Source of the DNA: Acetobacter nitrogenifigens DSM 23921 = NBRC 105050
GTDB lineage: Bacteria > Pseudomonadota > Alphaproteobacteria > Acetobacterales > Acetobacteraceae
Assembly: GCF_000429165.1 (NCBI RefSeq)
Contig: NZ_AUBI01000001.1
Location: forward strand, 434,001-498,000
DNA length: 64,000 bases
Direction of reading: 5' to 3'
In this document: positions 1-64,000 of the stretch, in pieces
How positions within the stretch are numbered: position 1 is the first letter of the stretch
Layout of the letters: every line of letters starts with the position of its first letter
Made by a program: the position numbers and the translations under genes
Notes under the pieces: model-generated
The model's database searches: none
What the model was told of the DNA's origin: nothing
Seen by the model: the letters and a program-made list of their open reading frames with translations, nothing else

Positions 1-108
1 AGGCGCGCGAGAATGACTTCTCGCCACGAAGACAAAGCCGCGACTGAACGTCCGACATCGACCCAAAGAAGCGATATAGACGCTCTGTGTTAGCGATTTA
101 GGTAAATT

Positions 109-197
109 TGGCGGAGAAGGTGGGATTCGAACCCACGGTACCCATAAGGCACAACGGTTTTCGAGACCGTCCCAATCGACCACTCTGGCACCTCTCC
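109..197 (-). tRNA. tRNA-Ser (anticodon CGA)
   Basis: The minus strand folds as a class II tRNA. The acceptor stem begins GGAGAGG and closes on CTTCTCC, followed by discriminator G and an encoded CCA. The anticodon stem ACGGT/ACCGT holds the loop CTCGAAA, giving anticodon CGA, which reads UCG serine codons. A long variable arm and the T-loop sequence GGGTTCGAATCCC are visible. It lies upstream of, and is divergent from, rplU. Confidence 0.95.
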
Positions 198-314
198 GTC
201 GCTTCCGGCGACGCGGTGGCGCTTACATATGCGTCTGCGTGATTGGAGACAAGGCCCTTTTTTCAACCATGTGATTCCGGTTGACGAAAGCAGGCTCCAG
301 CGCTTAAAAGCCCA

Positions 315-353
315 CTCCGCTCAAAGAAGGCGGAGCCAGCCGTGACGCACGGC
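315..353 (+). promoter_or_regulatory. Two hairpins in the rplU leader
   Basis: Two short perfect stems lie about 80 nt before the rplU start: CTCCGC (315-320) with GCGGAG (330-335), and GCCGTG (339-344) with CACGGC (348-353). They could form an mRNA leader where L21 or another factor controls the ribosomal operon. The fold is seen; the regulatory role is inference, and no match to a named leader family is claimed. Confidence 0.3.
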
Positions 354-434
354 CAACGAGAAAAAGCGACTGGACCGATCGCCTGCGCCAACACGCCGCG
401 AGACGTCGATTGATCGAGAAGAGACGAGTTTATT

Positions 435-749
435 ATGTTCGCAGTCATCCGCACAGGCGGCAAACAGTATCGCGTAACGCCGAACGCCGTGCTCAAGGTC
501 GAGAAGCTTGAGGTTGAGGCTGGCGCCACCGTGACGTTCGAAGACGTCCTCGCTGTCGGCGGCGAAGCCGGCACGACGATCGGCGCTCCCCTTGTCCCCG
601 GCGCCAAGGTGACGGCCACCGTCATCGCTCAGGACCGCCTTGCGAAGATCATCATCTTCAAGAAGCGCCGCCGCCAGAACAGCCGCCGCAAGAACGGACA
701 CCGCCAGCCGGTCACCGTCCTGCGTATCAGCGAGATCGTCGCGGCCTGA
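435..749 (+). CDS. rplU: 50S ribosomal protein L21
   Basis: This 104-residue protein is a large ribosomal subunit component that binds 23S rRNA. It opens [14 protein letters not shown], the typical L21 start, and has the basic stretch [16 protein letters not shown] near residues 76-91 that contacts rRNA. The length is normal for the family. It is followed 52 nt later by rpmA, and the pair forms the usual L21-L27 operon. The upstream leader contains two hairpins. Confidence 0.98.
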
Positions 750-801
750 TCTCCTCCCACGGAGGATCGAGCAGAGCCAGCATCAGTAAGGAGCAAAGTT
801 C

Positions 802-1071
802 ATGGCACAAAAGAAAGCAGGCGGTTCGTCACGTAACGGACGCGATAGCGCCGGCCGCCGCCTCGGCGTCAAGAAGTTCGGCGGAGAGGCCGTTATCGCC
901 GGAAACATCATCGTCCGCCAGCGTGGCACGAAGATGAAGCCGGGCACCAACGTTGGCGTCGGCCGCGATCACACGCTGTTCGCCCTCGTCGACGGCGCAG
1001 TGCGCTTCTCGCGTCGCGGCGACGATCGCGTTCATGTGTCGGTCGAGGCTCTTCCGCTCGCCGCAGAGTGA
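802..1071 (+). CDS. rpmA: 50S ribosomal protein L27
   Basis: This 89-residue protein sits near the peptidyl transferase centre of the large subunit. It starts [16 protein letters not shown], the conserved N-terminal tail of L27, with no cleavable leader of the Firmicutes type. A strong ribosome binding site, AAGGAG, lies eight bases before the ATG. It is the second gene of the rplU-rpmA operon and is followed by a clear terminator hairpin. Confidence 0.98.
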
Positions 1072-1124
1072 TTGGTCCTGTGCGGGCGTGAAACCCGCAT
1101 ACGGATCAGCGACCAGACTAGTGA

Positions 1125-3364
<2,240 letters not shown>

Positions 3365-3394
3365 GACCGATCCCGATGAGCTGAAAGGGACGTA

Positions 3395-3411
3395 CGGAGC
3401 CGCGTGCTCCG
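3395..3411. terminator. Hairpin between convergent genes
   Basis: CGGAGC (3395-3400) and GCTCCG (3406-3411) form a perfect six-pair stem with a five-base loop between proB and the convergent acyltransferase gene. No T-run follows on the plus strand, so a terminator role is only suggested by position. Confidence 0.3.
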
Positions 3412-3414
3412 CTG

Positions 3415-4503
3415 TTACGCCTCAACGTCCTGCCGGCCGCGCGAAGATATCAACGGTTCTCTACGCTTGTGGTCGAACTTTTTGTTCACCCATGCAGATA
3501 TCGGAATATCGTAATATTTCATCGTCAGGAATGCGACCGTTACCGATAGAACAACCGCGAGGCCAACTGCGGCGAAGTTGTTTGTATTGGGGATAGCAAG
3601 AGCAATTACGTATAAGACCAGCCAGTGCGTTACGTAATTCGAATATGACAAACGGCCAAACCATTTGTCGCCATACACGATATGCTGGCCACGAGCGGAA
3701 ACTCCGCATATGAGCGCCAAAGGCGGCATCACATAAAAAGTAAATATTTTCCACAAAACCGACGAAAATGGTGGGAATATGATAACGATAATCACGAAAA
3801 ACGAGAAGAAAGGTATAACCTTCGATGTCGGAATATACCTACGTAGCCGGTATATAAGCACTCCAGCGAAGAAATCGTAAAACGTCCTCAAATAACCCCA
3901 TATCGCGTGAGGCCCACCCCAGCCAACGTTCAACTCTTTAGTAAAATATGCAGAAATCGCGAACAACACGCCGGAAATCGTCACGATGGCAGCGACGTTG
4001 CGGGTGCGACACCCGACAAACCACCGAGCCCAGATGAAGGTAATCGTCGTCTGATATATAATCGTAGATAACGGCGGATTTGAAATAACCGCATTGTCTT
4101 CTTTTATATAATAATCCCCAAAAAGTCTTGGTATAATAAGAAGATTGAGCACCGCATACGCGAAGACAAGAGCGATCAATGGAAGACGAAAATCATGGTG
4201 CGTCAGGATAAAAAATACTGATCCCAAGAAAACACCCACCGACATCAACGGAAACAATCGCAGGAATCGATGTCGGACAAAATCTCGAAACGTTATCCGT
4301 CCACTTTCGAGTTTCGGTTCGTCGGCGTTAGTCGCCACGAACCCACCCAGCATGATAAAAAAATCGACTACGACATGCGTGTGATTGAGATATGGATATG
4401 TGGTGAGATATTGAAAGCTGTGATGCAATATCACGCATAGAGAACATACAAATCTCATAAAATCGAGATAGTAGTAGTACTCTCTTTTTACTTTTTGGCT
4501 CAT
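3415..4503 (-). CDS. Membrane acyltransferase (acyltransferase 3 family)
   Basis: This 362-residue multi-pass membrane protein begins with YYYLDFMRFVCSLCVILHHS, whose R and H pattern is the hallmark of the acyltransferase 3 (OatA/NodX-like) family. FFIMLGGFVA and about ten hydrophobic segments follow. Such proteins transfer acyl groups to sugars of surface polysaccharides, peptidoglycan or antibiotics; the substrate cannot be read here. The gene uses many AT-ending codons and is far more AT-rich than its neighbours, as is its upstream region. Both point to horizontal acquisition between proB and the rest of the core block. Confidence 0.85.
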   Translation of the reverse strand: MSQKVKREYYYYLDFMRFVCSLCVILHHSFQYLTTYPYLNHTHVVVDFFIMLGGFVATNADEPKLESGRITFRDFVRHRFLRLFPLMSVGVFLGSVFFILTHHDFRLPLIALVFAYAVLNLLIIPRLFGDYYIKEDNAVISNPPLSTIIYQTTITFIWARWFVGCRTRNVAAIVTISGVLFAISAYFTKELNVGWGGPHAIWGYLRTFYDFFAGVLIYRLRRYIPTSKVIPFFSFFVIIVIIFPPFSSVLWKIFTFYVMPPLALICGVSARGQHIVYGDKWFGRLSYSNYVTHWLVLYVIALAIPNTNNFAAVGLAVVLSVTVAFLTMKYYDIPISAWVNKKFDHKRREPLISSRGRQDVEA

Positions 4504-5002
4504 AACAACCCAATCGAATCGAATTTCGACTGTAATCGACTAGAGCTTTTGTATCAAAAAAAATTACCGTTAATATTAATGATTCATCGTGTCTTTTTGT
4601 TTCTATTTAACTTAAATGCGCATTTAATCCGTTGCGTTTATTCCGAAATTATATTCAAATTTTACCCAGAGGTATTTTTTAAGATTTCACAAGACAAGAT
4701 TTTATAATAAAGTAATTATATAATATAAGTAGAAATATAAAAAATAATAATCTTATAATGAACCTTAATTATATAAATAAAAATCGAATTTCAAAACACA
4801 CATCAAGGATCGTCGCAACCCATTACCCCCACGAGTAGGGTCGACTGCGTTCCAATGCTATGCAGACACAAGCGCGGGACCGCGACAATTCCACTGGAGC
4901 GCTGAATGCCCCAAACGGAACGCATCCAACGCCCGCAATCAAAAATTCGGAACCATCCCCGTCACACAGCGGAACGCCATCACGCCCACCTCAACGCGCG
5001 AC
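4504..5002. other. AT-rich intergenic region
   Basis: About 500 bases without a supportable gene. The stretch from roughly 4540 to 4800 is extremely AT-rich with long A and T runs, in sharp contrast to the GC-rich chromosome. It probably holds the acyltransferase promoter on the minus strand. No mobile-element ends or clear inverted repeats were found. Confidence 0.6.
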
Positions 5003-5854
5003 CTATCTGGGCGCAGGCTCGTCGTTACGCCGCGACGGCCAACGCAGAACAGGTTCTGAACGTCCACCTGGGGCAGAACGCTTGATTTCATCCCCTCCGC
5101 CGCCGAGCGGCGACCCGCTGGACAAACCACGCTGCGGCCCGCCCGGCGGTTGTTCCTCATGCCAGGGCATGCGCCTGTCTCCGCTGAAGACACGTTGCGG
5201 GTCAGCAGCGGCCGCGCCTCGAAATTCACCTCGAATTTCGCTCCGCAACTGCGGCTCAGGCGGAAGCGTCACCCGCGCTTCGTAAGCATCGGTGGCGCGA
5301 ATGACCTGAGACCCATCGGCGCCGTCGCCCTGGCTATCACGAGGAAGGGCATTCCCCAGATCGTCCGCCCGATTGGTTGGAAAGAAATTTACGTCGCGGC
5401 GTACATCCGAGGCGTCAACCACCTTCCCCACATCATGCCCGGCAGCACGCTGAGCAGCGGCGAGTGCGTTGACCGACGTCGCAGGATCGGGTCGCGGCGA
5501 AGGCGCCGCTTGCCTGGCGTCGGAAGGAGCCTCCGGCAGAGAGCCGCCTGCTGACGACGCAGGTCGAAATTCCGGCTCAGGCTTTCCTCCAACATGTGCA
5601 GGTGGCGTCCATTCGACGGCGCCACCAATCGCTCTGACACGGTCACGAGGAATCTCTCCGCCCGACAAGCGAGCCGCGATCACACGAAGATCGCTCCGTA
5701 CGTCCTCAAGCTGCAGCTCAATCTCGGCCAGTCGCCCCTTCAGGCCGAAAACGGCGAACGGCATCAGCAGAAACGCGAGCACGAACACCGCGCCCACGAC
5801 CAGAATGAGCAGTTGCGCCCAGAGAGGCAGCCATTCGGGAAGAACTGGAGACAT
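5003..5854 (-). CDS. Hypothetical single-pass membrane protein
   Basis: This 283-residue protein matches no family I recognise. An N-terminal membrane helix (LWAQLLILVVGAVFVLAFLL) is followed by a predicted coiled segment (GRLAEIELQLEDVRSDLRVI). The rest is a long proline-, arginine- and glycine-rich tail that looks disordered. The start at 5854 (MSPVLPEWLPLW) is chosen because it places the helix near the N-terminus; an upstream in-frame start at 5935 would add 27 residues. The low-complexity tail makes function hard to infer. Confidence 0.6.
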   Translation of the reverse strand: MSPVLPEWLPLWAQLLILVVGAVFVLAFLLMPFAVFGLKGRLAEIELQLEDVRSDLRVIAARLSGGEIPRDRVRAIGGAVEWTPPAHVGGKPEPEFRPASSAGGSLPEAPSDARQAAPSPRPDPATSVNALAAAQRAAGHDVGKVVDASDVRRDVNFFPTNRADDLGNALPRDSQGDGADGSQVIRATDAYEARVTLPPEPQLRSEIRGEFRGAAAADPQRVFSGDRRMPWHEEQPPGGPQRGLSSGSPLGGGGDEIKRSAPGGRSEPVLRWPSRRNDEPAPR

Positions 5855-6048
5855 CGAGAGGGAAAAGCTCCGACAGAACGCTTGATTGAGGGAAAGCTTC
5901 ACGTAACGACGCGGGTCGGCGGGACCGGCAGCCAATGCCGACCACCGTTGAACCGTCCAACGCCGACACCCGGCTAACCAATATCACATGCGCGCCGGTT
6001 TCACAGGCAGGGGCTTGTCGCGCGCCAGAAATCCTGACGCGGCAGAAC

Positions 6049-6321
6049 TCACATGCCCAAAGCGCGACGGTAGATGTCGAGCAGCGTCTCCTGCTCCTCG
6101 ATCTCCGAGGGTTCCTGTCGACGAAGGCGGATGATCTGGCGAATCACCTTCACGTCGAAACCGGCCGACTTGGCTTCGGTGAAAATGTCCTTGATGTCTC
6201 CGGCAAGCGCCTTGCGCTCCTCTTCGAGGCGCTCCACCCGCTCGATGATGCTGCGAAGGCGATCTACCGCAATTCCGCCAACTGCGGCGTCTTCGCCGCC
6301 CGAACCCATATCGGTGTCCAT
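6049..6321 (-). CDS. gapR: GapR family DNA-binding protein (DUF2312/UPF0335)
   Basis: This 90-residue protein belongs to the DUF2312 family, whose Caulobacter member GapR binds AT-rich, overtwisted DNA ahead of replication and transcription. The helical core LRSIIERVERLEEERKALAG followed by DIKDIFTEAKSAGFDVKVIR and QIIRLRR is diagnostic. The start at 6321 (MDTDMGSGGED) is preferred over 6387 because homologues begin just before this core and a GGAG lies ten bases upstream. It is a single-gene unit on the minus strand. The DNA-structuring role is transferred from family knowledge. Confidence 0.85.
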   Translation of the reverse strand: MDTDMGSGGEDAAVGGIAVDRLRSIIERVERLEEERKALAGDIKDIFTEAKSAGFDVKVIRQIIRLRRQEPSEIEEQETLLDIYRRALGM

Positions 6322-6706
6322 CTCCGCATCACTCCATCTCTGTTGTTCGACGCCGAAGATGACGCCCCTACGCCGAAAGGCAGTCACGCCATGACGGCGG
6401 CTTGTTCGAACGCCGCAAAGCGACGAACGGGCGGCATTATCCCGGCGACCGTCCCATGGTCAATCGACGAATTGCCCTGCTCCACCGGAGCAGGCACTCT
6501 TTCCCCGCTGCCATGATGGGCTGGCGCCAGACGAATGATCGGATTATAGGGAGGCGCTCGCTCGCGCATCGCGTCCGACCGGAACGCGACGACGCGTACG
6601 GCGTTGAAAATCGACGTCCAACGTTCAGTCAAACAGCGGCAGGCCTATCGCCACCGGCGCCAACGCCCGGTCGTCCGCCGCTTTTCACCCAGAGCGGAGT
6701 CCCCTG
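6322..6706. other. Intergenic region between gapR and zwf
   Basis: About 385 bases separating divergent genes. It should contain both promoters. A TTG-initiated 82-codon minus frame covers part of it, but it has no ribosome binding site and no recognisable protein features. A GGAG about eight bases before 6707 serves the zwf start. Confidence 0.5.
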
Positions 6707-8242
6707 ATGGTTGCATCTGCGCGCAATGGCCAGCCGTCCGAAATCGATCAGCCAACCGACGAGCCCCGCAATGCGCAGGCCGTCATGACACAGACAGATC
6801 CCTTCGACTTCGTCATCGTCGGCGCCACGGGCGACCTGACGATGCGGAAGCTGCTTCCCGCATTCTATCAGCGCTTCCGCCTCGGACAGGCTCCGGAAGG
6901 CACCCAGATCATTGGCGTCGCACGCTCGAAATTATCGTCCGAGGAATACCGTGAACGCGGCGCCAAGGCGCTGAAGGAGTTCGTCCCGAGCGACTCATAT
7001 GACGCAGCGCAGGCTGAAGCGTTCATGGAACTCGTACAGTATGCGTCGCTAGACGCTGCGGACAAGGACGCCGACTGGAGCACGCTGAAATCCCTTCTTG
7101 ACGGCCATGAAGACCGCCCAAGGGTGTTCTACATCGCCACAGCTCCGAATCTTTATGTATCGACGGCCGCAGCATTTGCGGACAAGGAACTGATCTCTCC
7201 CCACACCCGGATCGTTCTGGAAAAGCCAATCGGCGTCGATCTCGCTTCGGCCGAAGAGATCAACACCGGCGTGGGCAAGTACTTCTCGGAAGAGCAGATT
7301 TTCCGTATCGATCACTATCTCGGAAAAACGACCGTCCAGAACGTTCTGGCTCTCCGTTTCGCCAACCCCATGCTCGAACGGTCATGGAACTCCGGCACGA
7401 TTCTGAGTGTGCAGATTACGGCTGCGGAGACGGTCGGGGTCGGCGCGCGCGGCCCGTATTATGACACGTCCGGAGCCTTGCGCGACATGGTGCAGAACCA
7501 TCTGTTGCAGGTTCTCAGCCTCGTCGCGATGGAGCCCCCCGCGTCGCTGACGGCGGCGGACCTTCGCGATGAGAAACTTAAGGTTTTGCGCGCCCTGAAG
7601 CCGATGAGCCCGGAGGTCGTGGCGAAAGACACCGTGCGCGCGCAATACGTCGCCGGTGAGATCGGCGGGGAAGCCGTGGACGGGTACCTCACCGACCTTG
7701 GCGACGATAAAAGCACCACCGAGACTTTCCTCGCCATCCGGACAGAGGTGCGGACGCCGCGCTGGTTCGGCGTTCCTTTTTATCTGCGAACCGGCAAGCG
7801 CCTCGCCGAAAAGGCAACCGAAATCGTCATCACCTTCCGCCCCCAGCCCTGGCCAATCTTTCAGGACGCGCCGCAACCGGGCCGTTTGGTGCTTCGCGTG
7901 CAGCCCCACGAAGGCGTTTCACTGACGCTGTCCAGCAAGGACCCATCCAAAGACGAGTTCCGTCTGCGCGAGGCGACGCTCGACGTTTCCTACCCCGAGC
8001 AATTCCATACGCGGTACCCCGATTCATACGAAGAGCTGCTGATGGACGCGGTTCAGGGCGATCCCGTCCTGTTCATCCGTCGCGACGAAGTGCAAGCCTC
8101 CTGGCGCTGGGTCGAACCGATCCTGGCGGGCTGGAAGGAAGACGCACGCGCTCTGGAAACATACAAGGCCGGGACCTGGGGGCCTGATTCATCGAAAGAC
8201 CTGCTCGCACGTGACGGGTCCAAATGGCTGGAAGATTTTTAA
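6707..8242 (+). CDS. zwf: Glucose-6-phosphate 1-dehydrogenase
   Basis: This enzyme of up to 511 residues oxidises glucose-6-phosphate to 6-phosphogluconolactone, feeding the pentose phosphate and Entner-Doudoroff routes. The nucleotide-binding start FVIVGATGDLTMRKLLPA is seen, and the active-site signature RIDHYLGKTTVQN holds the catalytic histidine. EKPIGVDL supplies the substrate-binding lysine region. The ATG at 6707 has a GGAG eight bases upstream; a second in-frame ATG at 6785 (MTQTDPFDF) would give a more usual N-terminus. The stop overlaps the next gene by one base. Confidence 0.95.
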   Translation: MVASARNGQPSEIDQPTDEPRNAQAVMTQTDPFDFVIVGATGDLTMRKLLPAFYQRFRLGQAPEGTQIIGVARSKLSSEEYRERGAKALKEFVPSDSYDAAQAEAFMELVQYASLDAADKDADWSTLKSLLDGHEDRPRVFYIATAPNLYVSTAAAFADKELISPHTRIVLEKPIGVDLASAEEINTGVGKYFSEEQIFRIDHYLGKTTVQNVLALRFANPMLERSWNSGTILSVQITAAETVGVGARGPYYDTSGALRDMVQNHLLQVLSLVAMEPPASLTAADLRDEKLKVLRALKPMSPEVVAKDTVRAQYVAGEIGGEAVDGYLTDLGDDKSTTETFLAIRTEVRTPRWFGVPFYLRTGKRLAEKATEIVITFRPQPWPIFQDAPQPGRLVLRVQPHEGVSLTLSSKDPSKDEFRLREATLDVSYPEQFHTRYPDSYEELLMDAVQGDPVLFIRRDEVQASWRWVEPILAGWKEDARALETYKAGTWGPDSSKDLLARDGSKWLEDF

Positions 8243-8733
8243 TGGCGTTTCGCAAGACCTCCCCTCGCCCGGGCGACAAATCCACGAACGGTCGCCCCGG
8301 CGTCGGTTTCGGCAAAAAGCCGCGCACCCTACGCCAGCATATCATCCGCAGGCTGATCATGGTCGTGCCCCTCAGTCTGGGCGCGATCTTTCTGGCGCGA
8401 AGCGGCATCCTCGACCGCATGGTCGACAGCTATACATTCCAGCCTACAAGCTGGTTCGACGATTCTGCTCTGGTCAGGCATTTACGCAACGTTGTCACGC
8501 ATAACGGCATGACCGGGGACCGCCCGGACTGCCTGTTGTTCATCGTCGACGGAAACAGCCCGCCTGACGGCACGAAGATCGACGTAATGGAAAAACATTC
8601 CGGATCATGCCCGAATCCGGACAAATCTCTACCGAAGCTGTTCACCCTCAAGGTTGACCGCGTCGACCGGCAAGTCTTCTCCGATCAGGGCTCCCCGGGG
8701 ACATTCCACCTCATCCCCAACGGCGCGAACTGA
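8242..8733 (+). CDS. Hypothetical membrane-anchored protein coupled to zwf
   Basis: This 163-residue protein is of unknown family. After a basic N-terminus a single membrane helix (LIMVVPLSLGAIFLA, near residues 35-50) anchors a roughly 110-residue domain, presumably periplasmic, with two cysteines (DRPDCLLF, SGSCPNPD) that could form a disulfide. The start ATG overlaps the zwf stop as TAATG, so it is almost certainly expressed with zwf. Nothing in the sequence shows an enzymatic role. Confidence 0.7.
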   Translation: MAFRKTSPRPGDKSTNGRPGVGFGKKPRTLRQHIIRRLIMVVPLSLGAIFLARSGILDRMVDSYTFQPTSWFDDSALVRHLRNVVTHNGMTGDRPDCLLFIVDGNSPPDGTKIDVMEKHSGSCPNPDKSLPKLFTLKVDRVDRQVFSDQGSPGTFHLIPNGAN

Positions 8734-8784
8734 GGCGCGTTCCTCGCTTGCGTCCGCCGGGGCCAACCGGATAACAAGGCGCAC

Positions 8785-9423
8785 ATGACCGGCTCCGCTC
8801 CCGGCGCCGCGGCGCCCTCCCATCCGGAAAACCCGCCGCGCAGAGATCTTCTGACGCTCGTGACGGCCTCCACCGTCGCGGTCGGCGCAGGCGCACTTTG
8901 CTGGCCGTTTTTGGAAAGCCTCGTCCCTCCTGACTCCAGCGTCGCCAACGTACCCATCGACGTGGATCTGTCCACGCTCGCCGTAGGGCAGCAGGTGGCG
9001 GTGGTCTGGCGATCAAACCCGATATTCATCACGAGACGCTCGCCTCAGGCGCTGGAGAAACTGAAAACACCCGAACTGCGGGCTCGCCTGCGCGATCCTG
9101 ACTCAAAAGCATTGCAACAGCCGCCCTACGCCACGAATTGGCACCGGTCTCTCTCACCCGAATATGGCGTGCTCGTAGGCGTCTGCACCCATCTGGGCTG
9201 CGTCCCCGCATATGCTTCGGGGGCCACGGACCCGATGCGGCGCGGTTACGCATGCCCATGCCACGGTTCGAAATTCGATCTCGCGGGCCGCGTCTTCACC
9301 GGCGTTCCAGCGCCCTATAACTTGCCCGTTCCGCCGCACCGGATGCTTTCGCCCAACCACCTTCGGATCGGAGAAAACCCTCCCGGCGCCACGTTCGATT
9401 TCTCCGACATCGTGCAAATCTGA
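8785..9423 (+). CDS. petA: Rieske iron-sulfur subunit of cytochrome bc1
   Basis: This 212-residue subunit carries the 2Fe-2S centre that passes electrons from ubiquinol to cytochrome c1. A twin-arginine start ([10 protein letters not shown]) precedes one membrane helix. The cluster motifs are CTHLGC (C134, H136, C139) and CPCHGS (C157, C159, H160). C134, H136, C157 and H160 are the expected ligands and C139-C159 the disulfide. Cytochrome b and c1 genes do not follow, which is unusual because petABC is normally one operon. A small secreted protein gene comes next instead. Confidence 0.92.
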
Positions 9424-9513
9424 CTACCCGCTCTGGACGAATTTTCTGACGTGGGGCAGAGCAGCAACAAAACGCGGACGCTCATGCCGCTCATTTTCCG
9501 AGGAACGCTTTTC

Positions 9514-9906
9514 ATGCGCCGCTCTCTCTTCCTTCCCGCCCTCGCTCTCGGACTGACGGTGAACGTAACCCACTCCATGGCCGCCGCGCCGAAACAGGAG
9601 ACAAGCGTCGTCTACACGGCTCCGCAAACGTCGGGGTCATGGGCGTCAATGGGCCTGCCCGCGATCACCGTCAGCGCGAACCGGGCCGCCGGACCTGCAA
9701 GCCGTCTGCTCGTTCATCTGCCGGACTTCCTGCGAAAGGGAGGAAAGGCGGACTACGCCCTCGCGCCTGATGGCGCCAACGCATGGAAGACCAGCGAGGA
9801 TGGACGCGTCGTGTCCTTCACCTTGCAGTCCGAAAATTCCGCCGTCTTCAAAATGGAAGGCGCAACGTCCAGCCAGCATATCGAATTGCCGGTGTTCCGC
9901 TTCTAA
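9514..9906 (+). CDS. Small secreted protein of unknown function
   Basis: This 130-residue protein begins with a clear signal peptide (MRRSLFLPALALGLTVNV, cleavage probably after SMAAA). A beta-rich sequence with no cysteines follows. The ATG at 9514 is preceded by GAGGAA at eight bases, which is better than the in-frame ATG at 9484. It lies 90 nt after petA on the same strand and may be cotranscribed. I do not recognise the family. Confidence 0.65.
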   Translation: MRRSLFLPALALGLTVNVTHSMAAAPKQETSVVYTAPQTSGSWASMGLPAITVSANRAAGPASRLLVHLPDFLRKGGKADYALAPDGANAWKTSEDGRVVSFTLQSENSAVFKMEGATSSQHIELPVFRF

Positions 9907-9944
9907 AACGAACTCCACCTGCAGGGCGTCGTGCGGCCCGGTGA

Positions 9945-10238
9945 CTGCGCGCCGTAAACAACGCCCCAAAAGCTTGGCGCCAATGGCGCCGCGCGCCAGA
10001 CAAACTTACGACGCCGCCCGTCAGCACAAAACCCGGGTTCGTCCACGCGAACCCGCTGGGCAAACTCTCACTGATCATCCTTAGTGGATTGCACGACCCG
10101 ATCTCGGCATTTTACCAGATCAAAAGCACGTTCATCGCCAGAGTGGATTCCCGCGAGCTGCTTCGCAGCATCGAAATCTCCAGGCAGCGCAAGCCACGCG
10201 CCGTCGCCACCGAACCGGCCCCACGCATCGGTATCTGA
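9945..10238 (+). pseudogene. Coding-like remnant without a start codon
   Basis: A plus-strand frame is open for 97 codons from the stop at 9942 to the TGA at 10236-10238 and contains no ATG. Its second half looks protein-like (GKLSLIILSGLHDPISAFYQ, then IKSTFIARVDSRELLRSIEI and SRQRKP). A CTG start at 9945 or a TTG start within the frame is possible, but no good ribosome binding site was found. The likeliest reading is the 3' end of a decayed gene. The parent family is not recognised. Confidence 0.35.
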
Positions 10239-10376
10239 CTTAAGGCGAAGTGAATGATCTTCGATGCTTTAGAGGAGCTTCGACGTCAAACCGGCTATAT
10301 GAGCGCACCGTCGGTTGATTGACTGTTGCGCACAAATAATATTTTTTGCCCGCATATTTTGGGGAGATGATTCTTT

Positions 10377-11975
10377 ATGCCAGAGCACGAGACGGCCGCC
10401 ACGCGGCGACAACTCCTGTCGCGAATAGGGGCGGTTGCTGGCGCCGGAGCCCTTTATCAGGCGATGACGAGCCTCGGTCATGCTGCGGCGAGTGATTTCG
10501 TCAACCCGCCCAAGTTGTCTGGCGCTCGGCCGGGAACAAGCGTTCTGATCCTTGGCTCTGGCCTGGCAGGCATGGTCGCCGCCTATGAGTTGCAAAAAGC
10601 TGGATATAAAGTTCAAATTCTTGAATATCAAAATCGAGCCGGAGGTCGGAATTTTTCCCTTCGCGGCGGAGACACCTTTGAAGAGCTGGGCGGCGCCGTC
10701 CAGCATGTGGGTTTTGCTCAAGGCAATTACTTCAATCCTGGCCCATGGCGGATACCCTATCATCATCAGGCCGTCCTGCATTACTGCCGTACGCTTGGCG
10801 TCGCACTGGAACCTTTTGTCCAGGTCAACCACAACGCCTACGTGCATTCAAGCACGGCGTTCAATGGCGCACCGCAAAGGTATCGCGTAGTAGACGCCGA
10901 TTACTCTGGTTATGTTTCAGAGCTTTTGGCAAAATCTTTAAATCAGCACGCACTGGACAATGAAATCAGCGCTGATGAGCGAGAGCATATTCTACAGTCG
11001 CTAAAAAGTTGCGGCATGCTCGACGCCTCTTATGCCTACAAGAAAAGCGATCTGACTTCGATGCGTCGAGGTTACGAAAAGCCGCCCGGCGGCGGTCTGG
11101 ACGGCCCGTCCATCGCATCGACGCCACTCTCCAGAGGCGACATTTTCAGCTCTGGCCTATGGCAGGCAATTTCCGTAAACTCGCTTCTCAATCATCAGAC
11201 GAGTATGTTTCAACCTGTCGGCGGCATGGATCAAATCGGGAAAGCGTTTCAAAAACAGTTGCAAAATGTCATCAACCTACGGTGCAAGGTCACCGCAATT
11301 CACCAGGATGATTCAGGCGTATCCGTTACATACACTGATGACGCGCATGGAAGCGTCACTCGTATAGCAAAAGCCGACTACTGTATTTGCACTATCCCAC
11401 TGTCCATTTTGTCTCAGCTTGACATTCAGGTGAGCGGATCGATGCGTGCAGCAATCGCCGCCGTGCCTTACGCGCCAGCCATAAAGATCGGGTTGGAATT
11501 TAACCGCAGATTCTGGGAGGAAGACGAGCAGATATATGGCGGAATTTCTTTCACTGACTTGCCAATTACACAAATATCTTACCCAAGCACGAAATACTTT
11601 TCCAATGGCAAGGCCGTTCTTCTCGGAGCCTATCTGTGGGAAGACGTGCAGGCGTTTCGTTTTGCCGGCATGACGCCCGCCGAGCGAATCGAAGCATCGA
11701 TAGCTTCGGGTGAAAAAATTCATAAGCAATACCGCAAGGAATACTCATCCGGCGTCGCCGTCGCCTGGAGCCGCGTCCCGTGGGCTATGGGATGCTCTTC
11801 AATCTGGAGTGAGCAGCGCCGCAAGGATCACTATAAAAACCTGTGCACTATGGACAATCGTATTGTTCTTGCGGGCGAGCACGCTTCTTACATAGGTGGG
11901 TGGCAGGAGGGATCCATGCTTTCCTCCATTAACGCAATTGAGCAGCTGCACAAGCGCGCTTCGGGAGTCGGTTAA
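10377..11975 (+). CDS. Tat-exported flavin amine oxidoreductase, copy 1
   Basis: This 532-residue protein of the flavin monoamine oxidase superfamily begins with a twin-arginine signal (ATRRQLLSRIGAVAGAGALY), so it is probably exported folded with FAD. The dinucleotide fold VLILGSGLAG has its glycines at 60-65 and is followed by EYQNRAGGRN. A lysine in AIKIGLEFNRRFW corresponds to the conserved amine-oxidase lysine, and the C-terminal FAD motif is AGEHASYIGGWQEG. The stop overlaps the next cytochrome c start by one base. It is clearly paralogous to the protein at 60054-61655 but is encoded with more AT-ending codons. Substrate is unknown; amines or amino acids are the family expectation. Confidence 0.85.
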   Translation: MPEHETAATRRQLLSRIGAVAGAGALYQAMTSLGHAAASDFVNPPKLSGARPGTSVLILGSGLAGMVAAYELQKAGYKVQILEYQNRAGGRNFSLRGGDTFEELGGAVQHVGFAQGNYFNPGPWRIPYHHQAVLHYCRTLGVALEPFVQVNHNAYVHSSTAFNGAPQRYRVVDADYSGYVSELLAKSLNQHALDNEISADEREHILQSLKSCGMLDASYAYKKSDLTSMRRGYEKPPGGGLDGPSIASTPLSRGDIFSSGLWQAISVNSLLNHQTSMFQPVGGMDQIGKAFQKQLQNVINLRCKVTAIHQDDSGVSVTYTDDAHGSVTRIAKADYCICTIPLSILSQLDIQVSGSMRAAIAAVPYAPAIKIGLEFNRRFWEEDEQIYGGISFTDLPITQISYPSTKYFSNGKAVLLGAYLWEDVQAFRFAGMTPAERIEASIASGEKIHKQYRKEYSSGVAVAWSRVPWAMGCSSIWSEQRRKDHYKNLCTMDNRIVLAGEHASYIGGWQEGSMLSSINAIEQLHKRASGVG

Positions 11976-12391
11976 TGCAAAAATTCGCTCTCATGATGAT
12001 AGCATTAGCCTGCCTTCCCAACGCCGCACGGGCGGATAGCGCTGATGCGATTACGAAAAACAAGCTGACGACAACTGACGGTCGTGTCCTGTATCAGACG
12101 CTATGCCAGGGATGCCATATGGCGGACGCAAGAGGGGCGGAAGGAGTTGCTCATTTTCCTTCATTAAGTGAAAACCCTAAACTAGCGTCGGGCAGTTATC
12201 CTGCTTACGTCGTCGCAAACGGGTTCGGCGGAATGCCGTGGTTTGCGGACAAGCTGTCCGACAATCAAATCGCAGCTATCGTGAATTACGTGCGAACACA
12301 TTTCGGCAATCACTACACGGATGTCTTGAAGCCCTCAGATGTCGCAAAGGTTCGACCATCGGCGGAGTCGATTAAGCCAATTTTTGACTAA
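11975..12391 (+). CDS. Periplasmic class I cytochrome c, partner of copy 1
   Basis: This 138-residue protein has a signal peptide (MQKFALMMIALACLPNAARA), one haem-binding motif CQGCH (C44-H48) and a probable axial methionine in GGMPWF (M87). The cytochrome c fold ends with DNQIAAIVNYVRTHFG. It overlaps the oxidoreductase by one base, so the two are translationally coupled. The natural inference is that it accepts electrons from that flavoprotein in the periplasm. Its paralogue at 61655 occupies the same relative position. Confidence 0.88.
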   Translation: MQKFALMMIALACLPNAARADSADAITKNKLTTTDGRVLYQTLCQGCHMADARGAEGVAHFPSLSENPKLASGSYPAYVVANGFGGMPWFADKLSDNQIAAIVNYVRTHFGNHYTDVLKPSDVAKVRPSAESIKPIFD

Positions 12392-12843
12392 AAGATTCAA
12401 CGTGACGGAAACTGCCATGCCTCCAAACGATCATGCGCGCTATCGGCAATAGCATGCAGAGGCAGAGCCCCGACATGGTATGGTCTGCAAACAACCTTAT
12501 GTATCATTTATCCGGTGAATTTTCCGGGCGCCTGCGACCTTTTTCTCGTGACGCCATCAGGCCAGGAAGCCCGCCAGAGACCCCAATGATCGACCAGGCG
12601 CTCCTTGCGGGCGCCTTACAGAGACGCCCTGCAAAAAAGATGGTTTGAACTCGAAATTCCATATTCCATGTGATGAACAAGGCGCCGCGTCATACTTCCC
12701 CTGATCGATCAACCAGATCAGCGATTTTAAAAACGTGTGTATTCCTTTGCCGACGTATCGCCGCACCCAAAAATACTGCGTTTATGCTTGCGATCCATGT
12801 CGTCGCAAACTTTATTCTCTATCCCGAGTATTGAGCCAGACGC
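12392..12843. other. Intergenic region
   Basis: About 450 bases between convergent genes. Short open frames here lack ribosome binding sites and recognisable content. No terminator with a clear T-run was identified. Confidence 0.45.
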
Positions 12844-14049
12844 CTAGCACCCGACTCCCGTATTCGTCTCGATGCGAAAGACCAACCGCGTCGCCTCCCC
12901 TTCGCGGACCGCCGCAATCTCTCCTCCATGCAGGCGCGCGATTATAGCGGCGACGTAAAGCCCAAGGTCGAGCGAACGATCGCTTCTGCTTCCACCACCG
13001 AACGGATCCCTAATATGTGAGGAAATATCAAAAACTTCCGCAGCCGGAGTCGCAAGCACATCCAATATAAATCCCTGCGGCCCGGACACGGCCGTCACTG
13101 CGATGGTCTGCTCAGCTAATGCCAGCGCCCGCCCTGAGGAAAGGAGAGAAGCCAAAAGCTGAGCCACCCGATCGCTGTCGCAATACACCGGCGCCAGAAG
13201 GCTAAAGTCAGTCGTGACGATCACCTCCGGTTGTGCCGACCTGAACTCCTCCACGACCTCGCGCAATACAAGCGTCAGACTTTCGGGTGTTCTCACACGC
13301 AGATTCCCGATCTGCTCAGTTGAAACGCTATCGGTTCGGTAAACGTCAGCGCTGCTTGCTCCCGTTTCGTCCAAGCCATCATCGTTCCCGCCTGCAGACG
13401 CCACCCCGGTCAATTGCAGGTCGACAAGATCAAATGCCCCGTCAATCAATCTGTTCATTCTGCCGACCGACTGCCTCATCTGGGGAACGAAATCGGTCCA
13501 TCGGTCAGGTTTGCGCTCCAGCAATCGCAAACCTGCCAGCACAGCGGCGAGAGGATTTCGCAGGTCGTGCGTCAGTGCGGCGACAAATCGCTCGCGTCGC
13601 GCCGCCTCATCTTCAACTATGGCAAGACGGCTCGCAGTTTTCAAAAAATGCCCCAAAAGCCTCGCATGAAGCGCCAGCGCTTGCCGGTTGATAATAAGGG
13701 TCTCCCACTCAGGCTCATCATCCCACAGACAACACAGCAAGCCGAGAAATACGCCCGTCGGATCGACTACCCGTGCAGCCGCGCAGCGAACGCCCCCACA
13801 GGCTTCCACAGCCGAGATCATGCCGTCGTACGAAGTATCGCCCGTGCTCACCGCAATACGTGTGGCCGCAGCAACGCGTTCCCTCACAGCGATCAAATTT
13901 GGGGAACGCGCAGTTTCCCAGCATAGCATTCCGGCTGCGTCCACGAACAGCGTGTCCGTGGCGCGCACGCCGTCGCGCAGTTCAGCAAGAAATGCCTTCA
14001 CGGTCGGATCGGCGGCTTTGGTTTCGCGCTGTCGCAGATTCGCATCCAT
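12844..14049 (-). CDS. Sensor histidine kinase with GAF-like input, degenerate ATPase
   Basis: This 401-residue soluble protein has an N-terminal GAF-like sensory region (about 20-145), a dimerisation and phosphoacceptor helix with ALTHDLRNPLAAV (His161), and a C-terminal ATPase domain. The G-box LGLYVAAIIARLHGGEI is present. The N-box reads LLASLLSSGRALA and lacks the usual asparagines, so ATP binding may be impaired. No response regulator gene is adjacent. The start at 14049 (MDANLRQR) is preceded by GAGAGG. It lies 89 nt downstream of cbpM and may share its transcript. Confidence 0.75.
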   Translation of the reverse strand: MDANLRQRETKAADPTVKAFLAELRDGVRATDTLFVDAAGMLCWETARSPNLIAVRERVAAATRIAVSTGDTSYDGMISAVEACGGVRCAAARVVDPTGVFLGLLCCLWDDEPEWETLIINRQALALHARLLGHFLKTASRLAIVEDEAARRERFVAALTHDLRNPLAAVLAGLRLLERKPDRWTDFVPQMRQSVGRMNRLIDGAFDLVDLQLTGVASAGGNDDGLDETGASSADVYRTDSVSTEQIGNLRVRTPESLTLVLREVVEEFRSAQPEVIVTTDFSLLAPVYCDSDRVAQLLASLLSSGRALALAEQTIAVTAVSGPQGFILDVLATPAAEVFDISSHIRDPFGGGSRSDRSLDLGLYVAAIIARLHGGEIAAVREGEATRLVFRIETNTGVGC

Positions 14050-14138
14050 CACGCCATCGCCTCTCCCGCCAGCACCAGTATGGGACGCGCCAGCGCCCAC
14101 TAAGTTCCGCCCGGCGAGGTCGGAGGCCGGTCGGCTAT

Positions 14139-14495
14139 TTATTCGTGTGAGAGCGGCAAACGTCGGAGCATTGCTTCACGCAGCAGCGGAACAAGGCTCC
14201 CATCCGGGTCGAGATCGCTCGTCGCGCCGTCCAGAGCGGCTGCGACAAGTCGCATTTCCCGACGCGCTGCATAAAGCTGGTCCAGCAACGAGAGCACGAG
14301 AGACAGCGCGTCGTCGCCGACGCCCAGATCCTCCCGGAGTTCGACGATCAATCCGGCTCGCGCAACGTCGATTTCGCTGAACACATAATGGCCGGGAACG
14401 CCTTCCGCCCGAATCCAGTCGTGGCCGATCCATGCCTCGATCTCGTCAACGCTCGCCCGGCCAATGCGACTGGCGAGGACTTCGATCGTGATCAT
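14139..14495 (-). CDS. cbpM: Chaperone modulator CbpM
   Basis: This 118-residue MerR-like protein should bind the J-domain of CbpA and restrain it, as in E. coli. The helix-turn-helix-like start ITIEVLASRIGRASVDEIEA is followed by HYVFSEIDVARAGLIVELRE and a C-terminal helix, the standard CbpM arrangement. Its ATG overlaps the cbpA stop by four bases, so production of chaperone and modulator is coupled. Confidence 0.88.
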   Translation of the reverse strand: MITIEVLASRIGRASVDEIEAWIGHDWIRAEGVPGHYVFSEIDVARAGLIVELREDLGVGDDALSLVLSLLDQLYAARREMRLVAAALDGATSDLDPDGSLVPLLREAMLRRLPLSHE

Positions 14496-15427
14496 GCCGC
14501 CTCCCCTCCGACGGCGCCTCCTTCCGACTTCCAGTCCTTCAGGAAGGCCTGCAAGGCATCGTCAGGTTTGCCAACGTGAATCTCGAGGACGACGTAAAGA
14601 TTGCCCGCTTCGTGCCCGCCATGCTCTTTGACGCCGCGCCCGCGCAGACGCATGACCGACCCGGTGTCGGAGCCTTCGGGCACATTCATGCGCACCGTAC
14701 CGGACGGCGTCGGAACCATGATCGGTCCGCCGAGCACGGCGGTCTTAAGATCAACCGGCAGCCGTTGACGCAGATCGCGCCCTTCCCGTGTGTAACGGGC
14801 GTCCGGCGTCACTGTAACGGTGATCAGAGCGTCTCCGTCAGGTCCGCCCTGCTGGCCGGGGGCGCCCTTACCACGCAGACGCAGCACCTGTCCGTCCTCA
14901 ATCCCCGGTGGAATACGAACGTCAAGTTCCGCGCCGCCCGGCAAATTGATGCGCGAGGTCGCCCCAAGCACAGCGTCGACAAACGGCACGGTCAGCGAAT
15001 AAGACCGGTCAGCGCCGCGTTCAGGTCCGCCCGGCCTGCGGCCAAAGCCGCTCCGCCCGCCGCCGAACATGCCGCCAAGGATGTCGCCCAGATCCTCCTG
15101 AGAGAATCCCCCGCCGCCTCCGCCGTATCGGAACCCGCCCGCCCCGTCCGCAAAATCGCGATATCCGCCGTGCGCGCCATAACCCGGCGGCGCGCGCTCC
15201 TGTCCAGACCCGTCGATCTCGCCACGGTCGAAACGACCGCGCTGATTTTCGTCGGACAGCAAGTCATTCGCGCGGCTGATCGACTTGAATTTCTCCTCCG
15301 CCGCCTTGTCGCCGGGATTCAGGTCGGGGTGATATTTCTTCGCAAGCGCGCGATAGGCCTTGCGGATATCGTCCTGGCTCGCCGTGCGGGCGACGCCCAG
15401 GATTTCGTAGGGGTCGACCGTGCTCAC
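14492..15427 (-). CDS. cbpA: Curved DNA-binding J-domain co-chaperone CbpA
   Basis: This 311-residue DnaJ-like co-chaperone of DnaK lacks the zinc-finger domain. The J-domain (PYEILGVARTASQDDIRKAY, HPD in KKYHPDLNPGD) is followed by a glycine/phenylalanine-rich linker (about 80-130) and two substrate-binding beta domains. The start codon is GTG at 15427, sharing four bases (GTGA) with the stop of a 54-codon gene upstream. cbpM follows with its own ATGA overlap, giving a tightly coupled three-gene unit. Confidence 0.92.
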   Translation of the reverse strand: MSTVDPYEILGVARTASQDDIRKAYRALAKKYHPDLNPGDKAAEEKFKSISRANDLLSDENQRGRFDRGEIDGSGQERAPPGYGAHGGYRDFADGAGGFRYGGGGGGFSQEDLGDILGGMFGGGRSGFGRRPGGPERGADRSYSLTVPFVDAVLGATSRINLPGGAELDVRIPPGIEDGQVLRLRGKGAPGQQGGPDGDALITVTVTPDARYTREGRDLRQRLPVDLKTAVLGGPIMVPTPSGTVRMNVPEGSDTGSVMRLRGRGVKEHGGHEAGNLYVVLEIHVGKPDDALQAFLKDWKSEGGAVGGEAA

Positions 15428-15588
15428 GCGTCCTCCTCAGGCGGCGTGGGGACGCCGAAATCTTCCGTCTCCAGCAGGTTAAGCAACAGGGAGATCGTCA
15501 CGTCCGGCGCGATCCCATCCACCTCAGCCTGCGCGATCAACGCCTTCAGGCGCGGCCGCAGCACATCCTGCGCGGTCTGTCCGCTCAT
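15424..15588 (-). CDS. Small 54-residue protein coupled to cbpA
   Basis: A 54-codon gene too short for ordinary gene calling. The protein starts MSGQTAQDVLRPRLKALIAQ, continues AEVDGIAPDVTISLLLNLLE and ends TEDFGVPTPPEEDA. It looks like two helices with an acidic tail, without signal peptide or membrane segment. An AGGAG lies about ten bases before the ATG, and its TGA overlaps the cbpA GTG as GTGA. Both support real translation. Function is unknown; position suggests it sets cbpA translation or is a further chaperone-related factor. Confidence 0.7.
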   Translation of the reverse strand: MSGQTAQDVLRPRLKALIAQAEVDGIAPDVTISLLLNLLETEDFGVPTPPEEDA

Positions 15589-15721
15589 GCGTTACACACT
15601 CCTCTCACGCCCCGGAAACCGGCGGCGTCGCGGCCGCCTTGCAAGGCCGACCGAACAATGAACTTTACTTCATAAAATAATGGGAACGCATTCCCCGCCG
15701 GTCAATGGGCGGGAACGAGAC

Positions 15722-16675
15722 TTAATGAAGTCCTGCCCCGCAACGTTTCGGCGTCGGCTTCGGCTGAAAGCTTCGCAAGGAACCCTTCATGCGAAAGTCG
15801 CCAAAATCCATATCCAGCCTGTCGGATACGCCGTTGGCGTAATACCGCATGCCCATCTCGAAATCCGGCAGCATTGCCCCCGGATCGACGGCGTAGAACG
15901 CGACCCGGACCCGCGCCGTCATCAAGCCCGACAACGCCGGAAACGGCGCCGGACCGTCCAGAGGTGTCCAGCCAAGAATAGACACGTAGCTTAGCTGCGC
16001 GCCGTCCGCTCCGGTGCCATCAAACAGCGGACGCGCGAGATCGTGCGCGCCATCTTTCGCCGCGTGGAGAATGGCCAGCGTATGGGCCATTGGAAGAAGC
16101 GTCCCCTTCGGCAGGGTCACGGTCTTTTTTTTTGGAGCGGAGTAATGCACGACGCCTGACCCGTCCGCGTCGAGCGTCGCGTCGCCACGTATGACCATCA
16201 CAGTCTCGTCGCCGGATTTCTGCGTCGTAGCGAACTGGAACTGCCGTCCGTCCTTGCTTTCCAGCGCAGAGTATTCCGAGTTTTGCTCCGACGCCGCGCC
16301 GGATCTGGACACAGTCTGCACCTTCAGCATCTGCTCGGTGGACCAGAAGCCGCACGCATCGGAAACCGCGTAGGTCATAGACCCGTTCGCCGCGACCACG
16401 TCCCCACCACTGACAGCCGAGAGAGTCAGATCATAGACGGCGCGATGCGGAGCGGCGCTAATTTGCGCATCATTGGCGCCGGAGGCCGTGACGGCGGGAG
16501 CCGCAGTTGCAGCGGCAGGCGTGGCAACCCCGTCGCCGGGCGTTCGCGCCTGAGACAATGTCGAGGAGATCCCGTCGGCGGCGAAAGTTGGCGCAGCGCC
16601 GCATATAATCGCCAACGCCGCTACGGCCGCGACACTCCGACCTCCTGACATGGGTCTGAATCGTTCCATGATCAT
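15722..16675 (-). CDS. eipB: EipB-like periplasmic envelope protein (DUF1849)
   Basis: This 317-residue exported protein has a signal peptide (SVAAVAALAIICGAAPTFAA) and an alanine/threonine-rich linker to about residue 75. A beta-rich domain begins HRAVYDLTLSAVSGGDVV. Conserved features of DUF1849 are present, including the cysteines in SDACGFWSTEQ and PKRCGAG, which in Brucella EipB form a disulfide. EipB supports envelope integrity in alphaproteobacteria; the role here is inferred. In-frame ATGs at 16675 and 16669 are both possible starts. Confidence 0.82.
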   Translation of the reverse strand: MIMERFRPMSGGRSVAAVAALAIICGAAPTFAADGISSTLSQARTPGDGVATPAAATAAPAVTASGANDAQISAAPHRAVYDLTLSAVSGGDVVAANGSMTYAVSDACGFWSTEQMLKVQTVSRSGAASEQNSEYSALESKDGRQFQFATTQKSGDETVMVIRGDATLDADGSGVVHYSAPKKKTVTLPKGTLLPMAHTLAILHAAKDGAHDLARPLFDGTGADGAQLSYVSILGWTPLDGPAPFPALSGLMTARVRVAFYAVDPGAMLPDFEMGMRYYANGVSDRLDMDFGDFRMKGSLRSFQPKPTPKRCGAGLH

Positions 16676-16773
16676 ACGCCCGGAGCTTTATGCGAAATCA
16701 TACGTCCAGAAGAGGGCAAACCGTCTCCGAGCGCAATCTCCGCCCGTAACGGCCCGCCCCCGTGAACCGGAGC

Positions 16774-18585
16774 TCAGCCCGCGTTCGTCGGCTCAGTCTT
16801 CGCCGTCGGCTTCGGCTTGGGCAGATCAAGCGCCAACGACAGCTCCTTCAAACGGGCAGACTCGACCGGCGCGGGCGCGCCCATCATCAAATCCTCACCC
16901 TGCTGGTTCAGCGGGAAGAGAATCACCTCGCGGATATTCGGCTCATCGGCCAGCAGCATGACCATACGATCCACGCCCGGAGCCGACCCGCCATGCGGCG
17001 GCGCGCCGTAACGGAACGCGTTGAGCATGCCGCCGAAACGCGCCTCGACCTCGCTTTCCGGATAACCGGCGATCTCGAACGCGCGGATCATGACTTCCGG
17101 CAGATGGTTACGAATGGCGCCGGACGACAGTTCGATGCCGTTGCATACGATGTCGTACTGATACGCCTTGATCTTCAGCGGATCCTGCGTGTTCAGCGCC
17201 TCCAGCCCACCCTGCGGCATCGAGAACGGGTTGTGCGAGAAGTCGATCTGCTTCGTCTCCTCGTTCAGCTCGTACATCGGGAAATCGACGATCCAGCAGA
17301 AGCGGAAGGCGTCTTTCTCGATCAGGTCCAGCTCCGTCGCGATGCGCGTGCGCACCAGACCGGAGAACTTCGCGACATCGTCGCCCTTGCCCGCAGCAAA
17401 GAACACGGCGTCGCCAGCCTTAAGACCAGTCTTCTCGCGGATCGCTTCGACGCGCTCGGCTTCAAGGTTCTTGGCGATCGGACCTTTGCCGCCATCGGCT
17501 TCGAACACGATATAGCCAAGACCGCCCGCGCCGTTCTCACGCGCCCAGTTGTTCAGCTTGTCGAAGAAGCCGCGCGGCCTGTCGCCTGCGCCCGGCGCAG
17601 GAATGGCGCGGATCTCGCCACCGTCCGCCGCAATCTTGGAGAACAGGCCGAAGCCCGAACCCGCGAACGCTTCGGTCACGTCGCTGATCTTCAACGGATT
17701 GCGAAGGTCCGGCTTGTCGGAACCATAGACGGCCATCGCCTCCGCGTAAGGAATACGCACGAAGGGCGCGGCGCTGACTTCGCGGCCGCCGCCGAATTCC
17801 CGGAACACGCCTTCCATGACAGGTTCCAGCGTCGCGAACACCTCTTCCTGCGTCGCGAACGCCATTTCGAAGTCGAGCTGGTAGAACTCGCCGGGGCTGC
17901 GGTCGGCGCGCGCGGCTTCGTCGCGGAAGCACGGCGCGATCTGGAAGTAGCGGTCCAGTCCGGCCACCATCGCCAGTTGCTTGAACTGCTGCGGCGCCTG
18001 CGGCAGCGCGTAGAACTTACCTGGGTGCATGCGTGCGGGAACAAGAAAGTCGCGCGCGCCTTCCGGCGAGGACGCCGTCAGGATCGGCGTCTGGAACTCG
18101 GTGAAACCCTGCTCAACCATTCGGCGACGAAGGCTCGCGATGACCTGCGCGCGCAGCATCATGTTGCGGCGCACCTTATCGCGACGAAGATCGAGGTAGC
18201 GGTATTTCAGACGCAGGTCTTCCGGGTAGTGCTCCTGCCCCGCGACCTGGAAAGGCAGCACGGCGGCGGCGGACTGCACGGCGAACTCCTTCGCACGCAC
18301 CTCGATATCGCCCGTCGGCAGGTTCGGGTTGCGCGTCGCCCCGTCACGCAGCACGACCTCGCCCGTCACCGTGACCACGCTCTCGACGCGCACGGCCTCG
18401 GCGGCCTCCATCACCGAAGATCCGGATGGAATAACGATCTGGGTAATGCCCGCATGGTCGCGAAGGTCGATGAACAACAGGCCGCCATGATCGCGTTTGC
18501 TGTGCACCCAGCCCGAGAGACGCGCGGTCGCGCCGGCGTCTTCTGCCCGAAGGGCGGCGCAGCTATGGGTGCGATACGGATGCAT
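16774..18585 (-). CDS. aspS: Aspartyl-tRNA synthetase
   Basis: This 603-residue class II synthetase of the bacterial type has an N-terminal OB-fold anticodon domain ([33 protein letters not shown]). The catalytic core includes [40 protein letters not shown] and [15 protein letters not shown], with an inserted GAD domain, and motif 3 is [15 protein letters not shown]. The frame is open for 64 codons further upstream, but the start at 18585 has AGGA eight bases before it and matches the family N-terminus. It is divergent from the RND operon. Confidence 0.96.
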
Positions 18586-18779
18586 GTTGAAGTCCTGTCC
18601 AAGGTGAACCGCGCCATAACCGCGCGTAAAATGAGGCGTCGGAGGAAGCCGCTCGCCGCCCGATCTGTCAACCCTGAGAACGCGCGCCTCATGGCCGCAA
18701 GGACGCCCTCCGCCATTCAGCGCGCCGTCAGGTTCGTATGATATGCATCCGCGTGGACATCGCAGGCCCCTTAACATCC

Positions 18780-20183
18780 ATGCAACACCTCACGCTTCAG
18801 AAACCGCTCAACGCCACACTCCCGCTCCGCGCGCGCCCGAAGGCCGTCGCAGCAGCCGTCGCCACGATGCTCCTGACGTTCCCGCCCGCGGCGGCCATGG
18901 CCGCGACCGCCACATCCGCAGGTTCGGGCGCGGCGGCCATAACCGTGGACTCCGCGCCCGGAATCTCAACCGCCAAAAGCGCTACGACGGCGAGCACGGC
19001 GGCAAGACCCGTTGCGACCAGCGCCTCCACAGCCACTCAGGACGTCGCCAGCACATCCTCCGCCGCGAGCATGGTGACGATGAGTCTGGCCGCCCAGAAA
19101 ACAGAGAACGTCGTCACTGGCCACCCTTCCCGCGAAACGCTGGAACGCACATTGCCCGCCATGGCCCAGATCCAGCCGGACACCCGGCTGGTCGTCCATG
19201 TGCGCCCGGCGGGCTCGGGCAAGGTTCTGGCCGTAAGCGTCATCCCCGGACAGAAGGTGAAGCGCGGCGAAGGCCTTATCGACTACACCGATCACGCGCT
19301 GCATGTGACGCAGTTGCAACGCGCGCAGGCGCAGGCCGCGCTCGCTGCCGCCCGCGCCGAGCAGACCGACGCGCGGCTGGCTTACGACCGGGGGCGCGCG
19401 CTGGTGGGCGCTACGGTGTCGCAAGGCGAACTCCAGCGCAGGACGGCAATGCTGCAGCAGGCGGACGCCAATCTGGCGGCGCGCGAAGCCGACGTCGGCA
19501 CGATCAGCCACCGGTTTCAGGAAGAATACACCTCGGTCACGGAACGCATTGACGAGGACGAACGCTCGACGCTCCTGTCGCCCGTCGATGGCGTGGTGCA
19601 GTCCATTGCCGCAGCCCCCGGGGCCGACATCGAAGCCGGAACGGACGTAGCGACCGTCGCAGACCTGTCCCATGTCTGGTTCGTCGCCTGGATCGCCCCC
19701 GAAAACGCCGCCCAACTTTCGCCGGGAGGACGCTTCGACGCACGCCCCGCCGGACAGGGAACGAACAACGGAGACGACGCTCAGACCGAAGGCGACGAGA
19801 CGTGGCCATGGAGCGGAAAGATCGCCAGCATCGATCAGACGGCGGACCCAACGAACGGCCTGCTGCGAGTCATCGCCGAGGTCGCCAATCCAGACGGCGC
19901 CTTGCGGCCGGGCGCCATGCTGGACGCACGATTGCACACGACGGCGCAGCAGACCGGCGTGACCGTCCCCTCTGACGCGGTGCAGCGGATCGACGGGCGG
20001 GATTTTGTCTTCGTGCAGGAAACGCCTGAGCGTTTTCGCCCGGCCCCCGTCGTCACCGGCCTGGAAAACGGCGGCCGCGTGATCATCCGCTCCGGTCTGC
20101 GCGGCGACGAGACAATCGTGACGCAAGGCGCCTTCGTTCTGAAATCCATTGGCGCCGTAGCACAACTCGGCGACGACGACTGA
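18780..20183 (+). CDS. RND efflux periplasmic adaptor (HlyD/CusB type)
   Basis: This 467-residue membrane fusion protein should link the inner-membrane pump encoded next to an outer-membrane channel. After an N-terminal export signal there is an unusually long Ala/Thr/Ser-rich stretch (to about residue 105). The lipoyl-like half motif [20 protein letters not shown], an alpha-hairpin ([20 protein letters not shown]) and beta-barrel segments follow. The start at 18780 (MQHLTLQK) is favoured over the frame-open ATG at 18738. The pump gene begins four bases after the stop. Substrate is inferred from the pump. Confidence 0.85.
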
Positions 20184-20187
20184 CGCG

Positions 20188-23100
20188 ATGCGCCTCCTCT
20201 ACGCCCTTCAGAAAAGCAGGTTTCTGCTGTTCGGCGTCCTGGCCGCGATCATCGCCGTCGGCGTCGCCTCGCTTGCCGGACTGCCTGTCGAGCCAGTTCC
20301 CGACATCTCCCCGCGACAGGTTCTGGTGTCGGTCGTAGCGCCCGGCCTCGCCACGGAGGAAGTCGAAAAACTCATCACCTTCCCGGTCGAAAGCGCGATG
20401 ACCGGCCTGCCGGACCTCGTGGACCTGCGCTCCATTTCACGTTCCGGCGTATCCGTCGTCTATGTGCAGTTCGCCGACAGCACCGACATAGATCTCGACC
20501 GAACGCGGGTGAGCGAGCGGATTGGACAGCTGCGCGGCTCCCTTACCGTTCCGAACCTGTCCATCAACATGGGCCCCCGCTCGACCGGCATGGGCGAGAT
20601 CATGCAGTTCCGTGTGGAGGGCAAGGATCGCTCCCTGATGGAACTGAACCGCTTCGCCGCCTGGACGATCGCGCCGCAGTTCCGGCTGATTCCGGGTGTC
20701 GCGGACGTCAACATCAACGGCGGCGGGGAGGAAACCTGGCAAGTCAGTCTGAGCGACGCACGGCTCGTCGCGTATGGCGTCTCCGTCAGCGACGTCTTTC
20801 GCGCGGTCGAGGCCAATAACGCCGCCAGCGGCGGAGGCTGGATCGAGCGCCACGCTGAACAGCAGATTGTCGTTGGACGCGGCCTGATCCGCGACCTTGC
20901 GGATTTTGGCGCCATACCGGCGCGCGTCGCCCCGGACGGGACGGTCATCCGCCTGCGCGACCTTGGACAGATCTCGCGCGCGCCCCGCACCCGACTGGGC
21001 GCGGTGACGCATGACGGCATGGGTGAAGCTGTCGTGGGCGTCGTGATGATGCAGCAGGGCGCGAGTTCGAACGCCACGCTGGACGAAATCCGACGGCGGC
21101 TTCCCGCTATCCAGCGCAGCCTGCCTCCGGGCGTGCGCATCGCGCCGTACTACGCGCGCGACGGACTGACGGAAAAAACCATCGCGACCGTAAAGGAAAA
21201 CCTCGCGCTGGGCGCGGCGCTGGTGATCGTTGTGCTGATCGTGGTGATCGGCGACTGGCGCGCCTCTCTGGTGATCGCCTCCAGCATCCCGTTCGCGCTG
21301 ATCTGCGCCATGGCCGGCATGCGGCTGTTCGGCGTGTCGGCCAACCTGCTCAGCCTTGGCGCGATCGATTTCGGCATGATTGTCGACAGTTCTCTGGTCG
21401 TCGTCGAACACGTTCTTTCACGCAGGGCGCGCGAACGTGACGTGGCGTTGCCAACGCTGGTGGTCAGTTCGCTTGCGCAGGTGATACGCCCCGTCAGCTT
21501 CGCAATCCTGGTGATTGTCATGGTCTACCTGCCAGTACTCACGCTGCAGGGCGTCGAAGGCAAGATGTTCCGCCCGATGGCCCAGACCGTGATCATGGCT
21601 CTGCTCGCCTCGCTCGTGTGGTGCGTCGTGTTCATCCCCGTCATTGCATCGCTCGCCCTGCGCCGCAGCCCGATACACGCCGTCGACGACGGCGTGAACG
21701 AGAACGCAGGCGACACGAAGCTGGTCGCGATCCTGCGTCGGGGCTACGGCCCCATGGTCGCGTGGGGGGAAGCGCACCCGAAAACCATGTTCGGCTCGGC
21801 CATCGGCGTTTTTCTTCTCTCCGTGTTTCTCGCCACCCGGCTGGGCGGCGAGTTCATTCCGACGCTGGAGGAAGGCGCCCTGACCGTCACGACGACGCGC
21901 CTGCCCAGCGCATCACTCCCTACCGTGCTGACGGGCGTGACGCAGCAGGAACGGATTCTCCGCTCCTTCCCCGAAGTCACGTCAGTGATCAGCACGACCG
22001 GCTCTTCCGCCATTCCCACCGACCCTATGGGCGTGAACGAAACGGACAGCTTCATCTTCCTCAAAAACCCGTCGCAATGGACGACGGCTCGCACTCAGCA
22101 GGGACTGGTCGACGCGATGAGCCGCAGGCTCCATGACGAATTGCCAGATACGCTGCAGAACTGGAGTCAGCCGATCGAAATGCGCATGGACGACCTGCTC
22201 TCCGGCGTGCGGAGCCAGATCGCCGTATCAATCTACGGCGACGATCTGGACGTTCTCTCACGCCTCGCCCGGCAGATCGCGGCGACAATGGCGGCAATCC
22301 CCGGCGCGGCGGACGTTGCGCCGCAGGACGATGGAACCGTGCCGTTCGTGCATATCGACATCGACCGCGACCGCGCCGCGCGGCTGGACGTGGCCGCATC
22401 CGACATCCTCGACACAGTGTCCGCAGTCGGTGGCCTCGTCGCACGGCCAGTGATCGTGGGCGACGCCATCATTCCGACCCAGATCCGCTTCGCCGCCTCC
22501 GACACAGCCTCCGTCGCGCAGATAGGACAGCTCCGCGTAAGACGCTCGGACGGGCGGGCCTCCACCCCCCTTTCCTCCGTGACGCATATCGCAGTTCAGG
22601 ATGGTCCGCCGCGCATCAGCCGTGACGGCATCCGCCGCCGTATCATCGTGCAGGCCAATGTGCGCGGCCGCGACCTTGGCTCTTTCGTGACCGAAGCGCA
22701 GGCGCGTGTGAGCAAGGCGGTGTTTCTGCCCCCCGGGTATCGCATGGAGTGGGCCGGACAATTCCGCAACCTGCAATCCGCGATGCGTCGGCTGGAGATC
22801 GTCGTGCCGATCGCGCTTGCACTGATCTACGTCCTTCTGGTCGCCGCCCTTGGCTCGGCGCGCGCCGCCCTGCTGGTGTTCCTCAACCTGCCTATAGCGG
22901 CCACCGGCGGCATTGTCCTTTTATGGGACAGGGAAATTCCCTTCAGCATTTCTGCGGGCATCGGCTTTATCGCCCTGTTCGGCGTGGCGATCCTGAACGG
23001 CGTCGTGCTGCTATCCGCCATCGGCACGTTACGGAGAGACCTGGCGCTGGACGCCGCACAGGCGGCGTTCCGGGCGGCCGATGAGCGGTTTCGCCCGGTC

Positions 23101-23280
23101 ATGGCGACGGCGCTGGTCGCAAGCCTCGGCTTCTTCCCGATGGCGTTTTCGACAAGCGCAGGGGCGGAGGTCGAACGGCCGCTGGCGACGGTCGTGATCG
23201 GCGGCCTCGTGTCCTCGACGCTGCTGACCCTTCTGGTGCTGCCGTCTCTCTACGCCCGCGTCATGCGGAGCCAAGCGTGA
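20188..23280 (+). CDS. RND efflux permease, heavy-metal (CzcA/CusA) type
   Basis: This 1030-residue inner-membrane proton antiporter has 12 membrane segments and two large periplasmic loops. The TM4 signature LLSLGAIDFGMIVDSSLVVV carries the DxxxxxD pattern typical of the heavy-metal efflux subfamily. Other marks are PVEPVPDISPRQVLVSVVAP near the start and GEFIPTLEEGALTVT. It probably exports divalent or monovalent metal cations; the ion cannot be told from sequence alone. No outer-membrane factor gene is adjacent, so the complex must recruit a TolC-like partner from elsewhere. Confidence 0.9.
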   Translation: MRLLYALQKSRFLLFGVLAAIIAVGVASLAGLPVEPVPDISPRQVLVSVVAPGLATEEVEKLITFPVESAMTGLPDLVDLRSISRSGVSVVYVQFADSTDIDLDRTRVSERIGQLRGSLTVPNLSINMGPRSTGMGEIMQFRVEGKDRSLMELNRFAAWTIAPQFRLIPGVADVNINGGGEETWQVSLSDARLVAYGVSVSDVFRAVEANNAASGGGWIERHAEQQIVVGRGLIRDLADFGAIPARVAPDGTVIRLRDLGQISRAPRTRLGAVTHDGMGEAVVGVVMMQQGASSNATLDEIRRRLPAIQRSLPPGVRIAPYYARDGLTEKTIATVKENLALGAALVIVVLIVVIGDWRASLVIASSIPFALICAMAGMRLFGVSANLLSLGAIDFGMIVDSSLVVVEHVLSRRARERDVALPTLVVSSLAQVIRPVSFAILVIVMVYLPVLTLQGVEGKMFRPMAQTVIMALLASLVWCVVFIPVIASLALRRSPIHAVDDGVNENAGDTKLVAILRRGYGPMVAWGEAHPKTMFGSAIGVFLLSVFLATRLGGEFIPTLEEGALTVTTTRLPSASLPTVLTGVTQQERILRSFPEVTSVISTTGSSAIPTDPMGVNETDSFIFLKNPSQWTTARTQQGLVDAMSRRLHDELPDTLQNWSQPIEMRMDDLLSGVRSQIAVSIYGDDLDVLSRLARQIAATMAAIPGAADVAPQDDGTVPFVHIDIDRDRAARLDVAASDILDTVSAVGGLVARPVIVGDAIIPTQIRFAASDTASVAQIGQLRVRRSDGRASTPLSSVTHIAVQDGPPRISRDGIRRRIIVQANVRGRDLGSFVTEAQARVSKAVFLPPGYRMEWAGQFRNLQSAMRRLEIVVPIALALIYVLLVAALGSARAALLVFLNLPIAATGGIVLLWDREIPFSISAGIGFIALFGVAILNGVVLLSAIGTLRRDLALDAAQAAFRAADERFRPVMATALVASLGFFPMAFSTSAGAEVERPLATVVIGGLVSSTLLTLLVLPSLYARVMRSQA

Positions 23281-23791
23281 TCCACCGGCGCTTGCCGGGG
23301 AGCGGCTGGGCCTCCAGAAAATGTGAAACAATAGAACTGCGCCACCGAACCCGTTGACGCCCATTCGGTTGAGGCCCGGATGGCGATCCGACTCTCGCCT
23401 TCCAGCCCCAACGCAGGCATGAGGCTTGATGCCCGCGTTCCCGCGCGTTGAATCGTCGAGGTCTACGACGACAACAGGCAATCCCACCGAAATACGCGCA
23501 TCTCAGAACAGGTGAACCTGTTCGTAACGCCAGAACCTTTGATCGGGCGGGCCGCGCCGACCGTTTCTCAAGGCGAACGCAACCTGAACGCGCTGCGCCG
23601 AGACCTGATTTTCGACCGACCGAAGCGCGATTGTCAGAGGGCCGCCGCCTGAGCCAACCTTTTTGTCTGCGCGGGCGCACGCCAGAGCCGCACGACGCGG
23701 TCTTTTCCAAAGCGGCGTTTTCCGCTCACATACGGCCAGCGCGCCTGCCCGGCGCCCAGAGCCTCCAGCCGATCACAGGACCCAACTCTCC
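23281..23791. other. Intergenic region
   Basis: About 510 bases after the RND gene. A short hairpin (CCGGC 23285-23289 with GCCGG 23294-23298) sits just past the stop but lacks a T-run. The frame of the downstream dehydrogenase is open into this region, but no start with a ribosome binding site precedes 23792. Confidence 0.45.
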
Positions 23792-25234
23792 ATGACCGCT
23801 CTCGCCGCTCCAGATACGCAAGCCCACCGTGTCCGCACCGCTATCGAGACGTTACGAACACGGTTCGGCGATCGGGTCTGCACGACACACTCAGTTCGCG
23901 AAGAACACAGCCATGGCGAAGCGCTGGACATCTCCCGCCTGCCTGAAGCAGTCATCTACGCAGAAAGTACCGAAGACGTGTCGGAAACGTTGCGCGTATG
24001 CCATCAGCATCGCGTCCCCGTCGTCGCATTCGGAGCCGGCACCTCGCTGGAAGGCCATGTGACGCCGCCAGAGCACGCCATCAGCCTCGACCTGTCGCGG
24101 ATGACGAAGATCATCGCCGTGAACACGGACGATCTCGACTGCCGCGTGCAAGCGGGTTTGACCCGACAGTCCCTGAACGCGAACATCCGCGATCAGGGAC
24201 TGTTCTTTCCGGTCGATCCTGGCGGAGAAGCGACGTTGGGCGGCATGTGCGCCACGCGCGCATCCGGCACGGCCGCCGTACGTTACGGCACAATGAAGGA
24301 AAATGTTCTTGGTCTTACGGTCGTTCTCGCAACAGGCGAGATAATTCGAACCGGCGGTCGGGTGCGCAAATCCTCAACAGGCTACGATCTGACGGCCCTG
24401 TTTGTCGGATCGGAGGGGACGCTCGGCGTCATCACGGAAATACAGCTCAGGCTCTACGGACTCCCCGAAACCGTATCCGCAGCGATCTGCCAGTTTACGA
24501 ATCTGGACGACGCCGTCGCCACGACGATGCAACTCGTGCAGATCGGTTTGCCGATCAGCCGCGTGGAGTTGCTGGACGAAGTACAGATGGGCGCCTCGAT
24601 CCGCTATTCCAGACTGGAAAACCTGAAGCCCTTACCAACACTCTTCTTCGAATTCGCCGGAGCCCCGGACGCCGTGAGTGAACAGGTGCGAACGACGGAA
24701 ACCATCGCGCTCGACAACAACGCATCGGGCTTCACATGGGCTGACACGGCCGAAGAGCGGTCACGCCTGTGGAAGGCGCGGCATGACGCGTTCTGGGCGG
24801 CGAAATCGCTCGCTCCGGGGGCTTTGGTGATTTCCACAGACTGCATCGTGCCGATTTCAAAACTTGGCGTTCTCATCGCGGGCGTCCGCAGGGATATCGA
24901 CGCGTCCGGCCTGCAGGCGGCGCTTCTCGGACATGTCGGAGACGGGAATTTCCACGCATTGTTGATCGCAGAAAACAGTGACGACGGACGCCGTCGCATC
25001 CTCGAACTCGACCGCCTTATCGTTGGGCGTGCGCAAAGCCTTGGCGGTTCATGCAGCGGCGAACACGGCGTGGGTGTGGGCAAACAGGAATTCCTGGAAA
25101 CGGAACACGGAGACGGAGCCCTTAGCCTGATGCGGGCGCTGAAACACACCCTCGACCCCGATGGAATTCTCAACCCCGGAAAACTTCTGCCGGCGGGCAG
25201 AGTTTATGGGCGCGAAGCGTCACTCAATTCATAA
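23792..25234 (+). CDS. FAD-linked dehydrogenase, D-lactate/glycolate type
   Basis: This 480-residue protein of the vanillyl-alcohol oxidase/PCMH fold probably oxidises D-lactate or a related 2-hydroxyacid and reduces cytochrome c or quinone. The FAD-binding region includes VVAFGAGTSLEGHVTPPEHA and PGGEATLGGMCATRASGT. RKSSTGYDLTALFVGSEGTLG is the PCMH core and LLGHVGDGNFHALL carries the catalytic-site histidines. The C-terminus GEHGVGVGKQEF is typical of the D-lactate dehydrogenase (cytochrome) group. The start at 23792 is chosen for an AGGA upstream. The 3' end overlaps the convergent NadB-like gene by six bases. Confidence 0.85.
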   Translation: MTALAAPDTQAHRVRTAIETLRTRFGDRVCTTHSVREEHSHGEALDISRLPEAVIYAESTEDVSETLRVCHQHRVPVVAFGAGTSLEGHVTPPEHAISLDLSRMTKIIAVNTDDLDCRVQAGLTRQSLNANIRDQGLFFPVDPGGEATLGGMCATRASGTAAVRYGTMKENVLGLTVVLATGEIIRTGGRVRKSSTGYDLTALFVGSEGTLGVITEIQLRLYGLPETVSAAICQFTNLDDAVATTMQLVQIGLPISRVELLDEVQMGASIRYSRLENLKPLPTLFFEFAGAPDAVSEQVRTTETIALDNNASGFTWADTAEERSRLWKARHDAFWAAKSLAPGALVISTDCIVPISKLGVLIAGVRRDIDASGLQAALLGHVGDGNFHALLIAENSDDGRRRILELDRLIVGRAQSLGGSCSGEHGVGVGKQEFLETEHGDGALSLMRALKHTLDPDGILNPGKLLPAGRVYGREASLNS

Positions 25235-26749
25235 ACGCGACGCGAAATCGACGTCCCTTGCAAGAACTCCGTCCAGCATCTGCGCATCTGCGGACGTCGG
25301 GCCAAAATGATTACGCCCGATAGTCCTTACGACTGAGCGCATGTCCGATTCCGTGAGAACACTGTGGCGCGCAACAGCGTCTCTTTGCTGAAAATCACTC
25401 CGATAATGTACGCCACGACTCTCCTGACGCATCAACGCCGAAATCATCGTCAGACACCCCATCAGCGCCGCATCGTCATAGCCGGAACAACGAGAGAGCG
25501 TATCCAGTTCCCGCAGAACTCCAGCGCGATTTCTGACCGGCCCGAGTGCGTTCCCGAACGCCTGTCGCACCATAGACAATTGCCGATGCAACGGTGCACG
25601 GTCCGGACGAACGCCAGATACGTCGCATAATGGAGAGAGCGACGCGCCAAGGACGCTCTCCGCTACAAATCCGCTGCAAACCACGGCCTCCAGCAGCGGA
25701 TTACCCGCGCTGATCGACGCGCCATGGAACCCGGTGCACGCAACCTCTCCGCACGCCCAAAGTCCAGGAATGGAGGAGCGCCCCGCGACATCCACTTTAA
25801 TCCCGCCGATCTGAAATGCAGCGGCCGGACGAACCGGCAGCGCCTGCGTCTTCGGATCGAGACCCCGTGCTCGGCACTGCTGAACCATCGCATTCAGCGC
25901 GGGATCACGCTTGAAAGCGTCTGCGGTTAAAGCGCGCGTTATGTCAAAAAAAACTGCACGCCCTTGAGCCCGCCGCACGGCGATATCACGCGCGAGCGAC
26001 CCCGGGTCGCGTTGCTCGACATTCAGCTTGCACCCGGCGTCGTCAAACAACACGCCATACTTGCAGAATTCGACAGGCGCATAGACCCCAGTCGAGCGCG
26101 CATCGCCCTCGTCGAGCGTCAATGGATGAAAATAAATCAGCTCCAGATCTGAAAACTCCACGCCTGCGCGCGCAGCGACCGCCATACCCGCTCCAATCTC
26201 CGGCCCCTGCGTCAGGGCGCCGGGAAAGAGACCGCAGGCGCCCCCGGACGCAAGAATGACAATGTTCGTGTCTATCGCAAGCAATCTCTCGCCAACGTCA
26301 AGGCTAACGCCCCGGACGTGTCCATCGATAATCGTAAGCCGCCTAAGCATCGCGGGCGCCACGATGGTCACGTTTTGGCGCTCATGGACCTTCGCCAGCA
26401 ACGCCGCATGAAGCGCCGCCCCCGAATCATGGGCGTCCAGCCCCACGCCGATGCGCGCCAAATCTTCCGACACATGCGGCATTGCGTCCGTGATTTGCTG
26501 AACGACTTCCGGAGACGCCAATCCCGCGCCACAGGCGAGCGTTTTCGCAGCGCGGTCCGCAATCGCTTCATCACGCCCCAGCGCCTTTCCAACGCCGGAG
26601 GCGAGCACCCCCGCGCCCGGCTTCTCAGCTGCCGAGACAATGACGCACGGCATGTCGCCAAGGCGCAACGCCGTGAGGAGCCCCGCCACTCCCGCACCCA
26701 CGATCACAGGCTGCCCCCTCAACGCGTGAGTGTCCAGGGAACGCATCAT
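25229..26749 (-). CDS. nadB: NadB-like flavoprotein (divergent L-aspartate oxidase)
   Basis: This 506-residue flavoprotein belongs to the fumarate reductase/aspartate oxidase family. The FAD motif PVIVGAGVAGLLTALRLGD and the C-terminal PGLWACGEVACTGFHGAS are clear. Several residues expected in NadB are missing: the QGGIA loop reads ASGVGKA, PAAHY is PAAAF, and GANRxxSNSLLE is GASISAGNPLLE. The RGEG segment is also replaced by FCKYG. In E. coli NadB the equivalent His351 and Arg386 are active-site residues. It sits downstream of a NadQ-type regulator on the same strand, which favours a role in NAD synthesis. The start at 26749 or 26746 follows the family N-terminus. Confidence 0.65.
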   Translation of the reverse strand: MMRSLDTHALRGQPVIVGAGVAGLLTALRLGDMPCVIVSAAEKPGAGVLASGVGKALGRDEAIADRAAKTLACGAGLASPEVVQQITDAMPHVSEDLARIGVGLDAHDSGAALHAALLAKVHERQNVTIVAPAMLRRLTIIDGHVRGVSLDVGERLLAIDTNIVILASGGACGLFPGALTQGPEIGAGMAVAARAGVEFSDLELIYFHPLTLDEGDARSTGVYAPVEFCKYGVLFDDAGCKLNVEQRDPGSLARDIAVRRAQGRAVFFDITRALTADAFKRDPALNAMVQQCRARGLDPKTQALPVRPAAAFQIGGIKVDVAGRSSIPGLWACGEVACTGFHGASISAGNPLLEAVVCSGFVAESVLGASLSPLCDVSGVRPDRAPLHRQLSMVRQAFGNALGPVRNRAGVLRELDTLSRCSGYDDAALMGCLTMISALMRQESRGVHYRSDFQQRDAVARHSVLTESDMRSVVRTIGRNHFGPTSADAQMLDGVLARDVDFASRL

Positions 26750-26883
26750 CGAAGAACCGCGCTTTGGCTGGCCAGCCATTCCAACAAAAGAACGCAGCAA
26801 GAAACGCCTGCCATGTCGTGCTCCCGCCATAACTGGAGGTCTTCGACCCCACAACGGCTTACCCGACAAGTGTGATCATCTGG

Positions 26884-27885
26884 TTACCGACGCTTCGCGT
26901 TTTCGCGCGGGCCTTTCTCTCGGAGCGCCGCGTCGTCCTGTGGCGCCAGCACCGCATCCAACGTCTCGGACTGCAATTGCTCGATCACCACCGGAGGGGT
27001 CAGCGTCATCGTCTGCAGTTCACGCAGCGTTTCCATTTCAATTCTAAATCGGAACAAACGCGAGGGGCGACCGGGCGCATCAGAAACCAACCCGCCCGCA
27101 GCCGCCACAAGCTTTGCCCGTGTGATCTCGCGTCGAAACATCTGGCTATCGCGATGCTCACCCATCACGCCCTCCACGCCAGCCTGCAACTGCCGCAAGG
27201 TGAAGTGGCGCGGCATCAACTCGGTTGGAACCGATAACGAGCGAAAGGCATTGCGCACCACGCCAAGCGCCCGCGCGAGATGCCGCTCCCGATCGCCCAA
27301 CTTGCCCACGCCCAACGCATGCAAGACGTCTTCGTTGATACGACCTTCGACCACCGCCTCCCTCAGCGCCATGAAACGCTCGTACGCCAGCTCGGGTCGC
27401 CATGGCCATCCACCAGTCCCGAACAGGGCGTTGATCCGGCGTCGATAAAGCTGCCCCACCGAATAAGACGTCGTATCGATCGTCTCCATCAGCATTGCCG
27501 CCAGAATTTCAGGATTCACCCATTTCTGACCTGACTCGTTTCCGCGCTCCCGCGCCTGATCGCCCTGCGACCGCCGATCTTCCCACGGCAGATAATGATA
27601 ACAAGGGGACCAGTTGGCTGCGTCGCCCTCTATCGTGGTCGTCACCACATACAGGCTTCTGGCTGGTGAGCGTCCGTCCAGGCCTTCCTCCAGCGCCAGT
27701 TGTTCCGCACGCACCACTCCGGAACTGCGACGACGCGCCATCATGTCGCGAAGCGCCTCCGGAACGGAGCCGTGACGCAACTCGACACTGGGCATAAACC
27801 CGTCGCTTCCAGTCATTACATAAGGAACGTCGCCCTTGAGAGCGATGGGCACGGCTACGAGGACGATCCGTGTCCCTTCCCTCAT
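26884..27885 (-). CDS. NadQ/NrtR-type regulator, copy 1
   Basis: This 333-residue protein has a Nudix-like N-terminal domain without a catalytic Nudix box and an NrtR-type winged helix at about 220-285. The winged-helix core is MPRHFTLRQLQAGVEG, then RREITRAKLV and GRPSRLFRFR. The layout matches the regulator at 48121, with shared landmarks such as PWED and RPxRLxRFR. Such proteins sense ADP-ribose or NAD metabolites and repress NAD synthesis genes. It lies 134 nt upstream of the NadB-like gene and probably controls it. No palindrome like the one before nadA was found here. Confidence 0.72.
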   Translation of the reverse strand: MREGTRIVLVAVPIALKGDVPYVMTGSDGFMPSVELRHGSVPEALRDMMARRRSSGVVRAEQLALEEGLDGRSPARSLYVVTTTIEGDAANWSPCYHYLPWEDRRSQGDQARERGNESGQKWVNPEILAAMLMETIDTTSYSVGQLYRRRINALFGTGGWPWRPELAYERFMALREAVVEGRINEDVLHALGVGKLGDRERHLARALGVVRNAFRSLSVPTELMPRHFTLRQLQAGVEGVMGEHRDSQMFRREITRAKLVAAAGGLVSDAPGRPSRLFRFRIEMETLRELQTMTLTPPVVIEQLQSETLDAVLAPQDDAALREKGPRENAKRR

Positions 27886-28258
27886 GACCGCGGATCACCC
27901 CAACGACGTGCTCGGTTACGACGCTCAACTGCACAGCGTCAGTCTTCCGTCGGCAAGGACGCCAAATCCGACGCACTTTCGCCCGTAACCGGTCTACCGC
28001 CCCTCCCTCCTGATTTTCCGACAGCTCCCCACGCTTAATTCACAAGCGTTGCGAACATCCTCTCGAGACGGAGCAACAGGCTTCTGACTATCAAAACCTG
28101 ACGGCGCCCCCGAGATCGGCCGCCTGCGCATTTCATCAGGGTGTCGCCCGCATGACAATTCCTTTCAGGAGGCAACCAACAGCGCTCCGGGACATTCTCC
28201 GTGCTGGCGCCACATGTTAGGGTCCGCTGAAACAGTGGGTCCATTTAGGAGAGACGGT
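27886..28258. other. Divergent intergenic region with a short inverted repeat
   Basis: About 370 bases between the copy 1 regulator and carbonic anhydrase. An inverted repeat ACGCTT (28031-28036) and AAGCGT (28044-28049) separated by seven bases may be an operator, but nothing links it to a given factor. An AGGAGA near 28247 is the ribosome binding site of the carbonic anhydrase gene. Confidence 0.4.
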
Positions 28259-28942
28259 ATGGCGAAGAATGACGCCAAAGAAAGCTTGATTGCGCTCCTG
28301 CACGGCGTGGAGCATTTTAACACACAGATATTCCCCCAGAAGCGTGAACTGTTCGCTGAACTGGCCGACGGCCAATCGCCGACGACACTTTTCATCGCGT
28401 GCGCCGACAGCCGTGTGAACCCGACCCTGATCACGCAGAGCGACCCCGGCGAACTGTTCGTTCTACGCAATATCGGCAACATCGTGCCCGCCTACGGCGA
28501 GATGCTCGGCGGCGTGTCGTCGGCGATCGAATACGCTGTGCTTGCGCTGAAGGTAACCAGCATCATCGTCTGCGGCCACTCCAACTGCGGCGCCATGATG
28601 GCTCTTCTGGATCCCGACCCTGCAAAGCTGGCCAAGATGCCGACCGTGCAATCATGGCTTCGCAATGCGGAAGCCGCACGCGCGGTCGCTCTGGCCGCGA
28701 CCGATGGCGGACCAGCGACGGTTCGCAGCATGGCGGAGCAGAACGTGCTGCTGCAGATCGCCCATCTGCGGACCCACCCCTCCGTCGCGGCCGCTCTCGC
28801 CAAGCAGGAACTGATCCTGCAGGGCTGGTTCTACGATATCGGCAGCGGCGAAGTTATGGTGCTGGACGAAAACACCCGTCGCACGATCAGCATCGAGCAG
28901 GCCGTTGCAAGTCTTGAGGCCTCGGAGAACGCGGCGGCCTGA
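28259..28942 (+). CDS. Beta-class carbonic anhydrase
   Basis: This 227-residue zinc enzyme interconverts carbon dioxide and bicarbonate in the cytoplasm. The zinc-site and catalytic motifs are CADSRV (Cys, Asp, Arg) and GHSNCGAM (His, Cys). RNIGNIVPAYGEMLGGVSSA and SIEYAVLALKV-type segments are also typical of the family. The start at 28259 is fixed by AGGAGA eight bases upstream, although the frame is open further 5'. It appears to be a single-gene unit. Confidence 0.93.
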   Translation: MAKNDAKESLIALLHGVEHFNTQIFPQKRELFAELADGQSPTTLFIACADSRVNPTLITQSDPGELFVLRNIGNIVPAYGEMLGGVSSAIEYAVLALKVTSIIVCGHSNCGAMMALLDPDPAKLAKMPTVQSWLRNAEAARAVALAATDGGPATVRSMAEQNVLLQIAHLRTHPSVAAALAKQELILQGWFYDIGSGEVMVLDENTRRTISIEQAVASLEASENAAA

Positions 28943-28944
28943 TA

Positions 28945-28972
28945 CCGCGCCCTTCTCACCGCGCCCTTCTCA
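28945..28972 (+). repeat. Tandem 14-bp duplication
   Basis: The unit CCGCGCCCTTCTCA occurs twice head to tail (28945-28958 and 28959-28972), followed by a partial third unit, just after the carbonic anhydrase stop. It looks like a slippage product with no evident function. Confidence 0.7.
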
Positions 28973-29160
28973 CCGCGCACCGCTCTCGCGACCGTCGAAA
29001 ATATCCGCTTCGCGAGGGCGGCCCCACGACATCCGACCGAGCATACCGTAACGATCGCCCCCTTGGGGCGCGCCACGCGCTGGACGGGCGCCAGCCGTCC
29101 AGCCATAACCGGCATGACGCACGACTTGGACATGGTCGCGAAACGCGCTGCACGGATACG

Positions 29161-30069
29161 ATGACTGGTCGTAAAAAACGAAAATCTCCAGACGGTTTCA
29201 TACGAAGAACCGTCATTTCCGCCGTGGCGGCGATGCTGCTCGTCACGATGCCGCCAAACGTATGCCTTGCGGGTCCGATCAAGATCGCAACATGGAATCT
29301 CGACTGGCTGACCAGCGATCCCGAGGGGCAGAAAAGCATTCCCCCAGACGTCTACCGACGACAACCCGCCGATTTTGCTCGCCTTTCGGCTTATGCACAA
29401 AAGCTGGACGCCGATGTCATCGGATTTCAGGAAGTCGATCAGCCACGCACGGCTGCGATGGTCTTCCCACTGTCGCGTTACGCGATCGTCATGTCGGACG
29501 ACAGGATCGAACAGCGCGTGGGCATCGCGGTGAAGCGCATGCTGCATGTGACGCGCAACCGCGATCTCACAGCTCTCAACGTCTATCCGCCCACCGCGCC
29601 GCACGCACTGCGAAGCGGGCTGGACGTGACGATCGCAGACGGCTCGTCCACATTACGGGTTCTCGTGGTGCATCTCAAAACCGGGTGCTGGGACAACCCC
29701 TGGAACGAACGCGGCCATTCCTGTCCGACATTGGAAAATCAGTTCGAAATACTCAATGACTGGATACTCGAACGGACGGACGAAGGGCAGCCCTTCGCGA
29801 TCATAGGCGATTTCAACCGACGCCTGGCGCCACATGATCCATTTTATATGGCTCTGACCCATGACGCGCCGCTCACGCTCACCACTTCCGGGCGCGCCAG
29901 TCCATGCTGGGGCGGGGAATATTTCATCGATCACCTGCTGCTTGGCGGCGGCGCAGAGCACTGGATGGCGCCGGGCAGCCTCCGGGTGGCAACCTTCAAA
30001 AATACGGACATCCCCCCTGACCACCTGTCAGATCATTGCCCCGTGTCGATCAAACTGTCTCCGCCCTGA
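29161..30069 (+). CDS. Secreted endonuclease/exonuclease/phosphatase-fold protein
   Basis: This 302-residue exported hydrolase has a basic N-terminus and hydrophobic signal (TVISAVAAMLLVTMPPNVCLA). The EEP fold shows KIATWNLDWL, VIGFQEVDQP (metal-binding Glu), VVHLKTG, IIGDFNRRL and the catalytic DHLSDHCPVSIKL. Members cleave phosphodiester bonds in nucleic acids, lipids or inositol phosphates. Two cysteines in HLKTGCWDNPWNERGHSC might form a disulfide. The actual substrate is open. Confidence 0.85.
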   Translation: MTGRKKRKSPDGFIRRTVISAVAAMLLVTMPPNVCLAGPIKIATWNLDWLTSDPEGQKSIPPDVYRRQPADFARLSAYAQKLDADVIGFQEVDQPRTAAMVFPLSRYAIVMSDDRIEQRVGIAVKRMLHVTRNRDLTALNVYPPTAPHALRSGLDVTIADGSSTLRVLVVHLKTGCWDNPWNERGHSCPTLENQFEILNDWILERTDEGQPFAIIGDFNRRLAPHDPFYMALTHDAPLTLTTSGRASPCWGGEYFIDHLLLGGGAEHWMAPGSLRVATFKNTDIPPDHLSDHCPVSIKLSPP

Positions 30070-30202
30070 CCGAGCAGCCTCTTTGGCGGTCGTGCTCTGA
30101 CATCTGACAAAAAAGCGCCGCAGATCAGCTTCGGGACGGTGAAATAAATTTCAGCCCTGCCGCGCCCGGAGAACCACAGCAGTTGAGGACGTCTGTGAAA
30201 TG

Positions 30203-31129
30203 TCAGCCCGCGTCTACGGATTGACGCGCCGCCGTCAACGCCCGCAAGGTCGGGTCCTCATCCCACTCATCGACGGGAACGAGATCGACCCCAACGCGCA
30301 GCGTATCGCCGCCGCCGCCCAGAATCAGACCACGAACCGGGCTGATATCCGCGTAATCCCTGCCCCACCCCAACACCACATGCTCGTCCTGCACGACGAT
30401 TCCGTTCGTTGGATCCAGGCCAAGCCAGCCGAACTCCGGCCCCAGCCACACCCCGACCCATGCGTGCGAAACATCTGCGCCCAGGCGACGCTTCTGCCCC
30501 TGCGGCGGGCGCGTGCGGATATAACCCGACATATATCGCGCCGGCAGGCCGAGCCAACGCAATCCGCTGAGCATCAGGTGCGTAAAGTCCTGGCAAACTC
30601 CTTCCCGCCGCGCCAGCACCTCGTCCGCCGTCGTCCGCAACGACGTGACGCCGGAGCGGAAGCGAAACTCCTTGAAAACGCGCATATTGAAATCGAGCAC
30701 GCCTTCAAGCAGCGACCGACCCGCCGGGAATGATTGCGCTGCATAGGCGCCAACTTTTTCAGAGGCGCGACACATCGATCCGTCAAACAGAAACTGAGAA
30801 ACATTAGCATCGAATCTTGAACGATCTCGAACAACTTCCCAGGAGGATATCTCCTCCACCGGGGGCGGAGCCGCAAACGCCACGTCAACTTCCGATACAG
30901 CCACAATCTCGAACCGCGTATGCGGCTCTTCATGGAAGAGCCAGAAGACCGGATTTCCGAAATGATCGACGCCGCCGTGACGTTTCACCGGCGCAGGTTC
31001 ACAATCGAGACGCGTCCACAGCACCCGCTGTCCCGGCAGATCCCGCGGCGTTACATGCAAGACGTGCGCCGCAAGGTCGACCGGATTTCCATAGCTGTAC
31101 ACGGTCGAGTGACGAACGCGATAGATCAT
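30203..31129 (-). CDS. Transglutaminase-like cysteine protein
   Basis: This 308-residue protein has a bacterial transglutaminase N-terminal beta domain (MIYRVRHSTVYSYGNPVDLA) and a papain-like core. The triad is visible: Cys in REGVCQDFTHLM, His in DVSHAWVGVW and Asp in LGLDPTNG. Such proteins may cleave or ligate peptides. The ATG overlaps the stop of the upstream ATP-grasp/alpha-E gene by four bases. It is the last gene of a conserved cluster predicted to make or modify peptides; biochemical function is unproven. Confidence 0.85.
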   Translation of the reverse strand: MIYRVRHSTVYSYGNPVDLAAHVLHVTPRDLPGQRVLWTRLDCEPAPVKRHGGVDHFGNPVFWLFHEEPHTRFEIVAVSEVDVAFAAPPPVEEISSWEVVRDRSRFDANVSQFLFDGSMCRASEKVGAYAAQSFPAGRSLLEGVLDFNMRVFKEFRFRSGVTSLRTTADEVLARREGVCQDFTHLMLSGLRWLGLPARYMSGYIRTRPPQGQKRRLGADVSHAWVGVWLGPEFGWLGLDPTNGIVVQDEHVVLGWGRDYADISPVRGLILGGGGDTLRVGVDLVPVDEWDEDPTLRALTAARQSVDAG

Positions 31130-33774
31130 GCCAGCGCCTCGTCATGGCTGTCCGCCACAAGATCGTCGCCGATGATGCCGACCAGCCGTGGCGAGGTCAG
31201 AACGGAGAAATAACAGCGACCGATCTGGTCGGACAATGAAAGAACCGAAGCGCAGGCGCTGCGCAGCGCCTCCGGCGCATCGGCTGCGGCGCGGTCCTGA
31301 TTCTGGTTCGCCAGCACCGACGCCACAACCATCGTCAACGAATCCAGAACCTGCGCCGCTGAGGCGGACAATTCGCCCGACGCCGCGCGTTGCGCCGCTG
31401 GCGCCGTCCCCCCGGCATTAGCCAGTTCGCCGAGGGAATCCCGCAACGCCGCCAACTGGAAACCGGCGCCGCGCGGATTGTCCGCATCAAGCAGCAGCAA
31501 ATCGAGCACCGGCGCAGGCTGCACGACGCCGAAATAACGCGAGCGATAGGTTATGACGCTGTCACAGATTTCCAGCATCAACCTCAGCGCCGCCTCCATT
31601 CGCCCGCGCTGATGAACGCCGGGCTGCTCCAGAACGCCCGCGCAGCACGACAGAACCAGCGACGCGCGTTCGATTCTACGGCCAAGATCAAGAAATTGCC
31701 GCCCGCCCGAACGCACCATGTTTTCCGCCGTGAGGCCCGAGAGCGTCGCCCCATACACCAGCAACGCGTCGGTGATTGCCGTCACGCGCGCGATGGACCG
31801 CGACACTTCGCTACGGCTTGGCGCAGCCGCCAGCTTGTCCAGAAGATCGTTGGAATTGTGGATAATGAAATCACGCATCTCACGCGTCAGGCGATCGGAA
31901 AGCTCCGGGACGAGTCGGAGGATTTTTCGCAAAATACGTCCGAATAATCCCTGCTCTCCCATCGCCCGTGAGAGCGTGTGGATCAGTGCGGAAAGCCCAT
32001 AACCGGAGGCCGGGATTTCATCGATAAGACCAACAGCGCGCAGCTCCCGCACGAGCGTCTCCAGATCGACCCGCTCTCGTGGAGATGGCTCGCCGCCCGC
32101 CATATGCGCGAGGACAACGCGTAAAAGTCGCGCAGTGCTGTCGATCTGTTCGAGATATCGGCCCAACCAGAAAAAATCGTCCGCAGCGCGGCTGGGGAGA
32201 TCTCCCAAGGAGCGACGAATCGGCAGCGGGGTGGCGAGATGGACCGGATGCTCCCGAGGCGCGATCTGATCGTTGACGAGAACCCATACGTCCTTGACGA
32301 CATGCTCATGACCGTCCCCATTCGTGGGGGCCGCGCCCTCATACACGCTTGCCAGGCCGCCCGGCATCACCGTCCAGTCCTCACCATCATGAACCGCGAA
32401 CAGCCTCATCGTCACCGGCCTGGGCACAAACTCGTCCACGCCGACGGTCGGCGCGACTGACGGGGCCAGAACCGGGTGCGCCACGTAACGCCACGGGGCG
32501 CGCCGGATCCGGTCCACCGCCTCCGCGCGCTCGGCGGCGCCCAGTTCCGAAATCCGCAGGTAGGGTTCGGCCGGGTCCAACGCGGACCCGATCTTCCATG
32601 CAACAGACCGCTTTGCAGAGGCCCCCGAGCCTGCGTGGAGAATCTCGTCCAGACACCTCTCTCCGGCCTCATCTCCCAACCAAACGGAAGTGGTATTTTC
32701 CAGCAGAAGATTTTCGCCAAGGAGCCGATTGGCAAGCGGCGCGAGGAAGGGCGCGAGCCCCGGCGCCTCTACGAATCCACTACGCGGATCATTCACCAGC
32801 CGAACTGTCCCGGCACGGGCAGCGTCCAGCAAACCGGTGACGCCCCCCGCGCCAGTTCCATCGGGCTCCAGAGGATCGAGCGCTCGCCCGTCCTGACGGA
32901 CCAGCAGCACATCCACCCGCCGAAGACCCCTTACCGTCTTCAGCCACAGTTCGCCCTCGCGAACCGCCAGATCTCCGGCCTCGACCAGGACACAGCCCAG
33001 TTCGCGGGCAAGAATCACATGCTCGCCCCAATCCCGGCAATGCGGTCCCGGCGTCAGCAACGCCAGACCGGGATTCGTCAATCCTTCGGGCGCGGCCCGC
33101 TGCAGAGATTCCTGCCAGATGTCGAGAAACGGCCCCAGCCGACGCAAATCCTGCCCGGAAAAGAATTCCGGCGCGACACGCACCATCTGGCGGCGCGCCT
33201 CCATCGCGACGCCCGCTCCGTCCGGCCTGACGCTCTGTTCCGCCAGAACCCGCCAGACGCCGTCCTGCTCGCGCACCACATCAACGGCGAACGACGACAG
33301 AAAGCGGCGGGAACGGCCGTGCTCGCCATCCAGTTCTCCCCCGCGCATGAATCCGCTGTTCGCCCACAGGAGAGCCGGAGGCAGCAGGCCCAGCGCCAAC
33401 GTCTCGCGCTCCCCGTAGACATCGCGCAGCAGGCTTTCCGCCAAGCGCACGCGCTGAATGACCCCAGCCTCCAGCACCGCGAATTCCTCGGCGCGCAAGA
33501 TTATCGGCAGGGGGTCGCAAATCAAAGGCCTGCTCTGACCTGCCACGACGTCCGGGCGGCGGGCCGCCTTGGCGCGCCCCTCGATCGTCTCGCTCAACGC
33601 CTCCATCGGCAGCGGCGAGCCTGTCTGGTCGGACAGCGCCACCGCGATCTGACGCTTCCTCGCCGCAAGTTCACGATGGCCAAGATCGGAAAACACGGCG
33701 AGCAGCCGCCGCCAGTGCTGGCGAACGCCGCCGCGACCGTCCACCATCTCGTCGAGGGGAATCGTCTCGTTCAT
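31126..33774 (-). CDS. Circularly permuted ATP-grasp and alpha-E fusion protein
   Basis: This 882-residue protein joins a circularly permuted type 2 ATP-grasp ligase (about 1-480) with an alpha-helical alpha-E domain (about 490-882). The ATP-grasp part shows LLRDVYGERETLALGLLPPA and NDPRSGFVEAPGLAPFLAPL. The alpha-E part shows DDFFWLGRYLEQIDSTARLL. In many bacteria these are two genes; here they are fused. Family work predicts peptide or amide-bond formation. The start at 33774 (MNETIPLDEM) lacks a good ribosome binding site, and the frame is open 26 codons further upstream, so the N-terminus is uncertain. Confidence 0.88.
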   Translation of the reverse strand: MNETIPLDEMVDGRGGVRQHWRRLLAVFSDLGHRELAARKRQIAVALSDQTGSPLPMEALSETIEGRAKAARRPDVVAGQSRPLICDPLPIILRAEEFAVLEAGVIQRVRLAESLLRDVYGERETLALGLLPPALLWANSGFMRGGELDGEHGRSRRFLSSFAVDVVREQDGVWRVLAEQSVRPDGAGVAMEARRQMVRVAPEFFSGQDLRRLGPFLDIWQESLQRAAPEGLTNPGLALLTPGPHCRDWGEHVILARELGCVLVEAGDLAVREGELWLKTVRGLRRVDVLLVRQDGRALDPLEPDGTGAGGVTGLLDAARAGTVRLVNDPRSGFVEAPGLAPFLAPLANRLLGENLLLENTTSVWLGDEAGERCLDEILHAGSGASAKRSVAWKIGSALDPAEPYLRISELGAAERAEAVDRIRRAPWRYVAHPVLAPSVAPTVGVDEFVPRPVTMRLFAVHDGEDWTVMPGGLASVYEGAAPTNGDGHEHVVKDVWVLVNDQIAPREHPVHLATPLPIRRSLGDLPSRAADDFFWLGRYLEQIDSTARLLRVVLAHMAGGEPSPRERVDLETLVRELRAVGLIDEIPASGYGLSALIHTLSRAMGEQGLFGRILRKILRLVPELSDRLTREMRDFIIHNSNDLLDKLAAAPSRSEVSRSIARVTAITDALLVYGATLSGLTAENMVRSGGRQFLDLGRRIERASLVLSCCAGVLEQPGVHQRGRMEAALRLMLEICDSVITYRSRYFGVVQPAPVLDLLLLDADNPRGAGFQLAALRDSLGELANAGGTAPAAQRAASGELSASAAQVLDSLTMVVASVLANQNQDRAAADAPEALRSACASVLSLSDQIGRCYFSVLTSPRLVGIIGDDLVADSHDEALA

Positions 33775-34571
33775 AAGGAGTCGTTTTAAGGGGTGGCCCG
33801 ATCTGTGCGCAATGCTCTCCACCAGTCGGCCTCTCGGGCAAGGTCCACCCATATCGAATCAGCCATAAAAACGGATCGGCCGGTCAGCACCCTTCAGTTC
33901 CTGACGTCAATCAGTTTTCGCCGTTCAGAACCTAACTGCTACCGAATCAAGGCCGTATTCAGGTAACGGCGGCAAGCGGATCATAAGCGTCCCCGGCGAC
34001 CTTCACTCCGGTGGCACACACGCTTACAGCCGACGCAAAGCTCATCGGAACAGGTCAGTGCGAGAGCGCGCAGGCGCTTGCGCCCGTTAAGTGCCGCACT
34101 CGATCACCGCCAGAGTTACCTACGCGCCGCCCCGTCGCGAACGTTCAGACCAGAACGCCAGCAAGGTCCAGTCGAACCCGACGCAGCCTGGCGGACCCCA
34201 CAGTCAATTGAGGCCTGACCTAAAAACAACCCAAGGGTCTTTTGGGAAATGTACAGGGTGGGCGCGAAGCGACCCGGTTCAAACCGCTGCCAACGTGTGG
34301 TTTCGACATCGGAGCGTCCACGAGCGCCAAAGCGCAGAGAATGCGCGCTGAATCGCTGTCGGCGCGTATTTCAAAACCTGCTCCAGGTGGCGAACCTATT
34401 CCCACCGCAATCGGCGTCAAGGACACCGAGGACAAAGCCGGAAACGCTTCGAACTGAAGTATTTCCTTATAATCTCAGGGAAGGTATCCGCGGCGACGCC
34501 CTCAAACGTCACCTGCAAAACTACCAACCCAAGAAAACGTAATGCCATGCCGAATTTACCATGCACCCTCC
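33775..34571. other. Large intergenic region within the transglutaminase cluster
   Basis: About 800 bases without a supportable gene, between two genes on the same strand. It should contain the promoter of the ATP-grasp gene. A weak minus-strand hairpin (stem CCCAA/TTGGG at 34230-34246) followed by TTGTTTTT could end transcription from the metallopeptidase gene. Short open frames on both strands look random. Confidence 0.45.
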
Positions 34572-35684
34572 CTACGCGGCCTCCAGCTTCGCGTCAGCGA
34601 GGGGCAGGCCATGCACAAGCTGGTGAATAAAACGGAGCTTCTCCGCAATCACTGGCGTAATTACGAACGGATAAAGATCCGCCTGCCCCATCGACCGATT
34701 GAGCGCGTTGACAACGACAGTCAGCGGCAACCACGCTTTAAGGATTTCGTCAAAAGACCCCGCGGAATACGGATCAAAATTGAAATGACGCTCCAGGCCA
34801 TCGCCTTCGGGCGTGGTGGTGTCGACTACAAGACCAAAAGCCATCGCGGTCTGCAATGTATCGACAATATGCAGGTAATGCGCCCACGTTTCCGCAAAAT
34901 CTTCCCACGGATGAGTCGTGGCGTAAGAGCTGACATATGTCGCCTGCCACCCGACAGGCGGTCCATTTTCATAATGAACGGTCAGAGCGGCGCCGTAATC
35001 CTGGGAGTCGTCGCCAAACACGGCGCGACACGCCTCAAGCTGTCCGGCGTCCCGCACGAGAACGTTCCAGTAGTAATGGCCGATTTCATGACGGAAATGC
35101 CCGAGCACCGTGCGGTAGTACTCGCCCATTTCAAGACGCATCTTTTCACGTTCTGCATCATTCGCTTCTCGTAGCGCGACGGTAATGACGCCCTCGTCAT
35201 GGCCCGTCATCACTTTCTGGCCATCCTCGCCGCCTAGCGGATCGTCCATAAAGTCAAAAGTCAAACCACCGTCCGCAGCTTCGACAGATTTTTTAATCGG
35301 CAGTTTCAACAGAAGCAGGCTGTAGATCAGATAGTGCTTGGCCGCTTCAAGCTTGCGCCACAACTCAAGATTTCCCTCGACCGTCAGATCGGGAATAACC
35401 CTGTTGAACGCGCAGGCGACGCAAAACTGGTCTTCAGTTCCGGCGGGCACCAACCAGTTGCACGCGTCCTGCTCCGCATTGACGCAAAACATGCGGGGCG
35501 CCGACGCGTCCCCGCCGGCCGGCAACCATCCTCCCACGCCGACCCCACCCTCGCCGTCAGCGGGGTCCAGCGCGATAAGCGTCGCTCCTTCGCTGCAATA
35601 ACCGACGCGACGCGAACACCGCTCGCACCGGACATTCTCAAAGAACAACATCTGCCCGCACGCCTGGCAGCAAAACAACTTCAT
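34572..35684 (-). CDS. Putative zinc-binding metallopeptidase (COG4307 type)
   Basis: This 370-residue protein opens with two CxxC zinc-ribbon pairs (CCQACG and CERC) and further cysteines around CVACAFN. The centre holds the metallopeptidase signature GHFRHEIGHYYW, with glutamate and two histidines of the HExxH type. No signal peptide is visible, so it is cytoplasmic. It is a regular member of the transglutaminase/ATP-grasp neighbourhood and lies 101 nt downstream of the DUF2126 gene. The substrate is not known. Confidence 0.82.
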   Translation of the reverse strand: MKLFCCQACGQMLFFENVRCERCSRRVGYCSEGATLIALDPADGEGGVGVGGWLPAGGDASAPRMFCVNAEQDACNWLVPAGTEDQFCVACAFNRVIPDLTVEGNLELWRKLEAAKHYLIYSLLLLKLPIKKSVEAADGGLTFDFMDDPLGGEDGQKVMTGHDEGVITVALREANDAEREKMRLEMGEYYRTVLGHFRHEIGHYYWNVLVRDAGQLEACRAVFGDDSQDYGAALTVHYENGPPVGWQATYVSSYATTHPWEDFAETWAHYLHIVDTLQTAMAFGLVVDTTTPEGDGLERHFNFDPYSAGSFDEILKAWLPLTVVVNALNRSMGQADLYPFVITPVIAEKLRFIHQLVHGLPLADAKLEAA

Positions 35685-35785
35685 GACCGTCTGGCTCCGG
35701 ATCCCGCTAAGGCCCTAACAACGTGACAGTCAGTGCGGTCGTTTCCTGTCAGCCGTCATTTTTCACGGCTCCGTTGAGACGCCGT

Positions 35786-38700
35786 TCAGAAACGGCGCAG
35801 ATCCAGCGTGCGCGGCTGCTCCAAAGACCGTTCCTGACGCGGCGGCGCCATAGGTCCGACCGTGTGACCTATCGGGAAGAACCGCGTGCGGCGGCGCGCT
35901 TCCGCCTCGTTCGCGTTGACCGGGCGGGTGTCGTAACTACGGCCGCCCGGATGAACGACGTGATAGGTAAGCCCGCCGACGCTCCTCCCCGTCCATGTGT
36001 CGTAGATGTCGAACATAAGGGGCGTTTCGACCCCGATCGTCGGATGTAACGAACTGGGGGGATTCCACGCCTTGAAACGCACGGCGCCGACGTATTCGCC
36101 CTGCCTCTGCGTCGCAGTGACCGGCACGGCGACGCCATTGCAGACCAGAACATAGCGTTCGCTGACCCAACCGCTGACCCGCGCCTGCACGCGCTCAACG
36201 GAGCTGTCGACATACCGCGCCGTGCCGCCAGCCGCAGGTTCTTCTGCAAGCGTGTTCCACGGCTCCAGCGCATGGCGAAGCTCAAGCGTGATCCCCAGTT
36301 CGCTGATATTTCCGATCTCCGGGAAGCGGAATTCGAAATGCGGCGCGAACCAGTCCGCGTCGAGCGGCGCGCCCAGTTGCGCCAGTTCCGCAATCGCGTC
36401 GCGGAAATCCTGCTCCACATAATGCGGCAACATGAAATCGTCGTGCAGGCGCGTTCCCCAGCGAACCAGACGACGCTCGTACGGGGTCTTCCAGAACGCC
36501 GCGACGCAAGCACGCATCAGCAGGCTCTGCGCCGCCGCCATCCGGTGATGCGGAGGCATCTCGAATGCGCGATATTCCACAAGCCCCAGCCGCCCCGACG
36601 AGCTTTCCGGCGCATACAGCTTGTCGATGCAGAACTCGGTTCGGTGCGTGTTGCCGGTCATATCGGCGAACAGGTTGCGGAACAGCCGATCGGTTAGCCA
36701 CGGCGGCGTGAAGGTCTGCCGGTTCACCTGCCGGAACGCGATCTCAAGCTCATACAGCGCGTCCTGCCGCGCCTCGTCAATGCGCGGATGCTGGGAGCTT
36801 GGCCCAATGAACAAACCGCTGAACAGGTAGGACAGCGACGGGTGATTGTGCCAGAATCCGACCAGCGACCGCAGCAGGTCTGGACGGCGCAGGAAAGGAC
36901 TATCCTCCGGTCTCGTCGCGCCCATCACCACGTGGTTGCCGCCGCCTGTTCCGACGTGACGGCCGTCGAGGAGGAATTTTTCGGCGATCAGGCCGACGCC
37001 GCGCGCCTCGTCGTAAAGCTGGCGGCTGCGTTCCTCATGCTCCGCCCAACTCGCCGCCGGATGCACGTTGACCTCGATTACGCCAGGGTCCGGCGTGATC
37101 GAGAACGACTTGACCCGTGGATCGCGCGGCGGCGCATAGCCCTCCAGCACAACCTTGCGACCGAATTCGTTCGCCGTCGCTTCGACCTGTGCGCACAGAT
37201 CCAGCCAGTCCTCGATCGCATACAGCGGCGGAAAGAATACATGAAGGATTCCACCTCGCGCCTCGACAGTCAGCGCAGTACGGACAACGTCCGGCTCTTC
37301 CCGATTGATCTCCAGAAGGTGCTCGCCCAGCGCCGTCGCCGTACTGATGCGCCAGGGCTTGCCAACGGGATAGGGCGGTAACGCCGGAAGATCTGACAGC
37401 ATAGGCTCGGGACGTTGCGGTCCCTCGTGGAAAGCCCCTTGCGAGCCAATACGATCAGGCGCGCTCGCCCTGTATGCGGTCGGCGCATAACGAACGGCTG
37501 CCGGATGCGGCGGGAGGGGAGATTTCGCCGCGAACGGATCAGGCTCGAACTGTTGCTCGATGTTCTCCGCGTCGGCCCAGGGCAGACTGTGCAGCGGCAG
37601 GCGGAAACCGATCGATGAGTCGCCCGGGATCAGGAAAATGGTGTCGTCGCGCAGGAACCAGCGCCCCGACCGCCAACGCCGCACGCCGTCGCGCACTTCA
37701 ACCCGCAGCGGCAACACCGAACCGGATTCCCGCGACAGCCCACGCCCGAACACCCGCGCAAGACGCTCGCGCTCCAGTGGGTCGTTCAGCTTCGACCCCT
37801 CGGCGAGCACGTTTGCGGGCAGCCGATGCTCTTTCCACAGATAGTAATGAACGTCCTCGTACGCAGGGGTCACAAGTTCCTCGTCAACGCCAAGACGCTG
37901 CGCGAGCGAGCGGGCGAAACGCCGTGCGTCATGTTCCGTCGCGTCGTCCGTATCGTCGTCGGACGCAAGGAGCGCACGGTCGAGCCACACCGGCTCCCCG
38001 TCCACGCGCCAGTAGCAGCTCAGCGCCCATCGGGGCAGCTGTTCACCCGGATAATGCTTGCCGAACAACGTCATATAGGCCGCGCCGGGCGACCAGAGCG
38101 GCATCAGTTTATGCAGAAGTCGCTGCGCGTAAGCCCGCTTGGTCGGGCCCAGCGCCTCGATATTCCACTCCGGCGCATCCATGTCGGCGGCGGCGATGAA
38201 CGTCGGCTCCCCGCCCATCGTCAGACGCACGTCGCCAGCCTCAAGCTGCGCATCGACCGCTTCGCCGGCGGCAAGGATGTCGCGCCACGTTCCGTCGGCG
38301 TAAGGCATCGTCGTGCGCGGCGTTTCGGCCACGCGCGTCACGAACATCTCGAACCCGAATTCGGTCTCGCACTTCTCCACGCCGCCGGAAATCGGCGCAG
38401 CGGAACTTGGCTCCGGCGTCGCGGCGAGCGGAATATGTCCCTCGCCCGCCAGCATTCCCGATGTCGCGTCCAAACCGACCCAGCCGGCGCCGGGCAGATA
38501 TACCTCCGCCCACGCATGAAGGTCGGTGAAGTCCGCCTCCGGGCCGCTCGGGCCTTCCACAGGCTTTTCGTCGGCGGCGAGCTGTATCAGATACCCCGAC
38601 ACAAACCGGGCCGCGTAACCAAGGTGACGCAGCAACTGCACCAGCAGCCACGCGCTGTCGCGGCACGAACCGCGCCCCTCGCCAAGCGTCTCCTCCGGCG

Positions 38701-39202
38701 TCCAGACGCCGGGCTCCATGCGCACGACATAAGAAATGCGTCGCTGAATCGCCTGGTTCAGTTCGACCAGCATATCCACCGTCCGGCGCGGCTCGCGCGA
38801 TACGCCGTCAAGCAAGACGCTCAACAGCGGGCCGAGAGGCTCGGTCCGGCGATACGGCGCAAGTTCCTGATCCAGCACGTGGTCGTATGTGAACGGCCAC
38901 TGCTCCGCATCCGGTTCAAGGAAGAAGTCGAACGGATTGACCGTCGCCATGTCGGCGACAAGGTCGACGCTGACATGGAAATGGTCGACGCGCTCCGGGA
39001 ACACGACGCGGGCCTGCCAGTTGCCGGACGGGTCCTGCATCCAGTTGATAAAATGCGGTTCCGGCTCGATCTTGAGCGCGTAGGACACGATATTCGTGCG
39101 GGCGTGCGCCGCAGGACGCAGACGGATGACCTGCGGGCCGAGCGTCACCGGCCGGTCGTAATCGTAGGTGGTCTTGTGCGTCAGGGCGACGTGTAGCGTC
39201 AT
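35786..39202 (-). CDS. Large transglutaminase with DUF2126 domain
   Basis: This protein of about 1138 residues starts with a transglutaminase N-terminal beta domain (ALTHKTTYDYDRPVTLGPQV). Its papain-like core has Cys in GEGRGSCRDSAWLL, His in DLHAWAEVYLPGAGW and Asp in VGLDATSG. The remaining 800 residues are the DUF2126 region (MGGEPTFIAAADMDAPEWN onward). ATG codons at 39208 and 39202 are both possible; 39202 has the better spaced GGAAAG. It heads the minus-strand cluster with the metallopeptidase, the ATP-grasp/alpha-E protein and a second transglutaminase. Confidence 0.87.
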   Translation of the reverse strand: MTLHVALTHKTTYDYDRPVTLGPQVIRLRPAAHARTNIVSYALKIEPEPHFINWMQDPSGNWQARVVFPERVDHFHVSVDLVADMATVNPFDFFLEPDAEQWPFTYDHVLDQELAPYRRTEPLGPLLSVLLDGVSREPRRTVDMLVELNQAIQRRISYVVRMEPGVWTPEETLGEGRGSCRDSAWLLVQLLRHLGYAARFVSGYLIQLAADEKPVEGPSGPEADFTDLHAWAEVYLPGAGWVGLDATSGMLAGEGHIPLAATPEPSSAAPISGGVEKCETEFGFEMFVTRVAETPRTTMPYADGTWRDILAAGEAVDAQLEAGDVRLTMGGEPTFIAAADMDAPEWNIEALGPTKRAYAQRLLHKLMPLWSPGAAYMTLFGKHYPGEQLPRWALSCYWRVDGEPVWLDRALLASDDDTDDATEHDARRFARSLAQRLGVDEELVTPAYEDVHYYLWKEHRLPANVLAEGSKLNDPLERERLARVFGRGLSRESGSVLPLRVEVRDGVRRWRSGRWFLRDDTIFLIPGDSSIGFRLPLHSLPWADAENIEQQFEPDPFAAKSPLPPHPAAVRYAPTAYRASAPDRIGSQGAFHEGPQRPEPMLSDLPALPPYPVGKPWRISTATALGEHLLEINREEPDVVRTALTVEARGGILHVFFPPLYAIEDWLDLCAQVEATANEFGRKVVLEGYAPPRDPRVKSFSITPDPGVIEVNVHPAASWAEHEERSRQLYDEARGVGLIAEKFLLDGRHVGTGGGNHVVMGATRPEDSPFLRRPDLLRSLVGFWHNHPSLSYLFSGLFIGPSSQHPRIDEARQDALYELEIAFRQVNRQTFTPPWLTDRLFRNLFADMTGNTHRTEFCIDKLYAPESSSGRLGLVEYRAFEMPPHHRMAAAQSLLMRACVAAFWKTPYERRLVRWGTRLHDDFMLPHYVEQDFRDAIAELAQLGAPLDADWFAPHFEFRFPEIGNISELGITLELRHALEPWNTLAEEPAAGGTARYVDSSVERVQARVSGWVSERYVLVCNGVAVPVTATQRQGEYVGAVRFKAWNPPSSLHPTIGVETPLMFDIYDTWTGRSVGGLTYHVVHPGGRSYDTRPVNANEAEARRRTRFFPIGHTVGPMAPPRQERSLEQPRTLDLRRF

Positions 39203-39391
39203 AGTCATCTTTCCAGAGCTTGGCTTTCTGGATTTAAGCCCAGCGCGGCGAGGACCGACAGACCCATTTTTATTACGCAATGAGAAAATTTTGACGCAGT
39301 CTCCCGTGTCGACGCGCAACGCCCGATCTCGAGAACGCTGCCGCCAAAGGATACGCCCCGTGATTTTCCCCCTTCATCTCTCCCGTTCGTC

Positions 39392-40144
39392 ATGATCCCA
39401 CCTGAGGCGTCCGCCACAAATCACGACTTTTCAGCATGGACCTGCATACGGCTCTCACCGCGCCTCACTATCCACGCAAACGGGAAGCAACCGGTCCTGC
39501 CGCCGGAGACGGAAGCCTGCGTCACGGGAATATGGGACGACGCCCGTCGCGTACGACCCACGCTGTTCAACGGGCGCATCTTCTGCGCCGACGCCATCTC
39601 CACCGACCGGATAGACGGACACTGGACTGAATATCGTCGTGCGTTCGCCCAGATCCGACGCCCCGGCTTGTTTGGGTCTCGCCCACTTCGGCAACTCGCC
39701 GTCTGCGGCGTTCTGTTCTGCCCCGAAGGACTGGTGCTGGCGCGACGTCAACGCGACGCGGCGTATCTCGGCGGGCTCTGGCAATCTCCGCCCGCGGGAA
39801 CGGTCGAAGCCCGAGCGAGCGCTGCTGCAGACTCACCCACCGATATCAACCTCGCTGCACAAATTCTGGCGGAAGCCGAAGAAGAGCTGGGGTTGGCGGC
39901 GGAGAATCTGACGGTCGGCGCGCCTGTCGTCGCGGTGACTCACGCCAAGACCGAAATCGTCGATATCTGCGTCTCGCTCACCACCGCCCTGCCCTTCGCC
40001 GAGATCGAATCGCTATGGCGACAGTCCGGCGACAGGGAATACGAACAAATGACTGTTGTCGCCGAGGCAGGACGCTCTGATTGGCTCAGCCGACCGGATT
40101 TGATCGCCACGACCCGCCTCGCCGTTGAAATGATGACACAATAA
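39392..40144 (+). CDS. Nudix-like protein with altered Nudix box
   Basis: This 250-residue protein has an N-terminal region of unknown fold and a Nudix-like domain from about residue 105 (QLAVCGVLFCPEGLVLARRQ). The box reads AEAEEELGL where the catalytic consensus is REUxEExGU, so the first arginine is replaced by alanine. The preceding loop from GLWQSPPAG is also longer than usual. The glutamates that bind metal remain, so activity cannot be excluded. It is divergent from the DUF2126 gene. Confidence 0.7.
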   Translation: MIPPEASATNHDFSAWTCIRLSPRLTIHANGKQPVLPPETEACVTGIWDDARRVRPTLFNGRIFCADAISTDRIDGHWTEYRRAFAQIRRPGLFGSRPLRQLAVCGVLFCPEGLVLARRQRDAAYLGGLWQSPPAGTVEARASAAADSPTDINLAAQILAEAEEELGLAAENLTVGAPVVAVTHAKTEIVDICVSLTTALPFAEIESLWRQSGDREYEQMTVVAEAGRSDWLSRPDLIATTRLAVEMMTQ

Positions 40145-40204
40145 AAATTCGACCACTGCGACACAAACATTACATTTTATCGACGAAAATTCCGTACGGA
40201 AAAT

Positions 40205-40292
40205 CCTTCGACGACGGCCGCAAAGCCGCGCTCAGCCTACTCGGCAGGCGATCAGCAACATGCGCCCACCGCATGACAGGGGCGCGTTTTTT
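40205..40292 (+). ncRNA. Candidate small RNA ending in a terminator
   Basis: Three hairpins follow one another on the plus strand: CGGC/GCCG (40215-40228), GCCT/AGGC (40235-40249) and the terminator stem GCGCCC/GCGCCC-complement (40262-40285). A run of six T ends the series. The region lies beyond the Nudix-like gene, so it may be just a long 3' UTR. The 5' end is a guess and no RNA family is claimed. Confidence 0.3.
40262..40292 (+). terminator. Rho-independent terminator
   Basis: GCGCCC (40262-40267) pairs with GGGCGC (40280-40285) and is followed by TTTTTT at 40287-40292. It would end transcription from the Nudix-like gene or from a small RNA in front of it. Confidence 0.75.
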
Positions 40293-40353
40293 AATTTACT
40301 TAAGATGAACATTGAGTCACATTCGCACCACATGATCTTCCGGGGAAAACATC

Positions 40354-40461
40354 ATGATCGCCTGGGTCGCTCGTCAATTTTCCAATGGTCTGGTCGCTGT
40401 TTTGCTGGCGGCGCACACACATTCGCAGGAATCGACAGGTACCGGCTCCCCGCGTCTCTGA
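40354..40461 (+). CDS. Possible 35-residue protein
   Basis: A 35-codon frame begins MIAWVARQFSNGLVAVLLAA and ends in a polar tail. A GGGGA lies seven bases before the ATG, which is good for initiation. The hydrophobic first half could be a membrane segment. It stands right after a strong terminator, so it would need its own promoter. Evidence is limited to the ribosome binding site. Confidence 0.25.
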   Translation: MIAWVARQFSNGLVAVLLAAHTHSQESTGTGSPRL

Positions 40462-40531
40462 TTACCCGCCGTCACCCCCAAATTCCTGTGCCGTCCTGTC
40501 TGGGGCACGCGGTCGCTGATCTTCGCCCCAA

Positions 40532-40735
40532 CTAAAGCCCTACCCAGATCGCGCCGAGCAGCAGCAACGCGCCCACCACGACAAGCACGACCATCCCCAT
40601 CGCCTCTCCCGGCATAACGTCGGGCGCGGCGATAGCGAACCGGGCCGCAAGTCCCATAGTGACCAGCCCAATAACGATGATGATCACCCGCATCGTTATT
40701 CGTTGCGCCAGAGCGGCTCTCCAGTTGTCGCGCAT
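40532..40735 (-). CDS. Small two-helix membrane protein
   Basis: This 67-residue protein has two hydrophobic helices (VIIIVIGLVTMGLAARFAIA and MVVLVVVGALLLLGAIWVGL) joined by a short loop and preceded by a basic N-terminus. The start at 40735 (MRDNWRAAL) is supported by GGGGA upstream; the frame is open to 40804. It is divergent from murJ. Function is unknown. Confidence 0.6.
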   Translation of the reverse strand: MRDNWRAALAQRITMRVIIIVIGLVTMGLAARFAIAAPDVMPGEAMGMVVLVVVGALLLLGAIWVGL

Positions 40736-40924
40736 CCAAATCCCCCACTCCGCGCCATCAGCGCCATAAGCTCGTGTTTTCGCAATAACAAAATTACCGG
40801 ACACGGCAAGGAGCGGCGGCGTCCTTACGGCTTTCGACGATCTGCGTCTTCCGTTTCACGGATAATCGAAACGTCTGCCCGAACCTGTCTTTCCGTAGCC
40901 CCGTTCGCATCTCTATAAGCGCTT

Positions 40925-42490
40925 ATGCTCAAGGGTTTTCTTACTGTCGGCGGCTGGACGATGCTCAGCCGTATTCTCGGCCTCGTGCGCGACCAGCTTC
41001 TCGCCGCCTTCATGGGCGCCGGTCCCATGCAGGACGCGTATCAGGTGGCGTTCAGACTGCCGAACATGTTCCGCCGCCTGTTCGGAGAAGGCGCGTTCAA
41101 TGCGGCGTTCGTCCCCCTGTTCTCCTCGGCGCTCGCAACCGAAGGCGACGGCGCAGCGCGCACGCTCGCACGGCAGGCTTTCGGCGTGCTGCTGACCTGG
41201 CTGATCTTCCTTTGCATCCTCGGCGAGATCTTCATGCCGCAGGTGCTGCGGGTCATCGCCCCCGGCTTCACCGAGACCGGCTCCCGATACGATATGGCCG
41301 TAACGCTCAGCCGCATCACTTTCCCTTATCTGGTCCTGATCTGCGCAGCGGCTCTGGTTTCGGGCGTGCTGAACGGCCTGCACCGCTTCAGCGCCGCCGC
41401 TGCGGCCTACCTCGCTTTCAACGTGGTCGGCATCGCCGCCGTGCTGTTCGCCACACCCTTCCTGCCCAGCGTCGCGCACGCTGCGGCGTGGGGCGTCACC
41501 GTCTCCGGCGTGGCGCAGCTAGGACTGCTGATGATCGCCGCGAGGCGAGCCGGTTTCGATCTGACGCCACTGCCGCCGCGCATCACGCCGCAACTGCGCC
41601 TTCTGGGGCGACGCATGGCCCCCGGTCTCATCGGCAGCGGCGTCACGCAGATCAATCTGACGATCGACACCATTATCGGTACCCTCCTGCCTGCTGGCAG
41701 CGTCTCGCTGATGTATTTCGCCGACCGTCTCAACCAGTTGCCGCTGGGCGTGCTGGGCGCCGCCGCCGGGACTACGCTGCTGCCGGTGCTGACCCGGCAT
41801 CTCGCCGCAGGAGAGGAGGACACCGCGCACGCCGTCCAGAACAGCGCCATCGATTACGTGCTGTTGCTGACGCTGCCCGCCACCGCCGGGCTTCTCGCCC
41901 TGGCCACGCCGATCATGCAGTTTCTCTTCGCCCACGGGTCGTTCAGCCTCTCCGACGCCGCGCTGTCCGCACAGTCCCTGCGCGCTTACGCGCTTGGCCT
42001 GCCCGCCTTCGTGATGGCGAAGGTTCTGGCCCCAGCGTTCTTCGCGCGCGGCGATACGTCCACGCCGGTCAAGATCGGGTTCTTCACCCTGATGATAAAC
42101 CTGATGTTCAACCTTCTGTTGATGCGTCCCCTCGCGCATGTCGGGCCGCCTCTGGCCAGTTCGCTCGCCGCCATCGTGAATGTCGCCGCGCTGACATTGC
42201 TGCTGCTGAAGCGCGATGCTTTACGCTTCGACCGTAAGCTGACGAAACGGGTCGCGCTGATGGCGGGCGCGGCGATCGCCATGGCGGCGATACTCTGCGC
42301 GGCGCAGGCCATGCTCACCATCCCTGCGTCGCATCGGACGCTTTGGCTGGGCGTCACGCTCGGGATCGAGGTGCCGCTCGGCGCAGCGTTCTATCTTGGC
42401 GTGTTACACGCGCTCAGGGTGCTCGACCTCGCCAGCGCCTTGGACGGCGTCCGGCGCCGTCTTGCCCGTCGGGCCAATCGTCAAAAATGA
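40925..42490 (+). CDS. murJ: Lipid II flippase MurJ
   Basis: This 521-residue membrane protein of the MOP superfamily should move lipid II across the inner membrane for peptidoglycan synthesis. The start GGWTMLSRILGLVRDQLLAA and RLPNMFRRLFGEGAFNAAFV are highly typical of MurJ and include its conserved arginines. Thirteen to fourteen membrane segments follow. The stop overlaps the start of an MFS transporter gene by four bases. Confidence 0.95.
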   Translation: MLKGFLTVGGWTMLSRILGLVRDQLLAAFMGAGPMQDAYQVAFRLPNMFRRLFGEGAFNAAFVPLFSSALATEGDGAARTLARQAFGVLLTWLIFLCILGEIFMPQVLRVIAPGFTETGSRYDMAVTLSRITFPYLVLICAAALVSGVLNGLHRFSAAAAAYLAFNVVGIAAVLFATPFLPSVAHAAAWGVTVSGVAQLGLLMIAARRAGFDLTPLPPRITPQLRLLGRRMAPGLIGSGVTQINLTIDTIIGTLLPAGSVSLMYFADRLNQLPLGVLGAAAGTTLLPVLTRHLAAGEEDTAHAVQNSAIDYVLLLTLPATAGLLALATPIMQFLFAHGSFSLSDAALSAQSLRAYALGLPAFVMAKVLAPAFFARGDTSTPVKIGFFTLMINLMFNLLLMRPLAHVGPPLASSLAAIVNVAALTLLLLKRDALRFDRKLTKRVALMAGAAIAMAAILCAAQAMLTIPASHRTLWLGVTLGIEVPLGAAFYLGVLHALRVLDLASALDGVRRRLARRANRQK

Positions 42491-43722
42491 CGCGCACCGC
42501 CGACAGCGCTCCACCGAGCACGTCTGCTCTGGCGACGATCTCTTTCGTCACCATGCTCGGCATGGGGACGATGGGCATATCGTTGCCCATCCTGCCGCCT
42601 CAGCTCCATCTCGGATATGGGTACGACCTGACGACGGTCGGCTGGGTCATCGGTCTGGAATCGATCGCCACGCTGATCAGCCGCCCGTGGAGCGGCCGCG
42701 TCGCCGACAGGCGCGGCGGCAAGAGCGCGACCTTACTCGGCCTTGGCGTCATGATCCTCTGCGGACTCGCCTACGCCCTGTCCGACTTCACGAATCCCGC
42801 GACAGGCGCCGGACGGTCGCTGGCGCTGCTCGCGATCATTGTCGGCCGTGTGTTGATGGGCGTGGGAGAAGGCCTGCTCATCGCCGGGTCCGGCCTCTGG
42901 GGCATAGACCGGGCAGGTCCCGGCCGCACAGGGCGCGCCGTTTCATGGGTCGGCCTCGGCATGTTCGCCGGACTCGCCATCGGTTCCGCCGCCGGAGCGG
43001 CGATCGATTACGGGCAACCACATGGATTCGCGCTGGCCGCGCTGGCGTCCATGCTCGTGCCCGCGCTGGCGATGGCCATCTGCGCGCCGATTGGCGCAGG
43101 TGCGCTCTACCACGATCATGAACCTGTCTCATTGCGGAGCATGATGTCGGCTGTTGCGCTGCCCGGATTTGCGTTGCTCGCCAACGCCTGTGGCTTCGCA
43201 GCCGTCACTTCCTTTCTGGCGCTCGACTATACGGCGCAAGGCTGGACGGCGCTCCCGCTCGGGGGGACGGGAACCGGGGTTTTCGGTTTCGGCGCCGGAC
43301 ATGTCTGCGCGCGCGTGCTGTTCTCAGACGTGACCGACCGCATTCGCGGCCCGTGGCTCGCTGTGGCGTGCCTGCTCGTACAGGCGGTCGGTCTGGCGAC
43401 GATCTGGCAGGCCGGAACGCCGCTGATGGCGCTGATCGGCGCTATCGTCACCGGGTTCGGCTTCTCCATGGTCTATCCCCTGCTGACCGTTCCGGTTTTC
43501 TCCGCCGTGCCTGCGCAGAAGCGCGGGACCGCGCTAGGCCTGTTCGACGGTTTCTTCGATGCTGGAGCGGGCGTCGCAGCACTGGCGTCCGGAGTGGTGG
43601 CCCACTACCTCGCGCTCCCTCAGGTTTTTCTGGTCGTAAGCGCAACGGCGCTTGCCGGGGTGGCTCCGGTCCTGCTCGTGCCACGCGAACGGTGGCGCCC
43701 GGGGTCGCAGGACGCCTCGTAG
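42487..43722 (+). CDS. MFS transporter
   Basis: This 411-residue protein of the major facilitator superfamily has about 12 membrane segments. The loop 2-3 motif reads SGRVADRRGGKSATLLG, matching the Gx3DRxGRR family consensus, and ALSDFTNPATGAGRSLAL precedes helix four. The start at 42487 overlaps the murJ stop as ATGA, so the two are probably cotranslated. Substrate cannot be assigned; drug or metabolite export is typical for this subgroup. Confidence 0.85.
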   Translation: MTRTADSAPPSTSALATISFVTMLGMGTMGISLPILPPQLHLGYGYDLTTVGWVIGLESIATLISRPWSGRVADRRGGKSATLLGLGVMILCGLAYALSDFTNPATGAGRSLALLAIIVGRVLMGVGEGLLIAGSGLWGIDRAGPGRTGRAVSWVGLGMFAGLAIGSAAGAAIDYGQPHGFALAALASMLVPALAMAICAPIGAGALYHDHEPVSLRSMMSAVALPGFALLANACGFAAVTSFLALDYTAQGWTALPLGGTGTGVFGFGAGHVCARVLFSDVTDRIRGPWLAVACLLVQAVGLATIWQAGTPLMALIGAIVTGFGFSMVYPLLTVPVFSAVPAQKRGTALGLFDGFFDAGAGVAALASGVVAHYLALPQVFLVVSATALAGVAPVLLVPRERWRPGSQDAS

Positions 43723-43995
43723 CGCGCGTTATGCGTGAACGGATTTGCCCGTCGCCAACGGAAATTGCCCGTGCATCGTTGCTTTAACGTGGCGCTCATG
43801 GCGCTTCGCAAAACAGGCGCGGTGAGAGCCCCAGCCCGCTTCGTCCGGGGAAGCCGTCACTGCAAAAGAATCAGAACCTCACCCCACCGGATGAATTCAT
43901 CGGGCAGGGCGCAGAAATTCCACGAAACCAAAAACTGAAGTCATATCTGTGAAGCGGTGCGTAGAGGTACGGTTCCAAGAGCCGACGCTTACGCG

Positions 43996-45633
43996 TCAGC
44001 CGCCCCGCAGCGCCTCGAACAACCGCGCAATCGCTTCCGCTCCCGGATCTGGCGTATCGTCCAGCCGCCCCTCGGGAATGTAAGACGCACGCCCCGCGCC
44101 CGCCTTCTTCATTTTTGCCGTCGCATCGGCCCCGCTCCTCGCAGCGCTGACGACACGGTCCCAAGGCCCGTCTTTCTCCAAAACTTCGATCGCCGGAATC
44201 AGCGCGTCCAGCATCGTCCGGTCGCCCGCCCCGGCGCCCCCGAGATGCTGCATCGCTGCGAGACCTTCAGCCAGCGCCGCCTGCCAGCGTTCCTGCCCGC
44301 TGCGTCCGGCCGCCGCGAACATGATAGACAGCAGCACCCCACTCGACCCTCCCGCGTGTCGGGACAGCAGCCGCCCCAGCGTCTGCATCAGGGCGAAAGG
44401 ATCGTTCAGCGGCAGGCGGTCCAGCGCCCCGTCGATGACGCGCGCAGTCTCTGCGAAGGTCGATCCAGCGTCGCCGTCACCAACCTTGGCGTCCAGTCCG
44501 TTGAGATAGTCCTCATTTTCCAGCAACGCCTTGACCCCACGCGTCACCGCCTCCCTGACCGCTGCATTGTCTGAGGGCGCCGCCGCGAAGACCTCAGGCA
44601 AGGTCGGCAACGGCGTCACGAAAGGCTCGCGCCACGATGCGACCCCGGTCCATGCTTCCGGCCCAACCTCGCTTTCCAGCGCAGCCTCAATCTCGGTGCT
44701 CAACTCAAGAACGGACAGCGAAAATCCGTTCATGTCGAGAGCCGTCATGAACGGCGCAGGACCGGCGACGAGAGCAATTTTCTTCGCCAGATCCGTGCGG
44801 GAGAAGGCGTCAAGCAACAGGGACATTTCGACCACCGGCGTCGCGCCCAGGTTATTCAGCATCAGGGCATAACGTGCGTCGCCTGCAGGCAAAGACGAGA
44901 CCAATTCGTCCGCCGCCAATCGCATCAACCCATCCGCGTCCGTCAGTCCGATGCGCTGTGCGCCGGGCTCGCCATGAATACCCAGACCGAGCTCCGCCTC
45001 ATCCGCCTTCAGGCGACTTTCATGCGCCTCGTCGTACGCATCGACGTCGCTCAGGGATAACCCGATGGAGCGCGTGCGCGCCGCAACGTCCTTCGCCATA
45101 GCCGTCACCTCGGCCAGAGACCCTCCGGCCTCCGCAACGCTGCCCGCCGCCTTATGGACGAAGATCGTGCCCGCAACGCCACGCGCGTGGCGATGCCCGG
45201 GTAAGGAGATATCGTCGCCGACCACCACCATCTCGACATTCAGCCCCATGGCGCGCGCCTGTTCCGCCGCAAGCCCGAAGTTAAGACGATCGCCAGTGTA
45301 ATTCTTAACGACCAGCAGGCACCCGGCCGGTCCCGTCACTGCGATGACGCCTGCAAGAATCGCGTCGACGCCGGGCGAGGCGAACAGCGATCCGCAAACA
45401 GCGGCGGTGAGCATGCCGCGCCCGACGAAACCGGCATGCGCCGGTTCGTGGCCGGAGCCGCCGCCGGAAATCACGGCGACCTTGCCATCTTCTTTCTTCC
45501 AGTCACGTCGCAGAACGACTTTTATGTCCGGATAACCGTCCAGGCGTGTCAGGTTGCGGCCCGCAGGCGATCGCAGCAGGCCGTCCAAAGCCTCGGTGAC
45601 AAGCTTCTCGCGGCTGTTGATGAAGCGCTTCAT
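43996..45633 (-). CDS. ATP-dependent dihydroxyacetone kinase (DhaK-DhaL fusion)
   Basis: This 545-residue enzyme phosphorylates dihydroxyacetone, which acetic acid bacteria make from glycerol. The DhaK half (about 1-330) shows VAVISGGGSGHEPAHAGFVG and LGIHGEPGAQR, whose histidine can bind the substrate covalently. The DhaL half carries the ATP/Mg motif KVGDGDAGSTFAET. The fusion marks the ATP-dependent type rather than the PTS-dependent one. The start at 45633 has AAGGA upstream; the frame is open a further 38 codons. Confidence 0.93.
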   Translation of the reverse strand: MKRFINSREKLVTEALDGLLRSPAGRNLTRLDGYPDIKVVLRRDWKKEDGKVAVISGGGSGHEPAHAGFVGRGMLTAAVCGSLFASPGVDAILAGVIAVTGPAGCLLVVKNYTGDRLNFGLAAEQARAMGLNVEMVVVGDDISLPGHRHARGVAGTIFVHKAAGSVAEAGGSLAEVTAMAKDVAARTRSIGLSLSDVDAYDEAHESRLKADEAELGLGIHGEPGAQRIGLTDADGLMRLAADELVSSLPAGDARYALMLNNLGATPVVEMSLLLDAFSRTDLAKKIALVAGPAPFMTALDMNGFSLSVLELSTEIEAALESEVGPEAWTGVASWREPFVTPLPTLPEVFAAAPSDNAAVREAVTRGVKALLENEDYLNGLDAKVGDGDAGSTFAETARVIDGALDRLPLNDPFALMQTLGRLLSRHAGGSSGVLLSIMFAAAGRSGQERWQAALAEGLAAMQHLGGAGAGDRTMLDALIPAIEVLEKDGPWDRVVSAARSGADATAKMKKAGAGRASYIPEGRLDDTPDPGAEAIARLFEALRGG

Positions 45634-45803
45634 GCCGGAATGTCCTTTCGCGGGAGGCGGTCCCTGATGCTGGCTGCGTCGCCCGCCCGAGACCATAAAC
45701 GCGTTACCGTCACGCCGTTTCGATCGTCCGTCCACCCCTGCGATCACCGCGCTCCGAAACTCCGCCTACGGGAACTGGCCCCCAGCGCTTCTCGGCGTCG
45801 CGC

Positions 45804-46154
45804 TCAATCATCGGCAGGCGAGTAGAGCTGGCTTCGCAGAAATTCGAAGCTCTCAACAGGAAAAGACTCTGCGTGAGCGACGGAACGCCGCAACTGCCAC
45901 AGGCGCTCATGGGCGAACACGAGGTTTTCAATGACGCGCCGACGACCGAGCTCCCAACTCATGCCCCTCCGCGCGCTGACATCCTCCGCAAGCGCCAGAA
46001 GGCCGCGCGCAGTATCCAGCTCACCAAGATCACAGGCCTGATGGACCGCAGCCAGCAACGTTTCCGCCAGCCGTCGCCGACGCCCGCCATGGTTGCCGCG
46101 CCCGTCCGCAGGCCCCGGCGACGCGCCGTCGTCCGACCTTCGCCTGTAGTCCAT
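45804..46154 (-). CDS. Hypothetical helical protein
   Basis: This 116-residue protein has no family I recognise. A basic, glycine-rich N-terminus (MDYRRRSDDGASPG) precedes helical segments (LAETLLAAVHQACDLGELDT, ENLVFAHERLWQLRRS). There is no signal peptide or membrane helix. The start at 46154 is preferred over the frame-open 46304 because upstream residues look non-coding. It lies between the dhaK gene and the divergent phosphate transporter. Confidence 0.55.
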   Translation of the reverse strand: MDYRRRSDDGASPGPADGRGNHGGRRRRLAETLLAAVHQACDLGELDTARGLLALAEDVSARRGMSWELGRRRVIENLVFAHERLWQLRRSVAHAESFPVESFEFLRSQLYSPADD

Positions 46155-46382
46155 ATCTCTAGCCCCTCGTCGAAATCCGGCGAGGCCCCCGACAAATCCG
46201 GCCAAGGCTCGGATAGTCGAAGAAAGGCTAACGCACGATAAAGTGATAGTTGGTCGTGTTCGCTTATCTGAAAAACAGGTCCGGCGCAGCAAAATGGTTG
46301 TCATAAATTCATCATCTTACTGTCGTCGCTTTTAAAATCCGATTCTCGTATTCAAGCCCTCGTCTTGGCGCGGGGAGCGAGA

Positions 46383-48008
46383 ATGTCAGACGCAACGATC
46401 GACTATCAGAACGCCGCCGGTCCACTGCATCGTCCCGACCTCAACGGGGGCAGAAAACCGCTCGGCGCCGCGATCTTCTTCGGCGTGCTCATCGGCGCGC
46501 TCGGCTTCGCCGCATGGAGCGTCCTGCACGACATGAGCGCTGCGGGCGACACCAGCCATCTCGCCGTCGGCACGTTCGTTCTGCTCGGCGTCGCGCTGAT
46601 CATTGCGCTGGCGTTCGAGTTCGTGAACGGTTTTCATGACACCGCCAACGCCGTCGCCACGGTGATCTACACCAACAGCCTGCCGCCCATGGTCGCGGTC
46701 GTCTGGTCGGGCTTGTGGAATTTCCTTGGCGTCGTCACCTCCGCCGGCACGGTCGCCTACAGCATCGTAACCCTGCTGCCTGTCGAACTGATCCTGCAAT
46801 CGGGCAGCAGCGCCGGTTATGCGATGATCTTCGCGCTGCTGATCGCCGCTATCGTGTGGAACCTCGTCACCTGGGCGTTCGGTATTCCTAACAGCTCGTC
46901 GCACGCTCTCGTTGGCTCGATCATGGGCGTCGGCCTTGCCAACCAGTTCGTCTCTCCGGCCGGCGCCGCGACGCAGGGCGTGGACTGGGGACAGGTGCAG
47001 AAAGTATTCTCCGCGCTTCTGTTCAGTCCGCTCTGTGGCTTCGTGATGGCGGCGCTTCTGCTGCTCGTCATGAAGATCTGCATCAAGAACAGGGCTCTCT
47101 ATGATGCGCCCAAGGGCGACCAGCCGCCCCCGACATGGATCCGCGCCCTGCTGATCGGCACCTGCACGGGCGTTTCGTTCTTCCACGGCGGCAATGACGG
47201 CCAGAAAGGCATGGGCCTGATCATGCTGATCCTCATCGGCGCCGCGCCGACGGCTTACGCCCTCAACCGCGCGATGCCGGACAGCAGCATGCCCGCCTTC
47301 ATCCAGACCGCTGACCAGGCCGAAAACGTGTTCCACCTGCATGCCGGAGACGCGCCTGCAGTGGACAACGCCGCCGCGCGTGATCGGGTCGGCGCCGCCT
47401 TGCGGGCGAAATCCGTTTCGTCCCCCGACGTCTTCGCCGCCCTGACCACTCTGAGCGGAGATATCTCTCACTCCGTGAAGACCTACGGCTCGATCAAATC
47501 CGTGCCTGCGGCCAGCGTGTCGAACGTCCGCACGGACATGTATCTGGTCTCCGACGCGATCCGCGTGATGAAAGACCCCGCCGACTTTTCCGCTGACCAG
47601 AAGAAAATCCTGCAATCCTTCATGGGCGAGTTGAACGCCGGCACCCGTTTCATTCCCCTCTGGGTCAAGATCTCCGTCGCCATAGCGCTGGGCCTCGGCA
47701 CGATGGTCGGCTGGAAGCGCATCGTCGTGACGGTGGGCGAGAAAATCGGCAAAACGCATCTGACCTACGCGCAGGGCGCGGCCGCCGAACTGGTCGCCAT
47801 GGGCACCATCGGCCTTGCGGAGGGATACGGCCTACCGGTGTCGACCACGCACATCCTCTCGAGCGGCGTCGCGGGCTCCATGGCGGCGAACGGCTCCGGC
47901 CTGCAATGGTCCACCCTGCGCGCAATGGCGATGGCGTGGGTCACCACCCTGCCCGCCGCCATGGCGATCTCCGGCTGCCTCTACATCCTGTTCCGACAGG
48001 TCTTCTGA
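46383..48008 (+). CDS. pit: Inorganic phosphate transporter, PiT family
   Basis: This 541-residue inner-membrane protein imports phosphate, usually as a metal-phosphate complex. The duplicated PiT signatures are visible: EFVNGFHDTANAVATVIYTN in the first half and FHGGNDGQKGMGLIMLILIG in the second. GIPNSSSHALVGSIMGVGLA and GLPVSTTHILSSGVAGSM are the paired re-entrant motifs. A hydrophilic loop of about 110 residues (roughly 300-420) separates the last helices. The start at 46383 (MSDATIDYQ) has a GGGGAG upstream. Confidence 0.93.
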   Translation: MSDATIDYQNAAGPLHRPDLNGGRKPLGAAIFFGVLIGALGFAAWSVLHDMSAAGDTSHLAVGTFVLLGVALIIALAFEFVNGFHDTANAVATVIYTNSLPPMVAVVWSGLWNFLGVVTSAGTVAYSIVTLLPVELILQSGSSAGYAMIFALLIAAIVWNLVTWAFGIPNSSSHALVGSIMGVGLANQFVSPAGAATQGVDWGQVQKVFSALLFSPLCGFVMAALLLLVMKICIKNRALYDAPKGDQPPPTWIRALLIGTCTGVSFFHGGNDGQKGMGLIMLILIGAAPTAYALNRAMPDSSMPAFIQTADQAENVFHLHAGDAPAVDNAAARDRVGAALRAKSVSSPDVFAALTTLSGDISHSVKTYGSIKSVPAASVSNVRTDMYLVSDAIRVMKDPADFSADQKKILQSFMGELNAGTRFIPLWVKISVAIALGLGTMVGWKRIVVTVGEKIGKTHLTYAQGAAAELVAMGTIGLAEGYGLPVSTTHILSSGVAGSMAANGSGLQWSTLRAMAMAWVTTLPAAMAISGCLYILFRQVF

Positions 48009-48120
48009 GCCAGCCTGGGTCGGCTTGCCCCGGGCGAGCCGACCAAAGCATCTCCGCACCCCGTTTCAACGCGACCCCGGGTGCACAAACGTCGCGTCGA
48101 CACTATAATCGGTGCGCAAC

Positions 48121-49062
48121 ATGTCTCTCGTTCAGACCGAACTCGTCGCCGTCCTCGTCGTCTTTAACGGCGACACGCCCCGCGTGCTCACGCTGGAAGA
48201 CGGACGCAGCCTGCCTAACGGCCCGCTGAGAACAGACGACCGCTCCCTTCAGGCCAGTCTGCGCGCCGCCGTGGAGCGACAAACGGGCGTCGCGGTCGGG
48301 CATCTGGAGCAACTCTACACCTTCGCCGACCACCTCCCAGCTGACGGCGAGCCACGGCGCGTCGCGATTTCCTATCTCGCCCTCACCCGAGTCGGCGCCG
48401 AACGCCCGGCCGAACACGCCAACCCCTTCGACGAGGCCGGGTCTCCTGCCGCCTGGCGGGATTGGTACGATTACTTCCCATGGGAAGATCAGGCGTGCCC
48501 GCGCGCCGCCCCCGCGGTCGGCGCCCTTCTTCAGCGCCTCGACGACTGGATTACGCGACAGTCGCCCGAAAGGTGGGAAGAACTGCGCCAGCGACGCGAT
48601 CAGGTCTTTGGCCTGAATGGGGAATCCTGGAACGACGAACTGGTCCTCCAGCGTTATGAACTGCTTTACGAGGCAGGACTTGTCCCTGAAGCGCAGATGG
48701 CGGACATCGGCGGCGACGCCTGCGTGACCGGGCTCGCCATGCGCCACGACCATCGCCGCATCCTTGCGACCGCGATTGCGCGGCTTCGCGCGAAAATCCG
48801 CTACCGACCGGTCATCTACGAACTGATGCCGGATCAGTTCACGCTGTTCGCACTGCAGCAGGCCGTCGAACGCGTGGCCGGTCGTCACGTCCATAAGCAG
48901 AACTTCCGCCGTCAGGTCGCTCATCAGGGACTGATTGAAGAGACTGGCGACGAAAGCCGCGAGGCTGGAGGACGACCTGCACGGCTCTACAGATTTCGCC
49001 GGTCGGTGGTCATGGAACGCGTCGTAGCCGGATCGAAGCTGCCGATCGTCCGGGCGCGTTGA
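48121..49062 (+). CDS. nadQ: NadQ/NrtR-type regulator, copy 2
   Basis: This 313-residue protein has a Nudix-like N-terminal domain lacking the catalytic box and a C-terminal NrtR-type winged helix at about 235-300. The winged-helix core includes MPDQFTLFALQQAVERVAG, then NFRRQVAHQGLIEE and GGRPARLYRFR. Its position just upstream of nadA-nadC, with a perfect palindrome between, fits NadQ, the alphaproteobacterial repressor of NAD synthesis. The ATG at 48121 is chosen over a GTG at 48112; neither has a strong ribosome binding site. It is paralogous to the protein at 26884-27885. Confidence 0.8.
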   Translation: MSLVQTELVAVLVVFNGDTPRVLTLEDGRSLPNGPLRTDDRSLQASLRAAVERQTGVAVGHLEQLYTFADHLPADGEPRRVAISYLALTRVGAERPAEHANPFDEAGSPAAWRDWYDYFPWEDQACPRAAPAVGALLQRLDDWITRQSPERWEELRQRRDQVFGLNGESWNDELVLQRYELLYEAGLVPEAQMADIGGDACVTGLAMRHDHRRILATAIARLRAKIRYRPVIYELMPDQFTLFALQQAVERVAGRHVHKQNFRRQVAHQGLIEETGDESREAGGRPARLYRFRRSVVMERVVAGSKLPIVRAR

Positions 49063-49467
49063 CGAACAGGCCGCAAGCGCAACGCCAAACGAGCGAGAGG
49101 ACTCCGGCGAGTTCCGCCATCGCGAACCACGGTAACGCGCAGCGCCTGAGGACACGCGGAGAATATCTGCGGAACATCCAAGGTCAGACGAAGAGCGCGC
49201 CAACACGAATATCAGCGATTAACGGCAAGCCCGGGTGGAATCTCACACTGATGTGTGGCGCCGCCATTTCCGGCGGTCGACAGCCGTCAGCATGCCTTCA
49301 CGCCCGCCACCCCCGCTGCATTAAAGTTTTTTTCTTTTGACTTTCGCCACGCAGGAAGCCCTCCTCACGCCGATCTCGTAGCTCAGGCCACACGAGGCAG
49401 GTCTTGCTTCCACCCGATTAATACTCATATTGAGTATTAATCTTTTTCGCCGCCCTTCGGAGGGCTC
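49063..49467. other. nadQ-nadA intergenic region
   Basis: About 400 bases between the regulator and nadA. Apart from the palindrome at 49416-49442 and a ribosome binding site GGAGGG before nadA, no gene or other structured element was found. The last 100 bases turn AT-rich, as expected for a promoter. Confidence 0.6.
49416..49442. promoter_or_regulatory. Perfect palindromic operator upstream of nadA
   Basis: Arms GATTAATACTCA (49416-49427) and TGAGTATTAATC (49431-49442) are exact reverse complements around a three-base centre TAT. The site ends 25 bases before the nadA start, where a repressor would block transcription. It stands out in GC-rich DNA. The core ATACTCxxxTGAGTAT resembles sites I associate with NadQ in alphaproteobacteria. 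Binding by the adjacent NadQ-type protein is inferred. Confidence 0.85.
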
Positions 49468-50460
49468 ATGAACCATATACTCAAGCCTCGCCTGGAAGCG
49501 CCCTCTCTGGACGCCCTGTATGACCGCGTGAGTGCGTTGATTCCGCCAATGGAATGGGGCGCGTTCGCCGACGACATCGCAGCGATCCAGCGCCTGAAGG
49601 CGGAGAAGAACGCCGTCATCCTCGCCCACAATTACCAGACGCCGGAAATTTTCCATTGCGTTGCGGACGTCACGGGAGATTCACTCGCGCTCGCGCGTGA
49701 AGCGCAGAATGTCGAGGCCGACGTCATCGTCATGGCGGGTGTGGAGTTCATGGCGGAAACAGCGAAGCTGCTGAACCCGTCCAAAACCGTGCTGATCCCC
49801 GACAGCAACGCGGGCTGCTCTCTCGCCGACTCCATCACCGGGCGCGACGTTCGGCTGATGCGCGAACGCTATCCCGGTCTGCCGGTGATCACCTACGTGA
49901 ACACCTCCGCCGACGTTAAAGCCGAGAGCGACATATGCTGCACCTCCGGCAACGCCGCGCGCATCGTGAAGAGCCTCGGCGTCGACAGGGTCATCATGAT
50001 CCCCGACGAATTTCTCGCCCGGAATATTGCGAAAGAAACTGGCGTCGACGTCGTTACATGGAAGGGCCATTGCGAAGTCCACGAACGTTTCACGCCCGAG
50101 GAAATTCGCCACTGGCGCGACGCCTACCCCGGCCTTGTGGTTCTGGCCCACCCGGAATGCCCTCCGGAAGTCGTGGCCGAAGCCGATTTCTCTGGTTCTA
50201 CAGCAGGAATGTCCGATTACGTGGCGACTGCGGATGGACGTCGCGTGCTGCTGGTGACCGAGTGCTCGATGAGCGACAACCTCGCCATCCAGCACCCGAA
50301 AGTCGAGTTCGTGCGGCCATGCAATCTCTGCCCGCACATGAAGCTGATCACGCTGCCCGCCATCCGTCGCGCTCTTGAAACCATGACGACGGAAGTGACG
50401 ATTGACCCCGCCGTGGCGGACCGCGCCCGCCTGTCCATCGAGCGTATGCTCGCTGCCTGA
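49468..50460 (+). CDS. nadA: Quinolinate synthase
   Basis: This 330-residue 4Fe-4S enzyme condenses iminoaspartate with dihydroxyacetone phosphate to give quinolinate. Seen are [27 protein letters not shown] and [11 protein letters not shown], which hold the conserved cluster cysteines, and [14 protein letters not shown]. It needs an iminoaspartate source such as NadB. nadC follows after 24 nt. A palindromic operator just upstream suggests repression by the neighbouring NadQ-type regulator. Confidence 0.95.
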
Positions 50461-50484
50461 TGCACGGCATTTCGGAAGAAGACA

Positions 50485-51336
50485 ATGCACTATCCCCTGC
50501 CCGACCTGCTGCTTGAGCCCATCGTCCGCGCCGGGCTACTGGAGGACCTCGGTCGCGCGGGGGACATTACCACTGACGCGATCGTTCCCCCGGATGCGAT
50601 CGCCGCCGCTGCACTGCGCAGCAGACAGGACGGCGTCGTCGCCGGTCTGGACATGGTGCGGCTGTCTTTCAAACTGATTGACCCGACCGTGACCGTAGCG
50701 ATGCTGGCGCGCGACGGCGACAGGGTGGCGCCGGGCGACACGGTGGCGCGTATTGAAGGCTCAGCGCGTGGCGTTCTGACCGGAGAGCGCGTCGGTCTTA
50801 ACCTGCTTTCGCATCTGAGCGGCATTGCCACGGCGACCGCGTCCATCGCCCAGGCGATCGCCGGAAGCAAAGCGAAGCTGTGTTGCACGCGCAAGACGAC
50901 GCCCGGAATGCGCGCGCTACAGAAATATGCGGTAAGGGTCGGCGGCGGCTCGAACCATCGTTTTGGCCTCGACGACGCAGTGCTGATCAAGGACAATCAC
51001 ATCGCCATCGCTGGAAGCGTCGGCGCCGCAATTGACCGCGTGCGTTCGAATGTCGGGCATCTGGTGAAAGTCGAAGTCGAGGTCGACACCCTCGCCCAGC
51101 TCGCCGAGGCGCTTGCCACAGGCGGCGTCGACGCCGCTCTTCTGGACAATATGTCGTGCGATACGCTGCGCGAAGCCGTGAACATGATCAACGGCCGGGC
51201 GATCGCCGAGGCTTCAGGCGGCATCACGCCCGAGACGGCGCCCGGCATCGCTGCGACCGGCGTGGACCTGATCTCGGTAGGCTGGCTGACGCACAGCGTG
51301 CGCGCCATGGATTTCGGGCTCGATTTCGACGCGTAA
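50485..51336 (+). CDS. nadC: Nicotinate-nucleotide pyrophosphorylase (carboxylating)
   Basis: This 283-residue enzyme converts quinolinate and PRPP to nicotinate mononucleotide. The family landmarks are GDITTDAIVPPDAIAAAALR, GERVGLNLLSHLSGIATAT, CTRKTTPGMRALQKYAVRVG and GGGSNHRFGLDDAVLIKDNH. The C-terminal barrel has VEVEVDTLAQLAEAL and LLDNMS. It is the second gene of the nadA-nadC operon. Confidence 0.95.
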   Translation: MHYPLPDLLLEPIVRAGLLEDLGRAGDITTDAIVPPDAIAAAALRSRQDGVVAGLDMVRLSFKLIDPTVTVAMLARDGDRVAPGDTVARIEGSARGVLTGERVGLNLLSHLSGIATATASIAQAIAGSKAKLCCTRKTTPGMRALQKYAVRVGGGSNHRFGLDDAVLIKDNHIAIAGSVGAAIDRVRSNVGHLVKVEVEVDTLAQLAEALATGGVDAALLDNMSCDTLREAVNMINGRAIAEASGGITPETAPGIAATGVDLISVGWLTHSVRAMDFGLDFDA

Positions 51337-51403
51337 ACGCCGCAGGCCCTGACCAGAGAGATGAAAGACCATGCCGGTAATCGGCGTGTTTACGAATCCG
51401 GCT

Positions 51404-52516
51404 TTAACCGCGCCCGTCCACGGCCAGACGCCCCAAAGCAGGATCGTCCGTGAAGAATCCGTCCAGTCCGAGATCGAGATACCGGCGTAATTCCGCAATC
51501 ATCCCCGCAGGATTGCGCGCGGTCGGCCCGTCACCATTACGAAGCTGCTTCGGCAAAAACATGTTTTCCGGCCGCGCCGTATAGGAATGCACCAGAAGCC
51601 CGGCTTCATGTGCGTCATGTACCAGAGTGCTGGGCACCACCCACGCGCCGTCAGCATCCCGAGGAATGAGATCGGTATTGGACGGCCCGATCACATCCGC
51701 AAATGTGCGGATATCCTTCAGCCCTTCCGACGTCATCATATCCCCAAACGTTGTCTTCTTTCCTGCGGCCGCGAGATCGGGAATCTGGTAATTGCGTTCA
51801 CCCATCAGAAACATAAGACGCGCCTGTGGGTTGATCGCCAGAACCTTCTCCCGAATCGCACGCAGATTGCCCGTTTCGAACGACTGCACCTCCAGCGGCG
51901 CCTGTCGCGTATATTCGTGGGCGGCAATCACGCGCAGGAATGCGGCTTCAGGATCGAACCCTAGCGCATGAAAATGCGTGGAATTCTTGATCTCCGGTAT
52001 CACACCGAAAACTTTTCCCCGGGCGGCGGATTCCGCCGACACGAAATCGATCATTTCCTCAAAAGTCAGAACGTCAAAACGTCCGTCGTAACGGGCGTTG
52101 CTTACACGAACCGTCCCCAGACGCTCCTTTGCGCGCAGCGTCTTGAGTTCGGCCAGCGTGAAATCTGTCGTGAACCATCCGGTCTGGTCCCGCCCGTCGA
52201 TTTTCATCGTACGTTTGCGATTGGCGAACTCCGGGTGAGAGGCCACGTCCGTCGTTTCGGCGATATTGCTTTCATGCCGCACGACCAGCACGCCATCTTT
52301 GGTCATGACCAGATCGGGTTCGATAAAATCAGCCCCGTCCGCCATCGCCCGCGCATAGGCCGCCAGCGTATGCTCGGGAAACAGCGCCGACGCGCCACGG
52401 TGTGCGAAAATCAGGGGCTTGGGCGCAAGCATCGGCTCCGCCTTTGCGCTACGCCCGACAATGGAAACAGCAGCCGTCGTGGCGGCGAAAGCGAACGTCG
52501 ATCTGCGCGTAAGCAT
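51404..52516 (-). CDS. glpQ: Exported glycerophosphodiester phosphodiesterase
   Basis: This 371-residue periplasmic enzyme hydrolyses glycerophosphodiesters to glycerol-3-phosphate and an alcohol. The signal MLTRRSTFAFAATTAAVSIV has a twin-arginine look. The TIM-barrel active site shows FAHRGASALFPEHTLAAY (His-Arg), DFIEPDLVMTKDGVLVVRHE (Glu, Asp, His) and GVIPEIKNSTHF. The start at 52516 has GAGGG five bases upstream; in-frame ATG at 52528 is an alternative. It lies downstream of the TonB receptor gene on the same strand and may act on substrates released or captured at the outer membrane. Confidence 0.88.
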   Translation of the reverse strand: MLTRRSTFAFAATTAAVSIVGRSAKAEPMLAPKPLIFAHRGASALFPEHTLAAYARAMADGADFIEPDLVMTKDGVLVVRHESNIAETTDVASHPEFANRKRTMKIDGRDQTGWFTTDFTLAELKTLRAKERLGTVRVSNARYDGRFDVLTFEEMIDFVSAESAARGKVFGVIPEIKNSTHFHALGFDPEAAFLRVIAAHEYTRQAPLEVQSFETGNLRAIREKVLAINPQARLMFLMGERNYQIPDLAAAGKKTTFGDMMTSEGLKDIRTFADVIGPSNTDLIPRDADGAWVVPSTLVHDAHEAGLLVHSYTARPENMFLPKQLRNGDGPTARNPAGMIAELRRYLDLGLDGFFTDDPALGRLAVDGRG

Positions 52517-52628
52517 GTGTACCCTCATCGTAATCCATCTACCGAAGCGCACATCCGCTTCGGCGCCGCCCCGCCGTCAGAGTGACCGACGGGGCGACAG
52601 GCGCGCAAGGCGCCTCGCAGCAGGCTTC

Positions 52629-55106
52629 TTACCACTCAGCGCTAAGCGTCAGGAAGAACATACGCGGCGCAATCGGATAGGCTGTGAACTGCCCGGAAGT
52701 TTGCGTGGCGCTCACCGTTGACCACGCCTTCACGTTCGTAAGGTTCGTGATGTTTCCCTGCACACGCAGAACCGGAATATGCGGAATGCCATGGATCGCG
52801 TAGCCCGCATTCATGCTGAACATCGCATACGGCGAGGCCCACATGTCGTTCGTGTAGGTGGTGAAGCGCTTGCCGATCACCTCCCCAATGAACTGCCCGC
52901 TGAAACCGCCCCAGTTCGTGGTGGCGATGAATTTTTCGCTCCAGTCCGGAGTGCCGACCACGTTCCTGTTCGCCGTATGAACAAGCGACGTGCCGGTGGA
53001 GTAGTTATCGTTGTAAACGGACTTGTTATAGGACAGCGCGTTATACAGCGAGAAATGGTCGCCGAACTGCGCCGTGAACGAGAAGTCCATGCCGTCGGTG
53101 GACACCGATCCGACATTGGCGAGCGTCGTCGCCGAACCGACGATGGACGACAGTACCTGCGTCGTTGAGATCGCCACCAGACGGTTCGAGAAATGAACGT
53201 GGTAATACTCGGCCTGAGCCTGAATGCCGGTCAGAGGGCCCAGGTTGACGTTATGATGCGTCCGCAGGCCGGTCTCGTACGTCCACGATGTTTCCGGCTT
53301 TCCGTTGCGCGCAAAATTGTCGAACGCGGCCTGACTCGTCGCGCCCCAAGCCGTTGCGTTTCCATAGCCCGTCGCCTGGAAAGAGCGCATGTTTTCCTGA
53401 ATATTCGCGAACCACTGCTCGTTCGGCGTAATATTCCAGACTGCGCCGAACGACGGCAGGAACGGCTTCGCCGCCGCAACCGTGCCGCCCGGAACCGTGA
53501 TCGCCGTGCTCGGCGACAGAGACCCCGCCTTGGCCGCGACCGGCAAGGTGCCGTTCGTGTACACCAGTTCCGACTTGAAGCCCGCATTCAACGTGAAGTT
53601 TTTCGATACCTTCCACGTGTCCTGCAGATGCGTGACCCAGGTGTTCGTGTAAAAATTGTTTGTATATTGATCAATCAGCGCATTCTGCTGGCGCTGATAA
53701 GGCGTGGTCGGATCAGACCAGCTGAACGGATACCAGCGCCGCGCCTGGGTATTGTTATTGCGTTCGTACCAGCCGCCGACCTCGATCGTGTGTGCGCCCA
53801 GTTCATACCGCAACGACGACATGACGCCGCCGCGGTTGTCCCAATATTCGGTCGTGCGTGTCGCAAGACCCGACCCGCCGAAAACCTGATTCAGATTCTG
53901 ACCCGGATAGTATGCAGAGAAAAGAGTCGGAAGCCCGGCCGCTGAAATGGGGCCAGCGACGACGCCTTCTCCTGTGTTGTTGTGATAGTAGAATTTTGTA
54001 TTCAGGTGTAGATGGCTGTTGAAATCGTGATTCCACGAGAGATACGTCAGAAAATCACGGCGCTGCGCTGCGCTGTAATAATTTCTGTAGTTCAAACCAG
54101 CCGAAGTATAGGCGCTCGAATTGAAATATTTTTTTGCGTAGGCGGCGTCAGGATAAATGAACGGCCGAACATATGTTCCGTAACCGTTAGGCAGGACGAT
54201 GCCGTCCTCGTTCGGCTCAACCTTGTCTGACCAGTCGAAAAACCAGCTTATCTTGTCATGCAGGCCTTCATGCACGAACTTGGCGTTGACCTGATTGCCG
54301 CCCTGGTGGCCTGCAAAATCCCAGGCCCGCGCGTCCTGTCGCGCCCACGAAACATAGGCGTAGTTACCATTTCCGAATTCGCCCGTATCGATCCGCGCGA
54401 AGGTTCGGAACGTCGACCAACTGCCGAACGTCTGCGAAAGCTGCCCTCCGGCATGACGCTTGGGATCGGACGACGTGAACTCCAGCGTTCCGCCCAGGTT
54501 GGACGTCGAGGCAGTGCCCAGCGAACCCGCGCCTGTGGCCACCGCCGCATTGGCGATGTTCTCGCTGATCACCGCGCGCTGCGGCGACAGGCCGTTATAG
54601 TTGCCATAAGACTGATCGCCCAACGGTATGCCGTCGAGTGTGAAGCCAAGCTGGTTCTGATTGAACCCGTGGATGTAGAGCGACGCATTCTGCTCGTTGT
54701 TGCCCCACGGATCAGCGTCTTCATAGATAACGCCGGGCAGCATGCTGAGCGCCTTGATCGGATTCACGCCCGGAAGGATGCGCTGGATCTGGGTGTGGCC
54801 GAGGCTCTGCTCGGAGCGCGAGCGCCGGGCCGTTGCGACAATGGACTCCACTCCGGACGCCGTCGTGGAGCCGGCCACCTGTTTGGCTGGTTTCACAGAC
54901 AGGCGCGGCGTGGCGGAGGCTTGCGTAGCGGCGGGAAGAGACGCCGCTGGCGACGCTGTGTTTTTTGCGCGCATCGTATGGCGCTTTATCGAGGTGGATG
55001 ACGAGGCCGCGTCGGCCGAAGTCAGCGAGGAAAGCAAGGCCAAAGGCGCGCAAAAAGCCGAAAGCATGGCGAGGCGCCGGGCGCGTGAAGTCATCAACTC
55101 TCTCAT
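52629..55106 (-). CDS. TonB-dependent outer-membrane receptor
   Basis: This 825-residue receptor has a signal peptide (LAMLSAFCAPLALLSSLTSA), a long Ala/Ser/Thr linker and a plug domain from about residue 95 (GHTQIQRILPGVNPIKALSM). A beta barrel follows and ends in the aromatic signature FFLTLSAEW. The plug contains NNEQNASLYIHGFNQNQLGF. Ligand is not evident. The divergent DUF3649-PepSY-DUF3325 genes are a common companion set of siderophore or heme uptake receptors, which favours iron. In-frame ATG at 55094 has a better GAGAG spacing than 55106. Confidence 0.88.
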   Translation of the reverse strand: MRELMTSRARRLAMLSAFCAPLALLSSLTSADAASSSTSIKRHTMRAKNTASPAASLPAATQASATPRLSVKPAKQVAGSTTASGVESIVATARRSRSEQSLGHTQIQRILPGVNPIKALSMLPGVIYEDADPWGNNEQNASLYIHGFNQNQLGFTLDGIPLGDQSYGNYNGLSPQRAVISENIANAAVATGAGSLGTASTSNLGGTLEFTSSDPKRHAGGQLSQTFGSWSTFRTFARIDTGEFGNGNYAYVSWARQDARAWDFAGHQGGNQVNAKFVHEGLHDKISWFFDWSDKVEPNEDGIVLPNGYGTYVRPFIYPDAAYAKKYFNSSAYTSAGLNYRNYYSAAQRRDFLTYLSWNHDFNSHLHLNTKFYYHNNTGEGVVAGPISAAGLPTLFSAYYPGQNLNQVFGGSGLATRTTEYWDNRGGVMSSLRYELGAHTIEVGGWYERNNNTQARRWYPFSWSDPTTPYQRQQNALIDQYTNNFYTNTWVTHLQDTWKVSKNFTLNAGFKSELVYTNGTLPVAAKAGSLSPSTAITVPGGTVAAAKPFLPSFGAVWNITPNEQWFANIQENMRSFQATGYGNATAWGATSQAAFDNFARNGKPETSWTYETGLRTHHNVNLGPLTGIQAQAEYYHVHFSNRLVAISTTQVLSSIVGSATTLANVGSVSTDGMDFSFTAQFGDHFSLYNALSYNKSVYNDNYSTGTSLVHTANRNVVGTPDWSEKFIATTNWGGFSGQFIGEVIGKRFTTYTNDMWASPYAMFSMNAGYAIHGIPHIPVLRVQGNITNLTNVKAWSTVSATQTSGQFTAYPIAPRMFFLTLSAEW

Positions 55107-55292
55107 TTTACAATTCGTGACGTTATCCGGCGCGGAACCTACGTATCTGGCGGCTTCCCGTGCGTGACATTTGCGGGACAGTTACGTTTCAGTTGCGTGA
55201 CAGCATGATGAAAAGCGGGGCGGAGCGCGCTGTTCGCCCCCTGCGGTCGATCACGCTTTACAACGGGTTTCGTTCAACGTATTCAGTTGAGA

Positions 55293-55655
55293 ATGCGTCG
55301 CAATAAATTTCATCCCCGAATATCCGAGCACAGAAAGGCGGCGCCAGTGGCAGCCCAGCGTCGCCCCGGCCTCGGGCGCGCATTCTCCTGGCGCCTGCTG
55401 CTCGCCGCAGCGCCCGCTTACCCCGCCGGACTAGCGATCGTGACGCTCGTCCCCGCAATTCTTGCGACCCACGACCCTGACGCCCTGTTCGTGGCGCAGG
55501 CGGAAGCCGTCGCGGTCGTACCCCTCATCGTCTTGATCATTTTCGGCGCACGCTCGCTGCCTCGCGGTTTCGTCGCCGCTGCGGTCATGGTGCTCTGCGC
55601 GCTTGTCCTCGCCATTCCTTATCTCGCCTTCGGCGCAACGAACCCCGCGCAATGA
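55293..55655 (+). CDS. Small membrane protein, DUF3649-like
   Basis: This 120-residue protein has three hydrophobic helices (AAPAYPAGLAIVTLVPAILA, VAVVPLIVLIIFGA, VAAAVMVLCALVLAIPYLAF) after a basic N-terminus. It matches the size and position of DUF3649 proteins in iron-uptake operons. The ATG at 55293 is preferred over a TTG at 55287. The stop overlaps the PepSY gene start by four bases. Confidence 0.65.
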   Translation: MRRNKFHPRISEHRKAAPVAAQRRPGLGRAFSWRLLLAAAPAYPAGLAIVTLVPAILATHDPDALFVAQAEAVAVVPLIVLIIFGARSLPRGFVAAAVMVLCALVLAIPYLAFGATNPAQ

Positions 55656-57334
55656 TCCGTAAACACCGTTCCCATCTCAGCGGCCCGAGCACATCCGCCA
55701 GCCCCGCTCCCCCTTCCCTGCGCGCCCGCATGGGCTGGCTGCACGCATGGGTTGGCTTCATCGCCGGGGCCGTGCTGGTCTGCATGTTCACGACCGGGAC
55801 ACTCGCGGTCTTCGACCGCGAAATCACGCGCTGGATGCAGCCGGAGATGACACTGGGCGCCGCCTACGCCCCCAGCGCCACTGCGCTCGACAAGGCCGCA
55901 GTCCTTCTGACCGAAGGAGAGCGGGCGGGCGGACGGGCGTTTCTCTCCCTACCCTCCGAGCGCGAGCCGGGACTGAGCGTCCTTCATCTGGAAAATGACG
56001 CCTTCGTCGGCCAGACGCTGGATCCGCGTGACGGCTCCGTCATTCCACTGCGCAACACCACCGGCGGAGATCTGTTCTTTCGATTTCATTACACGCTGCA
56101 CCTCGGGCATCTGACCGGCGTCATCATCGCGCAGCTTCTCGCGGCAGGGTTTCTGGTCACGCTCATGTCCGGGCTGGTGATGCATTACCGCGCGATGCTG
56201 CCGAATCTTCTGACGTTCCGGCCAAACGCGCCGCGTCAACGCTCATGGCTGGACGCGCATCTGCTCGCCGCCGTGATGTTCCTGCCGTTTCTGATCATGG
56301 AGCCTTACACAGGCATCATGATCCACGCGAACCGGCTGTTTCCGACAGGCGGGGAACCCCGCGGCGGCGCCCATCATGGCGAAGGACGTCCGGATGGAAA
56401 GCGCGCGCCGAGCGAACACGGGCGGGGAATGAAGGGTGACGGAGACCGTCACGGACGGAAAATGGATGCGTCCGCCAGCGCGCCCGAAGAATCACCTGCC
56501 GGCGCGACGCAACCCCCGCCACTTGGCGCGATGTACGAGCAGGCCGTCGGCGCGTTTGGTGCGGGGCACATCGGATTCGCACAACCCCGAGGCGATCGCA
56601 TCACCTTTGTCCGGGGTGACGACGCCACGCTGCGCATGACCCGCGACCATATCGACTTCGACCGGCTGACGGGCCGCTCTCTCGGCCTCACTCGGGAGGC
56701 TACCGCCGCCGCCATGACCAGGCAGGCGATGGCTGGTCTGCACATGGCCCGCTGGGCGCCATCGCCGGTGCGCTGGCTTTATTTCGCCTCCGGCGCGGCT
56801 GGAGCAACCATGATGTCGACAGGCCTGATCCTTTTCCTGATGAAACGCCGCAAGAACGCCGGAGAGCATCCCGTCGCCATGGCTCTGGGTGAAGCGCTCG
56901 CCATGACCGCCATCATCGGATTGCCTGTGGGATGCGCCGCCGTGTTCTGGGCGAACAGGCTTCTGCCCGCAACGATGGCGGCGCGCGCATCCTGGGAGAC
57001 CAGCGCGCTGTTCGTCGTGTGGCTCGCATGCGCCGCGCACGCGCTGCTGAGCGCGTTGAGGCGCAGGGTTCACAGCGCCTGGCGCGAAGAAACGGCAATA
57101 CTCGCGCTCGCTCTCGGGCTGCTACCGGCACTCGACCTTGTAACCCGCTGGCCATGGATTCAGACGCAGTCATGGAGCGTGCAGAGCACCTACTGGGGCG
57201 TCGATGCGACTGCTCTCACGTTCGCCGCCATCAGCGGCGCTCTTTGGTGGCTGCTTGGGCGCGCCCGTGAAGCCGCGAGACATGTGCGGCATCCCGCCTC
57301 GGCCAACGCCGTCGGGTTGGAGTATGGGTCATGA
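55652..57334 (+). CDS. PepSY-associated membrane protein (PiuB-like)
   Basis: This 560-residue inner-membrane protein has four or more membrane helices with PepSY-type periplasmic domains. It shows MGWLHAWVGFIAGAVLVCMF near the start and FRFHYTLHLGHLTGVIIAQL in the middle. Related proteins near TonB receptors act as ferric-siderophore or ferric reductases, with histidines in helices as probable heme ligands. A His/Lys/Arg-rich hydrophilic insert at about 239-270 (AHHGEGRPDGKRAPSEHGRG and beyond) may bind metal. Overlaps of four bases at both ends tie it into a three-gene operon. Confidence 0.8.
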   Translation: MIRKHRSHLSGPSTSASPAPPSLRARMGWLHAWVGFIAGAVLVCMFTTGTLAVFDREITRWMQPEMTLGAAYAPSATALDKAAVLLTEGERAGGRAFLSLPSEREPGLSVLHLENDAFVGQTLDPRDGSVIPLRNTTGGDLFFRFHYTLHLGHLTGVIIAQLLAAGFLVTLMSGLVMHYRAMLPNLLTFRPNAPRQRSWLDAHLLAAVMFLPFLIMEPYTGIMIHANRLFPTGGEPRGGAHHGEGRPDGKRAPSEHGRGMKGDGDRHGRKMDASASAPEESPAGATQPPPLGAMYEQAVGAFGAGHIGFAQPRGDRITFVRGDDATLRMTRDHIDFDRLTGRSLGLTREATAAAMTRQAMAGLHMARWAPSPVRWLYFASGAAGATMMSTGLILFLMKRRKNAGEHPVAMALGEALAMTAIIGLPVGCAAVFWANRLLPATMAARASWETSALFVVWLACAAHALLSALRRRVHSAWREETAILALALGLLPALDLVTRWPWIQTQSWSVQSTYWGVDATALTFAAISGALWWLLGRAREAARHVRHPASANAVGLEYGS

Positions 57335-57630
57335 GCGCTGCGTCAATGGCCGTCGTGCAGGCGTTCGACCTCTGGTGCGTCGGCTTTCTGGCGCACGCGC
57401 GCGTCCAAAAGAAAGTCAAAATGGACGGGCGAGCGGACGGCCTCTCGTCCGCAGTCCGCGTCGCAGCGCCGGCCGCCGGATTCCTTGGCTGCCTGTTTCT
57501 GATGGGCGGCGTGGGAGCGCCAGTCTGGCTCGCCGCAGGCTCGATCGCAGGCGTCTTGTGCGCGCTGATTCTGGCTTTTCGCAAATCGCGAGCCGTGCCG
57601 CAGCCAAGGCCGCGCAGGCGACACAGATGA
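57331..57630 (+). CDS. Small membrane protein, DUF3325-like
   Basis: This 99-residue protein has three hydrophobic stretches, with AAGFLGCLFLMGGVGAPVWL followed by LAAGSIAGVLCALILAF, and a basic C-terminal tail. Such DUF3325 proteins commonly end operons with PepSY and TonB receptor genes. The ATG overlaps the PepSY stop. No function is established. Confidence 0.65.
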   Translation: MSAASMAVVQAFDLWCVGFLAHARVQKKVKMDGRADGLSSAVRVAAPAAGFLGCLFLMGGVGAPVWLAAGSIAGVLCALILAFRKSRAVPQPRPRRRHR

Positions 57631-57799
57631 ATTTTCTTGGGGAGAGCCAGCCCGCCACATAGAGGCAGGCCGGAGACGCTGAATCAGGCAGACGAGCAGA
57701 TTGGCGCATCCACCTGCCGCCCTCGTTCAGCTCAATGGCTGAAACGCCGCAAGGACAAAGCCACAGACCGACGTCTCTGAACCCTGGAGCGTAACTGCG

Positions 57800-58174
57800 T
57801 CAGGAAGCCGCCTTGCCTGTCGCTCCCGTGTCGTTGGCAGGCTTCGAGGCGCTGCTCAACACAGAACTGATGGTCTGGCGTGCGACGCGCACCACCACGT
57901 TCTGCGCGATCTCAACCTCGATCTCGTCAGCGCCTTCCTCGGCCTTGCGAACCACGCCGACAATTCCGCCGGCGGTCAGCACGCGATCGCCGCGGCGCAA
58001 CTTGCCCAGCCCTTCACGAAGCTGTTTTTGCTTCTGCTGCTGCGGGCGGATCAGGACGAAATACATGATCGCAAACACAAGCAGGTAGGGAGCGAACTGC
58101 AACAGGCCGGACGTGCTGAACGCGCCGCCGCCAGCCGACTGCGCATAAGCGGGAGAAATCAGGAAGTCGAACAT
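57800..58174 (-). CDS. yajC: Sec translocase accessory subunit YajC
   Basis: This 124-residue protein has one membrane helix (LLQFAPYLLVFAIMYFVLIR) followed by the diagnostic RPQQQKQKQLREGLGKLRRG and DRVLTAGGIVGVV. YajC associates with SecDF in protein export. secD and secF are not downstream in this window. The C-terminal tail is rich in Ala and Ser. Confidence 0.93.
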   Translation of the reverse strand: MFDFLISPAYAQSAGGGAFSTSGLLQFAPYLLVFAIMYFVLIRPQQQKQKQLREGLGKLRRGDRVLTAGGIVGVVRKAEEGADEIEVEIAQNVVVRVARQTISSVLSSASKPANDTGATGKAAS

Positions 58175-58342
58175 CGAGGCATCATTTCCAGAGGCAAACG
58201 TCAGACGAGCGCTGACAGACAGGGCGGGACCATAGAATTTGAGCCGCCCGCGTCAAGCCAGCCGCCAGTTTTCGCACCGCCTTCAACGCGTGTATTGCGG
58301 ATATGCCGCTCGCACAACAGAGCCGACACAGGAAAGACGCCC

Positions 58343-59215
58343 ATGACTCAGCCCGACCTTCTGCCCACTCTCGAACGCATCGCAGCCGCGCTGGAGCGTA
58401 TGTCCCCGCCCCCTCCTTCGCTGGATGGCCTCTCCACCGCCGACGCGTTCGTCTGGCGCCCCGAGAGCGGCAAGCTGGATCCTGTCGCGCACGTCGCCCA
58501 TGTCGACATCGGTTTGCTCCGAGGCGTTGAATCTCAGCAAACCACCCTTCTGGAGAACACGCGCCACTTCGCGCGCGGCCTCTCGGCCAACAATGCGATG
58601 CTCTGGGGATCGCGCGGCATGGGCAAATCCTCGCTCGTGAAGGCCTGCCACGCGTCCGTGAACGCCGAATTTGGCGCCACCCCGCCCGGCGAAGGCAAGC
58701 TCGCTCTGGTGGAGATCGAACGCGAGGATCTGTCCACGCTGCCCGAACTGCTCGGACTGCTCCGCCGCGCGCCGCGTTCTTTCATCGTGTTTTGCGACGA
58801 CCTCTCCTTCGAGCGCGAAGACCGCGATTACAAGGCGCTGAAATCTGTGCTCGACGGCGGCATCTCCGGCCGCCCCGCCAACGTGCTGTTCTACGCGACG
58901 TCCAACCGGCGCCACCTCATGCCCCGCGAGATGATCGACAACGAACGCGCCACCGCCATCAACCCGTCGGAAGCCACAGAAGAAAAGGTATCGCTGTCGG
59001 ACCGCTTCGGACTGTGGCTCGGCTTTCATCCCTGCTCGCAGGACACATTCCTGGAAATGGTGCGCGGTTATGCCCGTGAGCAGTCGCTCAGGATCGCTGA
59101 CGAAGACCTGTGTATGCGCGCCAACGCGTGGTCGATCTCTCGCGGCGGCCGCTCGGGGCGTGTCGCGCAACAATTCATCGACGACCTCTCAGCCACGTTG
59201 AGCACGGAAGCATAG
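58343..59215 (+). CDS. DUF815 AAA-type ATPase
   Basis: This 290-residue cytoplasmic protein has Walker A GSRGMGKSS near residue 92, Walker B FIVFCDDLSFE and the following LFYATSNRRHLMPREMIDNE, all typical of DUF815. The family is widespread in alphaproteobacteria but has no settled function. The start at 58343 is preceded by AGGAAAG; the frame is open far upstream. It is divergent from yajC. A 7-bp tandem repeat begins six bases after the stop. Confidence 0.85.
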   Translation: MTQPDLLPTLERIAAALERMSPPPPSLDGLSTADAFVWRPESGKLDPVAHVAHVDIGLLRGVESQQTTLLENTRHFARGLSANNAMLWGSRGMGKSSLVKACHASVNAEFGATPPGEGKLALVEIEREDLSTLPELLGLLRRAPRSFIVFCDDLSFEREDRDYKALKSVLDGGISGRPANVLFYATSNRRHLMPREMIDNERATAINPSEATEEKVSLSDRFGLWLGFHPCSQDTFLEMVRGYAREQSLRIADEDLCMRANAWSISRGGRSGRVAQQFIDDLSATLSTEA

Positions 59216-59220
59216 AAGAG

Positions 59221-59313
59221 GTCGGGCGTCGGGCGTCGGGCGTCGGGCGTCGGGCGTCGGGCGTCGGGCGTCGGGCGTCGGGCGTCGGGCGTCGGGCGTC
59301 GGGCGTCGGGCGT
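59221..59313. repeat. 7-bp tandem repeat, about 13 copies
   Basis: The unit GTCGGGC is repeated 13 times plus a partial unit without a mismatch, directly after the DUF815 gene. A seven-base unit would shift the reading frame with each copy change, but here it lies outside any supported gene. It could form secondary structure and affect mRNA 3' end stability, or be a neutral slippage tract. Confidence 0.95.
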
Positions 59314-60053
59314 AAATGTACAACATACTCCCGATACACAAAAAACTATTCGATAAGAGATAAGGGAAGAATACACAGCTACGCAGCAGCGGATGACCGC
59401 AACTGCAGCGCGCCAGCTTTCCCATGATCCACACGACGTCTCCTCACGGAGGCGCCCGGCGCTTTCAGGACGAAGCTATAACGCGCCATACTGGAAGCCC
59501 ATACGCATAACTTTGCGCAGATCACATACCTTCGGAAAATGTCATATTCGGAACATTATAAATCAAAAAAAACAACCATCCAATGCGCCCGAGGAAAAAC
59601 GTGCCGCCATTGACGGACGAAACGCGTAATTTCTGAAAATATCTGTAAATACTTGTGCAATGTGCGTTTTGCGAACGTTCGCCCGCAACACACCATCGCA
59701 CCTGCCCGCCTCAACCCGACAAAACACCCGAAAATCGACTATATTCCGCCCCACGGCCTCGGCGCCAACCGCCGAGACAAGTCATCGCTCCGGTCGACCG
59801 ATCCAGCCCCATGTCCTGAACGGCCCCCGCCCATTGTCCTATTCGCCGGACGTTTTGCGGCGCCGCCCCGACACCCCCCGTCTCCTCTTATTAAACAATT
59901 ATTTCATTAAATCGGGACGCCCGTTGCAAAGCGGACACGCCCCGAAACCATAGCCATGCACGCGTTCGCGATCTGATTTGCAAGGGCGATCAATCCGTGT
60001 AGGGAATGTTCCCGACCGAGAAACATACACCAACCTACCACCAAGGACTTTGC
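59314..60053. other. Intergenic region before the second oxidoreductase module
   Basis: About 740 bases without a supportable gene. A locally AT-rich stretch around 59540-59580 is a candidate promoter region. Short frames here have neither ribosome binding sites nor protein-like composition. AAGGA before 60054 serves the next gene. Confidence 0.5.
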
Positions 60054-61655
60054 ATGACGGACGTTCATCAGCACGCCGCGCCAACGCGTCGGCAGATGCT
60101 GACCCGTATCGGGTTGCTCGCCGGAAGCGCCGGTCTCTATCAGGCGATGACCAGCATGGGTCACGCGATGGGCACCGACTTCAAGGGCTCACCCGACCTT
60201 AAAGGCGCCAAGAAAGGCACCCGCGTCGTCATCCTCGGCTCCGGTCTGGCCGGAATGCTGGCCGCATATGAACTGCGAAAAGCCGGTTACGCCGTGCAGA
60301 TCATCGAGTACCAGAACCGAGCGGGCGGGCGAAACATCACGCTCCGCGGCGGCGACGTCGTCAACGAACTCGGCGGTTACACCCAGAAGGTCGGCTTCGC
60401 TCCGGGCAACTATATCAACCCCGGTCCGTGGCGCATTCCCTACCACCATCAGGGTCTGCTGCATTACTGTCAGGAATTCGGCGTAGCGCTCGAGCCGTTC
60501 GTGGAACTCAACCACAACAGCTACCTGCATTCGTCCGCCATGTTCGGCGGCAAGCCGGTTCGGTATCGTGACTATGCCTCCGATTTCACCGGTTACACAG
60601 CGGAACTGCTGGCCAAAGCCATCGACCAGCACAAGCTGGACGACGTCATGTCCAAGGACGAGCGCGAGCATGTCGGGGCCGCGATGCGCGGCTGGGCCGG
60701 GCTCGAGAATAACGGCGCATGGGTGAAAGGCGTCCGCAGTTCCCTCCGTCGTGGCTTCGAGCGTCCCCAGGGCGGCGGCATCGACGGCGAACCCATTCCG
60801 TCCGACCTCCTGCCCCGCGACGAAATCATGAAGTCGGGTTTGTGGCAGTTCATGTCGTTCCATGAACGCCTCGACATGCAGACGACCATGTTCCAGCCGG
60901 TCGGCGGCATGGATAATATCGGCAAGGGCTTCATCAAGCAGGTTCACGACCTGATCACGCTGAACTGCAAGGTGACGGCGATCCATCAGGACGATCACGG
61001 CGTGAAGGTGTCCTACGCGGATATGGCCCATGGCGGCGCAATGCGCGAAGTCGAAGCCGATTACTGCGTCTGCACCATCCCGCTTCCGGTCCTGTCGCAG
61101 CTCGACGTGCAGGTCAGCGGTCCGTTGAAAGCCGCGATCTCGGCGGTTCCCTATGCGTCTTCCGTGAAACTCGGCCTCGAGTTCAAGCGCCGCTTCTGGG
61201 AGCAGGATGAACAGATTTACGGCGGCATCAGCTTCACCGACCAACCGATCAGCCAGATCTCCTACCCGTCCGGCGGCATCTTCTCCAAAGGCCCCGGCGT
61301 GCTGCTTGGCGGCTACATGTTCGGCCCCGCCGCATACGACTTCGCAGGCATGACGCCCGAACAGCGCGTTCAGGCGGGCATCGAACAAGGCCTCAAGATT
61401 CATCCGCAGTATCGCGAAGAGTTTTCCAACGGCGTCGGCTTCGCATGGAGCCGCATGCCATGGACGCTCGGCTGCTGCAGCATGTGGTCCGAGCAGGCGC
61501 GCAAGCAGCACTACAAAGCGCTGGTCACGATGGACAACCGCATCGTGCTCGCTGGCGAGCACGCGTCCTACGTGGGTTGCTGGCAGGAAGGCGCCATCCT
61601 GTCCTCGCTCGCGGCGATCACCTCCCTGCACAAACGCGCCATCGGAGCCGCCTGA
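60054..61655 (+). CDS. Tat-exported flavin amine oxidoreductase, copy 2
   Basis: This 533-residue protein is the paralogue of that at 10377-11975. The Tat signal is PTRRQMLTRIGLLAGSAGLY, the FAD fold VVILGSGLAGMLAAYELRKA, and the conserved lysine lies in SSVKLGLEFKRRFW. The C-terminal FAD motif is AGEHASYVGCWQEGA. Landmarks such as NPGPWRIPYHHQ and TTMFQPVGGMD are nearly identical in both copies. The start at 60054 is fixed by AAGGA seven bases upstream. Its stop overlaps a cytochrome c start. Codon use is GC-rich like the rest of the chromosome, unlike copy 1. Confidence 0.88.
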   Translation: MTDVHQHAAPTRRQMLTRIGLLAGSAGLYQAMTSMGHAMGTDFKGSPDLKGAKKGTRVVILGSGLAGMLAAYELRKAGYAVQIIEYQNRAGGRNITLRGGDVVNELGGYTQKVGFAPGNYINPGPWRIPYHHQGLLHYCQEFGVALEPFVELNHNSYLHSSAMFGGKPVRYRDYASDFTGYTAELLAKAIDQHKLDDVMSKDEREHVGAAMRGWAGLENNGAWVKGVRSSLRRGFERPQGGGIDGEPIPSDLLPRDEIMKSGLWQFMSFHERLDMQTTMFQPVGGMDNIGKGFIKQVHDLITLNCKVTAIHQDDHGVKVSYADMAHGGAMREVEADYCVCTIPLPVLSQLDVQVSGPLKAAISAVPYASSVKLGLEFKRRFWEQDEQIYGGISFTDQPISQISYPSGGIFSKGPGVLLGGYMFGPAAYDFAGMTPEQRVQAGIEQGLKIHPQYREEFSNGVGFAWSRMPWTLGCCSMWSEQARKQHYKALVTMDNRIVLAGEHASYVGCWQEGAILSSLAAITSLHKRAIGAA

Positions 61656-62083
61656 TGCGTTCTTATCTTCTCGCCGCACTCGCCGTCGCCGCGACAGCTG
61701 TTCCCGTGCTGACAGCAGGACAGGCCCACGCGGACTCCGCCAGCTCTGTCGTTGGCCGCGTACAGCCGCTCAACACCGGCGCCGCCGTCTATGAGCACGT
61801 CTGTCAGGGTTGTCATATGCCCGGCGGCAAGGGCGCGGCCGGGGCGAGTTCGGGCTTTCCCGCATTCGCTGGCGACGGACGCCTGCAAAGCGCCGGATAC
61901 CCTGTTTACATGGTATTGAACGGCCGTGCGGGCATGCCCTGGTTCGCAGGCATGCTTTCGGACAAGCAGATTGCGGATGTCGTCAATTATATTCGCACGA
62001 GCTTCGGCAACCATTTCGATGGAACCGTGAAGCCGGAGGATGTTGCGAAGATGCGGCAGCCCGTTCAGATGGAAGAGCAATAA
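61655..62083 (+). CDS. Periplasmic class I cytochrome c, partner of copy 2
   Basis: This 142-residue protein has a signal peptide (MRSYLLAALAVAATAVPVLT, cleavage near AHA), haem motif CQGCH (C50-H54) and a likely methionine ligand in RAGMPWF. It ends with DKQIADVVNYIRTSFG like its paralogue at 11975. The start overlaps the oxidoreductase stop by one base, and the ridA gene follows after three bases. It is probably the electron acceptor of the flavoprotein. Confidence 0.9.
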   Translation: MRSYLLAALAVAATAVPVLTAGQAHADSASSVVGRVQPLNTGAAVYEHVCQGCHMPGGKGAAGASSGFPAFAGDGRLQSAGYPVYMVLNGRAGMPWFAGMLSDKQIADVVNYIRTSFGNHFDGTVKPEDVAKMRQPVQMEEQ

Positions 62084-62086
62084 GCA

Positions 62087-62602
62087 ATGAACTCCACGAT
62101 CCGTAACCTGACTTTCGCGATCGCCAGCGTCGCCGCCATCGGCGCCGCCAGCGCGTCCGCCGCCGACGGCGTCGTCCGACACACCGACCCGGCGGGCCAC
62201 TTCCCGATCGCTCAGGCCATCGAAGTGCCGCCCGGCGCCTCGACGATCTATCTCAGCGGTATGGGTTCCCCACCGACGAACAAATCGGCGGACCCGAAGA
62301 CCCTCGCCGCCTATGGCGACACGGAGACGCAGACCCGCGGCGCGCTGGAGAAAATTCAGGACGCTCTCGCCAAGCTGAACCTGACGATGGGCGACGTCGT
62401 GCAGATGCACATGTACATGGTCACGGACCCGAAGCTCGGCAAGCTCGATTTCGCAGGCATGATGAAGGCTTACACGCAGTTCTTCGGGACGGCAGCGCAG
62501 CCTAACCTGCCGGTTCGCTCCGCGTTCGAAGTCGCTCACCTCGCCAACCCCGGCTGGCTCATCGAAATCGAAGTCACCGCCGTTCGGGCGCCTCATTCAT
62601 AA
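62087..62602 (+). CDS. RidA family protein with signal peptide
   Basis: This 171-residue protein has a signal peptide (LTFAIASVAAIGAASASA) followed by a RidA/YjgF domain. RidA hydrolyses reactive enamines and imines. The arginine that binds the substrate carboxylate in E. coli RidA (Arg105) matches the one in PVRSAFEVAHL, and the glutamate in LIEIEVTAV is also kept. RidA is usually cytoplasmic, so a secreted form next to an exported amine oxidoreductase suggests clearance of its imine product in the periplasm. Copy 1 of the module has no such gene. Confidence 0.85.
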   Translation: MNSTIRNLTFAIASVAAIGAASASAADGVVRHTDPAGHFPIAQAIEVPPGASTIYLSGMGSPPTNKSADPKTLAAYGDTETQTRGALEKIQDALAKLNLTMGDVVQMHMYMVTDPKLGKLDFAGMMKAYTQFFGTAAQPNLPVRSAFEVAHLANPGWLIEIEVTAVRAPHS

Positions 62603-62742
62603 TTCATACGTTATCCCTGATATTGATCCAGTTCACTTCGTCGCCACGCACTGGATGATATAAGCGAAGAGTTCGCCGGGATTCGCTCCTCCGCTTCATC
62701 ACGGCGGAGCGAAGGCGCAGGAGAGCGCGAAAAAGGGGTACG

Positions 62743-64000
62743 ATGGACCAGTTTCTTCCGACCGAAAGTCACTCAGAATCCGTCGAGGTATGCCTCGATC
62801 CCGCGAACGCGGCCACGGATTCCAAAACGTCGACGGACGCCAGTGACGCCGAAAATCGGTCCGTATCTCCAAACAGCGCCTCCGGGCAGGACCTTCGCCG
62901 CATCCACTGCGATCCGGATTTCTGGTATCCCGTCGCCTGGAGCCGCGAACTGAGGCGCGGCAAGGTTATCGCCACGCGTTACGCCGGGCATCCGATAGCG
63001 CTTGTCAGACCTGACGAAGGCCCCGTCTTCGCTCTCGAAGATCGCTGCGCTCACCGGCAGGTCCCGCTCAGCAAGGGGCGAGTGTGCGGGCAATCCGTTC
63101 AATGTTGCTACCATGGCTGGGCCTATGGCCGCTCAGGTCGCTGCATTGATGTGCCGTATCTCGGCAAAGGCAAACTGCCGAACGGCGTACGCACCTATCC
63201 GGTGCGGGAACAGGACGGCCTGATCTTCGTCTTTCCCGGAGACCCTGAAAAGGCCGCCGCCACGCCACTACGCCGCGAATTGGCTCAAAGTAACAACGCA
63301 GCCTACAAAACCCGCCGTTTTGGGCGACATGTCGCCTGCCACTACAGTTTCATGCACGAGAACCTGATGGATATGAACCATCAGTTCATGCACATGAAAC
63401 AGATGGGGCAAATGCGCCCTCGCTTCCTCGGCCAGAAGCGCGAGCCCGGTCTGGTTGAAGCGCGCTACAGTTTCGCGCGTACCAGTGGCAAGCAGCCCCT
63501 CGGCGAGGCCCTGATTTTCGGAGAACGTCGCGACGCGTCGGCCAAGTACGCAGACCGCGATGTCATGACGATCCGCACCGAATACCCGTTCCAGACGCTG
63601 CGAATCCAGACCGGCGACGAAGCCCCCGTCATGGACCTGTGGATCGCTTACACGCCGCAGGACGCGGACCAACTCACCAACCGCACTTTCGGCCTGCTGT
63701 CGGTCAAGAAGCCTGGCGTCCCCGGCCTGCTCGACCTCGCATGGCCGTTCCTTGTGGCGTTCACCGAGCGTATTTTCGCGGAGGACCGCGAAATCGTCGA
63801 GCTCGAACAAAAAGCGTGGAATGAACTGGGCGGCGATCACAATCAGGAAGTCTTCCCCGTGATCAACGCGCTCCGCAGCCTGCTCGCCGAATGCGGCGTG
63901 CAGCCGGGCGCTTCAACGCCGGGCAGTTCGCCACAAGAGGCATCCCCGCCGTCCTCCTCGTCACAAGGCCGGGAAGACGCCGCCGCCGCTCCTGTCTCGC
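62743..64000 (+). CDS. Rieske non-heme iron oxygenase, C-terminus outside window
   Basis: An open frame from 62743 to the window end (419 codons so far) encodes the alpha subunit of a Rieske oxygenase. The 2Fe-2S site shows CAHRQVPLS and CCYHGW, and the mononuclear iron site shows ENLMDMNHQFMH with aspartate and two histidines. A 60-residue polar N-terminal extension precedes FWYPVAWSRELRRG. The ATG is preceded by AAGGGG. It follows ridA by 140 nt. The stop is not in the window, and the last codons are Pro/Ser/Ala-rich. The substrate is unknown. Confidence 0.85.
   Translation, partial: MDQFLPTESHSESVEVCLDPANAATDSKTSTDASDAENRSVSPNSASGQDLRRIHCDPDFWYPVAWSRELRRGKVIATRYAGHPIALVRPDEGPVFALEDRCAHRQVPLSKGRVCGQSVQCCYHGWAYGRSGRCIDVPYLGKGKLPNGVRTYPVREQDGLIFVFPGDPEKAAATPLRRELAQSNNAAYKTRRFGRHVACHYSFMHENLMDMNHQFMHMKQMGQMRPRFLGQKREPGLVEARYSFARTSGKQPLGEALIFGERRDASAKYADRDVMTIRTEYPFQTLRIQTGDEAPVMDLWIAYTPQDADQLTNRTFGLLSVKKPGVPGLLDLAWPFLVAFTERIFAEDREIVELEQKAWNELGGDHNQEVFPVINALRSLLAECGVQPGASTPGSSPQEASPPSSSSQGREDAAAAPVS

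Follow-up and report, generated by a model that had tools for sequence, protein, structure and literature searches.

In the 64,000-nucleotide stretch of Acetobacter nitrogenifigens DSM 23921 DNA analysed here (the window), three tightly packed genes for a flavoenzyme, a cytochrome c and a Rid-family protein raise the question of what the flavoenzyme oxidizes, which acceptor receives its electrons and whether the combination has been described before. An initial annotation had read them as a coupled periplasmic system, an amine or amino-acid dehydrogenase with its own cytochrome c and RidA, for which it knew of no named counterpart.

Organization of the locus

The packing reported by the initial annotation is exact: base 61655 is common to the TGA stop of the flavoenzyme gene and the ATG start of the cytochrome gene, a one-base overlap, and three bases (62084-62086) separate the cytochrome gene from the Rid gene (Table 1). 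The flavoenzyme start at 60054 is backed by the AAGGA motif, and an alternative, longer in-frame start lies at 60006. Promoter and terminator scans returned matches at chance level only. The export signals first noted are also present as motifs, with a twin-arginine sequence (TRRQML, residues 11-16) as the predicted Tat leader of the flavoenzyme and predicted Sec-like leaders on the cytochrome and Rid proteins, so that all three are predicted from their sequences to be exported. Among 84 flavoenzymes of the same branch, the twin-arginine pair reads RR in 77 and KR in 7. Within our set of named loci (the best 80 of the 115 relatives found), the closest named genome is that of Acetobacter sacchari TBRC 11175, with identities of 100% for the flavoenzyme, 98% for the cytochrome and 99% for Rid.

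Table 1. Features of the window discussed in the text.
Feature	Position	Strand	Remarks
Flavoenzyme (lao homologue)	60054..61655	+	533 aa; Pfam Amino_oxidase PF01593, 2.1e-49
Cytochrome c (cccA homologue)	61655..62083	+	142 aa, small monohaem; Pfam Cytochrome_CBB3, 1e-12
Rid3-type imine/enamine deaminase family protein	62087..62602	+	171 aa; Pfam Ribonuc_L-PSP, 3.7e-17
Shine-Dalgarno-like AAGGA before flavoenzyme start	60043..60047	+	read from sequence
Cytochrome haem site CQGCH	codons 61802-61816	+	GMPWF as Met region
Second flavoenzyme of the branch	10377..11975	+	63% identical to the 60054 copy; Tat leader
Cytochrome c of second copy	11975..12391	+	overlaps its flavoenzyme gene by one base, as in the trio; no Rid found downstream
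bc1-type Rieske iron-sulfur protein	8785-9423	+	PF10399 and PF00355; both ligand boxes seen by eye
Rieske oxygenase	62743-63999		VanA_C domain; runs off the window
Tandem repeat of GTCGGGC	59221-59313		perfect 7-base unit, 13.3 copies
TonB-dependent receptor facing PepSY membrane protein	52629-57334	-/+	small hydrophobic-looking ORF between them

Other features surround the trio. The tandem repeat lies just after a DUF815 gene that ends at 59215, and the group formed by the TonB-dependent receptor and the PepSY protein looks like an iron- or metal-uptake one. The Rieske oxygenase downstream of the trio weakly resembles the 4beta-methylsterol monooxygenase SdmA (157.7 bits, the cut-off being 600), and such a gene follows the trio in 6 of the best 80 of 115 loci (L051-L054, L082, L092).

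Relation to the lao-cccA-ridA cluster

The combination already has a name. A cluster composed of lao (GDI2456), cccA (GDI2455) and ridA (GDI2454) was reported in 2016 in the sugarcane bacterium Gluconacetobacter diazotrophicus PAL5, where two Tn5 mutants in lao produced no indole-3-acetic acid (IAA) and left tryptophan unmetabolised, and where transcripts of all three genes were lowered in the one mutant assayed (PMC5053998). Its authors proposed Tat export of the flavoenzyme, electron transfer by the cytochrome and imine hydrolysis by Rid, the same cytochrome and RidA roles as in the initial annotation. The insertions also lowered the downstream transcripts, and the authors leave complementation and the individual gene roles for further study; co-transcription and a need for the cluster in IAA production have been demonstrated or suggested in PAL5 only (PMC5053998). 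A Fur box has also been predicted upstream of the nuo genes and of lao in this strain (PMC9368920).

The published cluster was located by searching one of its primers in 14 genomes of the genus Gluconacetobacter and then placing all six. The primer was found with at most two mismatches in 11 of the 14 genomes, exactly in 2, and locus L172 carries the six PAL5 primers without a mismatch and in the published order. Identity between the window proteins and those of L172 is 78% for the flavoenzyme, 58% for the cytochrome and 79% for Rid (over 148 residues), and the three families occur in the same order and on the same strand. Because the lao-cccA-ridA cluster is published and a locus matching all its primers is homologous to our trio, the claim that no named system exists fails, and the window trio is a further member of this cluster rather than a new system. 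It differs from the PAL5 cluster in belonging to another genus, and its genome adds three flavoenzyme-cytochrome pairs in which no Rid was found.

Four flavoenzymes of the branch are encoded in this genome, two in the window (at 60054 and 10377) and one each on contigs C2 (62% identical to the 60054 copy) and C6 (57%), each followed directly by a cytochrome c gene of its own according to tblastn, Rid being found only beside the 60054 copy. About 1 kb before the second pair of the window sits the gene for a bc1-type Rieske protein. Cytochrome c1 is encoded on contig C18, where no Rieske box was seen in the 8 kb around it, so that the two perhaps belong to a split bc1 complex.

Family and substrate site of the flavoenzyme

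Amino acid oxidases are the top matches of the flavoenzyme in both sequence and fold, the latter matching Rhodococcus opacus L-amino acid oxidase (LAAO, 2jae) over 474 residues at 2.0 A with 35% identity; the absence of a NicA2 entry among the 50 fold matches listed does not bear against kinship. The R. opacus enzyme, the nearest characterised relative, is an oxidase. The window flavoenzyme differs from it by its Tat leader and its partner cytochrome, and keeps the positions of Arg84, Gln228, Tyr371 and Trp467, the equivalents of which are found in 84, 83, 82 and 84 of the 84 branch flavoenzymes, respectively. We take these four residues to have substrate-site roles, the Arg presumably binding the carboxylate. 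The Trp426 position is occupied by Cys in the window protein and varies across the branch. Sequence, fold and substrate-site residues thus appear to group the flavoenzyme with L-amino acid oxidases and make an amine the less likely substrate; of the "amine or amino-acid" proposed at first, the amino acid would stand and the amine recede. A putative flavin-N5 Lys is conserved as well (84 of 84), which we take to be the residue near N5 linked to O2 reactivity. This Lys is reported to be kept in nearly all dehydrogenases too (PMC12224317).

Conservation of the adjoining cytochrome c

The cytochrome gene lies directly 3' of the flavoenzyme gene in 78 of the 80 named loci (best 80 of 115), and in the two loci without it the sequence stops 91 and 4 bases beyond the flavoenzyme gene. 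Over the same best 80 of 115, the TGATG overlap is kept in 60 loci, CxxCH in all 78 adjacent cytochromes and the Met motif in 72 by pattern and in the remaining 6 by eye. For two further samples, cytochromes were sought with a profile of this cytochrome kind, which an unrelated cytochrome could escape. In the Acetobacteraceae sample, relatives at E 1e-60 or better were found in 37 of 150 genomes at 42 places, all of them examined: 17 have cytochrome and Rid, 10 the cytochrome only and 15 neither. The cytochrome is present at 26 of 26 places where the flavoenzyme is at least 50% identical, against 1 of 16 below this value. Conservation of the neighbourhood across the family, proposed as a check in the initial annotation, therefore holds for the cytochrome, and 17 of the 42 places have Rid too. 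Chance proximity of the two genes is ruled out by the adjacency at 78 of 80 loci (best 80 of 115) and 26 of 26 places.

At the level of the phylum, relatives at 1e-80 or better occur in 26 of 398 genomes at 32 places, 30 of which were examined (at most three candidates were scored per genome; G000:C2, seen as L007, and G419:C3 lie outside the 30), giving 17 places with both genes, 7 with the cytochrome only, 4 with Rid only and 2 with neither. The trio is found in 12 families besides Acetobacteraceae, in 11 of them with this cytochrome kind. Three distant loci counted as cytochrome-bearing (L196, L197, L199) have flavoenzymes of 35-40% identity and a Rid; their cytochrome c is of another, longer type, with open frames of 206-220 codons, which hints at repeated recruitment of cytochromes. 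Tat motifs persist in relatives lacking the cytochrome (12 of 15 family places and 6 of 6 phylum places); a Tat leader alone thus proves nothing, and it is the cytochrome that marks the branch.

The probable use of this cytochrome as acceptor is backed by analogy with the biochemistry of other flavin amine oxidoreductases. Stopped-flow measurements showed that many enzymes combining a Tat leader with an adjoining cytochrome gene (CytC) use the cytochrome and show little reactivity with O2, CytC adjacency being the better predictor of cytochrome use, in a sample drawn from the top 5000 BLAST hits of NicA2 (PMC12224317). Our branch shares the Tat leader, the adjoining cytochrome c gene and the flavin amine oxidoreductase fold with NicA2, Pnao and the three clades described there, and differs from them in being LAAO-like, in having a substrate site of the amino-acid type and in often including a Rid. 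The available text of that paper contains no word starting with "RidA" or "Acetobacter", and many organism names are missing from it, so that a member of the branch may be among the assayed enzymes (PMC12224317). In our literature search, no enzyme of the branch proved to have been assayed for acceptor, substrate or export, and no paper treated a periplasmic flavin "amino acid dehydrogenase" together with cytochrome c and RidA.

The Rid protein

The third protein, called a secreted RidA at first, keeps its assignment to the Rid family and its leader but not the subfamily: it scores 38.3 bits against NCBIfam TIGR00004, which we take to model RidA-type proteins, for a cut-off of 106.25, and is Rid3-like, to judge from its residues and structural matches. 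Its nearest solved structures are the Rid3 proteins PFL_1385 (9bkc, 1.3e-32) and PSPTO_3006 (9bka, 4.4e-29), which hydrolyse L-amino acid oxidase-derived imines in vitro (PMC5619798); the window protein, by comparison, is encoded in a row with a flavoenzyme and a cytochrome. The Rid3 signature, in which catalytic Arg and Glu are kept and Ile replaces Tyr17 (PMC4433059), is represented by Ile41, Arg144 and Glu160, each conserved in 55 of 55 Rid proteins by column equivalence read by eye. A periplasmic amino-acid-oxidising flavoenzyme and a Rid are also common to the window and to the Chlamydomonas L-amino acid oxidase with a RidA subunit, an algal complex for which the available account mentions no cytochrome c partner (PMC5053998).

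Rid follows the cytochrome in 54 of the best 80 of 115 loci and precedes the flavoenzyme in one (L112); it is also upstream in L183. No Rid was found beside the flavoenzyme-cytochrome pair in 23 of these best 80 of 115, some of which end at contig ends, only 744-1459 bases remaining after the flavoenzyme gene in the Rid-less L111, L123, L124 and L126. In a quick tree of 89 flavoenzymes with SH-aLRT support only, from which L115 (contig end) was left out, the Rid label changes at least six times, or seven counting the upstream Rid of L112. The three-gene unit first described is conserved, and since no Rid was found beside the pair at 23 of the best 80 of 115 loci and in three of the four genome copies, Rid is not an obligate part of it. 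That Rid was added within Acetobacteraceae only is ruled out by the trio in 12 other families in the phylum search. Four distant relatives (L198, L202, L203, L207) have Rid and no adjoining cytochrome of this kind; they may be true oxidases accompanied by an imine hydrolase, and offer a natural contrast set.

Electron outlet in trio-bearing genomes

Electron sinks were sought in 14 trio-bearing genomes, 94-100% complete, absence meaning no match. A CuA motif of the cytochrome c oxidase subunit II type is present in 8, including the window genome (contig C3, where a 177-aa subunit II adjoins a COX1); FixO, a subunit of the cbb3 type, is found in one of these eight. The other six (G001, G009, G030, G056, G117, G135) yielded no detectable cytochrome c oxidase: none of their COX2-family matches has the CuA motif, the pattern expected of quinol oxidases, and their strong COX1 matches adjoin these CuA-less COX2, the others being weak COX1-like extras. 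Cytochrome c1 is found in 13 of the 14 genomes and CCP_MauG in 10; the CCP_MauG proteins of G000, G001, G009, G030, G117 and G135 have three CxxCH motifs in five cases and two in G001. G056 has neither a detected cytochrome c oxidase nor a CCP_MauG match. The respiratory chain of acetic acid bacteria has been described as possibly deranged at the cytochrome c point (PMC10715153). The six genomes without a detected oxidase fit poorly with the cytochrome acting in respiration: a pair conserved there is either evidence for another outlet or a warning that O2 may be the acceptor after all.

Proposed pathway and alternative explanations

We propose that the trio probably encodes a periplasmic L-amino acid dehydrogenase with cytochrome c as acceptor and a Rid3 imine hydrolase. 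To judge from the family and the conserved substrate-site residues, the L-amino acid, which the findings in G. diazotrophicus suggest could be tryptophan, would deliver a hydride to FAD. By analogy with the assayed Tat-plus-CytC amine oxidoreductases, the reduced flavin would then give up two electrons singly, each to a separate molecule of the adjoining cytochrome c and not to O2. Assays of Rid3 proteins suggest that the imino acid would be converted by Rid3 into a 2-oxo acid and ammonia; in G. diazotrophicus the 2-oxo acid would be indole-3-pyruvate, en route to indole-3-acetic acid. The reduced cytochrome would feed the respiratory chain through a cytochrome c oxidase where one is present, the CuA type in the window genome, and by another route elsewhere.

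A true periplasmic L-amino acid oxidase, reducing O2 to H2O2 while the cytochrome acts as a side acceptor or feeds peroxide-clearing haem peroxidases, would agree with the oxidase nature of the R. opacus enzyme, with the retained putative N5 Lys and with the survey of 14 trio genomes, where a cytochrome c oxidase was not detected in 6 and CCP_MauG was found in 10. We nonetheless judge it unlikely, as nearly every locus of the branch has the adjoining cytochrome (78 of 80, best 80 of 115) and the combination of Tat and CytC was associated with poor use of O2 in the assayed amine oxidoreductases (PMC12224317). Moreover, G056 has the trio and no CCP_MauG match. The invariance of the equivalent of the presumed carboxylate-binding Arg (84 of 84), together with amino acid oxidases as the top sequence and fold matches, makes it very improbable that the flavoenzyme is an exported amine dehydrogenase akin to NicA2 or monoamine oxidases, the amine being the substrate that the initial annotation named first. 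Such an enzyme would share the Pfam superfamily and the Tat-plus-CytC layout of NicA2 and Pnao (PMC12224317), but tryptophan remained unmetabolised in the PAL5 mutants (PMC5053998).

It is harder still to believe that the genes adjoin one another with no function in common and that Rid serves general periplasmic imine clearance. The pairs without a detected Rid (23 of the best 80 of 115 loci, three of four genome copies) would suit such an arrangement; against it, the trio recurs in 12 families beyond that of the window, 11 with this cytochrome kind, RidA or sometimes Rid3 genes generally cluster with amine oxidase genes (PMC4433059), and all three transcripts fell together in the PAL5 mutant (PMC5053998).

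Returning to the dehydrogenase reading, the trio likely works by the principle shown for its relatives, and the interesting part is the electron outlet. As a more tentative extension, which we find rather doubtful, an LAAO lineage may have turned into a cytochrome c dehydrogenase separately from NicA2 and Pnao, with its own imine hydrolase, acetic acid bacteria without the oxidase returning electrons from the cytochrome to the quinone pool or to a haem peroxidase. If true, this would mean amino-acid respiration through cytochrome c with no oxidase behind it. The genomes in which no cytochrome c oxidase was detected allow what cytochrome c does in acetic acid bacteria to be tested directly. Members of this family are filed as H2O2-making oxidases. 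If the branch uses cytochrome c, widespread "L-amino acid oxidases" would be misnamed and make no peroxide, and the indole-3-pyruvate step of a plant-associated bacterium would likewise be misnamed and peroxide-free.
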